NCBI RefSeq assembly: GCF_000759715.1
Contig: NZ_BBLU01000014.1
Location: forward strand, 62,001 to 126,000
Source: Demequina mangrovi
Lineage (GTDB): Bacteria > Actinomycetota > Actinomycetes > Actinomycetales > Demequinaceae
Length of the DNA stretch: 64,000 bases
Reading direction: 5' to 3'
How positions within the stretch are numbered: the first letter of the stretch is position 1; each line of letters begins with the position of its first letter. The translations under genes and the position numbers were made by a program. Below the pieces are notes generated by a model. The model made no database searches. It was not told the origin of the DNA and was given only the letters and a program-made list of their open reading frames with translations. Below, in pieces: positions 1 to 64,000 of the stretch.

Positions 1-548
1 CCTTCGTGGGAGCGTCGATCATCTGGGGATTCATGTACACGTACCGGTCCGAGGGCTTCCCGCAGATCGGCCTCCTCAACCAGATCCTCGTGTGGCTCGG
101 CATGTCCCCGTACCAGTTCGTCGAGACGCCGCCGTGGAACACGTTCTTCCTGCTCGTCGTCATGGCGTGGATCCAGACCGGATTCGCCATGGTGGTGCTC
201 TCCGCGGCGATCAAGGGCGTTCCCGCGGAGATCGTCGAGGCGGCCGAGCTCGACGGCGCCAGCGCGTGGGAGCGGTTCCTCCACGTGACGCTGCCGTGGA
301 TCCGCGGCTCGCTCGTGGTGGTGGTCACCACCATCACCATCTCGACGCTGAAGGTCTTCGACATCGTCCGCACCATGACGGGCGGCCAGTACAACACCTC
401 CGTCGTCGCGAACGAGATGTACACGAGAGCCTTCCGGCTCGGTCAGCCCGAGATCGGCGCCGCGCTCGCGGTGGTGCTGTTCATCCTGGTGCTGCCGATC
501 GTCATCTACAACATCCGAGTCCTGCGCCAGCACAAGGAGACGCACTGA
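1..548 (+). CDS. Carbohydrate ABC transporter permease, MalF/AglF type (5' truncated)
   Basis: Membrane subunit of a binding-protein-dependent sugar importer. The window opens inside the gene (codons run from base 3), so the start and first membrane segments are missing and about 181 residues remain. The visible part has hydrophobic segments and, in the middle, the cytoplasmic EAA loop (EAAELDGASAWERFLHVTLP) that docks on the ATPase. Its stop codon shares one base with the ATG of the next permease, so the two are translationally coupled. The binding protein and ATPase must lie upstream or elsewhere. The substrate cannot be read from this piece; alpha-glucosides or maltose-type sugars are typical for the family. 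Confidence 0.9.
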   Translation, partial: FVGASIIWGFMYTYRSEGFPQIGLLNQILVWLGMSPYQFVETPPWNTFFLLVVMAWIQTGFAMVVLSAAIKGVPAEIVEAAELDGASAWERFLHVTLPWIRGSLVVVVTTITISTLKVFDIVRTMTGGQYNTSVVANEMYTRAFRLGQPEIGAALAVVLFILVLPIVIYNIRVLRQHKETH

Positions 549-1480
549 TGAGCGCCGCGATCGCACCCGAGCCCGTGGTCGACGAGCCGTCCGGCACCCC
601 GTCGGGAGGCAAGGCGAAGCGGGTCAAGAAGCGCCTCACGTCGCGCACCGCGACGTTCTTCGCGATCGTCATCGCGGCCCTGTGGACCATCCCGACGTTC
701 GGTCTGTTCGTATCGTCCTTCCGTCCCGACACGGACATCGCGAACTCCGGCTGGTGGACCATCGTCACCAACCCGAGCTTCACCCTCGACAACTACGTCG
801 CGGTCTTCTCCGAGTCCGGCGCCTCGTCCGCGAGCCTCGGCGTGTACTTCATCAACTCGATCGTCATCACGCTGCCGGCGACGGTGTTCCCGATCACGCT
901 CGCGCTCATGGCGGCGTACGCGTTCGCGTGGATCCCGTTCCGGGGGTCATCCTGGCTGTTCGTGCTGGTGTTCGCGTTGCAGATCGTGCCGCTGCAGATG
1001 GCGCTGATCCCGCTCCTGAAGATCTTCAACTACCCGTGGCTCGACATCGGCGGCACGTTCCCCGCGGTGTGGATCGCGCACACGATCTTCGCGCTGCCGC
1101 TCGAGATCTTCCTGCTCCACAACTTCATCTCGGAGATCCCCCGGGACGTGATGGAGGCGGCGAAGGTGGACGGCGCCAACCACGCGCAGATCTTCCGCCG
1201 CGTGGTGATCCCGCTGTCGGTGCCGGCCATCGCCTCGGTGGCGATCTTCCAGTTCCTGTGGGTGTGGAACGACCTGCTGGTCGCGCTGGTCTTCTCCGGC
1301 GGCACCGTGAAGACCGCGCCGGTGACACAGCGCATCGCGGAGTTCGCGGGCACGCGCGGCAACGACTGGGAGCTGCTCACCGCAGCCGCCTTCGTCGGCA
1401 CCATCGTCCCGCTCATCGTGTTCTTCTCGCTCCAGCGGTACTTCGTGCGAGGACTGCTCGCCGGTTCCACCAAGGGCTGA
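548..1480 (+). CDS. Carbohydrate ABC transporter permease, MalG/AglG type
   Basis: Second membrane subunit of the sugar importer begun by the preceding gene; 310 residues. ATG 548 overlaps the previous stop by one base. After a hydrophilic, Lys/Arg-rich N-terminus of about 35 residues come six predicted membrane segments and the EAA loop (EAAKVDGANHAQIFRRVVIP), the contact to the ATP-binding subunit. It ends the operon: a strong hairpin follows 14 bp downstream. CUT1-family membership is clear from the pair arrangement and EAA motif; the substrate is not. Confidence 0.92.
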   Translation: MSAAIAPEPVVDEPSGTPSGGKAKRVKKRLTSRTATFFAIVIAALWTIPTFGLFVSSFRPDTDIANSGWWTIVTNPSFTLDNYVAVFSESGASSASLGVYFINSIVITLPATVFPITLALMAAYAFAWIPFRGSSWLFVLVFALQIVPLQMALIPLLKIFNYPWLDIGGTFPAVWIAHTIFALPLEIFLLHNFISEIPRDVMEAAKVDGANHAQIFRRVVIPLSVPAIASVAIFQFLWVWNDLLVALVFSGGTVKTAPVTQRIAEFAGTRGNDWELLTAAAFVGTIVPLIVFFSLQRYFVRGLLAGSTKG

Positions 1481-1493
1481 CACGGGGGAGAGT

Positions 1494-1521
1494 GGGGCCG
1501 GGTCCGTGAGGGCCCGGCCCC
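1494..1521 (+). terminator. Intrinsic-type terminator of the sugar importer operon
   Basis: Perfect 9-bp stem GGGGCCGGG / CCCGGCCCC with a 10-nt loop, 14 bp after the permease stop. It is followed by only a short T-containing tail, as usual in high-GC actinobacteria. Confidence 0.75.
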
Positions 1522-1540
1522 TTCCGCTGCGCGCGGTGGC

Positions 1541-1586
1541 GGACGATGCCCCGCGCGACGCCCGACCGGGGCCGCGCGCATCGTCC
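1541..1586. repeat. Inverted pair of a dispersed 9-mer, GGACGATGC / GCATCGTCC
   Basis: GGACGATGC at 1541-1549 and its reverse complement at 1578-1586. The same 9-mer occurs 29 times in the window by hand count. Plus-strand copies start at 1541, 4653, 8632, 10679, 36493, 37362, 38216, 42632, 43755, 48121, 55278, 55894, 58589 and 63319. Minus-strand copies start at 1578, 11341, 15269, 27995, 28836, 34595, 35620, 38430, 39327, 43375, 46131, 51027, 52589, 57758 and 62363. Function unknown; see findings. Confidence 0.8.
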
Positions 1587-1619
1587 ACGCGACCGTCCAT
1601 GGCCCGCGCGGCCCTCGCC

Positions 1620-1625
1620 TAGACT
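1620..1625 (+). promoter_or_regulatory. -10 element TAGACT, leaderless promoter
   Basis: TAGACT ends 7 bp before GTG 1633, so transcription should start at or next to the start codon. Confidence 0.55.
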
Positions 1626-1632
1626 GGCTCGC

Positions 1633-1944
1633 GTGAGCGACGTCCCTCAGCACGACAACGCATCCGCCGTCCCCGAGCCCCTTCCGGAGGACCTCGAGAG
1701 CGTGGCCGTCCCCGCACACGTGCGGAGCGCCCCGAAGTTCGGCAGCTTCATCGGCACCGGGGTGGGCGCGGGCATCATCGTCGCCGCGGTCCTCGCGATC
1801 TTCCTGCCGAACTCCACCGGGGTGGGTCGCTTCCTCGTATTCGTGGTGCTGGCGCTCGGCCTGTGCCTCCTGGGCGCCGTGATCGGCGGCGCCCTCGCGA
1901 CCGGTCTCGACCGCGCATCGACCGCATCCAAGGAGAACCGATGA
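1633..1944 (+). CDS. Small two-helix membrane protein upstream of purF
   Basis: 103 residues, no enzyme motif. A hydrophilic, acidic N-terminus (about residues 1-35) precedes two hydrophobic segments (about 38-60 and 66-90). GTG 1633 was chosen because it sits 7 bp after a TAGACT hexamer and removes a low-complexity Arg/Pro leader that the longer frame would add. Its TGA overlaps the purF ATG (ATGA), so it is cotranscribed and coupled to purine synthesis genes. The family is not recognised beyond a small actinobacterial membrane protein. Confidence 0.75.
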   Translation: MSDVPQHDNASAVPEPLPEDLESVAVPAHVRSAPKFGSFIGTGVGAGIIVAAVLAIFLPNSTGVGRFLVFVVLALGLCLLGAVIGGALATGLDRASTASKENR

Positions 1945-3449
1945 CCCGCCGCAGCCCCGCAGGCGTGCCCATGCCCGCCCGCCGAGGCGGCGACGGTCGC
2001 CTCAACCATGACCTTCTCCAGGGCGAGGCCGCCCCGCAGGACGAGTGCGGCGTGTTCGGCGTGTTCGGCCCGGGCGAGGAGGTCGCGAAGCTCGCCTACT
2101 TCGGGCTCTACGCGCTCCAGCACCGCGGCCAGGAGTCCGCAGGCATCGCGACGTCCAACGGCGACAGCATCCTGGTGTTCAAGGACATGGGGCTGGTCTC
2201 GCAGGTCTTCGACGAGGCGGCGCTCGAGGCGCTCCAGGGCCACATGGCCGTGGGCCACACGCGCTACTCGACCACCGGCGCCTCCGTGTGGGCGAACGCG
2301 CAGCCCACGCTCGGTCCGACCGAGCACGGCACCATCGCGCTCGGCCACAACGGCAACCTCACCAACGTGCAGGAGCTGCTCGACCTGCTGATCGCGCGCG
2401 AGGGCATGGCCAAGCGCCTCGACCTCAAGGGCGGCAAGTGCACCGATACGGCGATCGTGACGGCGCTGCTCGGGGCCGAGGGCTTCGACTCGCTCGAGGA
2501 GGTCGCGATCGACCTGCTGCCGCAGGTCGAGGGCGCCTTCTCCTTCGTGTTCATGGACGAGCACCGCATGTACGCCGCTCGCGACCCGCAGGGCTTCCGT
2601 CCGCTGGTGCTCGGCTCGCTGCCCTCGGGCGGCTGGGTGGTCGCGTCCGAGACCGCGGCGCTCGACATCGTCGGCGCGAAGCACGAGCGCGAGGTCGAGC
2701 CCGGCGAGTTCCTGGTGATCGACGAGGACGGCGTGCGCTCGCGCCGCTTCGCCGAGGCGAACCCCAAGGGCTGCGTGTTCGAGTACGTCTACCTCGCGCG
2801 CCCCGACACCACCATCGCCGGCCGCTCCGTCCAGGCCGCGCGCCTCGCGATGGGCCGCGCGCTCGCGGCGGAGCACCCCGTGGAGGCGGACCTGGTGATC
2901 CCGGTCCCGGAGTCCGGCACGCCCGCCGCCGTCGGCTACGCGCAGGGCTCCGGAATCCCGTTCGCGCAGGGCCTGGTGAAGAACTCGTACGTGGGCCGCA
3001 CGTTCATCCAGCCGTCGCAGACGCTGCGCCAGCTGGGCATCCGCCTCAAGCTCAACCCGCTGCGCGAGGTCATCGCGGGGCAGCGCCTCGTGGTGGTCGA
3101 CGACAGCATCGTCCGCGGCAACACCCAGCGCGCGCTCGTCGCGATGCTGCGCGAGGCCGGCGCCGCCGAGGTGCACGTCCGCATCTCCTCGCCGCCCGTC
3201 CAGTGGCCGTGCTTCTACGGCATCGACTTCCCCACGCGCGACGAGCTCGCGGCCGTGGGTCACGCGGTCGAGGAGATCTGCGCCGAGATCGGCGCGGACT
3301 CGCTCGGCTACATCTCGCTCGAGGGCATGCTCACCGCGACCGAGCAGGCGGAGTCGCGCCTGTGCACCGCGTGCTTCACCGGCACGTACCCGGTCGATCC
3401 GCCCGTCAACGCGCGCCACCTGCTGGCGTCGCAGCCCGTGGAGGCCTGA
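1941..3449 (+). CDS. purF: Amidophosphoribosyltransferase
   Basis: First committed step of purine synthesis: PRPP plus glutamine to 5-phosphoribosylamine. 502 residues. The N-terminal Ntn-hydrolase nucleophile is Cys36 (DECGVFGVFG), so a propeptide of about 35 residues must be removed if ATG 1941 is used. ATG 1971 would leave a shorter one. The PRPP-binding loop VVVVDDSIVRGNT lies in the C-terminal type I phosphoribosyltransferase domain. Four conserved Cys typical of Fe-S type enzymes are plausible (for example CTACFTGTYP near the end). purM follows 2 bp after the stop, forming a purFM operon. Confidence 0.97.
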   Translation: MTRRSPAGVPMPARRGGDGRLNHDLLQGEAAPQDECGVFGVFGPGEEVAKLAYFGLYALQHRGQESAGIATSNGDSILVFKDMGLVSQVFDEAALEALQGHMAVGHTRYSTTGASVWANAQPTLGPTEHGTIALGHNGNLTNVQELLDLLIAREGMAKRLDLKGGKCTDTAIVTALLGAEGFDSLEEVAIDLLPQVEGAFSFVFMDEHRMYAARDPQGFRPLVLGSLPSGGWVVASETAALDIVGAKHEREVEPGEFLVIDEDGVRSRRFAEANPKGCVFEYVYLARPDTTIAGRSVQAARLAMGRALAAEHPVEADLVIPVPESGTPAAVGYAQGSGIPFAQGLVKNSYVGRTFIQPSQTLRQLGIRLKLNPLREVIAGQRLVVVDDSIVRGNTQRALVAMLREAGAAEVHVRISSPPVQWPCFYGIDFPTRDELAAVGHAVEEICAEIGADSLGYISLEGMLTATEQAESRLCTACFTGTYPVDPPVNARHLLASQPVEA

Positions 3450-3451
3450 AC

Positions 3452-4555
3452 ATGACCGATGGGATCACCTACGCCGGCTCCGGCGTCGACACCGAGGCGG
3501 GCGACAAGGCCGTCGAGCTGATGAAGGCGGCCGTCGCGAAGACCCACGGTCCGGAGGTGCTCGGGGGAGTGGGCGCGTTCGCCGGGCTCTTCGACGCCTC
3601 GGCGCTGAAGTCCTACGAGCGCCCGCTGCTCGCGTCCTCGACGGACGGCGTGGGCACCAAGATCGTCATCGCGCGCTCCATGGACATCCACGACACCATC
3701 GGCCAGGACCTGGTCGCGATGGTCGTCGACGACATCGTCGTGTGCGGCGCCAAGCCGCTGGTGATGACCGACTACATCGCGTGCGGGAAGGTGGTCCCCG
3801 AGCGGATCGCGGACATCGTGCGCGGCATCGCGGTCGGCTGCGAGATGGCCGGCGTCGCGCTCGTGGGCGGCGAGACCGCCGAACACCCCGGCGTGATGGA
3901 GCCCGACGACTACGACGTCGCGGGCGCCGCGATCGGCGTGGTCGAGGCCTCGGCGCTGCTGGGCCCCGAGAAGGTGCGCTCCGGGGACGTCGTGGTGGCC
4001 ATGGCCTCGTCCGGGCTGCACTCGAACGGCTACTCGCTGGTGCGCTCGGTGGTGAAGCACGCCGGCTGGTCGCTCTCGACGTCCGTGCCCGAGCTGGGTC
4101 GCACCGTGGGCGAGGAGCTCCTCGAGCCCACGCGCATCTACTCGCAGCTGTGCGTCTCCCTCGCCGCATCCACCCCGGGCCTGCGGGCGTTCTCGCACGT
4201 CACCGGCGGCGGGCTCGCGGCGAACCTGGCGCGCGTGCTGCCGCAGGGTCTCGCGGCTTCGGTCGACCGCGGCGCCTGGGACCTCCCGGCCGTGTTCTCC
4301 GTGGTCCAGGCCGCGGGCAAGGTGCCGTGGCACGACCTCGAGTCGACGCTCAACATGGGCGTCGGCATGGTCGCGGTGGTGGCGCCGGAGGACGCGGACG
4401 CCCTCATCGCCGCCTCGGCGGCGGCCGGCGTGCCCGCGTGGGTGCTCGGCGCCGTCTCCGAGGACGCAGGCCTCCCGGTGGGCCCGGACGTGGTCCGCGG
4501 CGCCAAGGGCGTCGACGGCGGCTCCGTGGTGCTCTCGGGGGCCTACAAGGTCTAG
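3452..4555 (+). CDS. purM: Phosphoribosylformylglycinamidine cyclo-ligase (AIR synthetase)
   Basis: Fifth step of purine synthesis: ATP-dependent ring closure of FGAM to AIR. 367 residues, slightly longer than the E. coli enzyme. The family's N-terminal signature SSTDGVGTKI and the conserved VDDIVVCGAKPL stretch are present, followed by VGGETAEHPGVM. ATG 3452 is 2 bp after the purF stop, indicating coupled translation. The gene converges on the DUF3073 gene; the intergenic space holds an inverted-repeat element instead of a simple terminator. Confidence 0.97.
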   Translation: MTDGITYAGSGVDTEAGDKAVELMKAAVAKTHGPEVLGGVGAFAGLFDASALKSYERPLLASSTDGVGTKIVIARSMDIHDTIGQDLVAMVVDDIVVCGAKPLVMTDYIACGKVVPERIADIVRGIAVGCEMAGVALVGGETAEHPGVMEPDDYDVAGAAIGVVEASALLGPEKVRSGDVVVAMASSGLHSNGYSLVRSVVKHAGWSLSTSVPELGRTVGEELLEPTRIYSQLCVSLAASTPGLRAFSHVTGGGLAANLARVLPQGLAASVDRGAWDLPAVFSVVQAAGKVPWHDLESTLNMGVGMVAVVAPEDADALIAASAAAGVPAWVLGAVSEDAGLPVGPDVVRGAKGVDGGSVVLSGAYKV

Positions 4556-4590
4556 GCCGAGCGCGACCGCTCGCGTCCCGCCTCTCCGAA

Positions 4591-4811
4591 GTGGTAGGTG
4601 AGGGTCGCTTCTGGCGGTTTCTCGCGCCACAGCGGTGCGTGAGGGTCGCTTCGGACGATGCGCCGTGCCGTCCGGCAGTCGACGGCCCCGATCGGGGGTC
4701 CGACGGGCGCGCCGGAGGCCCGGCAGGCGCGCGCGTAAGCCGCGAGGGCCGACCGACCCTTACCTACCGCTCACGCGCCGCGACCTCGCAGAAGCGACCG
4801 CTGCCTACCGC
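4591..4811. repeat. Intergenic element with 62-bp imperfect inverted ends
   Basis: Bases 4591-4652 and the reverse complement of 4750-4811 align without gaps at about 40 of 62 positions, including GGTCGCTTCTG in both. The left arm also holds a 14-bp direct repeat, GTGAGGGTCGCTTC, at 4598 and 4639. The arms enclose about 97 bp with no ORF. It fills the gap between convergent purM and the DUF3073 gene and could fold as a long RNA hairpin from either strand. Confidence 0.6.
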
Positions 4812-4901
4812 TTGCGGGCGGTGGTGCTCCGGGTCGGGAACCGCCTGCGGGCACCCGAGCGCCTGCTCGGCCCGACGACGCGGTGCCGGGGCGCGCGAGG
4901 A

Positions 4902-5090
4902 TCAGTCCTCGTCGTCCGCCCAGCGGTCGTAGTAGTCGTCGGAGTCGTCGGTAGTCGTCGACGGGACGGACGCGCTCCCATCGCGGGAGATCAGCTCACG
5001 CTCGAGCTCACGGATGTCAGACCCGTGGTTCGTGTACTTGAGCTGACGAGCGATCTTCGCGTCCTTAGCCTTCTGACGGCCTCGCCCCAT
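4902..5090 (-). CDS. DUF3073 family protein
   Basis: 62 residues, very basic N-terminus (MGRGRQKAKDAKIARQLKY) and acidic, Ser/Asp-rich C-terminus ending in DDYYDRWADDED. This is the characteristic pattern of the small actinobacterial DUF3073 family. No function is established for the family; the charge layout suggests a nucleic-acid or ribosome-associated role, which is inference only. The gene is convergent with purM and divergent from bldC. Confidence 0.88.
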   Translation of the reverse strand: MGRGRQKAKDAKIARQLKYTNHGSDIRELERELISRDGSASVPSTTTDDSDDYYDRWADDED

Positions 5091-5438
5091 GTCGCCGTCC
5101 CTCCCGGTCTCTCGCGCCTCATGTGTGGGCGCCGCCTCGTCATTCCTGCCCTACTTTACAACGCGTGTCCAGGACGTTGCGACCTCCTGGGCGCTCCGGG
5201 ATCCGCGCGGAGGTCGCCCCGGGGCGCCGACTGTGACCGGTCCCCGCCGAGTCGCGCCTGCGTGAGCCGCGTCACATCGTGCCACGAACGGTAATTTGCG
5301 ACACGCCGTGCATGTCACAATACGGAAATTGCGGAAACACTGACCTTTCGCCGTCATAATCGGAATCGTCGAGTGTCTCTATGGTCACAACCGCCTCGCC
5401 CGAGGCGACTCGACACCGGACTGAGGGAATGAACATCC
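5091..5438. promoter_or_regulatory. Divergent promoter region between DUF3073 and bldC genes
   Basis: 348 bp without a gene and distinctly richer in A/T than its surroundings. On the minus strand TAAAGT near 5152-5157 is a candidate -10 for the DUF3073 gene. On the plus strand TTGCGA (5296-5301) followed by the AT-rich CACAATAC around 5316-5323 is a candidate promoter for bldC, leaving a 5' leader of over 100 nt. Exact start points cannot be fixed by eye. Confidence 0.4.
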
Positions 5439-5636
5439 ATGACTGAGACCGCCCAGGAGCCCGAGAAGCTGCTCACCCCGTCGGAGGTCGCTGCGATCTT
5501 CCGTGTCGACCCCAAGACCGTCACGCGGTGGGCCAAGGTCGGCAAGCTGAGCTCGATCCGTACGCTCGGCGGCCACCGCCGATTCCGCGAGGCTGAGGTC
5601 CAGGCCCTCCTCGCTGCCGCTCAGGAAGGCCGCTAG
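5439..5636 (+). CDS. bldC: BldC-like MerR-family DNA-binding protein
   Basis: 65 residues, a single winged-helix domain without the dimerisation/effector tail of normal MerR proteins. LTPSEVAAIFRVDPKTVTRW is the helix-turn-helix and GKLSSIRTLGGHRRFRE the wing, matching the BldC family almost residue for residue. In Streptomyces, BldC binds head-to-tail on direct repeats and holds off sporulation. In non-sporulating Micrococcales the role is less clear. A palindrome and a 12-bp hairpin follow the gene. Confidence 0.93.
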   Translation: MTETAQEPEKLLTPSEVAAIFRVDPKTVTRWAKVGKLSSIRTLGGHRRFREAEVQALLAAAQEGR

Positions 5637-5649
5637 GCCGCCAGCACGC

Positions 5650-5661
5650 GAGAGCGCTCTC
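5650..5661. promoter_or_regulatory. Perfect palindrome GAGAGCGCTCTC
   Basis: 12-bp perfect palindrome 14 bp after the bldC stop. Its core GAGCGCTC is the LacI/CebR-type operator core also seen at 19048 and 23323, but here no sugar gene is adjacent. It may be an operator for ogt-EamA or simply a hairpin. Confidence 0.35.
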
Positions 5662-5694
5662 CCGCGCGGGCGGGGGGCGTGAAGCGCACGGCGA

Positions 5695-5736
5695 CGTGCG
5701 TGGGCGTGACGCGCTGAGGCGCCGCGCCCACGCACG
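5695..5736 (+). terminator. Hairpin downstream of bldC
   Basis: Perfect 12-bp stem CGTGCGTGGGCG / CGCCCACGCACG with an 18-nt loop. It lies between bldC and the ogt promoter, where a terminator is expected. Confidence 0.6.
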
Positions 5737-5783
5737 CCGTTGCCGTGTCCGATGGCCGCGTGCCGGCTGTCGGACGGCGGACG

Positions 5784-5789
5784 TAGCCT
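5784..5789 (+). promoter_or_regulatory. -10 element TAGCCT, leaderless promoter of ogt
   Basis: TAGCCT ends 7 bp before ATG 5797. Confidence 0.55.
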
Positions 5790-5796
5790 TCTGTCC

Positions 5797-6324
5797 ATGA
5801 CAGGCACCCCGCTCACCGGCACGTCGCTCGAGACGCCGTTCGGCACGCTCACCGTCCTCGTCACGCCCGAGGACGGCGTGGTGCGGTCGTCCGGCTTCCG
5901 CCCGATGCGCGACACCCTCGCGGCGCTTCCGTCGCGCCTGCAGGCGCGCGGGTGGGCCGAGGGTCCGTTGCCCGAGGTCGTCGACGCGATCGCCGCGTGG
6001 CTCGAGGGCGACGGCGATGCGATCACCGCCGTCCCGGTGGCGCAGGAGGGCGGTCCGTTCTTCCAGGAGGCCTGGGAGCAGCTGCGCACGGTGCCGTCCG
6101 GCTCCGCGGTGAGCTATCAGGAGCTGGCGACGATGGCGGGACGGCCGCGCGCCATGCGCGCCGTCGGGACCGCGTGCGCCCGCAACAACATCGCGCCGTT
6201 CGTGCCGTGCCATCGAGTGATCCAGTCCGGGGGTCGGCTCGGGAGCTACGGCTTCGGCGGCAACGAGGTCAAGGCGGCCATGCTCGCGCTCGAGGGCGCG
6301 TGGCCGCCGGCGGCTGCATCGTGA
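5797..6324 (+). CDS. ogt: Methylated-DNA--protein-cysteine S-methyltransferase
   Basis: Suicide repair of O6-methylguanine: the alkyl group is moved to an active-site Cys. 175 residues. The active site PCHRV has Cys138, and the C-terminal domain contains the conserved YGFGGNEVKAAML stretch. No N-terminal Ada-type regulatory domain is present, so it is an Ogt/MGMT-type enzyme. ATG 5797 is preferred because it lies 7 bp after a TAGCCT hexamer. The stop overlaps the start of the EamA gene by 4 bp. Confidence 0.93.
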   Translation: MTGTPLTGTSLETPFGTLTVLVTPEDGVVRSSGFRPMRDTLAALPSRLQARGWAEGPLPEVVDAIAAWLEGDGDAITAVPVAQEGGPFFQEAWEQLRTVPSGSAVSYQELATMAGRPRAMRAVGTACARNNIAPFVPCHRVIQSGGRLGSYGFGGNEVKAAMLALEGAWPPAAAS

Positions 6325-7271
6325 CCACGGCGCCGGCCCGCGCCTGGGTGCCGGCCTTCATCCTCGCGGCGGTGTCGTGGGGATCGAGCTTCCTCTTCAT
6401 CTCGATCTCGCTCCGCGGGCTCTCGCCCGCGCAGGTGGGCTTCGGGCGGGTGCTCGTCGGCGCGGCGGTGCTGTGGACGATGCTCCTGGTGACCAGGCGT
6501 CGGCCCCGGCTCAGCGCGGGCGACGTTCTGCGCATCGGCGTCGCCGCTCTGGGGCTGTCGACCGTGCCGTTCGTGCTCATCCCGCTCGCCCAGCAGCACA
6601 TCACGTCGATCCTCGCGAGCCTTCTCAACGCGACGGTGCCGCTGTGGACCGCGCTGTTCGTGGCCCTGCTCATCCCGCACGAGCGGGCGACCCGCGCGCA
6701 GGTCGGCGGCCTCGTCATCGGCGCCCTCGGCATCGCCGTGCTGCTGGGGGCGTGGGACATCGACGGGCTGCCGGTGCTCGGCGCGATCCTCATGCTGTCC
6801 GCCACGGCCTTCTACGGCATCGGCTCGACCATGTCGCGCATGCTGCTCACGCGCGTCGACGAGGGTCCGACCGCGCTCTCCGCTGTCCAGATCGGCATCT
6901 CCGCGGTGCTGCTGCTGCCGCTCGCTCTCCTCGCGCCCGCACCCGAGCCAGGAGCGCTCGATCTCGACTCCGAGGTGCTGTGGGCGCTGCTCGCGCTCGG
7001 CGTGCTGGGCACCAGCTTCACCTACGTGCTGTTCTGGCGGGTGGTGAAGCTCGCCGGCGCCACGACGGCCGCCTCGGTGACGTACGTCGTCCCGGTGGTC
7101 GCGACCACGCTCGGCATCCTGGTGCTCCACGAGGAGCTGCGCTGGCACGAGCCGGTCGGAGCGGTCATCGTCCTCACCGGGGTGTGGCTGGCGCAGCGCA
7201 CGTCGAGGCCCAAGACGGCGGAGGCAGGCGTCATCGAGCCGCCGCGCAAGGAGCCTGACCCGGCCGCCTGA
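6321..7271 (+). CDS. EamA/DMT-family transporter
   Basis: Ten-helix drug/metabolite exporter, 316 residues, with two EamA repeats of about five membrane segments each. Family hallmarks near the start are VSWGSSFLFISISLRGLSP and, in the second half, SFTYVLFWRVVKL. GTG 6321 overlaps the ogt stop (GTGA), giving a coupled two-gene operon. The substrate cannot be inferred; pairing with a DNA-alkylation repair gene may be fortuitous. It converges on the next gene with only 11 bp between stops. Confidence 0.9.
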   Translation: MTTAPARAWVPAFILAAVSWGSSFLFISISLRGLSPAQVGFGRVLVGAAVLWTMLLVTRRRPRLSAGDVLRIGVAALGLSTVPFVLIPLAQQHITSILASLLNATVPLWTALFVALLIPHERATRAQVGGLVIGALGIAVLLGAWDIDGLPVLGAILMLSATAFYGIGSTMSRMLLTRVDEGPTALSAVQIGISAVLLLPLALLAPAPEPGALDLDSEVLWALLALGVLGTSFTYVLFWRVVKLAGATTAASVTYVVPVVATTLGILVLHEELRWHEPVGAVIVLTGVWLAQRTSRPKTAEAGVIEPPRKEPDPAA

Positions 7272-7282
7272 GCGGCCCGCGA

Positions 7283-7672
7283 CTACTTGTCGGTGGACAT
7301 GCCCACGGTCGACTTGATGGTGTCGATCTGCTCGTGGGGGGTGAGGTCCTTGTTCTTCTTGATGAGCGCCGAGCCGATGCCCACGAGGATGAGCACGATC
7401 AGCAGGATCGCGCCGCCCACCGTGAGCGCGGCGAGCCAGGCGGGCCACACCGTGGCGAGCCCGAGGATCGCGGCGGCGATGAACACGCCGACCATGAAGA
7501 ACGCGAAGACGCCGGCGCCGATGTAGAGCCCGACGCCCACGCCGATCTTCTTGAGCTTGCTCGAGATCTCCTGCTTGGCCTTCTCGAGCTCCGCCTTGAC
7601 GACCGTGGCCATACGACCGATCAGGCCGGCGACGATCGCGTTGACGAAGTAGCGGCCGAAGTTGTCGGACAT
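7283..7672 (-). CDS. Holin-X-like small membrane protein (DUF1469/phage-holin-family superfamily)
   Basis: 129 residues. An amphipathic, Lys-rich N-terminal stretch (KAELEKAKQEISSKLKK) precedes two long hydrophobic segments (about residues 37-62 and 70-95) and a hydrophilic C-terminus ending LTPHEQIDTIKSTVGM. This is the layout of actinobacterial putative holin superfamily III proteins, which are normally chromosomal and not prophage genes. ATG 7672 was chosen over the GTG 12 bp upstream because GGAGG lies 5 nt before it. Confidence 0.85.
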   Translation of the reverse strand: MSDNFGRYFVNAIVAGLIGRMATVVKAELEKAKQEISSKLKKIGVGVGLYIGAGVFAFFMVGVFIAAAILGLATVWPAWLAALTVGGAILLIVLILVGIGSALIKKNKDLTPHEQIDTIKSTVGMSTDK

Positions 7673-7761
7673 TGGCACCTCCACTGGGATTGTCCCTAGT
7701 CAATCCTGTATCGGCAGGTGTCCGCAAATGAATGAGCCTGGCGCGGCGGACGTCCGGTCGC

Positions 7762-7767
7762 TAGCGT
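7762..7767 (+). promoter_or_regulatory. -10 element TAGCGT, leaderless promoter
   Basis: TAGCGT ends 7 bp before ATG 7775 of the nucleoside hydrolase. Confidence 0.55.
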
Positions 7768-7774
7768 CGGCGTC

Positions 7775-8728
7775 ATGACGCTCCCCACCGGTCGCAGGGT
7801 GCCGCTCGTCATCGACACGGACACGGCATCCGACGACTGCTTCGCGCTGCTTCTGGCGCTCCTCGACCCCCGGGCCGACCTCCGCGCCATCACCATCGCG
7901 CAGGGCAACGTGAGCTTCGATCAGCAGGTCCACAATGCGTTCCTCACGCTCGAGGTCGCGGGTCGCGTGGGCGAGGTGCCCGTGCACCTGGGGGAGCGCG
8001 AGGCGCTCGCCGGCGGCTGGATCGGCGCGGAGGACGTCCACGGCGACGGCGTGGGCGGGCAACGGCGCACCAACGACGCGCAGGCGGACCCGGAGCACGC
8101 GGTCGACGCGCTGCTGCGCCTCACCCGGGAGGCGCCGGGGGAGCTGAGCATCGTCGCGATCGGTCCGCTCACCAACCTCGCGCGCGCGGTCGAGCGGGAC
8201 GCGGGCTTCGCCGGCCGGGTGAGGGAGCTCATCGTCATGGGCGGCTCGCTCGACGGCGTCGGCAACATCACCCCCGCCGCCGAGTACAACATCTACGCGG
8301 ATCCCGAGGCGGCTGCGGCGGTGGTGGGTGCGGGCTTCCCGCTGCTGCGCTTCATCACGTGGTCGCCGGTGACGCTTCGGGACGCGATCTTCGATGCCGG
8401 GCGCGTCGAGCAGATCCGCGCGCTCGGCACGGGGCTCTCCGACTTCTTCGTGCGGGCGAACCAGGCGCCGTTCGATTTCGACACGTCGCACGGCGTGGGC
8501 GGCTCGACGCATCCGGACACGCTGTCGGTGCTGGCGGCCTTCGACCCGCGCATCGTCCGCGAGGAGCGCCCCTTTGCGCTCGGTGTGGTGCTCGAGGGGG
8601 AGCGGCGCGGCGCTACGGACTTCGAGATGGCGGACGATGCCTCGGCCGCGAACTGCACGGCGGTCACCGTCGCGGACGGGGAGCGGCTCTTCGCGACGAT
8701 GCTCGGGATCCTCGCCGGGGAGGACTGA
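7775..8728 (+). CDS. Inosine-uridine preferring nucleoside hydrolase family protein
   Basis: Hydrolyses the N-glycosidic bond of ribonucleosides for base salvage; 317 residues, the normal family length. The N-terminal Ca2+/ribose-binding Asp cluster is intact (Asp14, Asp16, Asp20 and Asp21 in IDTDTASDD). The second conserved block is EYNIYADPEAA, and a late Asp is supplied in STHPDTLS. Base specificity cannot be read from sequence. It is monocistronic with a leaderless-type promoter and converges on the tetR gene. One copy of the 9-mer GGACGATGC lies in frame as Asp-Asp-Ala near the C-terminus. Confidence 0.93.
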   Translation: MTLPTGRRVPLVIDTDTASDDCFALLLALLDPRADLRAITIAQGNVSFDQQVHNAFLTLEVAGRVGEVPVHLGEREALAGGWIGAEDVHGDGVGGQRRTNDAQADPEHAVDALLRLTREAPGELSIVAIGPLTNLARAVERDAGFAGRVRELIVMGGSLDGVGNITPAAEYNIYADPEAAAAVVGAGFPLLRFITWSPVTLRDAIFDAGRVEQIRALGTGLSDFFVRANQAPFDFDTSHGVGGSTHPDTLSVLAAFDPRIVREERPFALGVVLEGERRGATDFEMADDASAANCTAVTVADGERLFATMLGILAGED

Positions 8729-8754
8729 GCGGCTGCGCCTCTGCGGCCGGGACG

Positions 8755-9321
8755 CTACTTGGCCAGCACGAGGGTCGCGGAGGCGAGCATCGTGCCGCAC
8801 AGCCCGTCCAGCGAGCGGGTCTCGCCTTCCGCGAGCCACGCGGCATGGCCGGTGCGGAACGCCAGCACGCAGAGCCCGGCGGCGAGCTGCGCGCGACGAG
8901 CGGACTCCCCGCGCTCCTGGAAGGCGCGCTCGAGGGCGGCGGTGATGCGCTGGAGCTTGAGCGCCTCGCGCTCCTGAAGCCCGGCGTCGGAGGCGATGAT
9001 CGCGCCCCGCCTGCGGGCGTCCGCGCGGGCCTCCTCGGGGCAGAGCACGGCGACGTCGCGCAGGACGGCGCGGATGAGGTCGCGGAGCCCGATGTCCGGG
9101 TCCTGTGCGACCGCCGCGCGGCTGAACGCCGTCTCCAGGGCGTGCTCCGGATCGAAGAGGACCTCGCGCTTGTCCGCGAAATGGCGGTAGAAGGTGCGCT
9201 CGGTCACGCCCGCCACGGCGGCGATGCTCGCGACGGTCGTCGCGTCGAATCCGTACGTCTCGAAGGCGTCGAGAGCCGCCTGCTGCAGCCGTTCACGCGC
9301 GCCGGGGGCCCATCTCGCCAT
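8755..9321 (-). CDS. TetR-family transcriptional regulator
   Basis: 188 residues from ATG 9321 (MARWAPGARERLQQ); a start at 9357 would lie inside the upstream operator and is less likely. The N-terminal helix-turn-helix reads ATTVASIAAVAGVTERTFYRHF followed by ADKREVLF, typical TetR_N. The C-terminal ligand domain is generic. Two near-identical palindromes lie immediately upstream, so the gene is almost certainly autorepressed. No obvious target gene is divergent from it (see finding). Confidence 0.92.
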   Translation of the reverse strand: MARWAPGARERLQQAALDAFETYGFDATTVASIAAVAGVTERTFYRHFADKREVLFDPEHALETAFSRAAVAQDPDIGLRDLIRAVLRDVAVLCPEEARADARRRGAIIASDAGLQEREALKLQRITAALERAFQERGESARRAQLAAGLCVLAFRTGHAAWLAEGETRSLDGLCGTMLASATLVLAK

Positions 9322-9335
9322 GGTCGCGAGCGTAG

Positions 9336-9356
9336 TGATGTCAGCCGCTGACATCA
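9336..9356. promoter_or_regulatory. TetR operator 1
   Basis: Perfect 8-bp half-sites TGATGTCA and TGACATCA with a 5-bp spacer (GCCGC), 15 bp upstream of the tetR start codon. Confidence 0.8.
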
Positions 9357-9366
9357 AATGGCGCCG

Positions 9367-9387
9367 TGATGTCAGCGTATGACATCA
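9367..9387. promoter_or_regulatory. TetR operator 2
   Basis: Same half-sites TGATGTCA and TGACATCA with spacer GCGTA. Centre-to-centre distance from operator 1 is 31 bp, three helical turns, so two dimers would bind the same DNA face. Confidence 0.8.
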
Positions 9388-9601
9388 TCCGGCGCTGCGC
9401 TCAGGGAGACGATCGTGTCGCATCCGCGTCGCCAGGGGGGCAAGGCGGATGGCCCGGGCTCAGCATGGGCACACCGTTCGGGGCCGAAGAGGACTACTAC
9501 GCTGACCAGGAATCACCCCGAGCCGCTTGCACGAAAATCCTGACAGACCCAACGGGTCAGGCTCCATTGGTGCTGTCGCGTACTAGGAGATTGGCGTTTC
9601 A
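9388..9601. other. Non-coding stretch between TetR operators and an orphan membrane gene
   Basis: About 210 bp with no convincing gene. GC content drops towards the right, where TACTAG (9581-9586) and GGAGA (9586-9590) could be the promoter or ribosome site of the next gene. This may be the scar of a lost TetR target gene. Confidence 0.4.
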
Positions 9602-9976
9602 TTGCCCTACTTGTTGATGCTCGTTGGGTCGGCGCTGAGTCTCTTCGCAGTCTTGCTTCTGAGGGACACGCGCCTTCACCCCGAGCGGCCGGGTCGTTGG
9701 GCCGCGCTCAGGGGCATGGCGAAGACTTGGTCGGATCTCGGGGTTAGCGAGAAGTTCGTGACGAGGGGCTATTACCTGAACACGGCGGGTCTGGTTCCGC
9801 TCGGCCTGGCGATTGCGCTTGTCGGCGCATTGCAGGCCGACGTTGTCGACGAGACGCCTTTTCTCCCAGTCGTGCTTGGGCTCCTCACTCTCTACATTGC
9901 ATTTGGGTTGCTCGCGATGTGGGTCGCGCACTCAGGGCGTCCCTCGTGGCTGGTACCGCATCCCTTTCGCGCGTAG
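9602..9976 (+). CDS. Hypothetical small membrane protein
   Basis: 124 residues from TTG 9602; family not recognised. Three predicted membrane segments (about residues 2-20, 55-80 and 88-108), with a basic cytoplasmic loop (RDTRLHPERPGRWAALRG) after the first. Codon use is visibly less GC-rich than neighbours (many T- and A-ending codons), which suggests transfer. It stands alone between the TetR operators and an IS remnant next to a tRNA cluster. A TTG start with GGAGA about 11 nt upstream makes the start uncertain. Confidence 0.55.
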   Translation: MPYLLMLVGSALSLFAVLLLRDTRLHPERPGRWAALRGMAKTWSDLGVSEKFVTRGYYLNTAGLVPLGLAIALVGALQADVVDETPFLPVVLGLLTLYIAFGLLAMWVAHSGRPSWLVPHPFRA

Positions 9977-10118
9977 CCGGGCCGTTGAACCGTCCGCGTT
10001 GGTCCGGCGCTTCTAGGCGGCATCAAACCGGGGACGGTTCACCCTGATCCTGCCCCGATTATCCGTACTCGCTGGTGAGGGGTGGTGCGCTTGATGTCGT
10101 CGAGGGAGACGATGCATC

Positions 10119-10210
10119 ATGCTCAATCCGTATCCGTCGGAGCTCCGTCGCCGTGCACTCGATCTGGTCGAGTCAGGGCGAGCTGGACGCACGGCGCGCC
10201 GCTCGGGAGA
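10119..10210 (+). pseudogene. IS3-family transposase orfA remnant
   Basis: The frame from ATG 10119 begins MLNPYPSELRRRALDLVE, then SGRAGRTARRSG. This is the N-terminal helix-turn-helix start of IS3-type OrfA proteins (P-Y-P-x-E-L-R-x-R-A). After about 30 codons the frame runs into the terminator beside tRNA-Phe, so only the first third of the HTH domain survives and no orfB is present. Evidence of a past insertion or excision at the tRNA cluster. Short, so moderate confidence. Confidence 0.5.
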
Positions 10211-10218
10211 AGCAGAAA

Positions 10219-10240
10219 GCCCCCGCCGTGGCGGGGGCTT
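10219..10240 (-). terminator. Terminator downstream of tRNA-Phe
   Basis: 9-bp inverted repeat GCCCCCGCC / GGCGGGGGC; on the minus strand it is followed by a T-rich run (CTTTCTGCTTCT). It lies just after the minus-strand tRNA-Phe. Confidence 0.75.
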
Positions 10241-10247
10241 CTCTCGA

Positions 10248-10323
10248 TGGTGGCTCCGACGGGCGTCGATCCCGTGACCTCACGATTTTCAGTCGTGCGC
10301 TCTACCAACTGAGCTACAGAGCC
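10248..10323 (-). tRNA. tRNA-Phe (GAA)
   Basis: Full cloverleaf on the minus strand: acceptor GGCTCTG pairs with CGGAGCC, anticodon loop CTGAAAA with GAA, T-arm GGGATCGACGCCC-like. The 3' CCA is encoded (10248-10250). Confidence 0.93.
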
Positions 10324-10384
10324 TGGCGCAGGGGCGTCCCCCCACTGAGACGAAGGCCCCTTCGAAGAAGGGGCCGACGCTCCG

Positions 10385-10458
10385 CGACCCTGACGGGACT
10401 TGAACCCGCGACCTCCGCCGTGACAGGGCGGCGCGCTAACCAACTGCGCTACAGGGCC
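10385..10458 (-). tRNA. tRNA-Asp (GTC)
   Basis: Minus strand. Acceptor GGCCCTG pairs with CAGGGTC (one G-U), D-loop with TTGGTTAG, anticodon loop CTGTCAC, T-loop TTCAAGT, discriminator G as expected for Asp. CCA is not encoded. Confidence 0.93.
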
Positions 10459-10520
10459 TTGATCTCGCGAGAACCGCGAGCAAGACGTATGAAGTTTAGT
10501 ACATCCTGGGACCGACTCAG

Positions 10521-10593
10521 TACCCCCAACGGGATTCGAACCCGTGCTACCGCCGTGAAAGGGCGGCGTCCTAGGCCGCTAGACGATGAGGGC
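10521..10593 (-). tRNA. tRNA-Glu (TTC)
   Basis: Minus strand. Acceptor GCCCTCA pairs with TGGGGGT, anticodon loop CTTTCAC, T-loop TTCGAAT, discriminator A. CCA is not encoded. Third gene of a Glu-Asp-Phe cluster read right to left. Confidence 0.93.
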
Positions 10594-10753
10594 TCGCTTC
10601 CACGCTAGGAATCCTTGCGCCGAGGCCTAGAAAACTATAGGGGTAATGGAGCGAAAAATCCAATCGAGCGTCTGCCAGGGACGATGCTCGGAGCACCGGC
10701 TGGGCGCCGCCGGCGGCGAGGGCGCCGGCCGCGGCCGTGGGAGCATCGTCACC

Positions 10754-11104
10754 ATGGTGGAGATGACCCGCGAGGACTTCGAGAAGGCCGTCGACGACGC
10801 GATCGACGCGGTCCCCGAGGAGCTGCTCGACCTCATCGACAACTGCGTGATCCTCATCGAGGACGAGCCCGAGGGCGAGGATAAGGACCTGCTCGGCCTC
10901 TACGACGGCGTGGCCCTCACCGACCGCGGCGACCTCTGGGGCGGCGAGCTCCCCGACCGCATCCTCATCTACATGAACCCCACGTTGCGCATGTGCGAGG
11001 ACGTGGAGGATGTCCGCGACGAGGTCGCGATCACCGTGGTCCACGAGATCGCCCACCACTTCGGCATCGACGACGCCCGCCTGCACGAGCTCGGCTGGGA
11101 CTGA
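10754..11104 (+). CDS. Minimal metallopeptidase family protein (zincin-like, DUF1025 type)
   Basis: 116 residues from ATG 10754. The zinc-binding motif HEIAHHFGIDD lies near the C-terminus, preceded by the acidic ILIEDEP and the PDRILIYMNP block. This is the compact zincin-like family common in actinobacteria. No prosequence or membrane segment; substrates unknown. The longer frame to 10646 adds a Gly/Arg-rich low-complexity leader and includes a GGACGATGC 9-mer, so the internal ATG is favoured. A TATAGG hexamer at 10636 may be the -10 of its promoter. Confidence 0.9.
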   Translation: MVEMTREDFEKAVDDAIDAVPEELLDLIDNCVILIEDEPEGEDKDLLGLYDGVALTDRGDLWGGELPDRILIYMNPTLRMCEDVEDVRDEVAITVVHEIAHHFGIDDARLHELGWD

Positions 11105-11105
11105 C

Positions 11106-11321
11106 TCAGCCCGCGGGCGTCCAGCCCTGCCGGTCGAGGTCGTGCAGCAGCTTGGTGAGCACCGCCTGCGCCTCGGCCTCGGACTCGCACGCCTCGTAGC
11201 CCACGTGCGGGGGGCGGTCCGGCTGCGCCGTGTCGGTCGTGGTGACCACGACGGTGCAGCCGTCGTCCTCGACGCTCAACGTGCGCACCTGGGTCCCGTG
11301 CGCCATCGCGAAGGGTTCCAT
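11106..11321 (-). CDS. Small hypothetical protein
   Basis: 71 residues, no known motif. The sequence is balanced (beta-rich N-terminal half with VRTLSVEDDGCTVVVTTTD, then an acidic helix SEAEAQAVLTKLLHDLDRQGW) and shows normal codon use. It converges on the metallopeptidase gene with 1 bp between stops. The start at 11321 is supported by a TAGCCT hexamer 6 bp upstream. Probably a soluble single-domain protein; function not known. Confidence 0.65.
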   Translation of the reverse strand: MEPFAMAHGTQVRTLSVEDDGCTVVVTTTDTAQPDRPPHVGYEACESEAEAQAVLTKLLHDLDRQGWTPAG

Positions 11322-11327
11322 CCGTTC

Positions 11328-11333
11328 AGGCTA
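11328..11333 (-). promoter_or_regulatory. -10 element TAGCCT, leaderless promoter
   Basis: On the minus strand TAGCCT ends 6 bp before ATG 11321. Confidence 0.5.
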
Positions 11334-11363
11334 TCCCCGCGCATCGTCCTCGCGCCGGACATG

Positions 11364-11407
11364 ACGATGCCCCGGCCGCCCTCCTGCCGGGGCGACCGGG
11401 GCATCGT
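11364..11407 (-). terminator. Terminator of the NCS2 permease gene
   Basis: 12-bp perfect stem ACGATGCCCCGG / CCGGGGCATCGT with a 20-nt loop that can itself pair, 8 bp beyond the permease stop. Confidence 0.75.
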
Positions 11408-11414
11408 GCGCGGG

Positions 11415-12770
11415 TCAGTCCTCGTCGCCCTCGATGAAGGCGGGGGAGGCGACGGCGTGCGTGCCGGCGCGGCGGCCGATCCAGCCGAGGCCGTGGTAGA
11501 TCGCGAGGGCGGCGAGGGCGCCCAGCGCGATGCCGTTGAAGACCATCGAGCCGGCGGTCGCGGTGAAGTCGGCGGTGCCGACGATGAGCGCGACGCCCGC
11601 GGTCACCAGGTTGACCGGGTTGGTGAAGTCGACCTTCGCCTCGACCCAGATCCGGGCGCCGAGCACCGCGATGAGGCCGAAGAGCAGCACCGACAGGCCG
11701 CCGAGGATGCCCACGGGGATGACGGCGACCATCGCGCCGAACTTGGGCACGAGGCTCAGCAGCAGCGCGACCGCGGCGGCGGCCCAGTAGGCCAGCGTCG
11801 AGTAGACGCGGGTGGCGGCCATGACACCGATGTTCTCGGCGTACGTCGTGGTGCCGGAGCCGCCGCCGAGTCCGGCGACGATGGTGGCGGTGCCGTCCGC
11901 GAGGAGCGCGCGGCCGGTCTCGGGGTCGAGGTTGCGGTCGGTCATCGCGGACACCGACTTGAGGTGGCCGATGTTCTCCGCGATGAGGATGATCACCACG
12001 GGCACGAAGGCGACGAGCACGGTGCCGTCGAACGTGGGCGTGTGGAACTCGGGGATGCCGAACCATGCGGCGTCGCCGATGTGCTCGAGCGCCGTCTGGC
12101 CGCCGAAGGAGTCGAGCGCGGTGGTCCACTCGCCGCGCAGCGCGGAGAAGACCGCGCCGATGATCGCGCCGACGAGGATCGCGATCCGGCTGATGAAGCC
12201 CTTGAACGCGACCATCGCGACCAGCGTCGCGGTCAGCGTGACGAGCGCCGTCCACGGGCTCGCCTCCCACTGGCTGCGCGCGGCGCCTGCGAGGTTGAGA
12301 CCGATGAGCGCGACGACCGCGCCGGTCACCACGGGAGGCATCGAGCGGTCGATCCACCCCGAGCCGAAGCGCGAGACCACGAGGCCGACGATCGCGAGCA
12401 GGATGCCCGCGAGGAGGATGCCGCCGAGGCCCTTCGAGATGGTCTCGCCGTCGAGCGGGCCGTTGGCGGACGTCACGCCCGCGGCGGCCAGGGGTGCGAT
12501 GAACGCGAAGCTCGAGCCCAGGTAGCTGGGCACGCGGTTGCGGGTGATGGTGAGGAACAGCGCGGTGCCGATCGCGCTGAAGAACATCGTGGTCGAGGCG
12601 GGCATGCCGGTGAGGGCCGGCACCAGCAGCGTCGAGCCCATCATCGCGAGGACGTGCTGCGCGCCGATGCCGAAGGTGCGGGGGTAGGACAGACGCTCGT
12701 CGGGGGCGACGGCCTTGCCGGGTGCGGCGTGCTTGCCGTCCCCGTGCAGCGTCCAGCTGAACATGCTCAT
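11415..12770 (-). CDS. NCS2-family uracil/xanthine permease
   Basis: Proton-coupled nucleobase importer of the inner membrane, 451 residues, 14 predicted membrane segments. The first membrane region carries QHVLAMMGSTLLVPALTG, as in UraA. The substrate-binding segment has AENIGHLKSVSAMTDRNLDP, and the second half has GLGGGSGTTTYAENIGVMAATRVYS, typical of the uracil branch. ATG 12770 has AAGGAG 4 nt upstream; the frame extends further but without plausible signal. It lies 178 bp downstream of galE in the same direction, with an inverted repeat between, so it may have its own control. Confidence 0.94.
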   Translation of the reverse strand: MSMFSWTLHGDGKHAAPGKAVAPDERLSYPRTFGIGAQHVLAMMGSTLLVPALTGMPASTTMFFSAIGTALFLTITRNRVPSYLGSSFAFIAPLAAAGVTSANGPLDGETISKGLGGILLAGILLAIVGLVVSRFGSGWIDRSMPPVVTGAVVALIGLNLAGAARSQWEASPWTALVTLTATLVAMVAFKGFISRIAILVGAIIGAVFSALRGEWTTALDSFGGQTALEHIGDAAWFGIPEFHTPTFDGTVLVAFVPVVIILIAENIGHLKSVSAMTDRNLDPETGRALLADGTATIVAGLGGGSGTTTYAENIGVMAATRVYSTLAYWAAAAVALLLSLVPKFGAMVAVIPVGILGGLSVLLFGLIAVLGARIWVEAKVDFTNPVNLVTAGVALIVGTADFTATAGSMVFNGIALGALAALAIYHGLGWIGRRAGTHAVASPAFIEGDED

Positions 12771-12828
12771 GGTTCTCCTTGATGCGGGGGGACTGCGGTG
12801 AAACCTACTGGGCGGATGGGCGCGCCGA

Positions 12829-12934
12829 TGCACCCCTCCACACGGTCGGCGCCGATACGGGCTCCTGCGATGCATCTTCGCGCGTCAGGCGGCGCGATGC
12901 GTGGGGGAGCGCAGAATCCGTGTGGAGGGGTGCA
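12829..12934. repeat. 17-bp inverted repeat in the leader of the NCS2 permease
   Basis: TGCACCCCTCCACACGG at 12829-12845 and its exact reverse complement at 12918-12934, 106 nt in total. The interior contains further self-complementary GATGCAT and GCGCG stretches. It sits between the galE stop and the permease start and could form a large RNA hairpin in the permease leader or a galE terminator. Confidence 0.65.
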
Positions 12935-12948
12935 GAGGCGTGCGTGCC

Positions 12949-13923
12949 TCAGGCCTTGGGGTGCGCCGCCCAGGCGCTGTCGACCATCTCCTGGACGGTG
13001 TGGCGCATCGCCCAGCCGAGGTCGCGGGCCGCGAGGGTGCCGTCGGCGACGATCTTCGCGGGGTCGCCGGGGCGCCGCGGGCCCACGAGCGGCTCCTTGT
13101 CGGTGCCGGTCGCCTCGACCATCGCCTCGACGATCTCGCGCACCGAGGTGCCCGAGCCCGAGCCGAGGTTGTAGATCGGCTCGAGGGTGTCGCCCGCGTC
13201 GAGGCGCTGCGCCGCGACCACGTGGGCCGCCGCGAGGTCGCTCACGTGCACGTAGTCGCGCACGCAGGTGCCGTCGGGGGTCGGGTAGTCGGTGCCGTTG
13301 ATCTGCGGCGCCCTGCCGGACTCGATGGTGAAGAACACCTTGGGGAAGAGGTTGTGCGGCGACGCGTCGTAGATGTCCGCGTAGCCGGAGCCCACCACGT
13401 TGAAGTAGCGCAGGCTGGTCGCGGCGAGCGGGGCGCCCGCCATCTCCGTCGCGATCACCTGGTCGCGGATGAGCCACTCGCCGATGAGCTTGGACTCGCC
13501 GTAGGGCGACTCGGGCACGGTGGGCGTGGTCTCGGTGACGAACTCGACCCCGGAGTTGCCGTAGACGCCCGCGGACGAGGAGAACACGAGGCGGCGCACG
13601 TCGGCGCGCTCCATCGCCTCGAGCAGGCTGCGGGTGCCGTCGACGTTCGCCTTGTAGTTCACCAGGGGGAACTTCACGGACTCGCCCGCGTACTTGTACC
13701 CGGCGCAGTGGATGACGCCGACCACGCCGTGCTCGCGCAGGAAGGCCTCGACGGCGTCGGTGTCGAGGATCGAGGCGTGCAGGAACGGCACGTCGGCGGG
13801 CACGAAGGCCTCGATGCCGCTCGAGAGGTCGTCGACCACGACGGGCGCGATGCCCGCCTCGGTGAGCGCGCGGACCACGTGCGCGCCGATGTAGCCGGCG
13901 CCGCCGGTGACAAGCCAGGACAT
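12949..13923 (-). CDS. galE: UDP-glucose 4-epimerase
   Basis: Leloir pathway: interconverts UDP-galactose and UDP-glucose with bound NAD+. 324 residues. The Rossmann motif TGGAGYIGAHV lies at the start, catalytic Tyr141 and Lys145 in PYGESK, with the Ser of VFSSSAGVYG upstream. ATG 13923 is 10 bp after the galK stop, so galK-galE is one minus-strand transcript. galT is not in the window. Confidence 0.95.
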   Translation of the reverse strand: MSWLVTGGAGYIGAHVVRALTEAGIAPVVVDDLSSGIEAFVPADVPFLHASILDTDAVEAFLREHGVVGVIHCAGYKYAGESVKFPLVNYKANVDGTRSLLEAMERADVRRLVFSSSAGVYGNSGVEFVTETTPTVPESPYGESKLIGEWLIRDQVIATEMAGAPLAATSLRYFNVVGSGYADIYDASPHNLFPKVFFTIESGRAPQINGTDYPTPDGTCVRDYVHVSDLAAAHVVAAQRLDAGDTLEPIYNLGSGSGTSVREIVEAMVEATGTDKEPLVGPRRPGDPAKIVADGTLAARDLGWAMRHTVQEMVDSAWAAHPKA

Positions 13924-13933
13924 GTCTCTCCTC

Positions 13934-15100
<1,167 letters not shown>

Positions 15101-15282
15101 TGTGCGCTCCACGGGTCGTCGTCGTCCGCATGACGCCGCGGGTGCGTCATGCGTGCTGCTCCACGGGGCGTCCGCGTCCCATGCTCCCATGCGGGGCGGT
15201 GCCCCGCGAGGGGCCCGGTGCGCCGAGCGTCCCCGCGCACGGCCGCCGCCCGAGGGGGCGTCCGCCGTGCATCGTCCCCACG

Positions 15283-15298
15283 ATGTTATCGTCAACAT
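15283..15298. promoter_or_regulatory. LacI-type operator, ATGTTATCGTCAACAT
   Basis: Near-palindrome related to the site upstream of araD (16509-16524): half-sites ATGTT and AACAT match exactly. It lies between divergent galK and lacI and is the probable autoregulatory site of the LacI protein encoded at 15377. Confidence 0.6.
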
Positions 15299-15363
15299 GG
15301 CGGCGTGGAGACGGGGCCGAGGTCCCGGCGGCGCGGTCCCGGTCGCCGCGCGACGGGGTCGGC

Positions 15364-15369
15364 TACCCT
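15364..15369 (+). promoter_or_regulatory. -10 element TACCCT, leaderless promoter of lacI
   Basis: TACCCT ends 7 bp before ATG 15377. Confidence 0.55.
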
Positions 15370-15376
15370 GACGGCC

Positions 15377-16399
15377 ATGACACCCGAGCGCCCCGCGCCG
15401 CTGGCCAAGCAGGGCCGAGGGCCGAGCATGCACGATGTCGCGGCGAGGGCGGGCGTGTCCCACCAGACCGTGTCCCGCGTGCTCAACGACTTCCCCGGCA
15501 TCCGCCCCGAGACGCGCGAGCGGGTCCAGCAGGCGATCCGTGAGCTCGGCTACCGCCGCAACATGGCCGCGCGGGCGCTCGCGACAGGCCGCTCCGAGGT
15601 CATCGGCGTGATCATGCCGGAGGTGCCGCACTTCGGGCCCACCAGCACGCTCTACGCGATCGAGCATGCCGCCAAGCAGGTGGGCTTCAAGCCGCTCATC
15701 ACCACCGCGTCGTGGGATCCCGAGTCGATGGGGCAGGCGCTCGACTTCCTGCTCGGCCGCGCGGTCGACGCGCTCGTCGTGATGGCCCAGCACCCGGACG
15801 TGCTCGCGGCCGTCGATGCGATCACCGATGTCCCCGTGCTCTTCGTGCTCACCGGCAACTCCCATGCCGAGCGCTCGGTCGCGGTCGACCAGGAGCGCGG
15901 CACGCGCCTCGCGCTCGAGCACCTCTACGGCCTCGGCCACCGCCGCTTCCAGCACATCACCGGCATCGCCGGCCTCACCGAGGCGCAGCTGAGGCGCGAC
16001 ACCTTCGTCGCCTTCCTCGACGAGCACGGTCTCGAGCGCTACCCGATCCTCGAGGGGGACTGGAGCGCCGATGCGGGCTACCGCGCCGGCCTCGAGGTCG
16101 ACGACGACGTCACCGCGCTTTTCGTCGCCAACGACCCGATGGCGATCGGCGCGATCCACGCGCTCGAGGAGCGCGGCAAGCGCGTGCCCGAGGACGTCTC
16201 GGTGGTCGGCTTCGACGACGTCCCGGAGGCCGGCTACACGCACCCCGGACTCACCACGGTGCACCAGGACTTCACCGAGGTGGGCCTGCGCGCGGTCTCG
16301 CTCATCTTCGCCGCGATCAACGGCAAGGAGCCCGGCGTGGTCGAGCCGGTCGAGCCGTGGCTGGTCGAGCGCGCCTCGACGGGTCCCGCGCCCTCCTGA
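15377..16399 (+). CDS. LacI-family regulator, probable arabinose repressor
   Basis: 340 residues. The N-terminal DNA-binding domain reads MHDVAARAGVSHQTVSRVLNDFPGI, with the hinge helix near NMAARALATGRSEVIGVI, followed by a periplasmic-binding-protein-like effector domain. It lies directly upstream of araD-araA. Two related palindromes, one before itself and one before araD, support autoregulation plus control of araDA. The effector is likely arabinose or a derivative; this is inference from position. Confidence 0.93.
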   Translation: MTPERPAPLAKQGRGPSMHDVAARAGVSHQTVSRVLNDFPGIRPETRERVQQAIRELGYRRNMAARALATGRSEVIGVIMPEVPHFGPTSTLYAIEHAAKQVGFKPLITTASWDPESMGQALDFLLGRAVDALVVMAQHPDVLAAVDAITDVPVLFVLTGNSHAERSVAVDQERGTRLALEHLYGLGHRRFQHITGIAGLTEAQLRRDTFVAFLDEHGLERYPILEGDWSADAGYRAGLEVDDDVTALFVANDPMAIGAIHALEERGKRVPEDVSVVGFDDVPEAGYTHPGLTTVHQDFTEVGLRAVSLIFAAINGKEPGVVEPVEPWLVERASTGPAPS

Positions 16400-16508
16400 G
16401 CCCTTCCGGGTGAGGACGAGGGGCGCCTCGGCTAGCGTGGACGAGGGCCGCGGCACGCCCGCGGTCGCGATGGGACCAACGGCCCCTGAACGGGGCGCCG
16501 CAACCGGT

Positions 16509-16524
16509 ATGTTAACGTTAAAAC
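16509..16524. promoter_or_regulatory. LacI-type operator before araDA, ATGTTAACGTTAAAAC
   Basis: AT-rich palindrome-like site (core TTAACGTTAA is a perfect 10-bp palindrome) 120 bp upstream of araD in a 245-bp intergenic region. It shares ATGTTANCGT with the site before lacI. Confidence 0.65.
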
Positions 16525-16644
16525 CAGCGACACTCTCAGACAGGCGACGGGGCCTCAGGACCGGCATCAGGACGGTCACGAGCCCTCCGTGCCGGGCCGA
16601 GAGGTGAGCGCGATCGAACGGCACCGAGGCAAGGAGACCTCCGC

Positions 16645-17355
16645 ATGACCAGCTTCACCCCCGAGCAGGAGGCAGCGATCCTCCGCAGCCGCGAGAAGGT
16701 CGCGGCGCTCCATTCCGAGCTCACCCGCTACAACCTCGTGGTGTGGACCGGCGGAAACGTGTCGGAGCGCGTGCCCGGCACGCAGCACTTCGTCATCAAG
16801 CCCTCGGGCGTGGACTACGACGACCTGGCCCCCGAGAACATGATCCTGTGCGACCTCGACGGCAACGTGGTCCCCGGCTCGCTCGGCTCGGACCGCAGCC
16901 CCTCCTCCGACACGGCCGCGCACGCCTACGTGTACCGCGCCATGCCGAGCGTCGGCGGCGTGGTCCACACCCACTCGACCTACGCGACCGCGTGGGCCGC
17001 CCGCAACGAGCCCATCCCCTGCCACATCACCGGCATGGCGGACGAGTTCGGCGGCGAGATCCCCGTCGGCCCGTTCGCGATCATCGGCGACGACTCCATC
17101 GGCCGCGGCATCGTCGCGACGCTCGAGGGTCACCGCTCGCGCGCCGTCCTCATGGCCAACCACGGCGTCTTCACCATCGGCAAGGACGCGCGTGACGCCG
17201 TCAAGGCCGCGGTCATGTGCGAGGACGTCGCCAAGACCACCCACATCGCCCGCCAGGGCGGTGCGCTCGTCGACATCCCCGAGGGCAAGATCGACGCGCT
17301 CTTCGACCGCTACCAGAACGTCTACGGACAGAAGCCGCAGGGAGGCATGCAGTGA
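16645..17355 (+). CDS. araD: L-ribulose-5-phosphate 4-epimerase
   Basis: Converts L-ribulose-5-phosphate to D-xylulose-5-phosphate; class II aldolase fold, 236 residues. Substrate loop [20 protein letters not shown] and zinc ligands in [11 protein letters not shown] are clear; a further ligand His is expected in [17 protein letters not shown] lies 10 nt before ATG 16645. The stop overlaps the GTG start of araA. In related operons araB precedes araD; here the upstream gene is the LacI regulator and no ribulokinase is present. Confidence 0.95.
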
Positions 17356-18866
17356 GCTCCATCGTCCCGAACCTCGCCGAGTACGAGGTCTGGTTCCTCA
17401 CCGGATCCCAGACCCTCTACGGCGACGAGGTCCTCAAGCAGGTCGCCGACCAGTCCACCGAGGTCGTCGAGACCCTGAAGGCCTCCGGGAACATCCCGGC
17501 GACGGTCGTGTGGAAGCCGGTCGTCAAGAACCGCGACGAGATCCTCGAGACCATCATGGCCGCGAACGCGGACCCCAAGGTCATCGGCGTCATCACCTGG
17601 ATGCACACCTTCTCCCCGGCGAAGATGTGGATCGCGGGCCTCAACGCGCTGCAGAAGCCGCTGCTCCACCTCGCCACCCAGGCGAACCTCGAGCTGCCGT
17701 GGTCGACCATCGACTTCGACTTCATGAACCTCAACCAGGCCGCGCACGGCGACCGTGAGTACGCGTACATCGAGTCGCGCATGAACGTCGCCCGCACCAC
17801 CGTCGTCGGCCACCCGTCGACCCCGGCCGTGTCCGAGCGCATCGGCGTCTGGTCGCGTGCCGCCGCCGGCGCCGCCGCCGCCAAGAACCTCAAGGTCGCT
17901 CGCTTCGGCGACAACATGCGCTTCGTGGCCGTCACCGAGGGCGACAAGACCGAGGCCGAGATCAAGCTCGGCGCCCAGATCAACACCTGGGGCGTCAACG
18001 AGCTCGCCGACCGCGTCAAGGCCGTCTCCGACGCCGACATCGACGCGATGGTGGACGTCTACCTCGCCGAGTACGAGGTGGTGCCCGAGCTGCTCAAGGG
18101 CGGCGACCGTCACGAGTCGCTGCGCGACGCGGCTGCGATCGAGGTCGCGCTGCGCTCGTTCCTCGAGGAGGGCGGCTTCGGCGCCTTCACCGACACCTTC
18201 GAGGACCTCGGCGAGCTCAAGCAGCTGCCCGGCCTCGCGGTCCAGCGCCTCATGGCCGACGGCTACGGCTTCGGCGCCGAGGGCGACTGGAAGACCGCGA
18301 TCCTGGTGCACCTGTGCGCGGTCATGGGCGCGGGCCTGCCCGGCGGCTCCTCGCTCATGGAGGACTACACGTACCACCTCGTGCCCGGCCAGGAGCTCTC
18401 GCTCGGCGCCCACATGCTCGAGGTGAACCCCGCCCTCTCGTCGAAGAAGGCGCGCCTCGAGATCCACCCGCTCGGCATCGGCGGCAAGGAGGACCCGGTC
18501 CGCCTGGTCTTCACCGCGGACGCGGGCGAGGCCGTCGTCGTGGCACTGTCCGACATGCGCGACCGCTTCCGCCTCGTGGCGAACGTGGTCGACAACGTCG
18601 ACCTGCCCGAGCCCATGCCGAACCTCCCGGTGGGCCACGCGGTGTGGACGCCCCGCCCGGACTTCACCACGGCCGTCGCGTCGTGGCTGCAGACCGGTGG
18701 CGCGCACCACACGGCGATGTCCAACCAGATCGGCATCGACGTGATCAAGGACTTCGCGAAGATGGTGGGCATCGAGCTCCTCGTCATCGACGAGGACACC
18801 ACCTACGAGGGCTTCGAGCAGCAGATCCGCTGGAACAACGCGTACTACGCGATGGGCGGCCGCTGA
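17352..18866 (+). CDS. araA: L-arabinose isomerase
   Basis: Converts L-arabinose to L-ribulose; 504 residues, the normal length. The N-terminus [17 protein letters not shown] and [13 protein letters not shown] are diagnostic. Metal ligands lie in EGDW and the C-terminal half ([32 protein letters not shown]). GTG 17352 overlaps the araD stop (GTGA). A very strong hairpin 32 bp after the stop ends the operon. Confidence 0.96.
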
Positions 18867-18898
18867 CGGTCTGAAGGCGCCTGAGCGGCGCCGCACGG

Positions 18899-18931
18899 GA
18901 AGGCCCCGACCGGGTTCCGGTCGGGGCCTTC
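18899..18931 (+). terminator. Terminator of araDA
   Basis: 15-bp perfect stem GAAGGCCCCGACCGG / CCGGTCGGGGCCTTC with a 3-nt loop. Confidence 0.9.
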
Positions 18932-19047
18932 CTCGTGTCCGCAGGGCCGCCGGAGCGCCGCGCTCCGGGGGTGCGCCGGGCCGCGACATGTCCGTTTCGT
19001 CATCGCTCGAGCCGGCGCGCGGTTCCCGACTGTGCTCTCGAACAGGC

Positions 19048-19061
19048 TGAGAGCGCTCCCA
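19048..19061. promoter_or_regulatory. LacI/CebR-type operator, TGAGAGCGCTCCCA
   Basis: One base from the perfect palindrome TGGGAGCGCTCCCA known for CebR. It is 158 bp upstream of the monosaccharide-binding protein and matches the site before the lacI gene at 23372 at 13 of 14 positions. Confidence 0.75.
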
Positions 19062-19218
19062 GGATCTCGGCAAAAGCCCTGGTAAACCATTTTAATTCAC
19101 GGTGTTCACGCCTCGTGATCGCATTGTGACGGATTTTGTTTGACGTTTGTTGTGAACGCAAACACACTTGGTGACGCACGGTCAGCAACGATGCGGACCG
19201 GTATCTCGAGGAGGAGAT
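19062..19218 (+). promoter_or_regulatory. AT-rich promoter/leader of the monosaccharide importer
   Basis: Strikingly AT-rich compared with flanks. A second inverted repeat is present: TGTTTGACGTT at 19137-19147 faces AACGCAAACA at 19155-19164. It overlaps TTGACG (19140-19145), a possible -35. GAGGAGG-type ribosome site (GGAGGAG) precedes ATG 19219. The start of transcription cannot be fixed by eye. Confidence 0.45.
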
Positions 19219-20400
19219 ATGAAGTTCAGGAAGTTCCTGGCGGCAGGCGCCGGTGCGGCCCTCGCTTTCAGCCTGGCGGCCTGCTCCGGCGGCGGCGCGG
19301 GTTCCGAGTCGGAGAGCTCGGCGGACGCGACCGGCGGCACCGACGGCGGCACCATGACCGAGGCCGGCGGCACCATCGGTGTGGCGATGCCGACCCAGAC
19401 CTCCGAGCGCTGGATCGCCGACGGCGACGCGGTCGAGGCGGGCCTGACGGAGCTCGGCTACGACGTCGACCTCCAGTTCGGCAACGACGACATCCCGACC
19501 CAGGCGGCGCAGATCGACGCCATGATCACCTCGGGTGTCGACGCGCTGATCATCGCCGCGATCGACGGCACCGCCCTCACCACCCAGCTGCAGCAGGCGG
19601 CCGACGCGGACATCCCCGTCATCGCCTACGACCGTCTCATCAACGGCAGCGAGAACGTCGACTTCTACGTGACGTTCGACAACTACACGGTCGGCGTCCA
19701 GCAGGCCACCTCGCTGCTCGTGGGCCTCGGCGTCCTCGAGGAGGACGGCGTGACGGAGACCGGCGAGACCGGCCCGTTCAACATCGAGATCTTCGCCGGC
19801 TCGCCCGACGACAACAACGCGACCTTCTTCTACAACGGCGCGATGGACACCCTGCAGCCCTACCTCGACGCCGGCACGCTCGTGGTGCCGTCGGAGGAGA
19901 CGGACTTCAAGACCGTCGCGATCCTCCGCTGGCAGCAGGAGACCGCGCAGAAGCGCATGGAGGACCTGCTGACCTCCACGTACGTCGGCACCGACCTCGA
20001 GCTCGACGGCGTGCTGTCGCCCTACGACGGTCTCTCGCGAGGCATCATCACCGCGCTCCAGAACGGCGGCTACTCGGGCACCGTCGCCGACGGCTTCCCG
20101 GCCGTCTCCGGTCAGGACGCGGAGATCGCCTCCGTGAAGCTGATCGCGGACGACGTCCAGTTCGCGACGATCTTCAAGGACACCCGCAAGCTCGCGGCGC
20201 AGGCCGTGACCTCCGCGGTGGCGTTCCTCGAGGGCGGCGAGCCCGAGGCGAACGACACCGAGACGTACGACAACGGCGTCAAGGTTGTCCCGTCCTACCT
20301 GCTCGAGTCGGACATCGTCTACGCGAGCAACATCCAGTCGCTGCTGGTCGACTCCGGCTACTGGACCGCTGAGGAAGTGGAGTCCGGTCAGGCCTCCTGA
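19219..20400 (+). CDS. Monosaccharide ABC transporter substrate-binding lipoprotein, ChvE type
   Basis: Extracytoplasmic sugar receptor, 393 residues. Lipoprotein signal with lipobox LAAC (MKFRKFLAAGAGAALAFSLAAC), an acidic Ser/Gly linker, then a periplasmic binding protein type I fold: IGVAMPTQTSERWIADGDA, DALIIAAIDGTAL and FDNYTVGVQQA. The long form with SYLLESDIVYASNIQSLLVDSGYW at the end is typical of ChvE/multiple-monosaccharide receptors (arabinose, xylose, galactose, glucose). It is the first gene of a three-gene importer operon preceded by a LacI operator. Confidence 0.93.
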   Translation: MKFRKFLAAGAGAALAFSLAACSGGGAGSESESSADATGGTDGGTMTEAGGTIGVAMPTQTSERWIADGDAVEAGLTELGYDVDLQFGNDDIPTQAAQIDAMITSGVDALIIAAIDGTALTTQLQQAADADIPVIAYDRLINGSENVDFYVTFDNYTVGVQQATSLLVGLGVLEEDGVTETGETGPFNIEIFAGSPDDNNATFFYNGAMDTLQPYLDAGTLVVPSEETDFKTVAILRWQQETAQKRMEDLLTSTYVGTDLELDGVLSPYDGLSRGIITALQNGGYSGTVADGFPAVSGQDAEIASVKLIADDVQFATIFKDTRKLAAQAVTSAVAFLEGGEPEANDTETYDNGVKVVPSYLLESDIVYASNIQSLLVDSGYWTAEEVESGQAS

Positions 20401-20407
20401 TCCGGCT

Positions 20408-20437
20408 GCGGTGCCGGCCCTTCGGGGCCGGCACCGC
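20408..20437 (+). terminator. Intra-operon hairpin (attenuator) after the binding-protein gene
   Basis: 13-bp perfect stem GCGGTGCCGGCCC / GGGCCGGCACCGC closed by a TTCG tetraloop. It lies between the binding-protein and ATPase genes, so it likely lowers expression downstream or stabilises the upstream mRNA. Confidence 0.75.
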
Positions 20438-20484
20438 CCACCCCTTCCCAGACACCCCCTCTCTCACACCCATGGAGGTGAGAC

Positions 20485-22050
20485 ATGCCGAAGCACATCC
20501 TTGAGATGAGGAAGATCACCAAGACCTTCCCCGGCGTCAAGGCGCTCTCGGCCGTCGAGCTCAGCGTGATCGACGGCGAGATCCACGGCATCTGCGGCGA
20601 GAACGGCGCAGGAAAGTCGACGCTGATGAAGGTGCTGTCGGGTGTCTACCCCCACGGCACGTACGAAGGCGACATCGTCTACGACGGCGAGGTCCAGCAG
20701 TTCCACTCGATCCCCGACTCGGAGCGTCAGGGCATCGTCATCATCCACCAGGAGCTCGCGCTCATCCCCTACCTCTCGGTGGCGGAGAACATCTTCCTCG
20801 GCAACGAGCGCCGCGGGAAGAACGGCATGATCGACTGGAACCTCACCAACCACGAGGCCGCGAAGCTCCTCGAGCAGGTCGGCCTCCACGAGAACCCTCT
20901 GACCCCGGTCAACCAGCTGGGCGTCGGCAAGCAGCAGCTCATCGAGATCGCGAAGGCGCTGTCCAAGGACGTGCGGCTCCTCATCCTCGACGAGCCGACC
21001 GCGGCCCTCAACGACGACGACTCCGAGCACCTGCTCGAGCTGCTGCGCTCGCTCAAGGCGCGCGGCATCACGTCGATCATGATCTCCCACAAGCTCAACG
21101 AGATCGAGGAGATCTGCGACCGCACCACGATCATCCGTGACGGTCACTCGATCGAGACGATCGACATCGCCGAGGGTGGCGGCAACCAGGACCGCATCAT
21201 CCGCGGCATGGTCGGCCGCGACCTCACCAACCGCTACCCCAAGCGCGAGCACGTGGTGGGCGACGAGGTCTTCCGCGTGGAGGACTGGACCGTCTACCAC
21301 CCCACCCAGCCGGGCCGCGTGGTCGTGGACAACGCGACGTTCAGCGTGCGCAAGGGCGAGGTCATCGGAATCGCGGGCGTCATGGGCGCCGGCCGCACCG
21401 AGCTCGCGATGAGCATCTTCGGACGCTCGTACGGGCGCGACATCACGGGCCGCACCTACCTCCACGGCGAGGAGATCCGCATCCGCGACGTGTCCGAGGC
21501 GATCTCGCACGGGCTCGCCTACGCGACCGAGGACCGCAAGCGCTACGGGCTCAACCTCATCGAGGACGTGCGCCGCAACATCTCCGCCGCTGCGCTGTTC
21601 AAGCTTGCCAAGCGCGGGTGGGTCGACGGCAACAAGGAGATCAAGGTCGCGGAGGAGTACCGCGCCTCGATGAACATCAAGACCCCGTCGGTCATGCAGA
21701 CCGTCGGCAACCTCTCGGGCGGCAACCAGCAGAAGGTGGTGCTGTCCAAGTGGATCTACTCGGACGCCGAGGTGCTCATCCTCGACGAGCCGACGCGCGG
21801 CATCGACGTCGGCGCGAAGTACGAGATCTACACCATCATCAACCGCCTGGTGGCGGCGGGTAAGGCGGTCATCATCATCTCGTCCGAGCTCCCTGAGCTG
21901 CTCGGCACGTGCGACCGCATCTACACGCTGGCCTTCGGCGTCGTGACCGGCGAGCTGCCGGTCGCCGAGGCCACCCAGGAGAAGCTCATGACCCTGATGA
22001 CTCAGGAGAAGGCGAGTACCACCACCATGGACAAGGAGGCCCGGGCATGA
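20485..22050 (+). CDS. Monosaccharide ABC transporter ATPase with two nucleotide-binding domains (GguA/MmsA type)
   Basis: 521 residues, two tandem ABC domains. Domain 1 has Walker [10 protein letters not shown] (about residues 39-47) and Walker [13 protein letters not shown]. Domain 2 has the degenerate Walker [10 protein letters not shown] and an intact signature LSGGNQQK with [13 protein letters not shown], the standard asymmetry of RbsA/XylG-type ATPases. Domain 1 has [16 protein letters not shown] in place of a strict LSGGQ. ATG 20485 has GGAGGTG 7 nt upstream. Its stop overlaps the permease start. Confidence 0.94.
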
Positions 22051-23225
22051 CCGGCACGGCTAACATCCGGGAGCTGATCACGCGGAACATCCGCACCAGC
22101 GGCATCTACCTCGCCTTCATCGCCATCATCGCGGTGTTCGCGATCTGGACCGACGGCAAGCTGCTGAGCCCCGGCAACGTCACCAACCTGGTGCTGCAGT
22201 ACTCCTACATCCTGATCCTCGCGATCGGCATGGTGATGGTGATCATCGCCGGCCACATCGACCTCTCGGTCGGATCGGTGGTGGCGTTCACGGGCGCCGT
22301 GTCCGCCGTGGTGGTCATCCGGCATGACATGCCGTGGTGGGTCGGCGTGCTCGCCGCGCTCGGCGTCGGCTCCCTCATCGGCGCATGGCAGGGCTTCTGG
22401 GTCGCGTTCGTCGGCATCCCCGCGTTCATCACGACCCTGTCCGGCATGCTCCTGTTCCGTGGCCTCACCTGGGTGACGCTCGACAACATCTCGCTGTCGC
22501 CGTTCCCCGCGGAGTACCAGAACATCGCCAACGGCTTCTTCAACGGGGTCCTCGGCGGCAACGGCTACGACGTCTTCACGCTCGTGGTGTTCGCGATCGC
22601 GCTGCTCGGCTACTTCTACTCGACCTACCGCACGCGTCGCAGCCGCATCGCGTACGAGCAGCCGGTCGAGGCGTTCCCGCTGTTCATCGTCAAGCTCGTC
22701 GTCGTCTCGTTCGTCGTGATGTGGTTCGCCTGGCAGCTGGCCAACGCGCGTGGTCTGCCGTTCGTCCTCATCATCCTGGCGGCGCTCATCATCATCTACT
22801 CGCTCGTCACGCAGCGCACCGTCTTCGGTCGCCACGTGTACGCGATCGGCGGCAACCTCTCCGCCGCGATGCTCTCGGGCGTCAAGGTCAAGTGGGTGAA
22901 CTTCGGCGTCATGCTCAACATGGGCATCCTCGCCTCGGTCGCCGGCGTCGTGTTCTCGTCACGCATGAACTCGGCCCAGCCCTCGGCTGGAAACATGTTC
23001 GAGCTCGACGCGATCGCCGCCTGCTTCATCGGTGGCGCGGCCGTCACCGGCGGTGTGGGCCGCGTGACCGGAGCCATGGTCGGTGGTCTGATCATGGCGG
23101 TGATGTCGAACGGCATGTCGCTCCTCGGCGTCGACCAGTCGATGGTGCAGATCGTCAAGGGCCTCGTCCTGCTGCTCGCGGTCGCCTTCGACGTCTACAA
23201 CAAGCGCCGCGCGGGCGCCCGCTAG
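22047..23225 (+). CDS. Monosaccharide ABC transporter permease (GguB/MmsB type)
   Basis: 392 residues, longer than RbsC because of an insertion of about 90 residues in the middle (around [21 protein letters not shown]), as in multiple-monosaccharide permeases. Conserved parts are [21 protein letters not shown] and [15 protein letters not shown] near the C-terminal third. ATG 22047 overlaps the ATPase stop by 4 bp. It ends the operon, with a 15-bp hairpin 14 bp downstream. Confidence 0.94.
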
Positions 23226-23239
23226 GACACCGCGTCGCA

Positions 23240-23272
23240 CGAGGGGCCTCGGGGACTCCCCGAGGCCCCTCG
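23240..23272 (+). terminator. Terminator of the monosaccharide importer operon
   Basis: 15-bp perfect stem CGAGGGGCCTCGGGG / CCCCGAGGCCCCTCG, loop of 3. Confidence 0.9.
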
Positions 23273-23322
23273 TCGCGTGTCCGGGCGCCGCGTCGGGGGA
23301 GGCCCCGGGGCGTCGCGCGCAC

Positions 23323-23336
23323 TGAGAGCGCTCCTA
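23323..23336. promoter_or_regulatory. LacI/CebR-type operator, TGAGAGCGCTCCTA
   Basis: 36 bp upstream of the lacI start at 23372 and nearly identical to the operator before the monosaccharide importer. Probable autoregulatory site. Confidence 0.75.
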
Positions 23337-23371
23337 GTCCATACTCGTAAGCGAAGCGAGGAGAGATACCA

Positions 23372-24385
23372 GTGACGAAGCTGCGTGGACGCCGGCCCAC
23401 CATCGACGATGTGGCCACGGAGGCGGGGGTGTCCCGCGGCACCGTGTCCCGTGTCCTCAACGGGAGCCATTGGGTCTCCGAGACCGCGCGCATCCAGGTC
23501 GAGAAGGCCATCAAGTCGACGGGCTACCGGATCAACCCGCACGCCCGCTCGCTCGCGACCAGCCGGACCGGCTCGGTCGGCTTCCTGCTCACCGAGTCCT
23601 ACGAGCGCTTCTTCTCGGACCCGAACTTCCTGCACATCCTGCGCTCCTGCGCCGACGCGCTCGCGGAGCACGGCATGACGCTCGTGCTCATCATGGCGGA
23701 CACGCTCGAGGAGCGCCGCCGGGCCACCGAGTACCTCACGGGCGGGCACGTCGACGGCGCGCTCGTGGTCTCCGCGCACCGGGACGGCCAGGAGTTCATG
23801 GCGGCGTTGCTCGAGGCGCGCCTCCCGGTGATCTCCGCGGGCATCCCGCTCGGCTTCGAGGAGCAGGTGGGCTACGTCACGGCGGACGATGACGGCGGCG
23901 CGCGTGCCATCCTCGAGCTGCTGCTCGCGCGGGGCCGCACCCGCATCGCGCACATCGCGGGTCCGCAGGACACCTCGGGCGGCACGGGGCGCCTGGCGGC
24001 GTTCCGCACGGTGCTCGGCGACGACTTCTCCGATGAGCGGGTGGTCTACGGCGACTACAGCCGCGAGTCGGGCGCGCGTGCGATGCGCGAGCTGCTCGCG
24101 CGCGAGGTCTCGTTCGACGCGATCTTCGCGGGCAACGACCTCATGGCGGCCGGCGCGATGGACGTGCTCGAGGAGGCGGGCATCCAGGTACCGGACGATG
24201 TCGCGGTCGTCGGCTTCGACGACGCTCCTGCGGCGTGCGAGACCGTGCCGCAGCTCACGACCGTGCGCCAGCCCTTCGACCGGGTGAGCGAGGAGATGGT
24301 GCGCCTGCTCGTGGACGAGATCAACGGCCGGCCCGCCGGCCGCGTGGTGATCCCGACCGAGATCGTGGAGCGCGGGACCGTCTAG
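23372..24385 (+). CDS. LacI-family regulator of the monosaccharide importer
   Basis: 337 residues from GTG 23372 (GAGGAGAG 6 nt upstream). HTH: TIDDVATEAGVSRGTVSRVLNGSHWVS; hinge around NPHARSLATSRTGSVGFLL; effector-binding C-terminal domain complete with VVGFDDAPAACETVPQLTTVRQPF. It follows the importer operon and shares its operator type, so it is the likely repressor (by analogy to XylR/CebR proteins) of the genes at 19219-23225. It converges on the next lacI gene. Confidence 0.93.
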   Translation: MTKLRGRRPTIDDVATEAGVSRGTVSRVLNGSHWVSETARIQVEKAIKSTGYRINPHARSLATSRTGSVGFLLTESYERFFSDPNFLHILRSCADALAEHGMTLVLIMADTLEERRRATEYLTGGHVDGALVVSAHRDGQEFMAALLEARLPVISAGIPLGFEEQVGYVTADDDGGARAILELLLARGRTRIAHIAGPQDTSGGTGRLAAFRTVLGDDFSDERVVYGDYSRESGARAMRELLAREVSFDAIFAGNDLMAAGAMDVLEEAGIQVPDDVAVVGFDDAPAACETVPQLTTVRQPFDRVSEEMVRLLVDEINGRPAGRVVIPTEIVERGTV

Positions 24386-24395
24386 CGTCCGCGCC

Positions 24396-25400
24396 TCACG
24401 GACGCGGCGGCGCGGTCGAGGAGCGTTCCACCAGCTCGCAGGGCACCAGCTCCGTGCCGGTCGGCTGCGAGGCGCCGGCGATGCGCGAGAGCACCGTGGA
24501 GACGAGGCGGCGCCCGACGTCGTCGAACGGCTGCCGGACCGTGGTGAGCGGCGGGTGGAGATAGCCGGCCAGCGGGATGTCGTCGAATCCCACGACGGAG
24601 AGGTCGCGGGGCACGCTCAGGCCCGCCTCGGCGCACGCGAGCAGCAGGCCCGCGGCCATCTCGTCGTTCGCGCAGAACACCGCGGTCGCCCCGGGCTCGC
24701 CCAGAAGGCGGGACGCGGCGGCGTGACCCGAGGCGGCGGACCAGTCGCCACGGACCGGGGCAGGCGGCTCGATGCCGTGCTCGAGCAGCACCGCGCGCCA
24801 CGCGGTGAGGCGCGCCCGCGCGGGGATCGAGTCCTCCGGTCCCGCGAGGTGGTGGACGGCGCGGTGCCCGAGGTCGAGGAGATGCCGGACGGCCTCCCGT
24901 GCCCCCTGCGCGTGGTCGGCGCCGACCATGGGCAGGCGCCCGCCGAAGGTCGCGTCCGCGACCACCACCGGCAGGCCGGACGGCAGCGCGAGCCGGCCGA
25001 CGTCCTCGATCTCGGCACGGATGATGATGAGCCCGTCGATCGCCTGGTGCGAGAGGCGGGAGGCGGCCTCGGACACGTCTTCGTGCTCGGTCGAGTCGAT
25101 GTCGAGAAGGGTGACGGTGTGCCCGGCGTCGCGGGCGGCCTGGACCACCGCCTCCACGATGCGGGACTCGCCGGTACGGGCGAGCCGATGGGCGATGACC
25201 CCGAGCGTGTCGAAGCTGCCGCTCCTCAGCGCGCGGGCGGCGGTGTTGGGCGTGTACCCGACCGCGTCCATCGCGTCGAGCACCCGTCGGCGCGTGCCCG
25301 CGCTCACGTGGGACGAGCCGTTCGCGACGCGCGACACCGTCTGGCCCGAGACCCCCGCGAGCCGTGCGACGTCGGTCATCGAGGCGCGCGGCGTGCTCAC
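24396..25400 (-). CDS. LacI-family regulator
   Basis: 334 residues. HTH: SMTDVARLAGVSGQTVSRVANGSSHVS, hinge TPNTAARALRSGSFDTLGVIA; full effector domain ending ELVPCELVERSST. GTG 25400 lies 6 bp after a TAGGGT hexamer, so it may have its own leaderless transcript within or after the SDR gene, whose stop is 9 bp upstream. No GAGCGCTC-type operator is visible beside it, so its targets may be elsewhere. Confidence 0.92.
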   Translation of the reverse strand: MSTPRASMTDVARLAGVSGQTVSRVANGSSHVSAGTRRRVLDAMDAVGYTPNTAARALRSGSFDTLGVIAHRLARTGESRIVEAVVQAARDAGHTVTLLDIDSTEHEDVSEAASRLSHQAIDGLIIIRAEIEDVGRLALPSGLPVVVADATFGGRLPMVGADHAQGAREAVRHLLDLGHRAVHHLAGPEDSIPARARLTAWRAVLLEHGIEPPAPVRGDWSAASGHAAASRLLGEPGATAVFCANDEMAAGLLLACAEAGLSVPRDLSVVGFDDIPLAGYLHPPLTTVRQPFDDVGRRLVSTVLSRIAGASQPTGTELVPCELVERSSTAPPRP

Positions 25401-25406
25401 GTCGTC

Positions 25407-25412
25407 ACCCTA
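25407..25412 (-). promoter_or_regulatory. -10 element TAGGGT, leaderless promoter
   Basis: On the minus strand TAGGGT ends 6 bp before GTG 25400; it overlaps the stop codon of the SDR gene. Confidence 0.45.
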
Positions 25413-26174
25413 GTGGAGGTGCTCGCCCGTGAGCTCGATCAGCCGGTCGATCAACGCCTCCCGCAGCGCCGCATCGTGCGCCGCCGGGGGAGCGTCCTCC
25501 GCGCGCCGATGGTGGATGTACTGGCCGCCGCGCCGCGCGACCGGCTCCTCGGACGTCGCCATCCACACGGGGCTGTCAGCGCCGTCCGAGATCGGCAGCG
25601 CCGCCCGCGGACCGCCCATGCGGGTCCGCACCCAGCCGGGATGCACCACGTTGATGGGACGGTCCGTGTGCCGCGCCGCCATCTCGAAGGCGAGCATGGT
25701 GAGCAGCAGCTTCGAGTCCGCGTAAGCCTGCTCGCCGTCCCACGGCTCGAGCACCCCGAGGTCGACGCGCGGCCGCCCCGAGAACGCGGAGTCGGACCCG
25801 AGGAAGACGATGCGCCGCGGCACCGAGAGCAGCGCGCTGAGCAGGTACGGCGCGACCACGTTGACCTGCGTGATGCGCTCGATGCCGTCCTCGGTGAGCA
25901 CCGGGCGGTCCTGGTCGGGTCCGAGCGCGGCGTTGTGCACGATGAGGTCGTACGGCCCGCGCCCGCGCGCATCGGCCGCGAGCAGGCGGGTCGAGGCGAG
26001 GGAGTCGAGGCGTCCGGTGACGCCGCCGAGGGCGCCGGGGGCGGCGGCGAGGGCGACCTCGGTCCGGGCGGCGTCGCGTCCGTGGACCACCACCTCGTAG
26101 CCGTGCGCGACCAGCCGGCGCGCGATCTCGGAGCCCAGCCCCTGGGCGGCTCCGGTCACGAGGACGCGTGTCAT
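25410..26174 (-). CDS. SDR-family NAD(P)-dependent oxidoreductase
   Basis: 254 residues, Rossmann fold. Cofactor motif TGAAQGLGSEI near the N-terminus, HNAALG (NAG-like) mid-protein, then catalytic Ser in FLGSDSAFSG and Tyr/Lys in YADSKLL. The catalytic motif is YxxSK, slightly different from the usual YxxxK spacing context but acceptable. The arrangement resembles retinol-dehydrogenase-like SDRs. It is divergent from the carbonic anhydrase gene and upstream of a lacI gene read in the same direction. Substrate unknown. Confidence 0.9.
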   Translation of the reverse strand: MTRVLVTGAAQGLGSEIARRLVAHGYEVVVHGRDAARTEVALAAAPGALGGVTGRLDSLASTRLLAADARGRGPYDLIVHNAALGPDQDRPVLTEDGIERITQVNVVAPYLLSALLSVPRRIVFLGSDSAFSGRPRVDLGVLEPWDGEQAYADSKLLLTMLAFEMAARHTDRPINVVHPGWVRTRMGGPRAALPISDGADSPVWMATSEEPVARRGGQYIHHRRAEDAPPAAHDAALREALIDRLIELTGEHLH

Positions 26175-26275
26175 GGGTCAATCATCCTCGAAACTCCGGA
26201 CATGGGAAGAGCGCTCACCGGAGATCGCGGCGCTGCGACGTGACATATGCTGACCCGCGACACCCGGGAGGACAT

Positions 26276-26764
26276 ATGGGAATCGCCGACGAGCTCATCG
26301 CGAACAACGCCGCGTACGCCGAGACGTACACGCCGGATCGCCCCCTTCCTCCGCGCCGCAAGCTCGCGGTGGTCGCGTGCATGGACTCGCGCCTCGACAC
26401 GTTCGCGATGCTGGGCCTCGAGGTCGGCGACGCGCACGTCATGCGGAACGCGGGCGGCGTCATCACCGACGACATGATCCGCTCGCTGGTCATCTCGCAG
26501 CGCAAGCTCGGCACGCGCGAGATCATCCTCATCCACCACACCGACTGCGGTGCGCTGACCTTCACCGACGACGAGCTGCGCAACCAGCTCCTCGACGAGA
26601 CGGGCCTCAAGCCGACCTGGAGCCCCGAGTCGTTCCGCGACCTCGACGCGGACCTGCGCCAGTCGATGGAGCGCCTGCGCCGCAACCCCTTCCTGGTCGA
26701 CGCGACCCAGGTGCGCGGCTTCGTGTTCGACGTCCACACGGGTCGGCTGCGCGAGGTCCTCTGA
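26276..26764 (+). CDS. Beta-class carbonic anhydrase
   Basis: Reversible hydration of CO2; 162 residues, the short actinobacterial form. Zinc ligands Cys35 (ACMDSR), His88 and Cys91 (HHTDCG), with the Asp37-Arg39 dyad intact. GGGAGG lies 4-9 nt before ATG 26276. It is monocistronic between a divergent SDR gene and a DUF1232 gene with its own leaderless-type promoter. Confidence 0.94.
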   Translation: MGIADELIANNAAYAETYTPDRPLPPRRKLAVVACMDSRLDTFAMLGLEVGDAHVMRNAGGVITDDMIRSLVISQRKLGTREIILIHHTDCGALTFTDDELRNQLLDETGLKPTWSPESFRDLDADLRQSMERLRRNPFLVDATQVRGFVFDVHTGRLREVL

Positions 26765-26797
26765 GCATCGGCGGCTGACGTCGCGCGCCGCGAGGCG

Positions 26798-26803
26798 CAT
26801 ACT
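26798..26803 (+). promoter_or_regulatory. -10 element CATACT, leaderless promoter
   Basis: CATACT ends 6 bp before ATG 26810 of the DUF1232 gene. Confidence 0.5.
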
Positions 26804-26809
26804 GACGTC

Positions 26810-27082
26810 ATGTGGTGGAGCTTCCTCAACGCGGTCCGCACCGGGGAGCACCGGCTCGCGCCGACGACGTGGTTCGTCGGCCTCGCGGCGGTGCTCTACT
26901 CGCTGTGGCCGCTCGATTTCATCCCCGATCTGCTGCTGCCTTTCGGCATCGTCGACGACCTCGGGCTGTGGATGGTCGCGTTCACGCTCCTCGGGCGTGA
27001 GCGTCACCGCTTCGAGGCGCGCGAGGGCTCGCGCGCCGGCGGAGAGACCATCGACGTCGACGGCACGGTCCGGCGTTCCTGA
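26810..27082 (+). CDS. DUF1232 (YkvA-like) small membrane protein
   Basis: 90 residues. The core LYSLWPLDFIPDLLLPFGIVDDLGL is the signature of DUF1232/YkvA. One to two hydrophobic segments, followed by a charged C-terminal tail. Function unknown for the family. It is read in the same direction as the FMN-reductase gene, which starts 15 bp after its stop, so the two are probably cotranscribed. Confidence 0.9.
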   Translation: MWWSFLNAVRTGEHRLAPTTWFVGLAAVLYSLWPLDFIPDLLLPFGIVDDLGLWMVAFTLLGRERHRFEAREGSRAGGETIDVDGTVRRS

Positions 27083-27097
27083 GCCTGCGGTGCGGCC

Positions 27098-27823
27098 ATG
27101 AGCGACGGCGACTTCTCCGACCTCACGGCCGTGGTGGTCAACTGCACGCTCAAGCCGTCGCCGACGCTGTCGCACACGCAGGGGCTGCTCGACAACGCGA
27201 TCGCGATCCTGCGCGCGCAGGGCGTGACGGTCGACGTCATCCGGGCGGTCGATCACGTCATCGCGCCGGGCGTCTACCCCGACATGCGGGAGGACGTCCC
27301 GGGCGGGAACCAGGAGCGCGACGACTGGCCCGCGCTCGCGCCGCGCATCCTCGCCGCCGACATCCTCATCCTCGGCACCCCGATCTGGCTGGGCGACAAG
27401 TCGTCTGTCGCGACGCGGGTGATCGAGCGGCTGTACGGGCTGTCGGGCGACCTCAACGATCGCGGTCAGTACCTCTGCTACGGCCGCACCGCCGGCGTCG
27501 TGGTGACGGGGAACGAGGACGGGGTCAAGCACGTCGCGATGAACGTCCTCTACTCGCTCCAGCACCTGGGCTACACGATCCCGCCGAACGCCGACGCGGG
27601 GTGGATCGGCCCGGTCGGCCCTGGGCCGTCCTATCTGGACGAGGGGAGCGGCGGGCCGGAGAGCGACTTCACCCGCCGGAACACCGCCTTCATGACGTGG
27701 AACCTCCTGCACACGGCGCGGTGGCTGCGTGACGGGGGCGGCTTCCCCGAGGGCGGCAACTCGCGCCGCGAATGGGACGCGGGCGCGCGCTTCGATCACC
27801 CGAACCCCGAGTACCGGGCGTGA
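27098..27823 (+). CDS. NADPH-dependent FMN reductase/flavodoxin-like oxidoreductase
   Basis: 241 residues, flavodoxin-like fold. N-terminal phosphate loop NCTLKPSPTLSHTQGLLD, then the flavin-contact region GTPIWLGDKSSVATRVIERL and GVVVTGNEDGVKH. Family members include quinone reductases and azoreductases; the substrate is not evident. The C-terminal tail of about 40 residues is polar. It likely forms an operon with the DUF1232 gene. Confidence 0.88.
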   Translation: MSDGDFSDLTAVVVNCTLKPSPTLSHTQGLLDNAIAILRAQGVTVDVIRAVDHVIAPGVYPDMREDVPGGNQERDDWPALAPRILAADILILGTPIWLGDKSSVATRVIERLYGLSGDLNDRGQYLCYGRTAGVVVTGNEDGVKHVAMNVLYSLQHLGYTIPPNADAGWIGPVGPGPSYLDEGSGGPESDFTRRNTAFMTWNLLHTARWLRDGGGFPEGGNSRREWDAGARFDHPNPEYRA

Positions 27824-27883
27824 TCCCCGGGTAGCTGCCCGCGACGGCGGGGGCGTTCCACCGCGACGCGGCGGGCCCGTCGG

Positions 27884-28192
27884 TCAGGCCGCGAGCGTGA
27901 ACGAGGCGCGCGTCAGGGCGCGCGTGAGGCTCGGGCGCCGCATGTCGCCCTCCTCGTCGGCCTCCCGGTAGGCGACCATGCCGCCGGGGGCCGTGCATCG
28001 TCCGTGCCCGTGGTCCGCGACCTGCTCGCCCACGGTGAGGAGGTCGCCCGCGGCGGCGTCGATGCGCCACACGAGCATCGAGTCGCCGTCCGACATCAGG
28101 GCCCAGGTGCTTCCGACCTCCATGACCGTGCGGAGCAGCGGTCGCGTGCCATGCACGAGTCGGGCGCGGTGGGCCAGGGGAGCGGCGGTCAT
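27884..28192 (-). CDS. Hypothetical protein
   Basis: 102 residues, not recognised. A beta-rich protein (TVMEVGSTWALMSDGDSMLVWRID) with a His/Gly/Cys stretch (DHGHGRCTAPGG) and a basic C-terminal end. ATG 28192 overlaps the stop of the upstream PH-like gene (ATGA), which supports real coding and cotranslation. A 9-mer GCATCGTCC lies inside the gene. Confidence 0.6.
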   Translation of the reverse strand: MTAAPLAHRARLVHGTRPLLRTVMEVGSTWALMSDGDSMLVWRIDAAAGDLLTVGEQVADHGHGRCTAPGGMVAYREADEEGDMRRPSLTRALTRASFTLAA

Positions 28193-28680
28193 GAGGGCGA
28201 CTGTACTCCTGCCGGTGGGGCGTCGATCGCGCCCCTGAGCGCCGTGACGAGGGCCGTCGGGTCGTCGGCGGCGACGGCGACCCCGGCACGGCCCAGCGCG
28301 GCGGCGGTCGCGCGGTCGAGGGCCACGAGCACGTTCGCCTCGCCCGCGTAGACGGTGCGTCCCGCTCCCGCCGGGAGCCCGTCGCTCGACGGCACGGTGC
28401 GGACCTCGGCGATGCCCATGAGGGGCACGATGCAGGGCCGACGCAGCCCCCGAGCGACGACGAGGCGGTCCGCCTCGAGCCGGATCGGCCGTCGCAGCGC
28501 GGCGCCCCAGTCCGCGAGCATGTAGGCCACGAAGAGGACCGACGCGACGGTGACGACGGTCGCGACCGTGCCGTTCCAGCGGGTGAGCAGCACGTGGGCC
28601 ACCGGGATCTCGACGAGCGCCACCGCGGCCGTCGCGAGCACGAGCTGGCGCGCGAGGCCGCGGGCGTAGGAGAAGTCCAT
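28189..28680 (-). CDS. Two-helix membrane protein with a PH-like/DUF cytoplasmic domain
   Basis: 163 residues. Two membrane segments (about residues 12-32 and 40-60) are followed by a soluble domain with LEADRLVVARGLRRPCIVPLMGIAEVRTVPS, the pattern of bacterial PH-like membrane proteins. The C-terminal part (VLVALDRATAAALGRAGVAVAADDP) fits a PH-fold helix. ATG 28680 has a TACCCT hexamer 6 bp upstream. Coupled to the following small gene. Family assignment is by pattern only. Confidence 0.7.
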   Translation of the reverse strand: MDFSYARGLARQLVLATAAVALVEIPVAHVLLTRWNGTVATVVTVASVLFVAYMLADWGAALRRPIRLEADRLVVARGLRRPCIVPLMGIAEVRTVPSSDGLPAGAGRTVYAGEANVLVALDRATAAALGRAGVAVAADDPTALVTALRGAIDAPPAGVQSPS

Positions 28681-28686
28681 GAGGCG

Positions 28687-28692
28687 AGGGTA
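28687..28692 (-). promoter_or_regulatory. -10 element TACCCT, leaderless promoter
   Basis: On the minus strand TACCCT ends 6 bp before ATG 28680. Confidence 0.5.
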
Positions 28693-28741
28693 GGCACCGG
28701 CGCCGAGCTGCAGGCACCGCGGCCCTGCGCCCGCGTCGGCG

Positions 28742-30580
28742 CTACTGCTCGGGCTTCGGGTCCTGAGGCGGCTCGGACTCGCGGTGCGCGATGGCGATCG
28801 AGTCGGTGTCGAGCGACTCGTAGTGCGGCGCGGGTGCATCGTCCGCGGTGCCGGCCTCGGGTGCCGGCTCGGGTGCGGGCGACGCTGTCCCGGCCGCCGT
28901 CCCGGTCGCCGCCGTGCCTGTCGGGGGCCGGCGCCGCAGCCTGCCCATGAAGGACGGGCGCGGCAGCTCGGGCTCGGCGGGGCTCGCGTCGAGGCCGTAG
29001 GTGTCGCCGATGTGCTCGACGAACTGCTCGCGCGTGACGCGCAGGTAGGCACGATGCTCGCGTTCGAAGGCGCGGAACAGCGACACGACCATGGCGATCA
29101 TGACGAAGCTGAAGGGCAGCGCGGTGATGATCGCCGCCGTCTGGAGGGCGGTGAGTCCGCCCGAGAGCAGCAGCGCGATCGCGACGGCCGCGGTGGTGCA
29201 GGCCCAGAACACGCGCACCCAGCGCGCGGGGTTCTCCTTGCCTCCGGTCGTCAGCATCGAGAGCACGAAGCTGCCCGAGTCGGAGGACGTCACGAAGAAG
29301 ATGCCGACGAGCAGGATCGCGCCGAACGTGATGAAGGTCGACCCTGGGAGCGTGTCGAGCATGTCGAACAGCGCGCCCTCGTAGTTGATCGAGCCGTCCT
29401 CGGCGATGAGGCCGCCGCTGCCCTCGAGCTCCTGGTAGAGCGCGGTGCCGCCCATGACGGCGAACCATAGGAAGGTCACCATCGCCGGCACCAGGAGCAC
29501 GCCCCACACGAACTCGCGCACGGTGCGGCCCTTCGAGACGCGCGCGATGAAGATCCCGACGAAGGGCGCCCAGGAGATCCACCAGCCCCAGTAGAAGGTG
29601 GTCCAGCTCGCCTGCCAGGCCGCGCCCTCGGCGCCGGCGTACGCGGACACGTTGAAGCTGAGCCCCACGAAGTTCTGGATGTAGTTGCCGATCGACTGCA
29701 CGAACTCCCGCAGCAGGAACAGCGTCGGCCCCGTGAAGAGCACGTAGGTGAGGATCATGCCGGCGAGGGCGAGGTTGATGTTCGACAGCCACTTCATGCC
29801 GCGCGCGAGGCCGGTGAGCAGCGAGAACAGCGTGACGATGGTGATGATGACGATCAGCACCACCTGAGTGGTGGTGGTCGGCTCGGCGATACCGGCTGAG
29901 GACAGCCCTGCGGAGATCTGCAGCACGCCGAGGCCGAGCGAGGTCGCGATGCCGAACAGGGTGCCGAGCACGGCGGTGACGTCGATGACGTTGCCCCACG
30001 CCCCCTGCACGTGCTTGCCGAGCAGCGGCTCGAGGGCCCACCGGATGGAGACGGGTCGCCCGCGCCGGTGCACCGCGTACGCGATCGCGAGCCCGACGAT
30101 GATGTAGATCGACCACGCGTGAAGGCCCCAGTGGAGGAAGGTCTGCGACATCGCGGACTGGGCGAGCTGCGACGGTGTGCCGGTGACGCCGGGCCGCGGC
30201 TCGGCGAAGTGGGCGAGCGGCTCGGAGACGCCGTAGAAGACGAGGCCGATGCCCATGCCCGCGGCGAAGAGCAGCGCGTACCAGGAGAACTTGCTGAAGG
30301 CGGGCTCCTCGCCGTCCTTGCCGAGGGTGATGTCGCCGTACCTGCTGAAGCCGAGGTACAGGGTGACCACCACGAAGAAGGCGGCGATGAGGACGTAGTA
30401 CCAGCCGAAGGCCGAGATGATGTCGCGCTGGATCGCGTCGAACAGCGACTCGGCGATGTCGGGCGCGACGATCGCGAACAGCGCGAATCCCAGGATGAGC
30501 ACGGCGGCCGGCCAGAAGACCCAGCGGGCCAGCTCCCGCCGCGACATGGGCGTCTTGGTCCTCGACTCGGTCGCGGTCAT
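28742..30580 (-). CDS. BCCT-family transporter (betaine/carnitine/choline)
   Basis: Sodium- or proton-coupled osmolyte importer, 612 residues, 12 predicted membrane segments. The Gly-rich cation segment GMGIGLVFYGVSEPLAHF and the aromatic substrate box WGWWISWAPFVGIFIARVS are hallmark BCCT motifs. The last 110 residues are hydrophilic, Pro/Ala/Glu-rich and may be an osmosensing tail as in BetP. ATG 30580 has GGGAGG 5 nt upstream. A GH3 gene lies upstream but is separated by a terminator. Confidence 0.94.
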   Translation of the reverse strand: MTATESRTKTPMSRRELARWVFWPAAVLILGFALFAIVAPDIAESLFDAIQRDIISAFGWYYVLIAAFFVVVTLYLGFSRYGDITLGKDGEEPAFSKFSWYALLFAAGMGIGLVFYGVSEPLAHFAEPRPGVTGTPSQLAQSAMSQTFLHWGLHAWSIYIIVGLAIAYAVHRRGRPVSIRWALEPLLGKHVQGAWGNVIDVTAVLGTLFGIATSLGLGVLQISAGLSSAGIAEPTTTTQVVLIVIITIVTLFSLLTGLARGMKWLSNINLALAGMILTYVLFTGPTLFLLREFVQSIGNYIQNFVGLSFNVSAYAGAEGAAWQASWTTFYWGWWISWAPFVGIFIARVSKGRTVREFVWGVLLVPAMVTFLWFAVMGGTALYQELEGSGGLIAEDGSINYEGALFDMLDTLPGSTFITFGAILLVGIFFVTSSDSGSFVLSMLTTGGKENPARWVRVFWACTTAAVAIALLLSGGLTALQTAAIITALPFSFVMIAMVVSLFRAFEREHRAYLRVTREQFVEHIGDTYGLDASPAEPELPRPSFMGRLRRRPPTGTAATGTAAGTASPAPEPAPEAGTADDAPAPHYESLDTDSIAIAHRESEPPQDPKPEQ

Positions 30581-30622
30581 GCACGCCTCCCCTGGTTGAA
30601 CGGGCTCCGGCCGTTCGGGCAC

Positions 30623-30657
30623 GGAGCCCTGGGGTCAATCCTGCACCCCAGGGCTCC
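30623..30657 (-). terminator. Terminator of the GH3 glucosidase gene
   Basis: 12-bp perfect stem GGAGCCCTGGGG / CCCCAGGGCTCC with an 11-nt loop, 17 bp beyond the GH3 stop on the minus strand. Confidence 0.8.
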
Positions 30658-30674
30658 GGCCCGCGAGGGCTGTG

Positions 30675-33050
30675 TCAGCCGCGCGAGCGCCAGGCCTTGG
30701 TCGAGGCTCCGTTGAGGATCGCGATCAGTCGGTCCAGGTTCGACAGAGAAAGCTTGCCGTCGCTCCCCATCGCGACCATGCGCAGCGGGGCCTCGCGGGT
30801 TGCGGCGTCGAACATCGCCATCGTCGTCTCATCGGCGTCGGTGGTGTCGAAGGACTTCTTGGCCTGCTGGAGCAGGATGCCCGACATGAGCCGGCCGGCC
30901 GCGGTCTCCTTGAGGTCTGCGATGGTCGAGTCGCGGGTGAAGGGCAGGACCGAGGGCGCCTCCGGGATCTGGCTGCCGAGCATGATCCGGAACTCGTCGT
31001 CGTTGGCGACCCACGCGGTGGGGCCGAGGTTGGGGGAGACCGCCTCTCCGAACGTCACCTTGATGGCGCGACGGGCCCGGATGTCGGTCGAGGAGGCGCC
31101 CACGAGCACCTCGAAGGCCCCCGGCTCGACGCGCCACTGCTGCGAGCGGACGTCCCACACGGAGAAGGCGCGGCGGTCGAGCGTGAGGGTCACCTTCTCG
31201 GAGGCGCCGGGCTCGAGGTGCACCTTGGCGAAGCCCTTGAGCTCCTTGTCGGGGCGGTACGCGGCGCACTCGGGATCGCGCACGTAGACCTGGACCACCT
31301 CGGAGCCGGCGCGATCGCCCGTGTTGGTCACCGTGAGCGTCACCGTGTAGCCCTCGCCCGCCTTGCGGACGCTGAGGCCCGAGTAGTCGAAGGACGTGTA
31401 CGACAGCCCGTGGCCGAACGGGAAGCGTGCGGGCACGCCCGCCGAGTCGTGGAAGCGGTAGCCGACGTAGAGGCCTTCGCGGTACTCGACCTGCTTGGGG
31501 TGGCGGGCGAAGTCGCGGTCGGCGGGGAGGTCGGCCGCGGAGATCGGGAAGGACTCCGCGAGGCGGCCTCCGGGGGCGACGTCGCCGAGCAGCACGTCGA
31601 CGAGCGCCGAACCCGACGCCTGGCCGCCGAGGTACGCCTCGACGATCGCGGCGGGGCGGTCGGCCCACGGCATCTCGATCGGGGCGCCGTTCTGGAGCGC
31701 GAGGACCACGCGCTCGTTCGCGTCGAGGGTCGCGGCGAGCACGGCGGCGTGGCCGTCGGGGAGGCGGAGGTGGGTGCGGTCGAAGCCCTCGGACTCGTAG
31801 GCCTGGGGGAGGCCCGCGAGCACGATGACCACGTCGGCCTTGCCCGCGGTCTCGCGGACCTCGTCGAGCAGCGCCTCCTCGGTCGCGCCGGTCACCGGGT
31901 CGTAGCCGGGAGCGTAGTGGACCTCGGCGGCGTCGCCGAGGGTCTCCCGCAGGGCGGCGAGGAAGGTGTCGACCTTGGTCGGGTTCACGAGCGAGGAGCC
32001 GGCGCCCTGGTAGCGCGGCTTCTTGGCGAAGGCGCCGACGACGGCGATGCTGCCCTTGCGCTCGAGCGGCAGGATGCCGTCGTTGGTGAGCAGCACGGTG
32101 CCGGCGGCGGCGGCGCGGCGGGCGAGCGCATGGTGCTCCTCGGGGTCGACCTGCGAGGAGCCGCTCGACTCGGCGGCGCGGAGCGCGAGGTCGATGACAC
32201 GGGTGGCGGCGAGGTCGAGCTCCGCGGTGGTGAGCAGGCCCTTCGCGTGCGAGTCCTTGACCTGGTTGTCCCAGGTGCCGTTGCTGCCGGGCATCTCGAG
32301 GTCGAGGCCGGCGCAGATCGCGAGGGCGCGGTCGGACACGGCGAACCAGTCCGACATCACCAGGCCGTCGAAGCCCCAGTCGTCGCGCAGCTTGTCGGTG
32401 AGCAGGCCACGGTGGACGTCGGCGTGCTCGCCGTTGATCTTGTTGTACGAGCACATGACGGCCCAGGGGTCGGACTCCTTCACGGCCATCTCGAAGCTCG
32501 CGAGGTAGAGCTCGTGGAGGGCGCGGTCGTCGACGAGGGAGTCGCACGACATGCGGAAGAACTCCTGGTTGTTGGCGGCGTAGTGCTTGAGGCACGCGCC
32601 GACGCCCTCCGACTGGATGCCCCGGACCATCGCGGCGGCGAGCTTGCCGGAGATGAACGGGTCCTCGGAGAAGTACTCGAAGTTGCGGCCGCCCGCGGGG
32701 TGCCGCTTGAGGTTGAGCCCGGGCCCGAGGAGGACCGAGACGTCCTGCGAGCGGCACTCGCGGCCCAGGGCGCCGCCGACCTCCTCGACGAGCTCGGGGT
32801 CCCACGTCGAGCCGAGGGTGACGGCAGGCGGGAAGCAGGTGGCCGGGACGGAGGCGGAGATGCCCAGGTGGTCGGTCCCCAGCTGCTGCTTGCGCACCCC
32901 GTGCGGCCCGTCGGTGAGCATGATCGACGGGACGCCGTGCTCGTCGAGCGCTTCGGTGGACCAGGCGTCCTTGCCGGACACGAGGCGGATCTTCTCGTCG
33001 GTGGTCAGGCGCGAGACGATCTGCTCGGCCCTCTCGTAGGTGGCGCGCAT
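30675..33050 (-). CDS. Beta-glucosidase, glycoside hydrolase family 3
   Basis: 791 residues, cytoplasmic (no signal peptide). Domain order: (beta/alpha)8 barrel (about 10-330), alpha/beta sandwich (about 350-560), FnIII-like domain (about 580-670) and a C-terminal extension of about 110 residues. Nucleophile Asp234 in GLVMSDWFA; substrate loop KHYAANNQE at 155-163. Expected activity is on cellobiose or other beta-glucosides imported by transporters. Start: GAGGA is followed by ATGATG; the second ATG (33050) has the better spacing. No LacI operator is visible in the 200-bp upstream gap. Confidence 0.94.
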   Translation of the reverse strand: MRATYERAEQIVSRLTTDEKIRLVSGKDAWSTEALDEHGVPSIMLTDGPHGVRKQQLGTDHLGISASVPATCFPPAVTLGSTWDPELVEEVGGALGRECRSQDVSVLLGPGLNLKRHPAGGRNFEYFSEDPFISGKLAAAMVRGIQSEGVGACLKHYAANNQEFFRMSCDSLVDDRALHELYLASFEMAVKESDPWAVMCSYNKINGEHADVHRGLLTDKLRDDWGFDGLVMSDWFAVSDRALAICAGLDLEMPGSNGTWDNQVKDSHAKGLLTTAELDLAATRVIDLALRAAESSGSSQVDPEEHHALARRAAAAGTVLLTNDGILPLERKGSIAVVGAFAKKPRYQGAGSSLVNPTKVDTFLAALRETLGDAAEVHYAPGYDPVTGATEEALLDEVRETAGKADVVIVLAGLPQAYESEGFDRTHLRLPDGHAAVLAATLDANERVVLALQNGAPIEMPWADRPAAIVEAYLGGQASGSALVDVLLGDVAPGGRLAESFPISAADLPADRDFARHPKQVEYREGLYVGYRFHDSAGVPARFPFGHGLSYTSFDYSGLSVRKAGEGYTVTLTVTNTGDRAGSEVVQVYVRDPECAAYRPDKELKGFAKVHLEPGASEKVTLTLDRRAFSVWDVRSQQWRVEPGAFEVLVGASSTDIRARRAIKVTFGEAVSPNLGPTAWVANDDEFRIMLGSQIPEAPSVLPFTRDSTIADLKETAAGRLMSGILLQQAKKSFDTTDADETTMAMFDAATREAPLRMVAMGSDGKLSLSNLDRLIAILNGASTKAWRSRG

Positions 33051-33254
33051 CATTTTCCTCTGTGGAGAAGGGGGACTGCTTCGTCGGTGATTCCATCCTA
33101 TCGACGGGCTGTGCTGGGAAGACGGGCCGAAACGCCCGGTCCGACGGGGTCCCCGGAGGGGTGTCCCTGCAGCGCTCGGCGGCAACCACGAGCCACCCTT
33201 CCGGATGGAATCCGAATGGCACGGTTCGTCCCTCCGAAGTCACCGGGACAGGTG

Positions 33255-34700
33255 TCAGGTGGCGTCGGGTGGTGGTGCTGGCTCGGCGTCGGGGTCGTGG
33301 CGAGATGCGAGTCCGTGGGGTGCGTGGAAGCGGCGCCTGCCTCCGGGTCTGGGTTGTCGCGCGGGGTCGACGGAAGCCGGCGGGATGAAGTCGATGGTGG
33401 TGGCGGTGGCGTGGATGTCCCAGCCTTGGGTGTGGACCGTGGTGTGGCAGTGGCCGCAGAGCAGGACTCCGTTGGCGAGGTCGGTGCGGCCGTGGTCGCG
33501 TCCCCACCATTGGATGTGGTGGGCGTCGGTCCAGACTTGGGGTGCCCCGCAGAAGGCGCAGCCGCCGTCGCGTTCGCCTAGGGCCAGGCGCTGCGACCGG
33601 GTGAAGAGGCGTCGGCGCCGTCCGAGGTCGAGCAGCTCGCCGGCGGAGCCGAGGACGGCGGGGATGAGGTGCGCGTCGGCGGCCATCCGGCGCACGGTGG
33701 CGACATCGACCGGTGTGGAGGTGCCGTCGACCTCGCCCAGCCCCAGCCCTGCGTGAAGATCCTTCTCCGCGATGCGCACGATGACGGTGACGGTCGACAG
33801 GGGCAGGTCGGTCGCGGTGCAGCCCAAACCGTGACGGGATAGTGCGGACAGTGCGTCGGCGCGCATCTGGTCGGTCGAGCGGGTGTCTTCGCCGAGGGCG
33901 TCCTTGGAGCGGCGCATCGCGTCGCCGACGAGACCGTCGAGGGCCGCGCGGACGGGGGCGGCGGTCTCGGGGTCGAGACGGCCGCTGAGGACGACCATCC
34001 CGTCGCGGTCCTCATACATGCGTACCCACCGGCTCGCCCGCATCCGCGCCAGGCTCTTCTCGTGTGCGTGGATGTCGAGGGCGGCGCGGGTGCGGCGCAC
34101 CACGGCCGCGAACCGGGTCGCCGACATGCCGCGAGCCCGCGCGACCAGCTCCCGCTCGGCACGCGTCAGCCGATCCGGCTCCACACGCTCTTCGAGGGCG
34201 TCGAGCATGTCGATGATCTGGGTGGCGCAGTCCACCGAGATCTCGAGGCGATCCAACGCGGCCGCGACATGAGGGTGGCGCGGGACGGGCGTAGGAGCAA
34301 GAGCGGGGTCTGACGTGGGCGCGGCAGGCTCGACCCCCTCGAGCGCCCGACCTGCATCGAGGAGCCGCTGTGCCTCGGCGCGGGTGCCGCCGGTGGTCGA
34401 CGCCACCAGGTCCGCGGCACCGCGGTGACCGTGTCGGCGTGCCAACCCGCCCCCGGGGGCCTCGTCCGACAGGCGCTGCGCCTCACGGCTCAGCCGCGCC
34501 AGCACCATGTCGACCTCCCGGGCCAGCAGCGCCACCGCCTCGAGCTGTCCGAGAACCTCCCGACCCGGCGACCCGCCCTCGGCCGTCAGCGCCCGCATCG
34601 TCCCCACCGACTCCCGCGCCGCCGCGCACGCCCGCGCGAACCCGCCGACGGCGGTCTCACCACCGCCAGGCTCGGCATCAAGAAGGCTCGGAACGTCCAT
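33255..34700 (-). CDS. DUF222 and HNH-endonuclease domain protein
   Basis: 481 residues. The N-terminal 350 residues are the actinobacterial DUF222 (13E12-repeat-like) domain, including RLTRAERELVARARGMSATRF. The HNH domain near residues 390-440 reads CAFCGAP, HHIQWW, NGVLLCGHCHTTVH, with paired CxxC zinc knuckle and catalytic His-His intact. These proteins are multicopy in actinobacterial genomes and of unknown role; mobility or nucleic-acid processing has been suggested. It stands alone. The Ala/Pro-rich C-terminus is disordered. Confidence 0.92.
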   Translation of the reverse strand: MDVPSLLDAEPGGGETAVGGFARACAAARESVGTMRALTAEGGSPGREVLGQLEAVALLAREVDMVLARLSREAQRLSDEAPGGGLARRHGHRGAADLVASTTGGTRAEAQRLLDAGRALEGVEPAAPTSDPALAPTPVPRHPHVAAALDRLEISVDCATQIIDMLDALEERVEPDRLTRAERELVARARGMSATRFAAVVRRTRAALDIHAHEKSLARMRASRWVRMYEDRDGMVVLSGRLDPETAAPVRAALDGLVGDAMRRSKDALGEDTRSTDQMRADALSALSRHGLGCTATDLPLSTVTVIVRIAEKDLHAGLGLGEVDGTSTPVDVATVRRMAADAHLIPAVLGSAGELLDLGRRRRLFTRSQRLALGERDGGCAFCGAPQVWTDAHHIQWWGRDHGRTDLANGVLLCGHCHTTVHTQGWDIHATATTIDFIPPASVDPARQPRPGGRRRFHAPHGLASRHDPDAEPAPPPDAT

Positions 34701-34797
34701 AGCCCCTAGTCAAACAGCAGGGGCTGACAATCCCCACGAAACGGACGCGCCCTGTGGAAGAGCGGGCGACGAGGCCGGGGGGAGGCCGCCGAACCCA

Positions 34798-34803
34798 TAC
34801 GAT
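34798..34803 (+). promoter_or_regulatory. -10 element TACGAT, leaderless promoter
   Basis: TACGAT ends 6 bp before GTG 34810. Confidence 0.5.
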
Positions 34804-34809
34804 CGGCGC

Positions 34810-35589
34810 GTGCCCCGCCCCGAACGCCCCGATCGCCCCGTCCGCACCCTCACCGTCGTCCGCACCGAGCGCCTCACGCCGGCCATGGTCCGCGTGATCC
34901 TCACGGGTCCCGACCTCGACGCGTTTCCACCGCTCACCTTCACCGATCACTACGTCAAGCTGCGCTTCGGTGACGTGACCCGGACCTACACGATCCGCTC
35001 CCTCGACCTCGAGACGCGCGAGCTCGCGATCGACTTCGTGGTCCACGGCGACGAGGGCCTGGCGGGCCCGTGGGCCGCGACCGCTCAGCCCGGTGACGCG
35101 CTCAGGCTCGTCGGACCGGGCGGCGCGTGGGCGCCCAGCGCCGATGCCGACGCCCACCTGCTCGTCGGCGACGAGGCCGCCCTGCCCGCGATCGCCGCCG
35201 CGCTCGACCGCCTCGCGACGGCCAGGCCCGACGCGCGCGTCGAGGTCTACCTCGAGGTCGCCGGTCCCGCCGACGAGCAGCCGCTCGCGACCACGAGCCG
35301 CACCGCGATCCATTGGATCCACCGCACCGGCGCCGATGCGCACGGCGAGGCCCTCACCCGCGCCGTCGTCGGTGCGGAGCGTCCCGTCGGCCGCGTCGAG
35401 GCGTTCGTCCACGGCAACGCGGACATGGTCAAGCCCCTGCGGCGGCACCTCTTCCATACGTGGGCGATCCCACGCGAGCAGGTGTCGATCTCGGGCTACT
35501 GGCGCACCGGCATGAACGAGGACGGCTGGCAGGCCGGCAAGCGCGAGTTCAACGCGCGGATGGAGGCCGAGCAGGACGCTCCGGTCTGA
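34810..35589 (+). CDS. Siderophore-interacting protein (FAD-dependent ferric reductase)
   Basis: 259 residues. N-terminal FAD-binding domain with FTDHYVKLRFG and RTYTIRS (flavin-binding RxYTxR), followed by the SIP C-terminal NAD(P)H domain with LLVGDEAALPAIAAALDRL and the terminal SGYWRTGMNEDGWQAGKREF. Such enzymes release iron from imported ferric siderophores. GTG 34810 is chosen from the TACGAT hexamer 6 bp upstream; the longer open frame runs through non-coding DNA. No siderophore importer is adjacent. Confidence 0.92.
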   Translation: MPRPERPDRPVRTLTVVRTERLTPAMVRVILTGPDLDAFPPLTFTDHYVKLRFGDVTRTYTIRSLDLETRELAIDFVVHGDEGLAGPWAATAQPGDALRLVGPGGAWAPSADADAHLLVGDEAALPAIAAALDRLATARPDARVEVYLEVAGPADEQPLATTSRTAIHWIHRTGADAHGEALTRAVVGAERPVGRVEAFVHGNADMVKPLRRHLFHTWAIPREQVSISGYWRTGMNEDGWQAGKREFNARMEAEQDAPV

Positions 35590-35631
35590 CCCGGAGCACG
35601 CGTACGGGTGAGAACCCGCGCATCGTCCGCG

Positions 35632-36480
35632 CTACATCTCCTCGTGCGTCTCCGGATCGCCGTCGAAGAGCCGGCCGTCGGGGCGGCCGAGCGCCGTGAT
35701 CGCGTCGACCTCCGCGGGCAGCAGCGAGAAGCCGAGCACGTCGAGGTTCTCGGCCTGACGTGAGGGCGTCGCGGACTTCGGCAGCGGCAGCGTGCCGCGC
35801 TCGAGGTGCCACCGCAGGATCACCTGGGCAGGGGTGACGCCGAGCCGCGCCGCCGCCTCGGCCACGACGGGCTCGGCGTACGGCGCGTTGCGCTTGCCCA
35901 GCGGGCTCCACGCCTGGGTGACGATGCCGAGCTCGGCGTGCCGCGACAGGAGCTCGACCTGCGGGAAGTACGGGTGCAGCTCGACCTGGTTGATCGCGGG
36001 GACCACGCCCGAGTCCTCGATGATCTCCGCGAGCAGCCGCTCGTTGAAGTTCGAGACGCCGATGCTTCGCACCACGCCCCGGTCGCGCAGCTCGATCAGC
36101 GCGCGCCACGCCTCCTTGTAGAGGCCCGCCGACGGGTTGGGCCAGTGGATGAGCATGACGTCGATGCGGTCCAGCCCGAGCCGCGCGAGCGACTCGTAGC
36201 CCGAGGCGATCGCGCGGTCGAACGCGTGGTGGCGCCCGGGCAGCTTGGTCTGCACGGTGAGGTCGGTGCGTGAGGTCTTCCGCTTGACCAGGTATTCGCG
36301 GGCCGCGAGCCCGACTACGCCCTCGTTCTCGTAGTTCACCGCGGAGTCGAGCAGCCGGTAGCCGGCCTTGAGCGCCGACCGGACCGCGATGCGGCCCTCG
36401 TCGCCCACCAGCGGGTAGGTGCCGAAGCCGAGCGCCGGGATGGTGAAGCCGTCGTTGAGAGCGAGGGAGGGGAGGGCCAT
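35632..36480 (-). CDS. Aldo/keto reductase
   Basis: NADPH-dependent carbonyl reductase of the AKR5-like branch, 282 residues, TIM barrel. The catalytic tetrad is complete: Asp45, Tyr50 (DSAVNYENE), Lys79 (VQTKLPG) and His112 (LIHWPNP). Signature GVSNFNERLL and C-terminal PKSATPSRQAEN for cofactor binding are present. ATG 36480 lies 6 bp after TAGGGT. A GGACGATGC 9-mer overlaps this promoter. Converges on the SIP gene. Confidence 0.94.
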   Translation of the reverse strand: MALPSLALNDGFTIPALGFGTYPLVGDEGRIAVRSALKAGYRLLDSAVNYENEGVVGLAAREYLVKRKTSRTDLTVQTKLPGRHHAFDRAIASGYESLARLGLDRIDVMLIHWPNPSAGLYKEAWRALIELRDRGVVRSIGVSNFNERLLAEIIEDSGVVPAINQVELHPYFPQVELLSRHAELGIVTQAWSPLGKRNAPYAEPVVAEAAARLGVTPAQVILRWHLERGTLPLPKSATPSRQAENLDVLGFSLLPAEVDAITALGRPDGRLFDGDPETHEEM

Positions 36481-36486
36481 GCCCTC

Positions 36487-36492
36487 ACCCTA
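36487..36492 (-). promoter_or_regulatory. -10 element TAGGGT, leaderless promoter
   Basis: On the minus strand TAGGGT ends 6 bp before ATG 36480. The next base begins a GGACGATGC repeat (36493-36501). Confidence 0.55.
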
Positions 36493-36538
36493 GGACGATG
36501 CGCGGGGTTACCGTGGCGAGGGGAGGGAGGGCGATGCC

Positions 36539-37111
36539 ATGGGTCGCCTCATCTACGCGTTCAACTGCTCGCTCGACGGGTACATCAACGACGTCGACGG
36601 AGCCTTCGACTGGTCCGTGCCCGACGAGGAGCTGCACGACTACTTCACGGACCTCTGCTGGACCGCGTCGACGCTCCTCTACGGCCGCCGCATCTACGAG
36701 ACGATGCGCGTGTGGGAGGACCTCCGCGGCGATCCCGAGCAGCCGCGCGCGATGCGCGACTACGCCGAGGCGTGGTGCGCTGCGGAGAAGATCGTGTACT
36801 CCGCGACGCTCGACGACCCGGGATATCCGCGCACCCGCGTCGAGCGCGGATTCGACGCCGCGGAGGTGGCGGCGCTCAAGCAGCGCTCCGCGTCCGACCT
36901 CTCGATCGCGGGCGCCGAGCTCGCCTCGCATGCGCTCCGCGCCGGGCTGGTCGACGAGATCCAGCTGGCGATCGCACCGGTGATCGTCGGCGGCGGCACC
37001 CGGATGCTCCCCGACGGGATCGGGCTCGATCTCGAGCTGGTCGAGCATCGTCGCTTCCCCGAGGGCGCGCTGCTGGTGAGGTACGAGGTCAAGGGCGCCC
37101 GGGGAGGGTGA
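36539..37111 (+). CDS. Dihydrofolate-reductase-like (RibD C-terminal) family protein
   Basis: 190 residues, DHFR-like fold. N-terminus RLIYAFNCSLDGYINDVDG, then TLLYGRRIYETM and near the end DEIQLAIAPVIVGGGTRMLP, all typical of the stand-alone RibD_C/YwjB-type family. Function unassigned; not a true RibD because the deaminase domain is absent. GGGAGG-type site upstream. A YCII-domain gene follows 2 bp after the stop, a common pairing in actinobacteria. Confidence 0.92.
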   Translation: MGRLIYAFNCSLDGYINDVDGAFDWSVPDEELHDYFTDLCWTASTLLYGRRIYETMRVWEDLRGDPEQPRAMRDYAEAWCAAEKIVYSATLDDPGYPRTRVERGFDAAEVAALKQRSASDLSIAGAELASHALRAGLVDEIQLAIAPVIVGGGTRMLPDGIGLDLELVEHRRFPEGALLVRYEVKGARGG

Positions 37112-37113
37112 CG

Positions 37114-37437
37114 ATGCGCTACCTGTTCTCCGTGATCGACGATCGAACCGGCTCCTCGACCCCCGAGGAGGACGCCGCGATCGACGAGTTCAACGCACGC
37201 CTGCGCGCCGAGGGGCGCTGGGTGCTCGCCGCGGGGATCGAGGACCCGGCCGGGGCGACGACGATCGACGACCGGGACGGCGCCGGCGAGGTCTCGCCGG
37301 GGCCCTTCGTGCGCACATCCGAGCATGTGGCCGGCTTCTGGATCGTCGAGGCCGAGTCGCGGGACGATGCGCTGGCGCTTGCGGCGGAGGCCTCGCGCGC
37401 GTGCCATCGTCGGGTCGAGGTGAGGGCGCTCCTCTGA
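37114..37437 (+). CDS. YCII-related (DGPF) domain protein
   Basis: 107 residues. MRYLFSVIDD and the C-terminal GFWIVEAESRDDALALAAEA match the ferredoxin-like YCII fold; the middle carries the SPGPFVRTSEHVAGF motif equivalent to DGPFAE. ATG 37114 is preceded by GGGAGG; an in-frame GTG at 37108 is an alternative. Family members are often near ECF sigma factor genes, and one follows here after about 160 bp, which supports a functional grouping. Confidence 0.88.
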   Translation: MRYLFSVIDDRTGSSTPEEDAAIDEFNARLRAEGRWVLAAGIEDPAGATTIDDRDGAGEVSPGPFVRTSEHVAGFWIVEAESRDDALALAAEASRACHRRVEVRALL

Positions 37438-37599
37438 CCTGCTCCCCGGCCCGGCCGCCGACGGGTATGTTCGCGGCATGCAGCACAGCGGCGGGCGGGG
37501 GTCCGCGCAGCGGTTCACCTGGGGTTTCTCCAGCCATGCCCCCAACCTTCTGCGGCGTCCATGCGTCCTCGCTGGTATGGATCCAGGGGGGACGGCCGC

Positions 37600-38160
37600 G
37601 TGAGCGGGTGGAGGGACGCTCTCGACGTGCTCATGCGCGAGCGCGGACGGGCGCTGTTCGGCTATGCGTACATGCTGGCGGGCTCGCGCGAGGACGCCGA
37701 GGACCTGCTCCAGGAGGCGCTGGTCCGCACGTTCCGCACGGCGAGGCCGGTGCGCGATGTCGATGCGGCGCACGCGTACGTCAAGAGAGCGATCGCGACC
37801 GCGTCGATCGACCGGAGCCGGCGAGACCATGCGCGCCCGCGCATCGTCGACGCGGACCTCGACGCGCTCCGCGTGCGGGGTGCGCGCATGGTCTCTCCCG
37901 ACCACAGCGGCCTGGTGGACGCTGCGATCGACCTCCGTGCCGCCCTGCTCACCCTGTCGCCGCGAGAGCGGGCATGCGTGGTCCTGCGGTATCTCGAGGG
38001 GATGCCCGTCGCGGAGGTGGCCCGGACGCTGGGCCTCGCCCAGGGGACGGTGAAGCGGTACCTCTCGGACGGCATCGTGAAGCTGCGCGGGGCCCTTCCC
38101 GAACTCGATCTCGACGAACCCGAGACCGTCCCCGTCCAGGCCCCGTCCGGAGGTGTCTGA
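37600..38160 (+). CDS. ECF RNA polymerase sigma factor
   Basis: 186 residues. Region 2: LFGYAYMLAGSREDAEDLLQEALVRTFRTA; region 4: LSPRERACVVLRYLEGMPVAEVARTLGLAQGTVKRYLSDG. There is no region 3, as expected for ECF. It resembles the SigE-like actinobacterial group. GTG 37600 with an upstream G-rich ribosome site is favoured over ATG 37561. The stop shares one base with the next gene's ATG, so sigma factor and membrane protein are cotranslated. Confidence 0.93.
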   Translation: MSGWRDALDVLMRERGRALFGYAYMLAGSREDAEDLLQEALVRTFRTARPVRDVDAAHAYVKRAIATASIDRSRRDHARPRIVDADLDALRVRGARMVSPDHSGLVDAAIDLRAALLTLSPRERACVVLRYLEGMPVAEVARTLGLAQGTVKRYLSDGIVKLRGALPELDLDEPETVPVQAPSGGV

Positions 38161-39302
38161 TGACCGCCGACCGGAGCACGTTCGAGAACCTCCAGGCGCT
38201 CGCCGTCGCCGCCTGGGACGATGCGGCGCACGGCGTCGACGTGGAGGCCGTCGCCGGACGGGTGGCCCGTCACCGGCGCCGCCGTGGCCTCGCGGTCGGT
38301 GCGGCGAGCGTCGCGGTCGTCGCGCTGGGCTTCGTCGCGGCGTCGCTGTGGCTGCCCGGGCGTCCGACCGAGGTGGCACCGGCGACCTCGAGCACGCCTG
38401 CGCCCGCGGAGCCGACGGAGACGGCGACCGCATCGTCCCTGGACCTCGCCCTCGCCGCCGCGTGCAACGACGCGACGGAGATCTCGGGGAAGGCCATCGG
38501 CAACATCGGTGGCCTGGAGACGGACTGGAACAGCACCCCGGGCGCACCGTGCGACGAGTGGCCGATCGAGATCCTCGAGCACCCCAACACGGTGGTGGTC
38601 AACACGAGCGACGGCACGATGCTCCAGGCCGACTACCGCGTCGACGGGCCCGACATGGATCCGTACCGCGACCTCGGCCCGGCCTTCCTCATCCCCGATC
38701 CGGATCCGACGTGGCCGGCGGACAAGCTCGTGGTCATCGACGCGGCGACCCGCGAGGTCCTGGAGGTGAACGACATCCCCGACCATGCCGACACGTTCGG
38801 GTTGGAGGGGGAGATCCCGACGAGCCTGTCCGACGAGACCGCCGCGGTGCTCGAGGCGCTGTCGCACGGCGACACCCTGGCCCAGCACCTCGACGGGTGG
38901 GAGCTCGTGGGCACCTCGGAGATGACCGAGGCGTGGGGGAGCGTGCTCACGCTCGCGCCCACGGACGTCTACGACGCGATGGAGGCCGACCCGTCGGCGG
39001 GCATGACTGTGCACGCCAACGTGGTGCTCACGCCGGAGCCGCTCACCGCGGGCCAGACCGTCACCTCGGCGGAGGGGGAGGAGGTCCCCCTCGGGGACAA
39101 CCCCCTCCTGGACCTGCTCTACTACTTCCCCGAACAGTTCCGCGGCGGCGGTTTTCAGTGTCCCATCGGAGACGAGGCGTTCCTGGTGGTGCAGTCTTAC
39201 CCCGGCGATGATCCCCGCTTGGACGACCTTCAGGTGGACGTGTTCGAGGCGTTGCGCGCCATGACCGGGTACGAGCTGCCGAGGTGCGTGAATCGTGAGT
39301 GA
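38160..39302 (+). CDS. Single-pass membrane protein, probable anti-sigma/sensor partner
   Basis: 380 residues, no named family recognised. The cytoplasmic N-terminus of about 40 residues (TFENLQALAVAAWDDAAHG) ends in RHRRRRG, followed by one membrane segment (GLAVGAASVAVVALGFVAASLWL, about 43-65), a Thr/Pro/Glu linker and a large extracytoplasmic domain with several Cys. Overlap with an ECF sigma gene and this topology suggest an anti-sigma factor, although no zinc HxxxCxxC motif is seen in the N-terminal part. Two copies of the 9-mer lie in its first 100 codons. Confidence 0.75.
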   Translation: MTADRSTFENLQALAVAAWDDAAHGVDVEAVAGRVARHRRRRGLAVGAASVAVVALGFVAASLWLPGRPTEVAPATSSTPAPAEPTETATASSLDLALAAACNDATEISGKAIGNIGGLETDWNSTPGAPCDEWPIEILEHPNTVVVNTSDGTMLQADYRVDGPDMDPYRDLGPAFLIPDPDPTWPADKLVVIDAATREVLEVNDIPDHADTFGLEGEIPTSLSDETAAVLEALSHGDTLAQHLDGWELVGTSEMTEAWGSVLTLAPTDVYDAMEADPSAGMTVHANVVLTPEPLTAGQTVTSAEGEEVPLGDNPLLDLLYYFPEQFRGGGFQCPIGDEAFLVVQSYPGDDPRLDDLQVDVFEALRAMTGYELPRCVNRE

Positions 39303-39345
39303 GGCGGCGGCGGTCCCAGGCCTCGCGCATCGTCCCCTGGGCGCG

Positions 39346-39351
39346 TAGAAA
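39346..39351 (+). promoter_or_regulatory. -10 element TAGAAA, leaderless promoter
   Basis: TAGAAA ends 6 bp before ATG 39358. Confidence 0.45.
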
Positions 39352-39357
39352 CAAGGC

Positions 39358-39714
39358 ATGACCTGCACGAACGACTGGCTGGCCGGCTACCTCAAGGCAT
39401 GGGAGACGAAGGCCGAGGACGACGTCCGCGCGCTCTTCACCGACGACGCGGAGTACTGGTTCCGACCGAACGACCCCGAACCGGTGCGCGGCATCGACGC
39501 GATCGTCGAGGCGTGGCAGGAGCCCGAGCCGGGCGTTCCCGTCCCCCGGCTGGCGGTCCTCATCGAGAACGAGCGGCTCGGCATCATCAAGGGCTCCGTC
39601 GACTATCCGGGGCACGAGACCTACACGAACCTGTGGGAGGTGTGGTTCGCCCCGGACGGCCGCGCGCTGAGGTTCGTCGAGTGGTACATGACGCCCCGCG
39701 CAGCGGGCTCTTGA
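39358..39714 (+). CDS. NTF2-like (SnoaL-type) protein
   Basis: 118 residues, single cone-shaped domain. WLAGYLKAWETKAEDDVRALFTDDAEYWF and the closing YTNLWEVWFAPDGRALRFVEWYM fit the SnoaL/NTF2-like pattern; ligand or activity unknown. It is preceded by a TAGAAA hexamer and a 9-mer repeat at 39327 and followed by a non-coding stretch with an imperfect GC-rich hairpin at about 39717-39738. Confidence 0.8.
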   Translation: MTCTNDWLAGYLKAWETKAEDDVRALFTDDAEYWFRPNDPEPVRGIDAIVEAWQEPEPGVPVPRLAVLIENERLGIIKGSVDYPGHETYTNLWEVWFAPDGRALRFVEWYMTPRAAGS

Positions 39715-40000
39715 GGGATCGCGCGCCGGCGCGATTCTCGTCGTGGCAGCCTGAGTGGGAAGCGCGCACCACTCATCTGCACGCCGACTCAAAGTCTCGT
39801 CTCCTGAAGAGGCGCTTCTTGTCTCAGGCGCAGGCGGTGGTGCTCGTCCACGGCGGCCTCGCCGGAGGCGAGTCCTGACGCAGCTGTGGTGAGCCCGCAG
39901 GTGCCGTGTGCGCAACGTCACCAGCGATGTGGTAGGCGAACACGCATCGGCGCAATAGCCTGCCCCTGTCCAACCTGCTAAACCATCTGGGGGAACCTTC
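39715..40000. other. Intergenic region before the lipoprotein cluster
   Basis: 286 bp without a gene. The left end holds an imperfect hairpin (TCGCGC / GCGCGA, about 39717-39738) that may terminate the SnoaL-type gene. The right end carries a G-rich ribosome site (GGGGGAA) 6 nt before ATG 40001. Composition becomes less GC-rich to the right. Nothing else is recognisable. Confidence 0.4.
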
Positions 40001-40651
40001 ATGCGTATCCGCGCTCTCGCCGCTGCTGCGGCGCTGACCTTCACTCTGGCCGCGTGCTCGTCCGCCGACGCTGACGACACCACGCTCGAGGCTGAGGCGA
40101 CCGAGACCGCCACCGTCGTCGAGACGACCGAGACGACCGCGACCGCGACCGCTGACGTCGACACCGTCACCGAGTCGCCCGAGCCTGAGCCGACCGAGGA
40201 GGCACCGTCGGTGGTCGCCCAGCTCGAAGCCGGCGAGGTCACCCTGACCGGTATCCCTGAGGACTGGACCGTCGCCGAGTCGCAGTTCGAGACGATGCTC
40301 CTTGAGGTGCAGTTCAACGCGTTCCCCACGGCGATCGGTTCGGCGTACGTCGCCGACGTCGCCGTCGGCGGTGACGCGAAGGCACAGGTCGAAGGTGCGG
40401 CGTACGGCATGTCCGGTGGGCTGGCCGACACGACCGACTACGTCGTCGAGTACACCGATGGCCAGGTGCCCGGCTACTACGCCTACGTGCCCGGCTCGGA
40501 GGACCCGCTGCTCAACGCCTTCGAGATCTACGCCTTCGACCACGGCGACGCGGTCATCGTCATCAGCGCGTCGTACATGGACGCTCTCGAGGCCGACGCG
40601 GACTTCTCCGCCACGCTCGCCGAGACCGCGCAGACCATCACGCTCGGCTAG
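40001..40651 (+). CDS. Secreted lipoprotein of unknown function
   Basis: 216 residues. Lipoprotein signal with lipobox LAAC (MRIRALAAAAALTFTLAAC), then a Thr/Glu/Val-rich linker of about 50 residues and a compact domain (VVAQLEAGEVTLTGIPEDWTVAESQFETML... to the C-terminus). No known family. The linker is similar in composition to those of the next two lipoproteins, but the leader differs. Ends at a strong hairpin. More A/T than surrounding genes. Confidence 0.8.
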   Translation: MRIRALAAAAALTFTLAACSSADADDTTLEAEATETATVVETTETTATATADVDTVTESPEPEPTEEAPSVVAQLEAGEVTLTGIPEDWTVAESQFETMLLEVQFNAFPTAIGSAYVADVAVGGDAKAQVEGAAYGMSGGLADTTDYVVEYTDGQVPGYYAYVPGSEDPLLNAFEIYAFDHGDAVIVISASYMDALEADADFSATLAETAQTITLG

Positions 40652-40666
40652 CCCCACACACCTACA

Positions 40667-40704
40667 CCTGCGGCCCGTCACCTCACCAGGAGGCGGGCCG
40701 CAGG
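40667..40704 (+). terminator. Terminator after the first lipoprotein gene
   Basis: 11-bp stem CCTGCGGCCCG / CGGGCCGCAGG with a 16-nt loop, 15 bp after the stop. Confidence 0.8.
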
Positions 40705-40755
40705 CACAATCCGAACCAGCGCCATCATCGGCGCACCACTGAGGGGAACACACGA

Positions 40756-41532
40756 ATGCGCCACACCATCACCAGACATGTGCCCGCGGTGCTCGCGGGC
40801 ATGCTGCTCATGACCGGCTGCGATGCGGCGGCCGAGGAGACCACTACCGCTGCGACGTCGGAATCGCCGGCCGCGACTGAGACCGTCACGACCGTCGACG
40901 CATCCGCATCCGCATCCGCATCCGCATCCGCATCCGCGACCGGGACCGCGACCGCGGAGCCGACCCCGGCCGTCGCGGACTGCTCCATCGAGTACGAGGA
41001 CGGCATGGAGCTCGTGCCTGGCGTGAAGATCACCGATCCGGACGCTGAGCGCGGGTACAAGCCTGAGATCCTCGAGGACACGCCTGCATACCTGCACGAC
41101 GGCGCATGGTGCGTCCTGGACACCACGGTCCCGTACAACGAGACCGTGATGGCGGAGTACTTCTACGACGACCCCGATCAGGGCATCTACGAGGCGAACT
41201 ATCAGACCGCCTACGCAGTCAGAGACCTCATGGGATGTCTGTTCTACGTCTATGACGACGCCGGCTCAGTCACCGGAGACCTGCGGTACGGCGCGAACCT
41301 CCTCTGGTACGCCAAGGCAGGTGATGCGACCGCGCAGCACGAGGACTTCCGCGACGCGACAAGCATCGCCCTCAACAACTGGAGGCCGATGACGGACTGG
41401 CACCCCTCGGTCGAGGTTGCGCTCACGTCGACACAGGACGTGGCAGATGCCCACCGCGATGAGATCGACTGCTACAACTACGACCTCACCGTCCCGATCG
41501 TCAACGTCGCAGACGACGGCAGCAGCCACTGA
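40756..41532 (+). CDS. Secreted lipoprotein with tandem hexanucleotide tract
   Basis: 258 residues. Lipobox MTGC in the leader (MRHTITRHVPAVLAGMLLMTGC), then the linker DAAAEETTTAATSESPA, which is identical in the following gene. An (Ala-Ser) run is encoded by six GCATCC repeats (40900-40935). The body (about residues 75-258) has four or more Cys and no recognised family: NYQTAYAVRDLMGCLFYVYDD, SIALNNWRPMTDWHPS. The leader and upstream GAGGGGAAC ribosome site are duplicated before the next gene, 12 bp downstream. Confidence 0.85.
   Translation: MRHTITRHVPAVLAGMLLMTGCDAAAEETTTAATSESPAATETVTTVDASASASASASASATGTATAEPTPAVADCSIEYEDGMELVPGVKITDPDAERGYKPEILEDTPAYLHDGAWCVLDTTVPYNETVMAEYFYDDPDQGIYEANYQTAYAVRDLMGCLFYVYDDAGSVTGDLRYGANLLWYAKAGDATAQHEDFRDATSIALNNWRPMTDWHPSVEVALTSTQDVADAHRDEIDCYNYDLTVPIVNVADDGSSH
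40900..40935 (+). repeat. (GCATCC)6 tandem repeat
   Basis: Six perfect copies coding for alternating Ala-Ser in the linker of the lipoprotein. The hexamer preserves frame, so copy-number changes would alter linker length only. Confidence 0.95.
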
Positions 41533-41544
41533 GGGGAAACACGA

Positions 41545-42312
41545 ATGCGACACGTCACCAGATACGTGCCCGCGGCACTCGCGGGCATGCTGCTCATGAC
41601 AGGCTGTGATGCTGCAGCCGAGGAGACCACGACCGCTGCGACGTCGGAGTCGCCGGCTCCCGGCGAGACCGTCACGGTCGCCGAAGCGTTCGCGAGCGCG
41701 ACGCCGTCACCGTCTGTCACCGCCGAGCCTGGTCCGGAGTGCCTGCCCACGGAGATCGACTGGACCGAGGACACGGACGGCTCGTACCTGGCGGGCACGT
41801 ACGTCGTCGCGAAGGACGGCATTCAGGACACCACTGCGCTGAAGCCTGACGAGCTCAACGGCGTCTCCGTCGCCCTGTGCGACGGCAAGTGGCTGATCGT
41901 CGACCCGACCGAGGACCTCCCTGAGGAGATCTGGGAGATGGCCTCGGTCGACCGCGCAGACACACTGGCGGACAGCAAGCGTGCAGCACTGATGGTGAAG
42001 AACCTTGAGATCTGCTCCGTCCGCGCGCAGCCCTACGGAACGGTGCCGCTGTCGTGGGGACCCCGCCTCAACGCGTGGCAGGCGAACTCCGAGTGGCGTG
42101 AGGCGAACTCCAAGGGGCAGGTGGGTGACAGCACTTTCTGGTGGTCCGTGACGGGCACAGGCGTGTACACGGCTCGCTCCTTGGGCGAGTTCGTCGACGG
42201 CGAGCCCGTCACCGTCAAGACCGCTGACGACGCGCTCGAGTACGCAAGGACATACGCGACGCCTGAGCTGTGCCTCAACTACGGCACCAACTACCCGACG
42301 ATCGTCAGATAG
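41545..42312 (+). CDS. Secreted lipoprotein, leader paralogue of the preceding gene
   Basis: 255 residues. Leader MRHVTRYVPAALAGMLLMTGC and linker DAAAEETTTAATSESPA match the previous protein almost exactly. The body after about residue 50 is unrelated or very diverged (LKPDELNGVSVALCDGKWLIVDPTEDLP, LNAWQANSEWREANSKGQ). A weak shared theme is an aspartate-rich, tryptophan-containing extracytoplasmic domain with Cys near the ends. No known family. The gene ends in a strong hairpin. Probably in one transcript with its neighbour. Confidence 0.85.
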   Translation: MRHVTRYVPAALAGMLLMTGCDAAAEETTTAATSESPAPGETVTVAEAFASATPSPSVTAEPGPECLPTEIDWTEDTDGSYLAGTYVVAKDGIQDTTALKPDELNGVSVALCDGKWLIVDPTEDLPEEIWEMASVDRADTLADSKRAALMVKNLEICSVRAQPYGTVPLSWGPRLNAWQANSEWREANSKGQVGDSTFWWSVTGTGVYTARSLGEFVDGEPVTVKTADDALEYARTYATPELCLNYGTNYPTIVR

Positions 42313-42322
42313 TCGTGACGCC

Positions 42323-42357
42323 AACGCCCTGGTCACCGTCGTGGTGACCAGGGCGTT
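42323..42357 (+). terminator. Terminator of the lipoprotein pair
   Basis: 14-bp perfect stem AACGCCCTGGTCAC / GTGACCAGGGCGTT with a 7-nt loop, followed by GTG and T-containing DNA. Confidence 0.9.
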
Positions 42358-42365
42358 GTGCTGTG

Positions 42366-42500
42366 TCAGGCGGTGAGCAGGGGCAGCGTCTCGGTGAGGT
42401 CGAAGGGGATGGTGACGAGGGAGCCGGTGCTCTCGGATCGGGCGGTCAGGCGGGCCACGCCGAACGAGTCGGTGACGGACAGGATGCGCCGCCCCCGAGA
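42366..42500 (-). pseudogene. C-terminal fragment of an unidentified gene beside tRNA-Lys
   Basis: An open frame on the minus strand ends at TGA 42366-42368 and reads RRILSVTDSFGVARLTARSE, then STGSLVTIPFDLTETLPLLT. Composition and codon bias look coding, but there is no start codon before the frame enters tRNA-Lys. It therefore looks like the 3' end of a gene truncated at the tRNA. No family assigned. Confidence 0.4.
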
Positions 42501-42501
42501 G

Positions 42502-42574
42502 TGGGCCCCGTGGGGCTCGAACCCACGACCTACGGATTAAAAGTCCGCTGCTCTACCGACTGAGCTAGAGGCCC
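42502..42574 (-). tRNA. tRNA-Lys (TTT)
   Basis: Minus strand. Acceptor GGGCCTC pairs with GGGGCCC (G-U tolerated), D-arm AGCTCAGTCGGTAGAGC, anticodon loop CTTTTAA with TTT, T-loop TTCGAGC, discriminator A. CCA is not encoded. It flanks the lipoprotein block and a gene fragment, so it may be an integration site. Confidence 0.93.
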
Positions 42575-42584
42575 GCCGACCATG

Positions 42585-43133
42585 TTAGTCAGCCCGGCGG
42601 CGCCCCTCTGCCGCCGAGTCGCCGAGAGCGAGGACGATGCCCGCCGCGAGGGCGCCCAGGAAGGCGCCGGCGGTGTTGAGGATGATGTCGTCGACGTCGG
42701 CCACGCGGCCCAGCAGGTACTGGGTCGACTCGATCGCGGTCGACAGCGCCGCCCCCAGGAACGTCGCCGTCAGCACCCGCAGCACGAAGCCTCGCTGGGT
42801 CAGGAGCGCGACCACGGTGCCGAACGGGAGGAAGAGCACGATGTTGCCCACGAGATTGAGCCACGGCTCGCGCGCGCCGGTGGTGATCGCGCGCCGGATC
42901 TCCTGGCCCGGATCGAGGTTGACGCCGCCCGTGCCCGGGTCGTGCGTCACGAGCGTGAGGCCGATGGTGATCCACCCGATCACCGCGAGGCACGTGAGCA
43001 GCGCGACCCACAGCGCGGTGCGACGCCCGTGGCCGAAGAGCGCGCCGAGGCCCCAGGCGATCAGCACGAGCACACCGCCGATCAGCGCGATCGGGAGCGC
43101 CATGCCGGCCTCCTCGTACCGCAGCATGGGCAT
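42585..43133 (-). CDS. VanZ-family membrane protein
   Basis: 182 residues, four to five membrane segments. The VanZ core is NLVGNIVLFLPFGTVVALLTQR and STAIESTQYLLGRVADVDDIILNTAGAFLGAL, with the conserved Glu and Asp-Asp. In other systems VanZ gives low-level teicoplanin tolerance; a general envelope role is more likely here. ATG 43133 has AGGAGG 4 nt upstream; ATG 43103 with GAGGAGG is an equally credible alternative. Confidence 0.88.
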   Translation of the reverse strand: MPMLRYEEAGMALPIALIGGVLVLIAWGLGALFGHGRRTALWVALLTCLAVIGWITIGLTLVTHDPGTGGVNLDPGQEIRRAITTGAREPWLNLVGNIVLFLPFGTVVALLTQRGFVLRVLTATFLGAALSTAIESTQYLLGRVADVDDIILNTAGAFLGALAAGIVLALGDSAAEGRRRAD

Positions 43134-43211
43134 CGTTCCTCCTGGTCGCACGGTCGGGGTCCAACGCTCAAGCGTACGGTCTGGAACCTGCCCGGGCGTC
43201 GCGCGCCGGGG

Positions 43212-44120
43212 TCAGACGAGCACGCCGAGCTCGCCGAATCCGCGCCACGCCATAGCGATGTTGAGCGGGCGGTCGAGCACCGCCCACGAGGCGCATTTCG
43301 CGACCGCGATGCCGCGCATCCGGCGTTCGAGCCCGCCATCGTCGCAGTCGGTGGCCTCGCGGTAGGCCGCCACGGCATCGTCCACGCCCGCCGCGGGCAT
43401 CGCGGTGTAGAGGAAGGAGAGGTCCACGGCGCGCTCGCAGCCGGCCATCTTTCCCCAGTCGATCACCCCGGCGAAGCGTCCGTCGACACCCAGCAGGTTC
43501 GAGCCGTGCGGGTCGGCGTGCGACCACACCACGTCGCGCGGCGCGGGTGCGTCGAGCGCCTCGTCCCACACGTCGCCCACGGCGGCAAGGTCGAGCCGCT
43601 CTGCGCTCGGACCCTCGGCGCCGGCGAGGCGACGCAGCGCCCACTCGAGGTTCTCCGCCCGCTCGGTGAGTGTGATCGACTGCTCGGGGTTGAACCACGC
43701 GTCGTCGCCCGCGGGGGAGTGGACCTGGGCGAACGCCCGGCCCAGCTCCGCACCGGACGATGCGTCGAGCGGCGCCGCATCGGCCGCGCGGCCGGGCAGC
43801 CATGAGACGACGGCCCACGGCCACGGGTAGCCGTCCTGGCCCACGCCGCTCTCGACGATGCGCGGGTGGGGGAACGTCCAGCCTGCGCCGACGGTGCTGA
43901 GCAGCCGCGACTCGCGTGCGAGCGAGCCGACGGCGGCCTCGACGCGAGGCAGGCGCAGGCTGAGGTCCTCGCCCAGCCGGTAGACCACCATGTCCCAGCC
44001 GTCGAAGCGCTCGCCGATCTCCAGGTGCGCGAGGCCGGGCAGCTGCTGGTCCACGAGCGCGCGGGCGAGCTCCGGCGAGATCGCCGGGTGCGCGGGCGGC
44101 GGGCCGGAGTCGCGGATCAC
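43212..44120 (-). CDS. Aminoglycoside phosphotransferase-fold (APH) kinase
   Basis: 302 residues, protein-kinase-like fold. The catalytic loop WSHADPHGSNLL carries the Brenner motif (HxDxxxxN) and the metal-binding GVIDWGKMAGCERAVDLSFLY follows. The N-terminal lobe has WDMVVYRLGEDLSLRLPR. Substrate could be an antibiotic or a small metabolite; many chromosomal members have no resistance role. GTG 44120 lies 6 bp after TAGCGT. Two 9-mer repeats fall inside the gene. Confidence 0.9.
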   Translation of the reverse strand: MIRDSGPPPAHPAISPELARALVDQQLPGLAHLEIGERFDGWDMVVYRLGEDLSLRLPRVEAAVGSLARESRLLSTVGAGWTFPHPRIVESGVGQDGYPWPWAVVSWLPGRAADAAPLDASSGAELGRAFAQVHSPAGDDAWFNPEQSITLTERAENLEWALRRLAGAEGPSAERLDLAAVGDVWDEALDAPAPRDVVWSHADPHGSNLLGVDGRFAGVIDWGKMAGCERAVDLSFLYTAMPAAGVDDAVAAYREATDCDDGGLERRMRGIAVAKCASWAVLDRPLNIAMAWRGFGELGVLV

Positions 44121-44126
44121 TCCGCG

Positions 44127-44132
44127 ACGCTA
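44127..44132 (-). promoter_or_regulatory. -10 element TAGCGT, leaderless promoter
   Basis: On the minus strand TAGCGT ends 6 bp before GTG 44120. Confidence 0.55.
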
Positions 44133-44191
44133 TCAGCGTGCGTGGCGGGCCGTCGGGGAGGGCCGGTGGAGGCGTTGTCAGACCCCGCCGA

Positions 44192-44197
44192 TAACGT
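44192..44197 (+). promoter_or_regulatory. -10 element TAACGT, leaderless promoter
   Basis: TAACGT ends 7 bp before ATG 44205. Confidence 0.45.
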
Positions 44198-44204
44198 CGG
44201 CGGC

Positions 44205-44423
44205 ATGATGGATGCGGAGCTTCTCGAGGGGATGCGGGCGGCGGCCAGCCGTGCCGCGGCGGGCATGGGTGCGGACGCGCGTCTGGCCGAGCGCATCGCG
44301 CAGGACGTGGTGGTGCGGATCATCGCGGAGGGGATCCCTCAGCTCCCCGACCCGGTGGCGCATGCGGCCGCGCTCGGGGCCGGCGAGGCCGTCGCGCGCG
44401 TGCCGCGCGGCCGCGCGGCCTGA
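44205..44423 (+). CDS. Small Ala-rich helical protein
   Basis: 72 residues, no family recognised: MMDAELLEGMRAAASRAAAG, then DARLAERIAQDVVVRIIAEGIPQLPDPVAHAA. It is predicted to be almost all helix with no membrane segment. Supported by a leaderless-type promoter and normal codon bias, but short. It is divergent from the phosphotransferase gene and convergent with azlD. Confidence 0.5.
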   Translation: MMDAELLEGMRAAASRAAAGMGADARLAERIAQDVVVRIIAEGIPQLPDPVAHAAALGAGEAVARVPRGRAA

Positions 44424-44449
44424 CGCGCCGAGCGCGGTGTCGCGGCGGG

Positions 44450-44764
44450 TCAGAGACCCGCGAGCAGCAGCGCCGCGAAGGCCACCGCCCCGGCCGCGAT
44501 GGTGACGCCCATCGTGCGCTTCCAGAGGGCGACGCCCGTGGCGACGACGGCCGCGAGATGCCACGCGCCCAGCGCGCGCCATTCGGTGCCGTCGAGGAGC
44601 AGGGAGTTGGCGACGATGGCCGCCATCGCCGCCGGGCCCACGAGGTTGAGCGCCCGGGTCACGGCCGGCGGCAGATCGCGGTCGCCGCCGAGCAGCGAGA
44701 TGCCCGACAGTCGGATGAGGTACGTGCCGATCGCGGCGAACGTGAAGACGAGGAACGCGGTCAC
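44450..44764 (-). CDS. azlD: AzlD-family branched-chain amino acid transporter subunit
   Basis: 104 residues, four membrane segments. FAAIGTYLIRLSGISLLG and LPPAVTRALNLVGPAAMAAIVANSL are typical AzlD. It acts with AzlC as a two-component exporter of branched-chain amino acids in the inner membrane. GTG 44764 overlaps the azlC stop by 4 bp, the usual azlCD coupling. Confidence 0.92.
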   Translation of the reverse strand: MTAFLVFTFAAIGTYLIRLSGISLLGGDRDLPPAVTRALNLVGPAAMAAIVANSLLLDGTEWRALGAWHLAAVVATGVALWKRTMGVTIAAGAVAFAALLLAGL

Positions 44765-45540
44765 AGGCTCGCCTCCGATCCGGTGGGCGGGTTCTCGGGG
44801 TCCTCGTTCGCGTCGTCGTGCGCCGCCGCGCGCCGCGGCACCATCGCGCCGGCGGCGATGCCGGCGAGCGCGCCCAGCAGCACGTTGAGGCCGTAGGGCA
44901 GCTCCTTGCCGAGCAGCACGACGCCGACCGACACGGCGACCGCGACGAGCGCGGGGGAGTCGCGCAGCCCCGGCACCAGCACCGCGAGGAACATGAGCGG
45001 CACGATGAACCCGATCTGCCAGGAGTCGGGGATCACCGGCCCGAGCGCGATGCCGGCCGCGGTCCCCATCGCCCACACGGCGACGAACGGGCCGGACGAG
45101 CCCCAGATGAACCAGCGGCGCCTCACCGGATCGGGCCAGCGCGGGGAGTGCTGGAGGGCCACCACCGCGGACTGGTCGGTCATGAGGTGCGCGAGGCCCA
45201 GCCGCCAGCGTGCCGGGAAGGCCTCGAACACGGGCGCCAGCGCGGCCGAGTACAGCGCGAACCGCGCATTGATGACGAGCGCCGTCAGCACCGCGATGGC
45301 CGCGGGCGCCCCGGCCCGGAGCTGCTCGACGATCGCGATCTGGCTCGCGCCGGCGACCACCGACACCGAGGCGAAGTTGCCCACCCATGCGTTGATGCCG
45401 GCGACGCGGATGAGCGCGCCGAAGGCCAGGCCGAAGAGGATCGCGCCGGGCATGAGCGGCGCGACCGCGCGCACTCCGGCCCAGGTGTCCTGCCACTGCT
45501 GACGGCCGATGCGCAGGAACGACGGCGAGGGAGAGGTCAC
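44761..45540 (-). CDS. azlC: AzlC-family branched-chain amino acid transporter subunit
   Basis: 259 residues, about seven membrane segments. The family core is LMPGAILFGLAFGALIRVAGINAW followed by GASQIAIVEQL, ARFALYSAALAPVF and LMTDQSAVVAL. The C-terminal tail is charged and disordered. It is the larger half of the exporter pair with azlD. GTG 45540 lies 7 bp after CAGACT, again a leaderless pattern. Confidence 0.93.
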   Translation of the reverse strand: MTSPSPSFLRIGRQQWQDTWAGVRAVAPLMPGAILFGLAFGALIRVAGINAWVGNFASVSVVAGASQIAIVEQLRAGAPAAIAVLTALVINARFALYSAALAPVFEAFPARWRLGLAHLMTDQSAVVALQHSPRWPDPVRRRWFIWGSSGPFVAVWAMGTAAGIALGPVIPDSWQIGFIVPLMFLAVLVPGLRDSPALVAVAVSVGVVLLGKELPYGLNVLLGALAGIAAGAMVPRRAAAHDDANEDPENPPTGSEASL

Positions 45541-45547
45541 CTCAGCG

Positions 45548-45553
45548 AGTCTG
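45548..45553 (-). promoter_or_regulatory. -10 element CAGACT, leaderless promoter of azlCD
   Basis: On the minus strand CAGACT ends 7 bp before GTG 45540. Confidence 0.45.
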
Positions 45554-45630
45554 GCACGCCGCGATGACCGCGATGTCCGCCGGGCATGCGTCGGCCCCGG
45601 CGCGTGGCCGGGGCCGAGCGAAGGTCGTGG

Positions 45631-45921
45631 CTAGACGCGAGCCGCGAAGGTGAGGCAGTCGGCGACATCGGTGCTGCCGCCCACCGCGATGGAGTCAGCG
45701 GTGCACATGAGGTTCTCGTTGTGCTGGCACTCCTCGAGCGAGCATGCGCCCACCGCAGCGGTCGCGTCCGCGCCGCCCTTGCTCTCGGTGTCCACGAAGG
45801 TGTGGCAGGCGCCGTGCGCGCCGCCCACGGAGATGGCGCCGGCGTGGCAGCCGTCGTGGTTGTAGCCGCACGACTCGACCGAGCACGAGGAGACGATGGG
45901 GAGTCCGATCGACACAGGCAT
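45631..45921 (-). CDS. Tandem DUF1540 cysteine-rich protein
   Basis: 96 residues containing two DUF1540 units. Unit 1: SSCSVESCGYNHDGCHAGAI with SVGG and a later Cys. Unit 2: GACSLEECQHNENLMCTADS with IAVGG and a later Cys. Each unit has four Cys in the spacing CxxxxC-x6/7-C...C, likely a small metal-binding or disulfide fold; function unknown. ATG 45921 has GGAGG 5 nt upstream, while the open frame extends into the AT-rich upstream region. Its promoter region contains nested inverted repeats. Confidence 0.88.
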   Translation of the reverse strand: MPVSIGLPIVSSCSVESCGYNHDGCHAGAISVGGAHGACHTFVDTESKGGADATAAVGACSLEECQHNENLMCTADSIAVGGSTDVADCLTFAARV

Positions 45922-46007
45922 GGGGGCCTCCAGATATCCGTGCGCCGGCATGTTCCGGCGGTACTTCTTGCGAATATACGCGCGGATATCGGCCCGTGAG
46001 CCGTGTC

Positions 46008-46060
46008 GCGATATCTGTGCGATAAGCATGCCGATATTCGATTATCGCCACTGATATCGC
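46008..46060. promoter_or_regulatory. Nested inverted repeats upstream of the DUF1540 gene
   Basis: Outer arms GCGATATC (46008-46015) and GATATCGC (46053-46060); inner arms GCGATAA (46019-46025) and TTATCGC (46042-46048); the loop contains CGATATTCG. Arm spacing is almost symmetric, so it can be a cruciform, a hairpin, or two stacked operator pairs. Confidence 0.6.
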
Positions 46061-46268
46061 GCGGAATTCGGTGCCGCGGCCCAGGCGGCTCGCGCGTCTG
46101 GGGCGCGCCCTCCTCGTGGCCGCGGCTCGCGCATCGTCCCGCGCTCCGCGCAGGCCCCGCCGAGAACCGTCTCGCCAGGCGGGAACAAATGCGCGCTGGT
46201 GAGCGTCTGTATGGGTGTACCCGCCACGGCGCGAGCCGCACGGGTGGCCAGGTGAGTACGCGTGGCGT

Positions 46269-46296
46269 CCGACCTCCTCCCCCCCTCGGAGGTCGG
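46269..46296 (+). terminator. Hairpin in the msrB leader
   Basis: 9-bp stem CCGACCTCC / GGAGGTCGG with a 10-nt C-rich loop. No gene ends here, so it may be an attenuator rather than a terminator. Confidence 0.4.
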
Positions 46297-46396
46297 GCGC
46301 CTCGCGTCTTGATCTGTTCGGGCCGGTGTCGTCGGGCTCGGTGCGCGATTCGGGAGCGCGCCGCGCGCGTACGCTTGCCCGGGAAGGAGCAGACCT

Positions 46397-46810
46397 ATGA
46401 GCCCCAACAAGATCGTGAAGACCGACGCCGAGTGGCGCGCCCAGCTGACGGACGTCGAGTTCCAGGTGCTGCGCGAGGCCGCCACCGAGCGTCCGTGGAC
46501 CGGTGAGCTGATCGACGAGAAGCGCGACGGCGTGTTCCGCTGCCGCGCGTGCGGTGCGCAGCTGTTCCCGTCCGGCACCAAGTTCGACTCGCACTGCGGC
46601 TGGCCCAGCTTCTACGACGCCGAGGACGGCGCCGTCACCCTGCACGAGGACCTCACGCACGGCATGGTGCGCACCGAGGTCCGCTGCGCCGCGTGCGACT
46701 CGCACCTCGGCCACGTGTTCCCCGACGCCCCGCAGACGCCCACGGGCGACCGCTTCTGCATCAACTCGGTGTCGCTCACCTTCGACGAGTCCGAGGGCGG
46801 TCCCGCCTAG
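46397..46810 (+). CDS. msrB: Peptide-methionine (R)-S-oxide reductase
   Basis: Reduces methionine-R-sulfoxide in proteins; 137 residues. Structural zinc ligands Cys49/Cys52 (CRAC) and Cys97/Cys100 (CAAC), catalytic Cys121 in RFCINSVSL, and HCGWPSF around Cys67. AAGGAG lies 9 nt before ATG 46397. The TAG overlaps the GTG of the next gene, so the downstream protein of unknown function is translationally coupled. Confidence 0.96.
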
Positions 46811-47439
46811 TGGTGGAACCGCGCTTCCGCCGGCCGGCCATGCTCGACATGGAGCTGGCGGACCAGATCGAGGGTGACATCGATCCCGCGGACCGCGGGC
46901 TGATCGCGCACGAGACCGCTCTCGCGATCGTCTCCCAGGCGCGCGAGTCGAAGGACCCCGCGCTGGTCGAGCGCCTCATCCGGCTGGTCGACGAGGAGGG
47001 CATCGACACCGTCGCGATGATGTGGTCGAAGGCGGGGGAGCACACCCTGCCCGGCGCGCTGTGGCGGATCTACATGATCCGCGAATGGGTGAAGCACGAT
47101 GCGGCGAACGTCGCGCGCTCGTACCACCAGGGCGTCCAGGCGGCGCATGTGCGTCACGCGATCGCCGGCGTCGAGGACCCTCCCGGCCCCGACGAGGTCC
47201 GCACGCTCGCCGACGCGGTGCTGTCCGGCGTCTTCAGCGGCGACCTCGCCGTGGCGCTCGACCGCGCCGGGGCGTTCTGCCGCGTGGTCGCGACCGGCTC
47301 GGCCTTCGAGGCGGGCTCGGACGAGGGCCACGCCGACGCCCGCGCGCACCGCACGACGATGCGCGCCGCGCAGCTGCTGCGCACAGGCGAGGACCTCGAG
47401 CGCTGCGCCGCCATGTGGCGCGAGGACCGGCTCGACTAG
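46810..47439 (+). CDS. Conserved protein of unknown function coupled to msrB
   Basis: 209 residues from GTG 46810 (GTG 46813 is equally possible). All-helical, no membrane segment. It contains AMMWSKAGEHTLPGALWRIYMIREWV and VARSYHQGVQAAHVRHAIAGVEDPPGPDEVRTLADAVLSG. I recognise it as an actinobacterial conserved protein (sometimes labelled DNA-binding) but cannot name the family or activity. One-base overlap with the msrB stop suggests a link to oxidative-damage repair. A CCGCAC hexamer tract starts at the stop codon. Confidence 0.8.
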   Translation: MVEPRFRRPAMLDMELADQIEGDIDPADRGLIAHETALAIVSQARESKDPALVERLIRLVDEEGIDTVAMMWSKAGEHTLPGALWRIYMIREWVKHDAANVARSYHQGVQAAHVRHAIAGVEDPPGPDEVRTLADAVLSGVFSGDLAVALDRAGAFCRVVATGSAFEAGSDEGHADARAHRTTMRAAQLLRTGEDLERCAAMWREDRLD

Positions 47440-47475
47440 CCGCACCCGCACCCGCACCCGCACCCGCACCCGCAG
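47440..47475 (+). repeat. (CCGCAC)5-6 tandem repeat
   Basis: Five perfect CCGCAC copies plus CCGCAG immediately after the stop of the msrB-coupled gene, outside any reading frame in use. Confidence 0.9.
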
Positions 47476-47491
47476 CCGCCGCCCGCAGCGT

Positions 47492-47809
47492 GGAATGGGG
47501 CGCTCACGGTCGAATCCGAGCCGCCTCCGACTCCTGTGGGGCACCCATGGTCGCCCCGCGCATCGTTCCTTCGCAAGAGGCGTTCGCGGAGCGCGAGAAG
47601 GGTCCACAGTCGCGTCCCGGCGTCAGGTTTCCGGCGTATGGTGGGGGTGACGTCGGACCGCGGTAGCCCCGGGCTCCAAATCCAGCCGCTTCGAGCGGCC
47701 TTCGCGCCGACTGGCGCTCCCGGTCCGGCGTCGCTTCATGTCCAGCTCGCGCATGGTTGCCCCATAGCGCGCAGCGACAGCCCGGGATCGACGGTGAGCG
47801 CCCCATTCC
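47492..47809. repeat. 318-bp intergenic element with 59-bp inverted ends
   Basis: Bases 47492-47550 and the reverse complement of 47751-47809 align without a gap at 44 of 59 positions. The outer 16 bp (GGAATGGGGCGCTCAC) are identical. The 200-bp interior has no ORF with coding character. It fills the gap between two convergent genes and has the size and shape of a MITE or a very long bidirectional hairpin. No target-site duplication was found by eye. Confidence 0.65.
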
Positions 47810-47867
47810 GGATCGGGACTGCCGGTGCCGCCGGGTGGGGTGGCGGGATGCCGGCGACCGCGAACGG

Positions 47868-48842
47868 TCAGACGTGCACGCGCAGGAGGTGGGTCTCCAC
47901 CGCGACCACCACGGGGCCCGACTCGTAGTCGGCCACATGCGCGACCAGCACGCCGCCCGCGGGCAGGTACGGGTTCGAGCGCGGCAGCGCGCCGCGGGTG
48001 TACGGCCGCACCGCGGCGCGCAGCATCTCGATGATGGTCGGCAGCGTCGGCCGGTGCACGCACACCGCGCGCGGCGAGCGCTTGCGCAGCAGCTTCCCGA
48101 ACACGGTCGCCGTCTCGAGCGGACGATGCGCGTGCCGGGGCTCGGTGAGCGCCTCGTGGACGTGGATGTCGGCGCCGATCGCGTCCGCGTAGGGGGTCAC
48201 CGTGTCGACGCACCGACGTGCGGGCGAGGACTCGATCTTGCCGATCCCGAAGGACGCGATGAGCGGCACGATCTCGTTGGCGCGCTCCTTGCCGGACCTG
48301 CTCAGCGGCCGCGCCTCGTCGGCCAGCCTCCAGGCCTTGCGGCGCTTGGCGCGCGCATGCCGGACCAGCATGAACGGCCGGGTGTCGAGCCGTCCGGCCG
48401 CGTACGCGTCGACGAGCGCATCAAGAGGACGGAGGTCGTCGGGGAAGGTGATGAGCTCGTGCGCCTGCTCGACGCCGAGCCAGCGGACCTGGTCGATCTC
48501 GTTCTTCGAGGCGTCCTTGTAGCGCGGGCGCGCCTTCACGGCGGCGGCGTTGGGGGTCGCGACCTCGGCGGCCCAGTACTTCACCACCTTCTGCTTGCCC
48601 GACCCGATCGGGTAGCGCAGCGTGGGCAGCGGCTGTCCGAGCACCACCTGGCGGCCGGTCTCCTCGGCGATCTCACGCACCGCGCACTCGGGCAGCGACT
48701 CGCCGGGGTCGAGCTTGCCCTTGGGCCAGGACCAGTCGTTGTACCGGGGGCGATGCACCGCGAGCACCTGCAGGCGGCCGTCGCGGATGCGCCAGACCAG
48801 CGCACCTGCCGCGACGACGGTGCCCTCGGGATAATGGCTCAC
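47868..48842 (-). CDS. NUDIX hydrolase fused to histidine phosphatase (MutT1 type)
   Basis: 324 residues, two domains. Residues 1-145 are NUDIX with the complete box [23 protein letters not shown]. Residues about 165-324 are a histidine phosphatase with [10 protein letters not shown]. This fusion is the mycobacterial MutT1 arrangement, which removes 8-oxo-(d)GTP and diadenosine polyphosphates. GTG 48842 overlaps the ppk stop (GTGA), so it is translated with polyphosphate kinase. A 9-mer repeat is inside. Confidence 0.92.
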
Positions 48843-51085
48843 TTGCCCTTGGCCCTCCGCTTGGGCTGGCGGCGGATGTACGTGCCCTGGAGGTCCTTGA
48901 GGCGGTTGCCCTCGCCGTCGGTGACCCCGTGGCCCCACGTGCCGTCCTCGTGAAGCTCCCAGCCCGCGACCTGATGGCTCATCGCCATGTCGATGTTCTC
49001 GATGAGGCTCGCCGACTGCTGCGGGTCGGTCACCGTGATGAGCGCCTCGATGCGACGGTCGAGGTTGCGGTGCATGAGGTCGGCGGAGCCGATGAACACC
49101 TCGGGGTCGCCGTCGTTGGCGAAGGCGTAGATGCGCGAGTGCTCGAGGAAGCGGCCGAGGATCGAGCGGACGCGGATGTTCTCGGAGAATGCGGGGACGC
49201 CGGGACGCACCGCGCAGATGCCGCGGACGTTGACGTCGACCTTCACGCCCGCGTTCGAGGCGCGGTAGAGCGCGTCGATCGTCTTCTCATCGACGATCGA
49301 GTTGACCTTGATCTTGACCCACGCCTCCTTGCCGGCGGCGGCGTTCCGGGCCTCGCGGTCGATGCGCTCGATGAGGCCCTGGCGCACGCCCACCGGGGCG
49401 ACCACGAGGCGGCGGAAGCGCGACTTGGGCGCGTAGCCCGAGAGCTGGTTGAAGAGCTTGGTGAGATCCGCGCCCACCTCGGCGTTCTTGGTGAGCAGCC
49501 CGTAGTCCTCGTAGAGGCGCGCGGTCTTCGGGTGGTAGTTGCCCGTGCCGATGTGGGAGTAGCGCTGAAGCCCGTCCTCCTCCTGGCGCACCACGAGCGA
49601 GAGCTTGCAGTGCGTCTTGAGGCCCACGAGGCCGTAGACCACGTGCACGCCCGCCTGCTCGAGCTTGCGGGCCCACGAGATGTTCCGCCTCTCGTCGAAG
49701 CGGGCCTTGATCTCGACGAGCGCGAGCACCTGCTTGCCGGCGTGCGCGGCCTCGATGAGGGCGTCGACGATGGGCGAGTCTCCCGAGGTGCGGTAGAGCG
49801 TCTGCTTGATCGCGAGCACCTTGGGATCCGCGGCGGCCTGCGCGAGGAAGGCCTGGACCGACGTCGAGAACGAGTCGTAGGGGTGGTGAAGCAGCACGTC
49901 GCCGCGCGTGATCGCGTCGAAGACGTTCTGCTCGTCCGCGGTCTCGACGGGCGCGAGCCGGTGGTGCGTGGTCGGGCGGAAGGACTCGAACTGCAGCGCG
50001 GGACGGTCGAGGTCCGCGATGAGGTTGAGCCCCGTGAGGTCGAGGGGTGCAGGGAGGTGGAACACGTCGTTCTCGGTGATGCCCAGCTCGCGCACCAGCA
50101 GCTCGCGGATCTTGGGCGGGAGGTCGTCGGCGACCTCGAGGCGCACCGCAGGGCCGAAGCGGCGGCGCAGCAGCTCCTTCTCCATCGCCTTGAGGAGGTT
50201 CTCGGCGTCGTCCTCCTCGACCTCGACGTCCTCGTTGCGGGTGACGCGGAACGTGTAGTGCGCGGCGACCTTCATGCCGGGGAAGAGGTAGTCGAGGTGC
50301 GCGCCGATGACGTCCTCGAGCGGCACGAAGCTGCGCGGCTCGTCGGACAGCGCGGCCGCATCGGTCACCTGGCCCACGTGGCCCGCGGCGTCGACGGACA
50401 GGAAGCGCGGCAGCGTCTCGGGGACCTTGACGCGCGCGAAGTAGTCCTTGCCGGTGTCGGGGTCGACGATCTCGACGGCGATGTTGAGCGACAGCCCCGA
50501 GATGTACGGGAACGGGTGCGCGGGGTCGACCGCGAGGGGGGTGAGCACCGGGAAGATGTCCGCGCGGAAGAGCTTGCGCAGGCGCTCGCGCTCGGCGTCG
50601 CCGAGGTCCTCCTGGCGCACCAGCTGGATGCCCTCGTTGGCGAGGGCGGGGCGGACCTGCTCCTCGAACGTCTCGGCGTGGCGGTCCATGAGCTCGTGCG
50701 CGCGCTCGGTGATGGCCTCGATCTGGCGCGAGGCGCTCATGCCGGTCGCGGAGGGCACCGCGAAGCCGGCGGCGATGCGGCGCTTGAGGCCCGCGACGCG
50801 GACCATGAAGAACTCGTCGAGGTTGGACGCGAAGATCGCGAGGAAGCGGGCGCGCTCGAGCAGCGGCGTGTGCGGGTCCTCGGCCATCTCGAGCACGCGC
50901 TCGTTGAAGGCGAGCCACGAGAGCTCGCGGTCGAGGTAGCGGTCGTCGGGCAGCGGCGACGGCGCCTCCTCCTCGTCGAACTCGACCATGGGCACCGGGT
51001 AGGTCTCCTCCGACTCGCGCGCGGGAGCATCGTCCTGCGGCGCGGGGGCAGGGCTGGCGGCGTTGACGTCGAGGCTCTCGGACAT
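48839..51085 (-). CDS. ppk: Polyphosphate kinase
   Basis: Reversible transfer of ATP gamma-phosphate to polyphosphate; 748 residues from ATG 51085 (the open frame reaches 51121). N-terminal domain [21 protein letters not shown], head domain, and two phospholipase D-like C-terminal domains. The phosphorylated His is in [11 protein letters not shown], with the second His in KTHCKLSLV. The acidic N-terminal extension of about 50 residues is actinobacterial. First gene of a ppk-mutT1 operon. Confidence 0.95.
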
Positions 51086-51150
51086 GGGGCCATGGTTCCA
51101 CGCTGCGGGGGTGGTCGCCACCCCCTGAAGGGCCCGGGTCGCTTGCGTTC

Positions 51151-51175
51151 TTCAATGCTTTCAGGCATCGTTGAA
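51151..51175. promoter_or_regulatory. Possible operator upstream of the GbsR-type gene
   Basis: Half-sites TTCAA and TTGAA with TGC/GCA inside, 3 bp before ATG 51178. Imperfect palindrome in an AT-rich patch; assignment to the regulator is inference. Confidence 0.4.
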
Positions 51176-51177
51176 AT

Positions 51178-51654
51178 ATGACGATGACCGAGGCGCAGCA
51201 CGCGTACGTGGACAGGGTGGCGACCTTCTTCACGATGTTCGGCTCCGCTCGCGCGTGGGCCGAGATCCTCGGATGGCTCATGATCTGCGAGCCCGCCGAG
51301 CGCACGCAGGCGGAGATCGCCGCGGACCTCGGCCTCAGCGCCGGCACGGTCTCGACGCAGCTGCGCACGCACGTCCAGCTCGGCATGGTCGAGCAGGTCC
51401 GCGTGCGGGGCGACCGCACGCAGCGCTACCGTCTCCGCTCCGGCGCCTGGTACGGCGTCATGGCCTCCGAGCTCGAGCGCATCCGCGCCCTCGGCGACCT
51501 CGCGCGGGCGGGCGACGACATCCTTCCCCGGGACCGACCCGAGAGGGTCACGGAGCTCGGCGACCTCGCCGACTTCTTCGCACGCGAATGGCCGCCGCTG
51601 ATGGAGCGGATGGCCGCAGAGCTGGACCCGTCCCCCTCAGAGACAAGGATCTGA
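51178..51654 (+). CDS. GbsR/MarR-type helix-turn-helix regulator
   Basis: 158 residues. The winged helix reads TQAEIAADLGLSAGTVSTQLRTHVQLGMVEQV, with an N-terminal helix AYVDRVATFFTMFGSARAWAEILGWLM typical of GbsR-like proteins. It lies directly before an ABC-2 exporter; the next ATG is 1 bp after its stop, so it probably regulates its own operon. A loose inverted repeat TTCAATGC...GCATCGTTGAA lies at 51151-51175. Confidence 0.9.
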   Translation: MTMTEAQHAYVDRVATFFTMFGSARAWAEILGWLMICEPAERTQAEIAADLGLSAGTVSTQLRTHVQLGMVEQVRVRGDRTQRYRLRSGAWYGVMASELERIRALGDLARAGDDILPRDRPERVTELGDLADFFAREWPPLMERMAAELDPSPSETRI

Positions 51655-51655
51655 C

Positions 51656-52615
51656 ATGACCTCCACCCCCGCCATCGAGACCGTCGGTCTCACCAAGAGG
51701 TTCGGCGACTTCACCGCCGTGCAGGACGTCTCCCTCCAGATCGGCCCTGGCGAGATCTTCGGCTTCCTGGGACCCAACGGCGCGGGCAAGTCGACCACCA
51801 TCCGCTGCCTGCTCGACCTCATCCGCCCGTCCGAGGGCGAGTGCCGGATCGCCGGCCTCGACTCGCGCAAGGACGCCGTCGAGATCCGCCGCCATCTCGG
51901 CTTCCTCCCGTCGGACCTCGCGCTCTACCCGAACCTGTCCGGCCGCGAGACCCTCGAGTTCCTCGCGAACCTCCGCGGCGGGGTGGACTGGGCCTGGGTC
52001 GACTCGCTCGCGGACCGCTTCGATGCGGACCTCGGCAAGAAGGTCGGCGAGCTCTCCTCCGGCAACCGCCAGAAGGTGGGCCTGATCCAGGCCTTCATGA
52101 ACCGGCCCGAGGTGGTGATCCTCGACGAGCCCATCACGGGCCTCGACCCGCTGGTGCAGCTCGAGTTCCACACGCTCATGCGCGAGCACGTCGCGGAGGG
52201 GAGCACGGTCTTCCTGTCGAGCCACACGCTGTCCGAGGTCGAGCGCGTCGCCGACCGCGTCGGCTTCATCCGCCGCGGCCACCTCATCGCCGTCGAGCGC
52301 ATGAGCGAGCTGCTCGACAAGGCGCTCCGCCGCGTCACGCTCGAGTTCTCCGCGCCCATGCCCGCCGCCGCCTTCGAGGGGATCGAGGGCGTCCACAGCG
52401 TCGAGGCCGACGGCGCGACCGTCACCGCCCAGTACGAGGGCTCGATGGGGCCGCTCCTGCGCGCCGCGACCGCCCATGACGTGCTGTCGCTCGAGTCCTC
52501 CTCGGTCGACCTCGACGAGATCTTCCTCGAGTTCTACCGCGACGAGGTGACCGAGGCCGAGGGCGGGGACGCCCCGGAGCCGGCCGCCGCATCGTCCGCC
52601 GCGGAGCGTGCGTGA
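51656..52615 (+). CDS. ABC-2 type exporter ATP-binding protein
   Basis: 319 residues. Walker A GPNGAGKST, Q-loop region LGFLPSDLALYPNLSG, signature LSSGNRQKVG (a Ser-Ser variant of LSGGQ), Walker B VVILDEPITGLDP, H-loop LSSHTL. The C-terminal 90 residues are the DUF4162-type extension of drug/lantibiotic exporters. AAGGA 8 nt upstream. Its stop overlaps the permease start, and a GbsR/MarR-type regulator precedes it. Confidence 0.94.
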   Translation: MTSTPAIETVGLTKRFGDFTAVQDVSLQIGPGEIFGFLGPNGAGKSTTIRCLLDLIRPSEGECRIAGLDSRKDAVEIRRHLGFLPSDLALYPNLSGRETLEFLANLRGGVDWAWVDSLADRFDADLGKKVGELSSGNRQKVGLIQAFMNRPEVVILDEPITGLDPLVQLEFHTLMREHVAEGSTVFLSSHTLSEVERVADRVGFIRRGHLIAVERMSELLDKALRRVTLEFSAPMPAAAFEGIEGVHSVEADGATVTAQYEGSMGPLLRAATAHDVLSLESSSVDLDEIFLEFYRDEVTEAEGGDAPEPAAASSAAERA

Positions 52616-54270
52616 TGCTGCAGACCCTCTACCTCAAGACGGTCCGCGACCGCTGGCTCGGTGCGCTCATCGGCGTCGCCTCGCTGTGGCTCGTCGCGGT
52701 GTTCGGCATGTGGGCCTACGCGGGCATCGGCGACGACGCGGTGGCGTTCTTCGACGAGATGCCGGAGTTCTACTCGTCGCTCATCGGCATCAGCGGCGAC
52801 GCGGGCGTCACCGGGCTCATGATGTCGATGATGTTCAACTTCCTCGGGCCCTTCGTGGTCGCGGGGATCGCGATCTCGATGGGGGCCGCGGCCATCGCCG
52901 GCGAGGAGCGCGAGGGCACGATGAACGTCCTCACCACCGCGCCGCGCTCGCGTTCGCGGCTCTTCACCTCCAAGACGCTCGCGGTGCTGAGCATCGGCGT
53001 CGCCGTGAACGTGCTCGCGTGGCTCGGATACCTGGGCATCACGGTGATGTTCGGCGAGAGCGTCACGGGCGTGAACGTGGGCGCCGCGACGCTGCACGTG
53101 CTCGTGGTGTCGATGCTCTACGGCGCGGTCGCGCTCGCGATCGGCGCGGCGACGGGCCAGCAGCAGCTCGCCTCCGGCATCGCCACCGCGTTCCTGGTGG
53201 TGTCCTTCCTCGCCTCGGGCCTGCTGCCCATGTTCGAGGGCTGGGAGGACGTCGCCAAGATCTTCCCGTGGCACTACATCAACGCCTCCGCGCCTCTCAC
53301 CAACGGCGTCGACTGGGGTCAGATGGCGGTGCTGCTCGCGATCACGGTCGCGCTCGTGCTCGTCGGCTGGGCCGCGCTGATCCGCCGTGACCTCCGCTCG
53401 GGCGAGGGCCGGCTGCCGCTGGTCGCGCGCCTCCAGGAGGACGAGCGGGTGGCGAAGGTGCTGACGATGCTGCAGGGCCGCCAGAGCACGCGCGGCATGA
53501 CCGGCATGGCGCTGAGCGACTCGCGCGCGCTCGTCGCGATCGCCGGCGGCGGGATGTTCTTCATGATGACCGTCATGGGACCGCTGTTCAACGCGGTCTC
53601 GGACTTCGTGGGCGACTTCGCCTCGGCCTTCCCCGACTCGATCATGGCGATGGTCGGCTTCGCCGACTACTCGCGGCCCGAGGGCTGGTACCACGGCGAG
53701 GGGCTGTCGATCCTGGCGCCCGTCGCGATCGCGGTGCCGGTCATCGCGGCCGGCGCGGCCCTCGCGCGCGAGGAGCAGCGTCGCACCATCTCGGTGCTGC
53801 TGACCTCGCCGGTGTCCCGGTCCACGGTGGCGTGGCGACGTGCGGCCGCGATGCTCGTCGTCTCCTTCGCGGTCTCGGCGCTCATCGCCGCGGGCATCGC
53901 GCTGGGCAACTGGATCGGCGGCCTCGGGATGTCCTACGCGAACATCGCCGCGACGGGCGTGCTGCTCGCCGGACTGGGCGCGGTGCTGGGCGCGGCGGCC
54001 TTCGCGGCCGGCGCGTTCACCGGCGTGCCGCGCATCGCGATCGGCGCAGGCACCGGCGTCGCGATCGTCGGGTGGGCGCTCACGGCCTTCGCCGCGGTGA
54101 ACGATGCGCTCGAGCCCCTCGCGCACGCGTCGCCGTTCTACTACGTCACGTGGGAGTTCCCGCTCGACAACGGCCTGTACTGGTACCAGCCGGTGGTCCT
54201 GTTCGGCGCATCGGCGGTGCTGCTCGCGCTGGGCGTCGCCGGCTACCGGGCGCGTGACCTCAAGGGCTGA
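52612..54270 (+). CDS. ABC-2 type exporter permease (two-repeat form)
   Basis: 552 residues, about twelve membrane segments in two similar halves; each half contains the family pattern EEREGTMNVLTTAPRSRSRLF / EEQRRTISVLLTSPVSRSTVA. It forms the channel with the ATPase encoded upstream (ATG overlaps its stop). Substrate unknown; such modules commonly export peptides or lipophilic toxins. Converges on a GNAT gene across a long hairpin. Confidence 0.9.
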   Translation: MMLQTLYLKTVRDRWLGALIGVASLWLVAVFGMWAYAGIGDDAVAFFDEMPEFYSSLIGISGDAGVTGLMMSMMFNFLGPFVVAGIAISMGAAAIAGEEREGTMNVLTTAPRSRSRLFTSKTLAVLSIGVAVNVLAWLGYLGITVMFGESVTGVNVGAATLHVLVVSMLYGAVALAIGAATGQQQLASGIATAFLVVSFLASGLLPMFEGWEDVAKIFPWHYINASAPLTNGVDWGQMAVLLAITVALVLVGWAALIRRDLRSGEGRLPLVARLQEDERVAKVLTMLQGRQSTRGMTGMALSDSRALVAIAGGGMFFMMTVMGPLFNAVSDFVGDFASAFPDSIMAMVGFADYSRPEGWYHGEGLSILAPVAIAVPVIAAGAALAREEQRRTISVLLTSPVSRSTVAWRRAAAMLVVSFAVSALIAAGIALGNWIGGLGMSYANIAATGVLLAGLGAVLGAAAFAAGAFTGVPRIAIGAGTGVAIVGWALTAFAAVNDALEPLAHASPFYYVTWEFPLDNGLYWYQPVVLFGASAVLLALGVAGYRARDLKG

Positions 54271-54282
54271 CCCCGCCGTCGT

Positions 54283-54385
54283 CGACTCCCAATGACACAT
54301 GTGACACAAGTGACAGCGCGTGACGGACGAGGCATCCCCATCCGTCACGCGGCATGACTCCGGTCACAAGTGTCATTGGGAGTCG
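54283..54385. terminator. Bidirectional long-hairpin terminator
   Basis: 16-bp perfect outer arms CGACTCCCAATGACAC (54283-54298) / GTGTCATTGGGAGTCG (54370-54385) and 11-bp inner arms CGCGTGACGGA (54317-54327) / TCCGTCACGCG (54341-54351). Lies between convergent genes. Confidence 0.7.
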
Positions 54386-54415
54386 GCGCGGGTCGTTCGG
54401 AGTCGGCGCGCGGCG

Positions 54416-54874
54416 CTACACCTCGCGCGTGTAGAAGATCGAGTTCGGGTCCAGCGTGTACTTGCCGAAGGGCTCGCACTCGAGGAAGCCGTGGCGCTCG
54501 TACAGGCGGCGGGCGGGCGCGAAGTGCGGCTCGGTCCCGGTCTCGAGGCTCACGCGCGTGCGGCCGTGCTGCTGCGCCGTGGCGACCAGCTCGGCCAGCA
54601 CCGCGGCCGCGACCCCCTTGCCGCGCGCCTGCGCCGTGGTGCGCATCGACTTGATCTCCGCGTGGTCGTCGGCCAGCGCGACCACCGCGCCGACGCCCAG
54701 GAGGTCGCCCGACTGATCCCGCGCCGCGAGGAACGTGACCTCGGGCCGGCGCAGCGCCTCGACGTCGAGCGCGTGCACCGACTCTGCGGGCGAGGTCGCG
54801 TGCATCTCCGCGAGGTGCTCGTTCAGCAGCGCGAGGATGTCGGGGGTCGTCGGGTCGGCCGGGGAGATCTGCAT
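54416..54874 (-). CDS. GNAT-family N-acetyltransferase
   Basis: 152 residues. The acetyl-CoA-binding segment is RTTAQARGKGVAAAVLAEL (motif A, RGxGVG-like), followed by the C-terminal RLYERHGFLECEPFGKY. It resembles YedL/PA4866-type small-molecule acetyltransferases; substrate not predictable. ATG 54874 is chosen because the longer frame adds Arg/Pro-rich low-complexity residues. Monocistronic. Confidence 0.9.
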   Translation of the reverse strand: MQISPADPTTPDILALLNEHLAEMHATSPAESVHALDVEALRRPEVTFLAARDQSGDLLGVGAVVALADDHAEIKSMRTTAQARGKGVAAAVLAELVATAQQHGRTRVSLETGTEPHFAPARRLYERHGFLECEPFGKYTLDPNSIFYTREV

Positions 54875-55053
54875 GGCCGGGATTCTTCCACGGGCCCGGC
54901 GGGGCGGGACGTCCGACCCCTCGCGCGGTCCCGGCGCGGCGACCATGCTGGGCGTGGGGGCGACACGCCTGCGTCGCGGGTTGCGCCGATGTTTCCCTAT
55001 GTGGAGAATTAGCGGGACGGGCCACCCGGCCGACCGACGAGAGAGGCAGCACG

Positions 55054-56091
55054 ATGAAGGCGATGATCCTCAAGGAGTTCCGCGAGCTGAGGCGTGACAA
55101 GCGCACGATGGCGATGCTCATCGTGCTGCCGATCGTGCTGCTCACGATCTTCGGCTACGCCGCGAACTTCACGGTGGACACGATCCCCACCCGCGTCATC
55201 GGACCGGGCGCCGAGCAGGCCGCCGCGAACGCCCCGGAGCTGTTCGACATCGGCGAGGTCGACGCGGAGGCGACCACGGACGATGCGCTCGCGTGGATGA
55301 CCGACAACGCCACCGAGGTGGTGATCGACACCACCACGCAGCCCCCGACCGCCTACGTCGACGGCGCGAGCCTCTTCACCGCGCAGAGCGCCTCCGCGGC
55401 GTTCGGACGCATGGGCGACCAGGTCGAGGTCGACATCCTCTTCAACCCCGACCTCGAGACCTCGTGGGTGATGGTGCCGGCGCTCATCGGCCTGATCCTC
55501 ACCTTCATCGGCACCATCATCACGTCGATCGGCCTGGTGAAGGAGAGGCAGTCGGGCACGCTCGAGCAGCTCGCGGTCATGCCGCTCAAGCCTGCCGACG
55601 TCATCATCGGCAAGATCGCCCCGTACTTCCTGCTCGCGTCCTTCGACATGCTCGTCGTCACGTTCCTGGGCGTGTGGATCTTCGACGTGCCCTTCAACGG
55701 CAGTCCCTGGCTGTTCGCGATCGGCGCCGGGATCTTCCTCTTCGTGGTGCTGGGCATCGGCGTGCTCATCTCCACCGTCTCGCAGACGCAGGCGCAGGCC
55801 ATCCAGCTCGCGATCATGCTGCTGCTGCCGCAGATCCTGCTGTCGGGCTTCATCTTCCCGCTCGACGCGATGCCGACCGCGATCGCGGCGATCGGACGAT
55901 GCCTGCCGCTCACGTACTTCGTCGAGATCGCGCAGGGGATCTTCCTGCGCGGCGCCGGCCTCGACGCGCTGTGGGTGCCGTACGCGGTGCTCACCGGGAT
56001 GGCGCTGCTCGTCTTCACGGCCGCCGTGCTGCGCTTCCGTCGCGACCTCGCGCCGAGCGCCCACCACCGCGCGAAGTCGAAGGCCGCGTGA
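55054..56091 (+). CDS. ABC-2 type permease (YhhJ/YbhS-like)
   Basis: 345 residues. One N-terminal membrane segment (about 22-40), an extracytoplasmic loop of about 110 residues, then five C-terminal membrane segments with SIGLVKERQSGTLEQLAVMPLKP and LSGFIFPLDAMPTAI, as in YhhJ/YbhS-type exporters. GGAGG-like site absent, AGAGAGGCAGC upstream is weak. Followed without gap by two ATPase genes. It is the only membrane subunit of this operon in view, so the transporter may use a homodimer. Confidence 0.9.
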   Translation: MKAMILKEFRELRRDKRTMAMLIVLPIVLLTIFGYAANFTVDTIPTRVIGPGAEQAAANAPELFDIGEVDAEATTDDALAWMTDNATEVVIDTTTQPPTAYVDGASLFTAQSASAAFGRMGDQVEVDILFNPDLETSWVMVPALIGLILTFIGTIITSIGLVKERQSGTLEQLAVMPLKPADVIIGKIAPYFLLASFDMLVVTFLGVWIFDVPFNGSPWLFAIGAGIFLFVVLGIGVLISTVSQTQAQAIQLAIMLLLPQILLSGFIFPLDAMPTAIAAIGRCLPLTYFVEIAQGIFLRGAGLDALWVPYAVLTGMALLVFTAAVLRFRRDLAPSAHHRAKSKAA

Positions 56092-56897
56092 TGGCCGCCT
56101 GGGGAGCCCACGGGCTCACCGTCGAGAGGGGCGGCCGGGCCGCGCTCGCGAACGTCACCCTCACGGTCGCACCCGGCGAGATCGTGGCCGTGGTCGGAGG
56201 CGACGGCGCGGGCAAGACCACGCTGCTGCGCACGCTGGCGGGCGCGATCGCCCCGACCGCGGGCGAGGTCGCCACGCCCGCCCTCGAGCGCATCGGCTTC
56301 ATGCCCACCGCCGCGGGGGTGTGGCGCGACCTCTCGGTGGACGAGAACATCGCCTTCGTCGCCGCCGCCCACGGCATCGCGGGCGCCACGCTCGAGGAGC
56401 GCCGCGCCGCGCTGCTCGCGGGCGCCGGGCTCGAGCACGCGACCGAGCGCCTCGCGCGCAACCTCTCGGGAGGCATGCGTCAGAAGCTCGCCTTCTCGCT
56501 CGCGATGCTGCACCGGCCCGACCTGCTCATCCTCGACGAGCCCTCGACCGGCGTCGACCCCGTGAGCCGCGTCGACCTGTGGCGCATGGTCTCGCTCGCC
56601 GCCTCGCAGGGCGCCGCCGTGGTGATGGCGACCACGTACCTCGACGAGGCGGAGCGCGCGCATCGCGTCACGGTGCTCGACGCGGGGGAGGTGCTGCTCG
56701 AGGGCGCGCCCGCGGACGTGCTCGCCGGCATCCCCGGCCACGTGGTCGCGGCCGATGCGCCGGGCGACCCGGCGCGCACCTGGCGCCGCGGACGCGGCTA
56801 CCGGATCTGGTCGCCCGAGGAGCCGCCCGAGGGCGAGCCGCGCGTGGCCGACATCGAGGACGCCGTGGTCGCCGCGGCCATCGCGAAGGGGGCCTGA
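56091..56897 (+). CDS. ABC transporter ATP-binding protein (first of a pair)
   Basis: 268 residues. Walker A GGDGAGKTT, signature LSGGMRQK, Walker B LLILDEPSTGVDP, H-loop replaced by ATTYLDEAER (Thr where His is usual). ATG 56091 overlaps the permease stop. With the next gene it corresponds to the two halves of YbhF-type fused ATPases, here as separate proteins. Confidence 0.92.
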   Translation: MAAWGAHGLTVERGGRAALANVTLTVAPGEIVAVVGGDGAGKTTLLRTLAGAIAPTAGEVATPALERIGFMPTAAGVWRDLSVDENIAFVAAAHGIAGATLEERRAALLAGAGLEHATERLARNLSGGMRQKLAFSLAMLHRPDLLILDEPSTGVDPVSRVDLWRMVSLAASQGAAVVMATTYLDEAERAHRVTVLDAGEVLLEGAPADVLAGIPGHVVAADAPGDPARTWRRGRGYRIWSPEEPPEGEPRVADIEDAVVAAAIAKGA

Positions 56898-56898
56898 C

Positions 56899-57756
56899 AT
56901 GGCCGAGCCGCTCATCCACGCGCAGGACGTCACGCGCCGCTTCGGCGACTTCACCGCGGTCGACGGGGTGTCCATCTCCGTGGCGGCGGGGGAGATCGTC
57001 GGCCTGCTCGGCGCGAACGGCGCCGGCAAGACCACGCTCATCCGCATGATCCTCGGCCTGCTCCCGCCGTCGGACGGCGCGCTCGCGCTCTTCGGCGCCC
57101 CGCCGTCGCGCGAGGGTCGCGCCCGCCTGGGCTACGTGCCGCAGGGCCTCGGGCTGTGGGACGACCTCACGGTCGCGGAGAACCTCGCCTTCGTCGATCA
57201 GGCCTTCGGGTCGCGTGCGACGGCCGTCCCGGACGCGCTCGCCGGCTCGCGGGACGGGCTGGTCGGCGGCATCGGCCTCGGCCGTCAGCGTCAGCTCGCC
57301 TTCGCCGCCGCGCTGGGGCACGGCCCGGAGCTGCTGGTCCTCGACGAGCCCACCTCCGGCGTCGACCCGCTCTCCCGCGCACGCCTGTGGGACACGGTCC
57401 ACGAGAGCGCCGAGCAGGGCGTCGGCGTGCTCGTCACCACGCACTACATGCAGGAGGCCGAGCAGTGCGACCGGCTGGTGCTGATGTCGCAGGGCCGCGC
57501 GGTGGGCGAGGGGCAGCTCGCGGACATCGTGGCCGGCACCACCGCGCTCGCGGTCCGCACCGAGCGTTGGCAGGACGCGTTCGAGGCGCTGGACCGCGCC
57601 GGAGTGCTGGTGATGCTGTCGGGCACGCACGTCCGGGCGGTCGATGCGGACGAGGTGCGGGTCCGGGCGGCCCTCGGCGGCCTCGCGGCGGAGGTCGAGC
57701 CTGTCGGCGCGACGCTCGAGGAGGCGATGGTCGCGCGCGAGCGCTCCGCCGGCTGA
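56899..57756 (+). CDS. ABC transporter ATP-binding protein (second of a pair, variant signature)
   Basis: 285 residues. Walker A GANGAGKTT, Walker B LLVLDEPTSGVDP, H-loop VTTHYMQEAEQCD. The signature region reads GGIGLGRQRQLAFAAAL, so the usual LSGGQ is degenerate. The start ATG lies 1 bp after the preceding stop. Together with the upstream ATPase it would give one canonical and one degenerate composite ATP site. Confidence 0.9.
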   Translation: MAEPLIHAQDVTRRFGDFTAVDGVSISVAAGEIVGLLGANGAGKTTLIRMILGLLPPSDGALALFGAPPSREGRARLGYVPQGLGLWDDLTVAENLAFVDQAFGSRATAVPDALAGSRDGLVGGIGLGRQRQLAFAAALGHGPELLVLDEPTSGVDPLSRARLWDTVHESAEQGVGVLVTTHYMQEAEQCDRLVLMSQGRAVGEGQLADIVAGTTALAVRTERWQDAFEALDRAGVLVMLSGTHVRAVDADEVRVRAALGGLAAEVEPVGATLEEAMVARERSAG

Positions 57757-57829
57757 CGCATCGTCCCCGGTGGGGGAGCCCTTGCGGGCGCGGCGGCGCG
57801 TGCCGCCCGGCGCGGGGGTGCGCGCTGCC

Positions 57830-57835
57830 TAGGGT
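57830..57835 (+). promoter_or_regulatory. -10 element TAGGGT, leaderless promoter
   Basis: TAGGGT ends 7 bp before ATG 57843. Confidence 0.55.
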
Positions 57836-57842
57836 GGGCCGC

Positions 57843-58751
57843 ATGACACGACGGATGCGACCCTCCGATGCGGCCCTCGCGCTGTGGCCGGCGGCGCTGC
57901 TGATCGCGATGGGCGTCGCCGGCTTCATCGGCGTGCTGGACTGGGTGGTCGAGAAGGAGGACCTGTTCCTCATCGACGAGCCGCTGCTCGAGCTGCTCGC
58001 GCAGCAGCGGTCGCCGGAGCTCGACACGCTGTTCAACGCGGTGTCGCTGGTCTTCGGGCCCGCGGTGCTGCCGGTCGTGGTGGCCGCGATCGCGCTCGTG
58101 TGGTGGCGCGTGTCCCGCTCATGGTGGGAGCCCGCGCTGCTCGTGGTCGCGATGCTGCTGTCGACTGGGCTCACCGTCGCGCTGAAGTCGCTGGTGGGGC
58201 GTGACCGCCCCGCGGACCTGCTCATGGTGGTGCCCGGCGGCGAGACCTCGGGGTCCTTCCCCTCGGGGCACACGGTGGGCGCGGCGACCCTGGTGCTGGT
58301 GGTCGGCTACCTCCTGTGGCACGAGGACGCCGAGGCGTCGTGGGCGCTCACCGGCTGGGTGGCGGCGTCGCTCCTCATCATCGTCGGGGTCGGCGCGAGC
58401 CGCCTCTACCTCGGCTATCACTTCCTCACCGACGTGCTCGCGGGGCTGTGCGTCGCGCTCGCGGTGCTGGGTGTGGTGGTGGGGGCGGAGCGCTGGCGCG
58501 ACCTCTGGCTCGAGCGGCGCGACCCGCCTGCGCGTCCCACCGCGCTCGCGGTGACCGAGGAGGACCTCGCCTGGGCGCGCGACGGCGCGGACGATGCGGA
58601 GGACGGGGCCCCACGGCGGCCGACCGGGGCTGAGGCGCGCCCCTGCGCGGGGCAGAAGGGCCCGGAGACGAAGGTGCCCCGGGAGGTCGGCTGCGCTGGG
58701 GGGCACCGCGGCCGTCCCTCCCGGGGACGTCTTCGGCGATCGAGGCGGTGA
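57843..58751 (+). CDS. PAP2-family phosphatase
   Basis: Membrane-bound phosphatidic-acid-type or undecaprenyl-diphosphate phosphatase, 302 residues, six membrane segments. All three catalytic blocks are present: KSLVGRDRP, SGSFPSGHT and SRLYLGYHFLTDVLAG. The core domain ends at about residue 225. The last 50 residues are Arg/Gly/Pro-rich and overlap a GC-rich hairpin (58677-58726), so they look like translated 3' non-coding sequence. Confidence 0.9.
   Translation: MTRRMRPSDAALALWPAALLIAMGVAGFIGVLDWVVEKEDLFLIDEPLLELLAQQRSPELDTLFNAVSLVFGPAVLPVVVAAIALVWWRVSRSWWEPALLVVAMLLSTGLTVALKSLVGRDRPADLLMVVPGGETSGSFPSGHTVGAATLVLVVGYLLWHEDAEASWALTGWVAASLLIIVGVGASRLYLGYHFLTDVLAGLCVALAVLGVVVGAERWRDLWLERRDPPARPTALAVTEEDLAWARDGADDAEDGAPRRPTGAEARPCAGQKGPETKVPREVGCAGGHRGRPSRGRLRRSRR
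58677..58726 (+). terminator. Hairpin overlapping the PAP2 gene 3' end
   Basis: 10-bp arms CCCCGGGAGG / CCTCCCGGGG with inner pairing. It looks like a terminator but lies upstream of the in-frame stop. Confidence 0.45.
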
Positions 58752-58864
58752 TCCGGCCTCTCGCCTGGTTCAGTGTAGGGCCTGGGATGCCCTCCGGCAA
58801 TGAGGATCGCAACGTTTCTTCCCACGTTTCGCGCGGCGTCTGGGATCGGTCACAGCGGGTGGGC
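58752..58864. other. Intergenic region between convergent PAP2 and cupredoxin genes
   Basis: 113 bp with no ORF and no strong hairpin; a possible TTCAGTGTAGGG patch at about 58769-58780 is unassigned. Confidence 0.3.
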
Positions 58865-59257
58865 TCACGTCACGGTGAACGACACCTCCATGCCGCGCGA
58901 CCGATGGTCGCCGACGGAGCAGTAGAGCGTGTAGGTGCCCGGGTCGAGCACCACCTCGAACGAGGCGGACTCGCCGGGATCGATGACCGCGGTCGCGCCG
59001 CCGGGGTCGCCCTCGAGCACGAGGTCGTGGCTCACGGCGCCGTCGTTGGTGAGCTCGATCGCGACGGTGCCGGAGGGGACCGTCGTGGACGAGAGGCTGT
59101 ACGCGTACTCCGTCGCGGAGACGCTGAGCACCGTCTCCGCGGAGGGCGGCTGATCGTCGAGCGAGGGCACCTCCTCGCCGCCTCCGCACGCGCTGAGCGC
59201 GGCGGCGAGAGCGACGGCCGTGGCGGCGAGCGCCGCGCGGCTGCGGATGATGCGCAT
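58865..59257 (-). CDS. Cupredoxin-like lipoprotein
   Basis: 130 residues. Lipobox LSAC in a signal of about 25 residues, then a beta-sandwich domain (SATEYAYSLSSTTVPSGTVAIELTND). Candidate type-1 copper ligands are the His of SHDLVL and Cys, His and Met in YCSVGDHRSRGM, the plastocyanin order H...C..H...M. Likely an extracytoplasmic electron carrier. GGAGG lies 5 nt before ATG 59257. The dipeptide importer is divergent. Confidence 0.88.
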   Translation of the reverse strand: MRIIRSRAALAATAVALAAALSACGGGEEVPSLDDQPPSAETVLSVSATEYAYSLSSTTVPSGTVAIELTNDGAVSHDLVLEGDPGGATAVIDPGESASFEVVLDPGTYTLYCSVGDHRSRGMEVSFTVT

Positions 59258-59353
59258 GGCGACCTCCTGACGCTCCACGGTACGTCGCACGCCGCGCACG
59301 TGCCCGTAACGATTCGGTCACGTCACACAGGGGTGCGGCGGCGGAAAGTTTCA

Positions 59354-59369
59354 GGAATGTAAAACATCC
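59354..59369 (+). promoter_or_regulatory. AT-rich promoter patch of the peptide importer
   Basis: GGAATGTAAAACATCC is a near-palindrome containing TGTAAAAC, a plausible -10 about 100 bp upstream of the binding-protein gene. Exact start not fixed. Confidence 0.4.
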
Positions 59370-59470
59370 CTCACCGGCGGTCGCGAGGCCCCTGGTGCGT
59401 GCCAGGATCGCTTGCCACGGCCGACGCGCGCACAGGCGCCGGTCTTCTCTCAACAAGGAGGGCAACACCC

Positions 59471-61144
59471 ATGCGGAACCCGTCCCACCTGCGTCGCACG
59501 GCCATCGTCGCCGGCGTCGCGGCCTCGGCGCTGACGCTCGCCGCCTGCTCCGGCGGCGACTCCGACACCGAGTCGAGCGCGGACGCGACCGGCGGCGCTG
59601 TCGCCGGCGCATCGGAGCCGATCATCATCGGCACCACCGACAAGATCACCACCATCGACCCGGCCGGCTCGTACGACAACGGCTCGTTCGCGGTGATGAA
59701 CCAGGTCTTCCCGTTCCTGCTCAACACCCCGTACGGCAGCCCCGACGTCGAGCCCGACATCGCGGTCTCGGCCGAGTTCACCGCGCCGACCGAGTACACC
59801 GTGGTCCTCAAGGAGGGCCTGACGTTCGCCAACGGCAACGCGCTCACGTCCTCGGACGTGGTCTTCACGTTCGACCGCATGCAGGCGATCTTCGAGTCGG
59901 GCGCTGACGACGGCAACGGCCCGGGCTCGCTGCTGTGGAACCTCGACCACGCCGAGGCCATCGACGACACCACGGTGGTCTTCCACCTGCTGTCGGAGAA
60001 CGACCAGACCTTCGCGCAGATCCTGTCGTCGCCCGCGGGCCCCATCGTCGACGAGGACGTCTTCGCCGCCGATGCGCTCACGCCGGACTCCGACATCGTC
60101 GCGGGCAACGCGTTCGCCGGTCAGTACGTCATCACCGACTACGACCAGAACAACCTCATCAGCTACGAGGCGAACCCCGACTACATGGGTCTGCTCGGCG
60201 CCGCCAACGCGGAGATCGTCGACGTGAAGTACTACGCCGAGGAGTCGAACCTCAAGCTCGACATCCAGCAGGGCAACATCGACGTCGCGTTCCGCTCGCT
60301 CTCCGCGACGGACATCGCGGACCTCCGCGAGGACGAGAACGTCCAGGTCGTCGACGGCCCCGGCGGCGAGATCCGCTACATCGTGTTCAACTTCGACACG
60401 ATGCCGTACGGCGCCACCACGGACGAGGCCGACGAGGCCAAGTCGCTCGCGGTCCGTCAGGCCGTGGCCGACATCGTCGACCGCGAGGAGATCGCCGAGC
60501 AGGTCTACGCCGGGACCTTCACCCCGCTGTACTCCTACGTCCCCGCGGGCCTCACCGGCGCCACCGAGTCCCTCAAGGGCCTCTACGGCGACGGCGAGGG
60601 CGGCCCGGACGCCGACAAGGCGGCCGCCACGCTCGAGGAGGCCGGCGTCGAGACCCCGGTCGCGCTCAGCCTGCAGTACAACCCGGACCACTACGGCTCG
60701 GGCTCGGCTGACGAGTACGCCCTGGTCAAGGACCAGCTCGAGGCCTCCGGCCTGTTCACCGTCGACCTCCAGTCGACCGAGTGGGTCCAGTACGCCAAGG
60801 ACCGCACCGCCGACGTGTACCCGGCCTACCAGCTCGGCTGGTTCCCGGACTACTCGGACGCGGACAACTACCTGACCCCGTTCTTCTACGAGGGCGGCTT
60901 CCTGGGCAACCACTACTCGAACCCGACCGTGGACGACCTGATCGTCGCGCAGGGCACCGAGGTCGACGCGGACTCGCGCACCGCCCTCATCGAGGAGATC
61001 CAGGACACCGTCGCGGGTGACCTCTCGACCCTGCCGCTGCTGCAGGGCGCGCAGGTCGCGGTGACCGGTGTGGACGTCTCGGGTGCTGCGGACACCCTCG
61101 ACGCCTCGTTCAAGTTCCGCTACGCCGCCCTCTCGAAGGGCTGA
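59471..61144 (+). CDS. Peptide ABC transporter substrate-binding lipoprotein
   Basis: 557 residues, SBP family 5 (DppA/OppA type). Lipobox LAAC in the signal RRTAIVAGVAASALTLAAC; mature protein begins with a Ser/Asp-rich linker. Family motifs: VVLKEGLTFANGNALTSSDVVFTFDR and, late, WFPDYSDADNYLTPFF. AAGGAGG lies 8 nt before ATG 59471. First gene of the importer operon, followed by a strong hairpin that probably sets expression ratios. Confidence 0.94.
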   Translation: MRNPSHLRRTAIVAGVAASALTLAACSGGDSDTESSADATGGAVAGASEPIIIGTTDKITTIDPAGSYDNGSFAVMNQVFPFLLNTPYGSPDVEPDIAVSAEFTAPTEYTVVLKEGLTFANGNALTSSDVVFTFDRMQAIFESGADDGNGPGSLLWNLDHAEAIDDTTVVFHLLSENDQTFAQILSSPAGPIVDEDVFAADALTPDSDIVAGNAFAGQYVITDYDQNNLISYEANPDYMGLLGAANAEIVDVKYYAEESNLKLDIQQGNIDVAFRSLSATDIADLREDENVQVVDGPGGEIRYIVFNFDTMPYGATTDEADEAKSLAVRQAVADIVDREEIAEQVYAGTFTPLYSYVPAGLTGATESLKGLYGDGEGGPDADKAAATLEEAGVETPVALSLQYNPDHYGSGSADEYALVKDQLEASGLFTVDLQSTEWVQYAKDRTADVYPAYQLGWFPDYSDADNYLTPFFYEGGFLGNHYSNPTVDDLIVAQGTEVDADSRTALIEEIQDTVAGDLSTLPLLQGAQVAVTGVDVSGAADTLDASFKFRYAALSKG

Positions 61145-61149
61145 CACAT

Positions 61150-61187
61150 CGGCGTGCGGGAGGGTCTCACGGCCCTCCCGCACGCCG
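61150..61187 (+). terminator. Intra-operon hairpin after the peptide-binding-protein gene
   Basis: 15-bp perfect stem CGGCGTGCGGGAGGG / CCCTCCCGCACGCCG with an 8-nt loop, 5 bp after the stop and 49 bp before the permease gene. Likely attenuator. Confidence 0.8.
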
Positions 61188-61236
61188 CTGTCGTCCTCGC
61201 AGTTCATCGGCCCGTCGGGCCAGTCAGGACCCACGC

Positions 61237-62325
61237 ATGACCACCACGTCGGAAGCCCCGGCGAAGCGAGCCGGCGCCCCCCGCGCCTGGGCGAAGAAGC
61301 CCGGAGGCTCGCTCGGCCGCTACATCGCGGTTCGCGCCCTTCTCATCATCCCCACCGTGTTCATCCTGGTGACCACGGTCTTCGTGCTGATGCGCACGAC
61401 CGGTGACCCGATCACCGCCGCGCAGGGCGGCCGCCTCCCGGCGGACCAGCTCGCCGAGCGCATCCACGAGGCCGGCTACGACCGGCCCATCCTGGTGCAG
61501 TACCTCGACTACCTGGGCGGCGTCTTCACCGGCGACTTCGGCACCACGCTGTCCGACCGCCGCGAGGTCACGGACGTCATCGTCCACTTCGGCGCCGCGA
61601 CGCTCGAGCTCGCGTTCTACGCGCTCATCGTCGCCTTCGCGGTCGGCATCCCGCTGGGCCGCCTCGCCGCCTTCCACCGCGACCGCTGGCCCGACGCGGT
61701 CTACCGCATCGGCGCGATCCTCGCGTATGCGACCCCGGTCTTCTTCGCGGGCCTCATCCTCAAGCTCATCTTCTCGGTGTGGCTCGACATCCTCCCGGTC
61801 GCCGGACGCGCGGACACGCGCACCGAGCTCACGCTGTCCCGGCAGGACGGCGCGACCGGGATCTACCTCATCGACGCGATCAAGACGGGCGATCCGGCCG
61901 TGATCGGCAACGTGCTCCAGCACGCGATCCTCCCGGCGCTCGCGCTCGGCCTGCTCACCGCGGGAGTGTTCCTCCGCGTGGTCCGCACCAACGTCATCTC
62001 GACCTTCGGCGCCGGCTATGTCGACGCGGCCCGCTCGCGCGGCGTCTCCGAGCGCCGCCTTCTGCGCAAGCACGCGTACCGGCCCGCGCTCATCCCGATC
62101 GTCACCGTGGTGGGCCTGCAGATCGCGCTGCTGCTCGGCGGCGCGGTCCTCACCGAGACCACGTTCGAGTGGAAGGGGCTGGGCTTCCAGCTCTCGCAGT
62201 ACCTGCAGGCGCGCGACTTCGTCGCCGTCCAGGGCATCGTCGTGGTCCTCGCGGTCATCGTGGCCATCACCAACTTCATCGTCGACATCATCGCGGCGCT
62301 CATCGACCCGAGGGTGAGGTACTGA
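61237..62325 (+). CDS. Dipeptide/oligopeptide ABC transporter permease, DppB type
   Basis: 362 residues, six membrane segments plus a soluble loop after the first. The BPD_transp_1 domain has FLRVVRTNVISTFGAGYVDAARSRG and RKHAYRPALIPIVTVVG, an EAA-like loop. C-terminal NFIVDIIAALIDPRVRY is typical of DppB/OppB. The next permease starts 1 bp after the stop. Confidence 0.94.
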   Translation: MTTTSEAPAKRAGAPRAWAKKPGGSLGRYIAVRALLIIPTVFILVTTVFVLMRTTGDPITAAQGGRLPADQLAERIHEAGYDRPILVQYLDYLGGVFTGDFGTTLSDRREVTDVIVHFGAATLELAFYALIVAFAVGIPLGRLAAFHRDRWPDAVYRIGAILAYATPVFFAGLILKLIFSVWLDILPVAGRADTRTELTLSRQDGATGIYLIDAIKTGDPAVIGNVLQHAILPALALGLLTAGVFLRVVRTNVISTFGAGYVDAARSRGVSERRLLRKHAYRPALIPIVTVVGLQIALLLGGAVLTETTFEWKGLGFQLSQYLQARDFVAVQGIVVVLAVIVAITNFIVDIIAALIDPRVRY

Positions 62326-62326
62326 C

Positions 62327-63403
62327 ATGGCCTCCGCCGCCGCCACCGCCCCCGCGGCCACCGCATCGTCCCGTCCGTCCCGCTGGACCCGGCTCCCCGT
62401 GATCTCGCAGCTGCGTCAGAGCGTGGGCCTCCAGCGCGGCATGCTCGTCGCGGGCCTGGTGCTCACCGGGATCTTCCTGCTCACCGCGCTGCTCGCGCCG
62501 ATGCTCGCGCCGTACGGCTTCTCGCAGCTGCGCGACGAGGACGGCAGCTTCGGCTCGCTCCAGGAGCCGTCGAGCGCGCACCTGCTCGGCACCACCGTGG
62601 GCGGCTACGACGTCCTGTCGCGCCTCATCTGGGGCTCGCGCACGGCGCTGCTCGTCATCATCGTCGCGGTCGCCGCCTCGATCCTCGTCGGCGTCACGCT
62701 CGGCCTCATCTCCGGCTACTTCGGCGGCTGGCTCGACCGGGTGCTCGTGGTGATCGCCGATGCGATCTACGCGTTCCCGTCGCTGCTGCTCGCGATCGTG
62801 CTCGCGATCGTCATCTCGGGCGGCCAGTCGAGCATGTGGGGAGGCATCCTCGCGGCCGCGCTGTCGATCACGGTGATCTTCATCCCGCAGTACCTCCGCG
62901 TCACGCGCGCCGAGGTGATCCGCATCAAGTCCGAGGCCTTCGTCGAGTCGGCGCGCGTCATCGGCGCGAGCCACGCGCGGATCATGATCCGTCACGTGCT
63001 GCGCAACTCGACTCGGACGATGCCGCTCATCCTCACGCTCAACGCCTCCGAGGCGATCCTCACGCTCGCGGGCCTGGGCTTCCTCGGCTTCGGCATCGAG
63101 CCGACCGCGGCCGCCGAGTGGGGATACGACCTCAACAAAGCCGTCTCCGACGTCACCTCCGGCATCTGGTGGACCTCGGTGTTCCCCGGCATGGCGATCG
63201 TGCTCGTGGTGCTGGGACTCACGCTCGTGGGCGAGAGCCTCAACGACCTCTCCGACCCGCGCCTGCGCAAGCGCGCCGCGGGCGCCGAGCCCGTCGAGGA
63301 CCTCGGGGTCGACCTCGGGGACGATGCCCCGGTCGCGCCGGGCGCACCCGCCGGGGCTCCCGAGCCCGCCGCACCCGCCGCCGCGAAGGAGGCCTCCGCA
63401 TGA
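62327..63403 (+). CDS. Dipeptide/oligopeptide ABC transporter permease, DppC type
   Basis: 358 residues. An N-terminal Ala/Pro-rich tail, OppC_N segment around LVLTGIFLLTALLAPMLAPYGF, then the BPD_transp_1 domain with EAFVESARVIGASHARIMIRH (EAA loop) and GLGFLGFGIEPTAAEWG-like sequence. The C-terminus is a long Ala/Pro-rich tail containing one in-frame copy of the 9-mer. Overlaps the ATPase gene by 4 bp. Confidence 0.94.
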   Translation: MASAAATAPAATASSRPSRWTRLPVISQLRQSVGLQRGMLVAGLVLTGIFLLTALLAPMLAPYGFSQLRDEDGSFGSLQEPSSAHLLGTTVGGYDVLSRLIWGSRTALLVIIVAVAASILVGVTLGLISGYFGGWLDRVLVVIADAIYAFPSLLLAIVLAIVISGGQSSMWGGILAAALSITVIFIPQYLRVTRAEVIRIKSEAFVESARVIGASHARIMIRHVLRNSTRTMPLILTLNASEAILTLAGLGFLGFGIEPTAAAEWGYDLNKAVSDVTSGIWWTSVFPGMAIVLVVLGLTLVGESLNDLSDPRLRKRAAGAEPVEDLGVDLGDDAPVAPGAPAGAPEPAAPAAAKEASA

Positions 63404-64000
63404 CCGACATCGTCGACATCCAGGACCTCTCGGTCACGTTCGCGACGGACTCCGGACCCGTCCGCGCCGTCGACGGGGTGTCCCTCAGCGTCCAGCCGGG
63501 CGAGGTGCTCGCCGTGGTGGGCGAGTCCGGCTCCGGCAAGACCGTCACCGCGAAGACCATCCTCGGCCTGCTCCCCGAGACCGCGCACGTGCGCGGCGCG
63601 GTGGTGCTGCGCGGGCGCGACGACGCCGAGGGGGCCGATGTGGCCGCCATGTCCGCGTCGCAACTGCGGAGGATGCGCGGCCGCGACGCCGCGATGGTGT
63701 TCCAGGAGCCCTCGACCGCGCTCAACCCCGTGTTCACCGTGGGCTGGCAGATCATCGAGGGCCTCCAGGCGCACGGCAGCTACACCAAGGCCGAGGCGCG
63801 CGAGAAGGCCATCGACGTGCTGCGGCGCGTGGGCATCCCGGACCCCGAGGTGCGCATCGACCACTACCCGCACCAGTTCTCGGGCGGGCAGAAGCAGCGC
63901 ATCGTCATCGCGCAGGCGCTCATCCTCGACCCCGGCGTCATCGTCGCGGACGAGCCGACCACGGCGCTCGACGTCACGGTCCAGGCCGAGATCCTCGACC
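63400..64000 (+). CDS. Dipeptide ABC transporter ATP-binding protein, DppD type (3' truncated)
   Basis: Only the first 200 codons are in the window. Walker A GESGSGKTV, Q-loop FQEPSTALNP, signature FSGGQKQR and Walker B VIVADEPTTALD are all visible. ATG 63400 overlaps the DppC stop (ATGA). By position it should continue into a DppD-DppF fusion or be followed by DppF. Confidence 0.93.
   Translation, partial: MTDIVDIQDLSVTFATDSGPVRAVDGVSLSVQPGEVLAVVGESGSGKTVTAKTILGLLPETAHVRGAVVLRGRDDAEGADVAAMSASQLRRMRGRDAAMVFQEPSTALNPVFTVGWQIIEGLQAHGSYTKAEAREKAIDVLRRVGIPDPEVRIDHYPHQFSGGQKQRIVIAQALILDPGVIVADEPTTALDVTVQAEILD

Follow-up and report, generated by a model that had tools for sequence, protein, structure and literature searches.

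Tandem paralogues that have undergone partial gene conversion are adjacent homologues in which one stretch is far more alike than the rest. The arrangement nearest to the one described here is that of the Erp proteins (OspE/OspF/Elp) of Borrelia burgdorferi. In two papers, the promoter DNA, the leader peptide and the first mature residues of Erp are described as conserved and the mature domains as strongly divergent, with two genes at several of the loci. The leader is said there to have a single origin and the remaining frame many independent origins, and the erp genes are placed on cp32 prophages, at many loci (PMC10016077, PMC9060444).

The window analysed here, a stretch of 64,000 nucleotides from the G+C-rich genome (71%, 2.97 Mb, 33 contigs) of Demequina mangrovi, contains two adjacent genes, E and F, which are a modest instance of an already known type of event. 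Its composition, and the two best plasmid-collection matches of its MsrB, from Nonomuraea (63%) and Streptomyces (59%), fit an actinomycete. The likeness to Erp is that leader and first mature residues are common to E and F (30/31 residues), a sharing within the pair and not homology to Erp. The differences are that the Erp bodies are said to be of independent origin, whereas those of E and F are very probably remote homologues, and that Erp occupies many loci, whereas here there are two adjacent genes and no third strong leader match. Like tandem paralogues with partial conversion, E and F are adjacent and very probably homologous over their full length (on statistical, not structural, grounds). 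As to synonymous divergence, the leader dS is 0.40–0.45 against a body dS of 1.14, and the direct codon test gives only p = 0.08. Some other lipoproteins of the genus, namely that of the neighbouring gene D and those of loci L008, L011 and L012, likewise combine a cysteine-box export signal with an Ala/Thr/Glu-rich linker, but their leaders are not copies of the E/F leader. A brief literature search found no paper on such a shared-leader arrangement in actinobacteria.

Both genes are present as the original prediction stated, and they lie on the plus strand. Gene E (40756–41532) encodes a predicted lipoprotein of 258 residues with cysteines at positions 22 (lipobox), 76, 119, 161 and 239, and gene F (41545–42312) one of 255 residues with cysteines at 21 (lipobox), 66, 112, 157 and 243. 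The leader of E (40756–40890), which comprises signal peptide, lipobox and first linker, is nearly identical to that of F (41545–41676), and the mature bodies follow at 40981–41529 in E and 41740–42309 in F. In E the lipobox reads LLMTGC (residues 17–22), preceded by a positively charged start and a hydrophobic core; a methionine at position −3 is allowed by the lipobox rule, though less usual. By these signal-peptide features we infer that E and F are bacterial lipoproteins, and lipidation is predicted.

The sequence CACTGAGGGGAA occurs exactly at 40737–40748 and again at 41527–41538, and these are its sole matches in the window with at most one mismatch (2 against 0.16 expected; at least two were found in 1/100 shuffles). 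It contains GAGGGG, which reads like a Shine-Dalgarno sequence and is the probable ribosome site of E in the first copy and of F in the second. The stop codon of E falls within the second CACTGAGGGG, as had been implied. Since only 12 nt separate the E stop from the F ATG, the two genes probably form one operon, and since the shared ribosome site overlaps the E stop codon, translation of F is probably coupled to that of E. A strong hairpin 3′ of F (42320–42361, plus strand; −37.4 kcal/mol, z −7.74) is a possible terminator of this putative operon, and another lies 3′ of gene D (40667–40704, plus strand; −33.1 kcal/mol, z −7.85) as a possible terminator there; both are missing from the output of the terminator scan, which demands a T run. 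No sigma-70 consensus promoter was found.

The shared tract begins 18–19 nt 5′ of both start codons and contains an ungapped direct repeat of 139 nt (40769–40907 and 41555–41693, 84% identical). Residues 9–39 of E are identical to F at 30/31 positions, with 90% nucleotide identity, while residues 76–258 agree at only 40/168 aligned positions (~24%), with 44% nucleotide identity. Counted in steps of 20 nt, 17–19 nucleotides are identical through 40849, 14 and 13 at 40869 and 40889, and 10, 5, 8 and 7 in the steps that follow, so that identity drops at about 40870–40930. With CACTGAGGGGAA exact in both copies, the near-identity that had been reported for this pair, from the ribosome site through the signal peptide into the first linker, is borne out. 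At about the place where the shared tract ends, the E linker carries a perfect CGCATC hexanucleotide array (40899–40937, plus strand; 6.5 copies), which is read in frame as Ala-Ser and is a likely site of length variation.

The occurrence of the motif upstream of E, with no gene ending there, had been taken as the trace of a third copy that lost its 3′ end. We find no sign of this beyond the motif itself: the 90-nt upstream flanks are alike at chance level (207/500 shuffles reach the score), and the 30 nt 5′ of the two CACTGAGGGG sites match no better than do 45 or 148 of 1000 stretches drawn at random from the window, depending on which of two scorings is used. A local DNA alignment continues a few bases past the motif, with two gaps, but similarity outside it is never significant, and we rejected the third copy. 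More simply, the repeat would have its left edge just 5′ of the ribosome site, with the E stop codon sitting in the second copy of that edge.

To the eye of BLASTP the bodies are little alike, as had been claimed, and the alignments cover short pieces only (best E = 0.007). Full-length comparison gives a different result. We aligned the two bodies under 24 settings that vary the matrix, the gap cost and the alignment mode, with 187 decoys of 190 residues and 300 shuffles each for comparison; the decoys are pieces of coding-like frames from the window and other loci, among them orthologues across genomes, and are hence not all independent. In 23 of the 24 settings only 0–5 of the 187 decoys reach the score against either body, with a shuffle z of 2.7–5.4, and in the remaining one (BLOSUM62, −13/−2, global) the signal is absent, 127 and 135 decoys reaching the score. 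A separate run of 1000 shuffles gave 3–12/1000 in five of six settings and 758/1000 in a similarly harsh global one.

The cysteines follow a parallel layout. Each protein has the lipobox cysteine and exactly four others, a number found in 17 of the 187 decoys, at offsets from the lipobox of 54, 97, 139 and 217 in E and 45, 91, 136 and 222 in F. The sorted offsets agree within 9 residues, and random placement comes equally close to E in about 0.10% of trials by the largest deviation and 0.15% by the summed deviation. AlphaFold2 run without an alignment gave models too poor for fold comparison (mean pLDDT 34.4 for E and 35.6 for F), and the C-terminal DNA of the two genes has one 9-mer in common, which is chance level. 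On the full-length scores and the four-cysteine layout, which are statistical and not structural evidence, the E and F bodies are with high confidence remote homologues, and we judged it unlikely that they are unrelated.

The leader and the body appear to have diverged for different lengths of time. Nei-Gojobori estimates are dN 0.015 and dS 0.40 for leader residues 9–39, a dS of 0.45 for residues 1–45, and dN 1.02 and dS 1.14 for the body. Of 300 bootstrap replicates using leader residues 1–45, 98% give a body dN above the leader dS, although the intervals overlap (leader dS 0.20–0.91, body dN 0.82–1.28), the leader being short. Where the leader residues are identical, the same triplet is used at 24/32 positions, where codon usage alone predicts 16.2 (p = 0.004), whereas in the body the count is 20/38 against 23.6 expected (p = 0.24), which is chance level; compared directly, the two fractions differ at p = 0.08. 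Together, a leader dS of ~0.4 against a body dN of ~1.0 and the codon counts indicate that the leader probably came to be shared after the bodies had split. Eight codons differ between the genes in residues 9–39, seven of them synonymously, whereas random changes would be ~70% nonsynonymous; this points to a leader kept under purifying selection since the two genes came to share it. Without any conversion, a low leader dS could also result from codon bias or from constraint on the start region.

These rates fit poorly with an ordinary duplication that has a single rate for leader and body, the outcome named in the original prediction as speaking against it, since a body dN of ~1.0 exceeds the leader dS of ~0.4. 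The differing histories of leader and body that it implies are supported, but the joining of the leader to unrelated domains is not. A cassette in which one export leader has been recombined onto unrelated bodies would explain a nearly identical leader on bodies 24% identical and the difference in rates; it is quite improbable in view of the body similarity in 23/24 settings and the parallel cysteines, and the genome has no third strong leader match, while the weak genus hits that were inspected have other leaders or none of the lipoprotein kind. We regard as scarcely credible that the leaders converged as an ordinary lipoprotein signal with a low-complexity linker: other lipoproteins do match weakly through signal and Ala/Thr/Glu linker, but the repeat starts 18–19 nt before the start codons and runs ungapped for 139 nt at 84% identity.

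The more serious alternative, which we nevertheless hold to be unlikely, is that the whole gene was duplicated at the age of the leader (dS ~0.4) and that the bodies alone diverged fast by positive selection, as in arms-race proteins, with no conversion. It accords with bodies that are alike along their length, requires no extra event, and gains from a leader dS interval that extends to 0.91 and from a codon-identity contrast of only p = 0.08. It demands, on the other hand, a body dN that is ~2.5 times the leader dS throughout the domain, with many indels besides, and the codons of identical body residues look saturated (20/38 against 23.6 expected). We consider it reasonably probable, instead, that an old tandem duplication was followed by later homogenisation of the 5′ ends, with purifying selection then acting on the leader. 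In this reading of conversion after duplication, E and F would be old tandem duplicates that belong to one operon and encode lipoproteins with four body cysteines. Their 5′ ends, from ~19 nt 5′ of the ATG through the first ~24 residues of the mature linker, would have been re-matched after the bodies had split, probably through gene conversion between the adjacent copies or because the leader of one gene was copied to the other. Purifying selection would have maintained the leader since then, and F would be translated in step with E via the ribosome site that overlaps the E stop. Both products would leave the cell through Sec, receive a lipid at the cysteine and be kept clear of the membrane by the Thr/Ala/Glu-rich linker.

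We searched for relatives of the pair with E or F queries in 44 genus, 47 family, 396 order and 394 class genomes (this genome counted), and with single bodies in 392 order genomes (E body) and 139 phylum genomes (F body); these sets share genomes, the larger of them being samples, and for some of them scoring was confined to the top six or eight candidates of each genome. This genome gave seven matches to the query at E ≤ 10, of which E and F are the only strong ones and the other five are weak (E 0.007 to 6.6). The further leader copies with other bodies that had been anticipated did not appear, there being no third strong match in the genome and the genus matches that were read having other leaders. 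No convincing relative of either body emerged from the genus, with 43 genomes besides this one, or from the family, order, class and phylum samples, as far as these were scored, and none of the other genomes searched carries E or F.

The databases gave a similar picture. Genome-contig, viral-contig and plasmid collections contained no E/F relative, Pfam and NCBIfam no family at the curated cut-off and PADLOC no hit for either gene; the best PHROGs matches had E values of 0.064 (E) and 0.23 (F), and a PDB profile search gave no relative up to E 10. The weak hits go back to the composition of signal and linker, to a short DG-W-D stretch or to fragments of other proteins. Among the leader-like ones, L008, L011 and L012 are lipoproteins with leaders unlike that of E/F, L013 is not a lipoprotein frame, and L021, a lipase-like lipoprotein, has a signal with 82.5% DNA identity over 40 nt; L017, L019 and L022 were judged by their alignments, which cover signal and linker, and L003–L007, L018, L023 and L024 were left unread. 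So were two body hits, L100, which has stops inside, and L102, of 54 residues. The match of L020 to F residues 38–187 (E 3.1e-4) has its body portion inside a 502-residue ORF on the minus strand, presumably a phosphotransferase.

In three genomes (L026, L027 and L099) the body profile or the F body matches 29 to 72 residues at 33–48% identity, centred on the DG-W-D stretch and covering at most about one third of the body. We take the three proteins to be one transglutaminase-like family, so that their matches are not independent. A Pfam scan of E and F at E ≤ 10 listed no transglutaminase-like domain, and we set the matches aside as chance; the F body may nonetheless have a distant tie to transglutaminase-like proteins. 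The segment LKPDELNGVSVALCDGKWLIVDPTEDLPE of the F body (41842–41928) is 45–48% identical over 29 residues in two of these genomes and lies within the longer 33% match in the third.

In the window, E and F are preceded by a gene at about 37561, which we take to encode a sigma factor, a probable membrane-anchored protein (38160), gene C (39358–39714), a small protein that is presumably SnoaL-like, and lipoprotein D (40001–40651), directly before E; they are followed on the minus strand by tRNA-Lys (42501–42574) and a presumably VanZ-like gene (42585–43133). Gene D was considered as a further member of the E/F family and rejected, its body showing no match to those of E and F (shuffle z 0.6 and 0.1). 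D does have a distant relative elsewhere in one genus genome (L015, 27–30% identity).

The genus set comprises 43 genomes besides this one, and in ten of them we compared the corresponding region. None of the ten has E or F (tblastn, E ≤ 0.01), save for one weak linker-type hit in L098. Gene C is present in eight, on the 3′ side of tRNA-Lys, at a distance from it that ranges from zero in G042, where the C stop codon abuts the tRNA, to ~7.45 kb in G006; various genes fill this interval, which measures 2.8 kb in the window. The E/F pair thus occupies a variable slot (39715–42500) on the 3′ flank of tRNA-Lys. The third-position G+C of E and F is 0.85, against 0.88–0.97 in eight measured neighbours, and with the absence from the ten regions and the varied spacing this suggests that the pair may have come in recently. 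A search for a duplicated tRNA end as the scar of an integration, allowing 3 mismatches over 23 nt, gave none. Between F and the tRNA, a stop-ended open frame of 44 residues on the minus strand (42366–42500) reaches the 3′ end of tRNA-Lys; it had no match in the examined loci outside this genome and is perhaps the remnant end of a lost gene. The G006 version of the slot contains a frame (L090, 7731–8435) that resembles a piece of a transposase, presumably of the IS256 type.

The bodies are small, exported, cysteine-rich for their size and, in these searches, present in one genome only; as a guess, they might be species-specific domains for binding or shielding at the cell surface. The pair is a compact case in which leader and body keep different evolutionary clocks, and a caution that bodies that look unrelated to BLAST may still be homologues. 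If the linker is truly constrained in its amino acids, a sorting or modification step acting just past the lipidated cysteine would be the thing to look for. We think it rather improbable that the leader works as an export module that recombines, being copied again and again to surface domains as they diverge, while a dedicated sorting or glycosylation step fixes its exact amino-acid sequence in signal peptide and linker alike; if this were true, E and F would be a chromosomal counterpart of Borrelia Erp in an unrelated bacterium.
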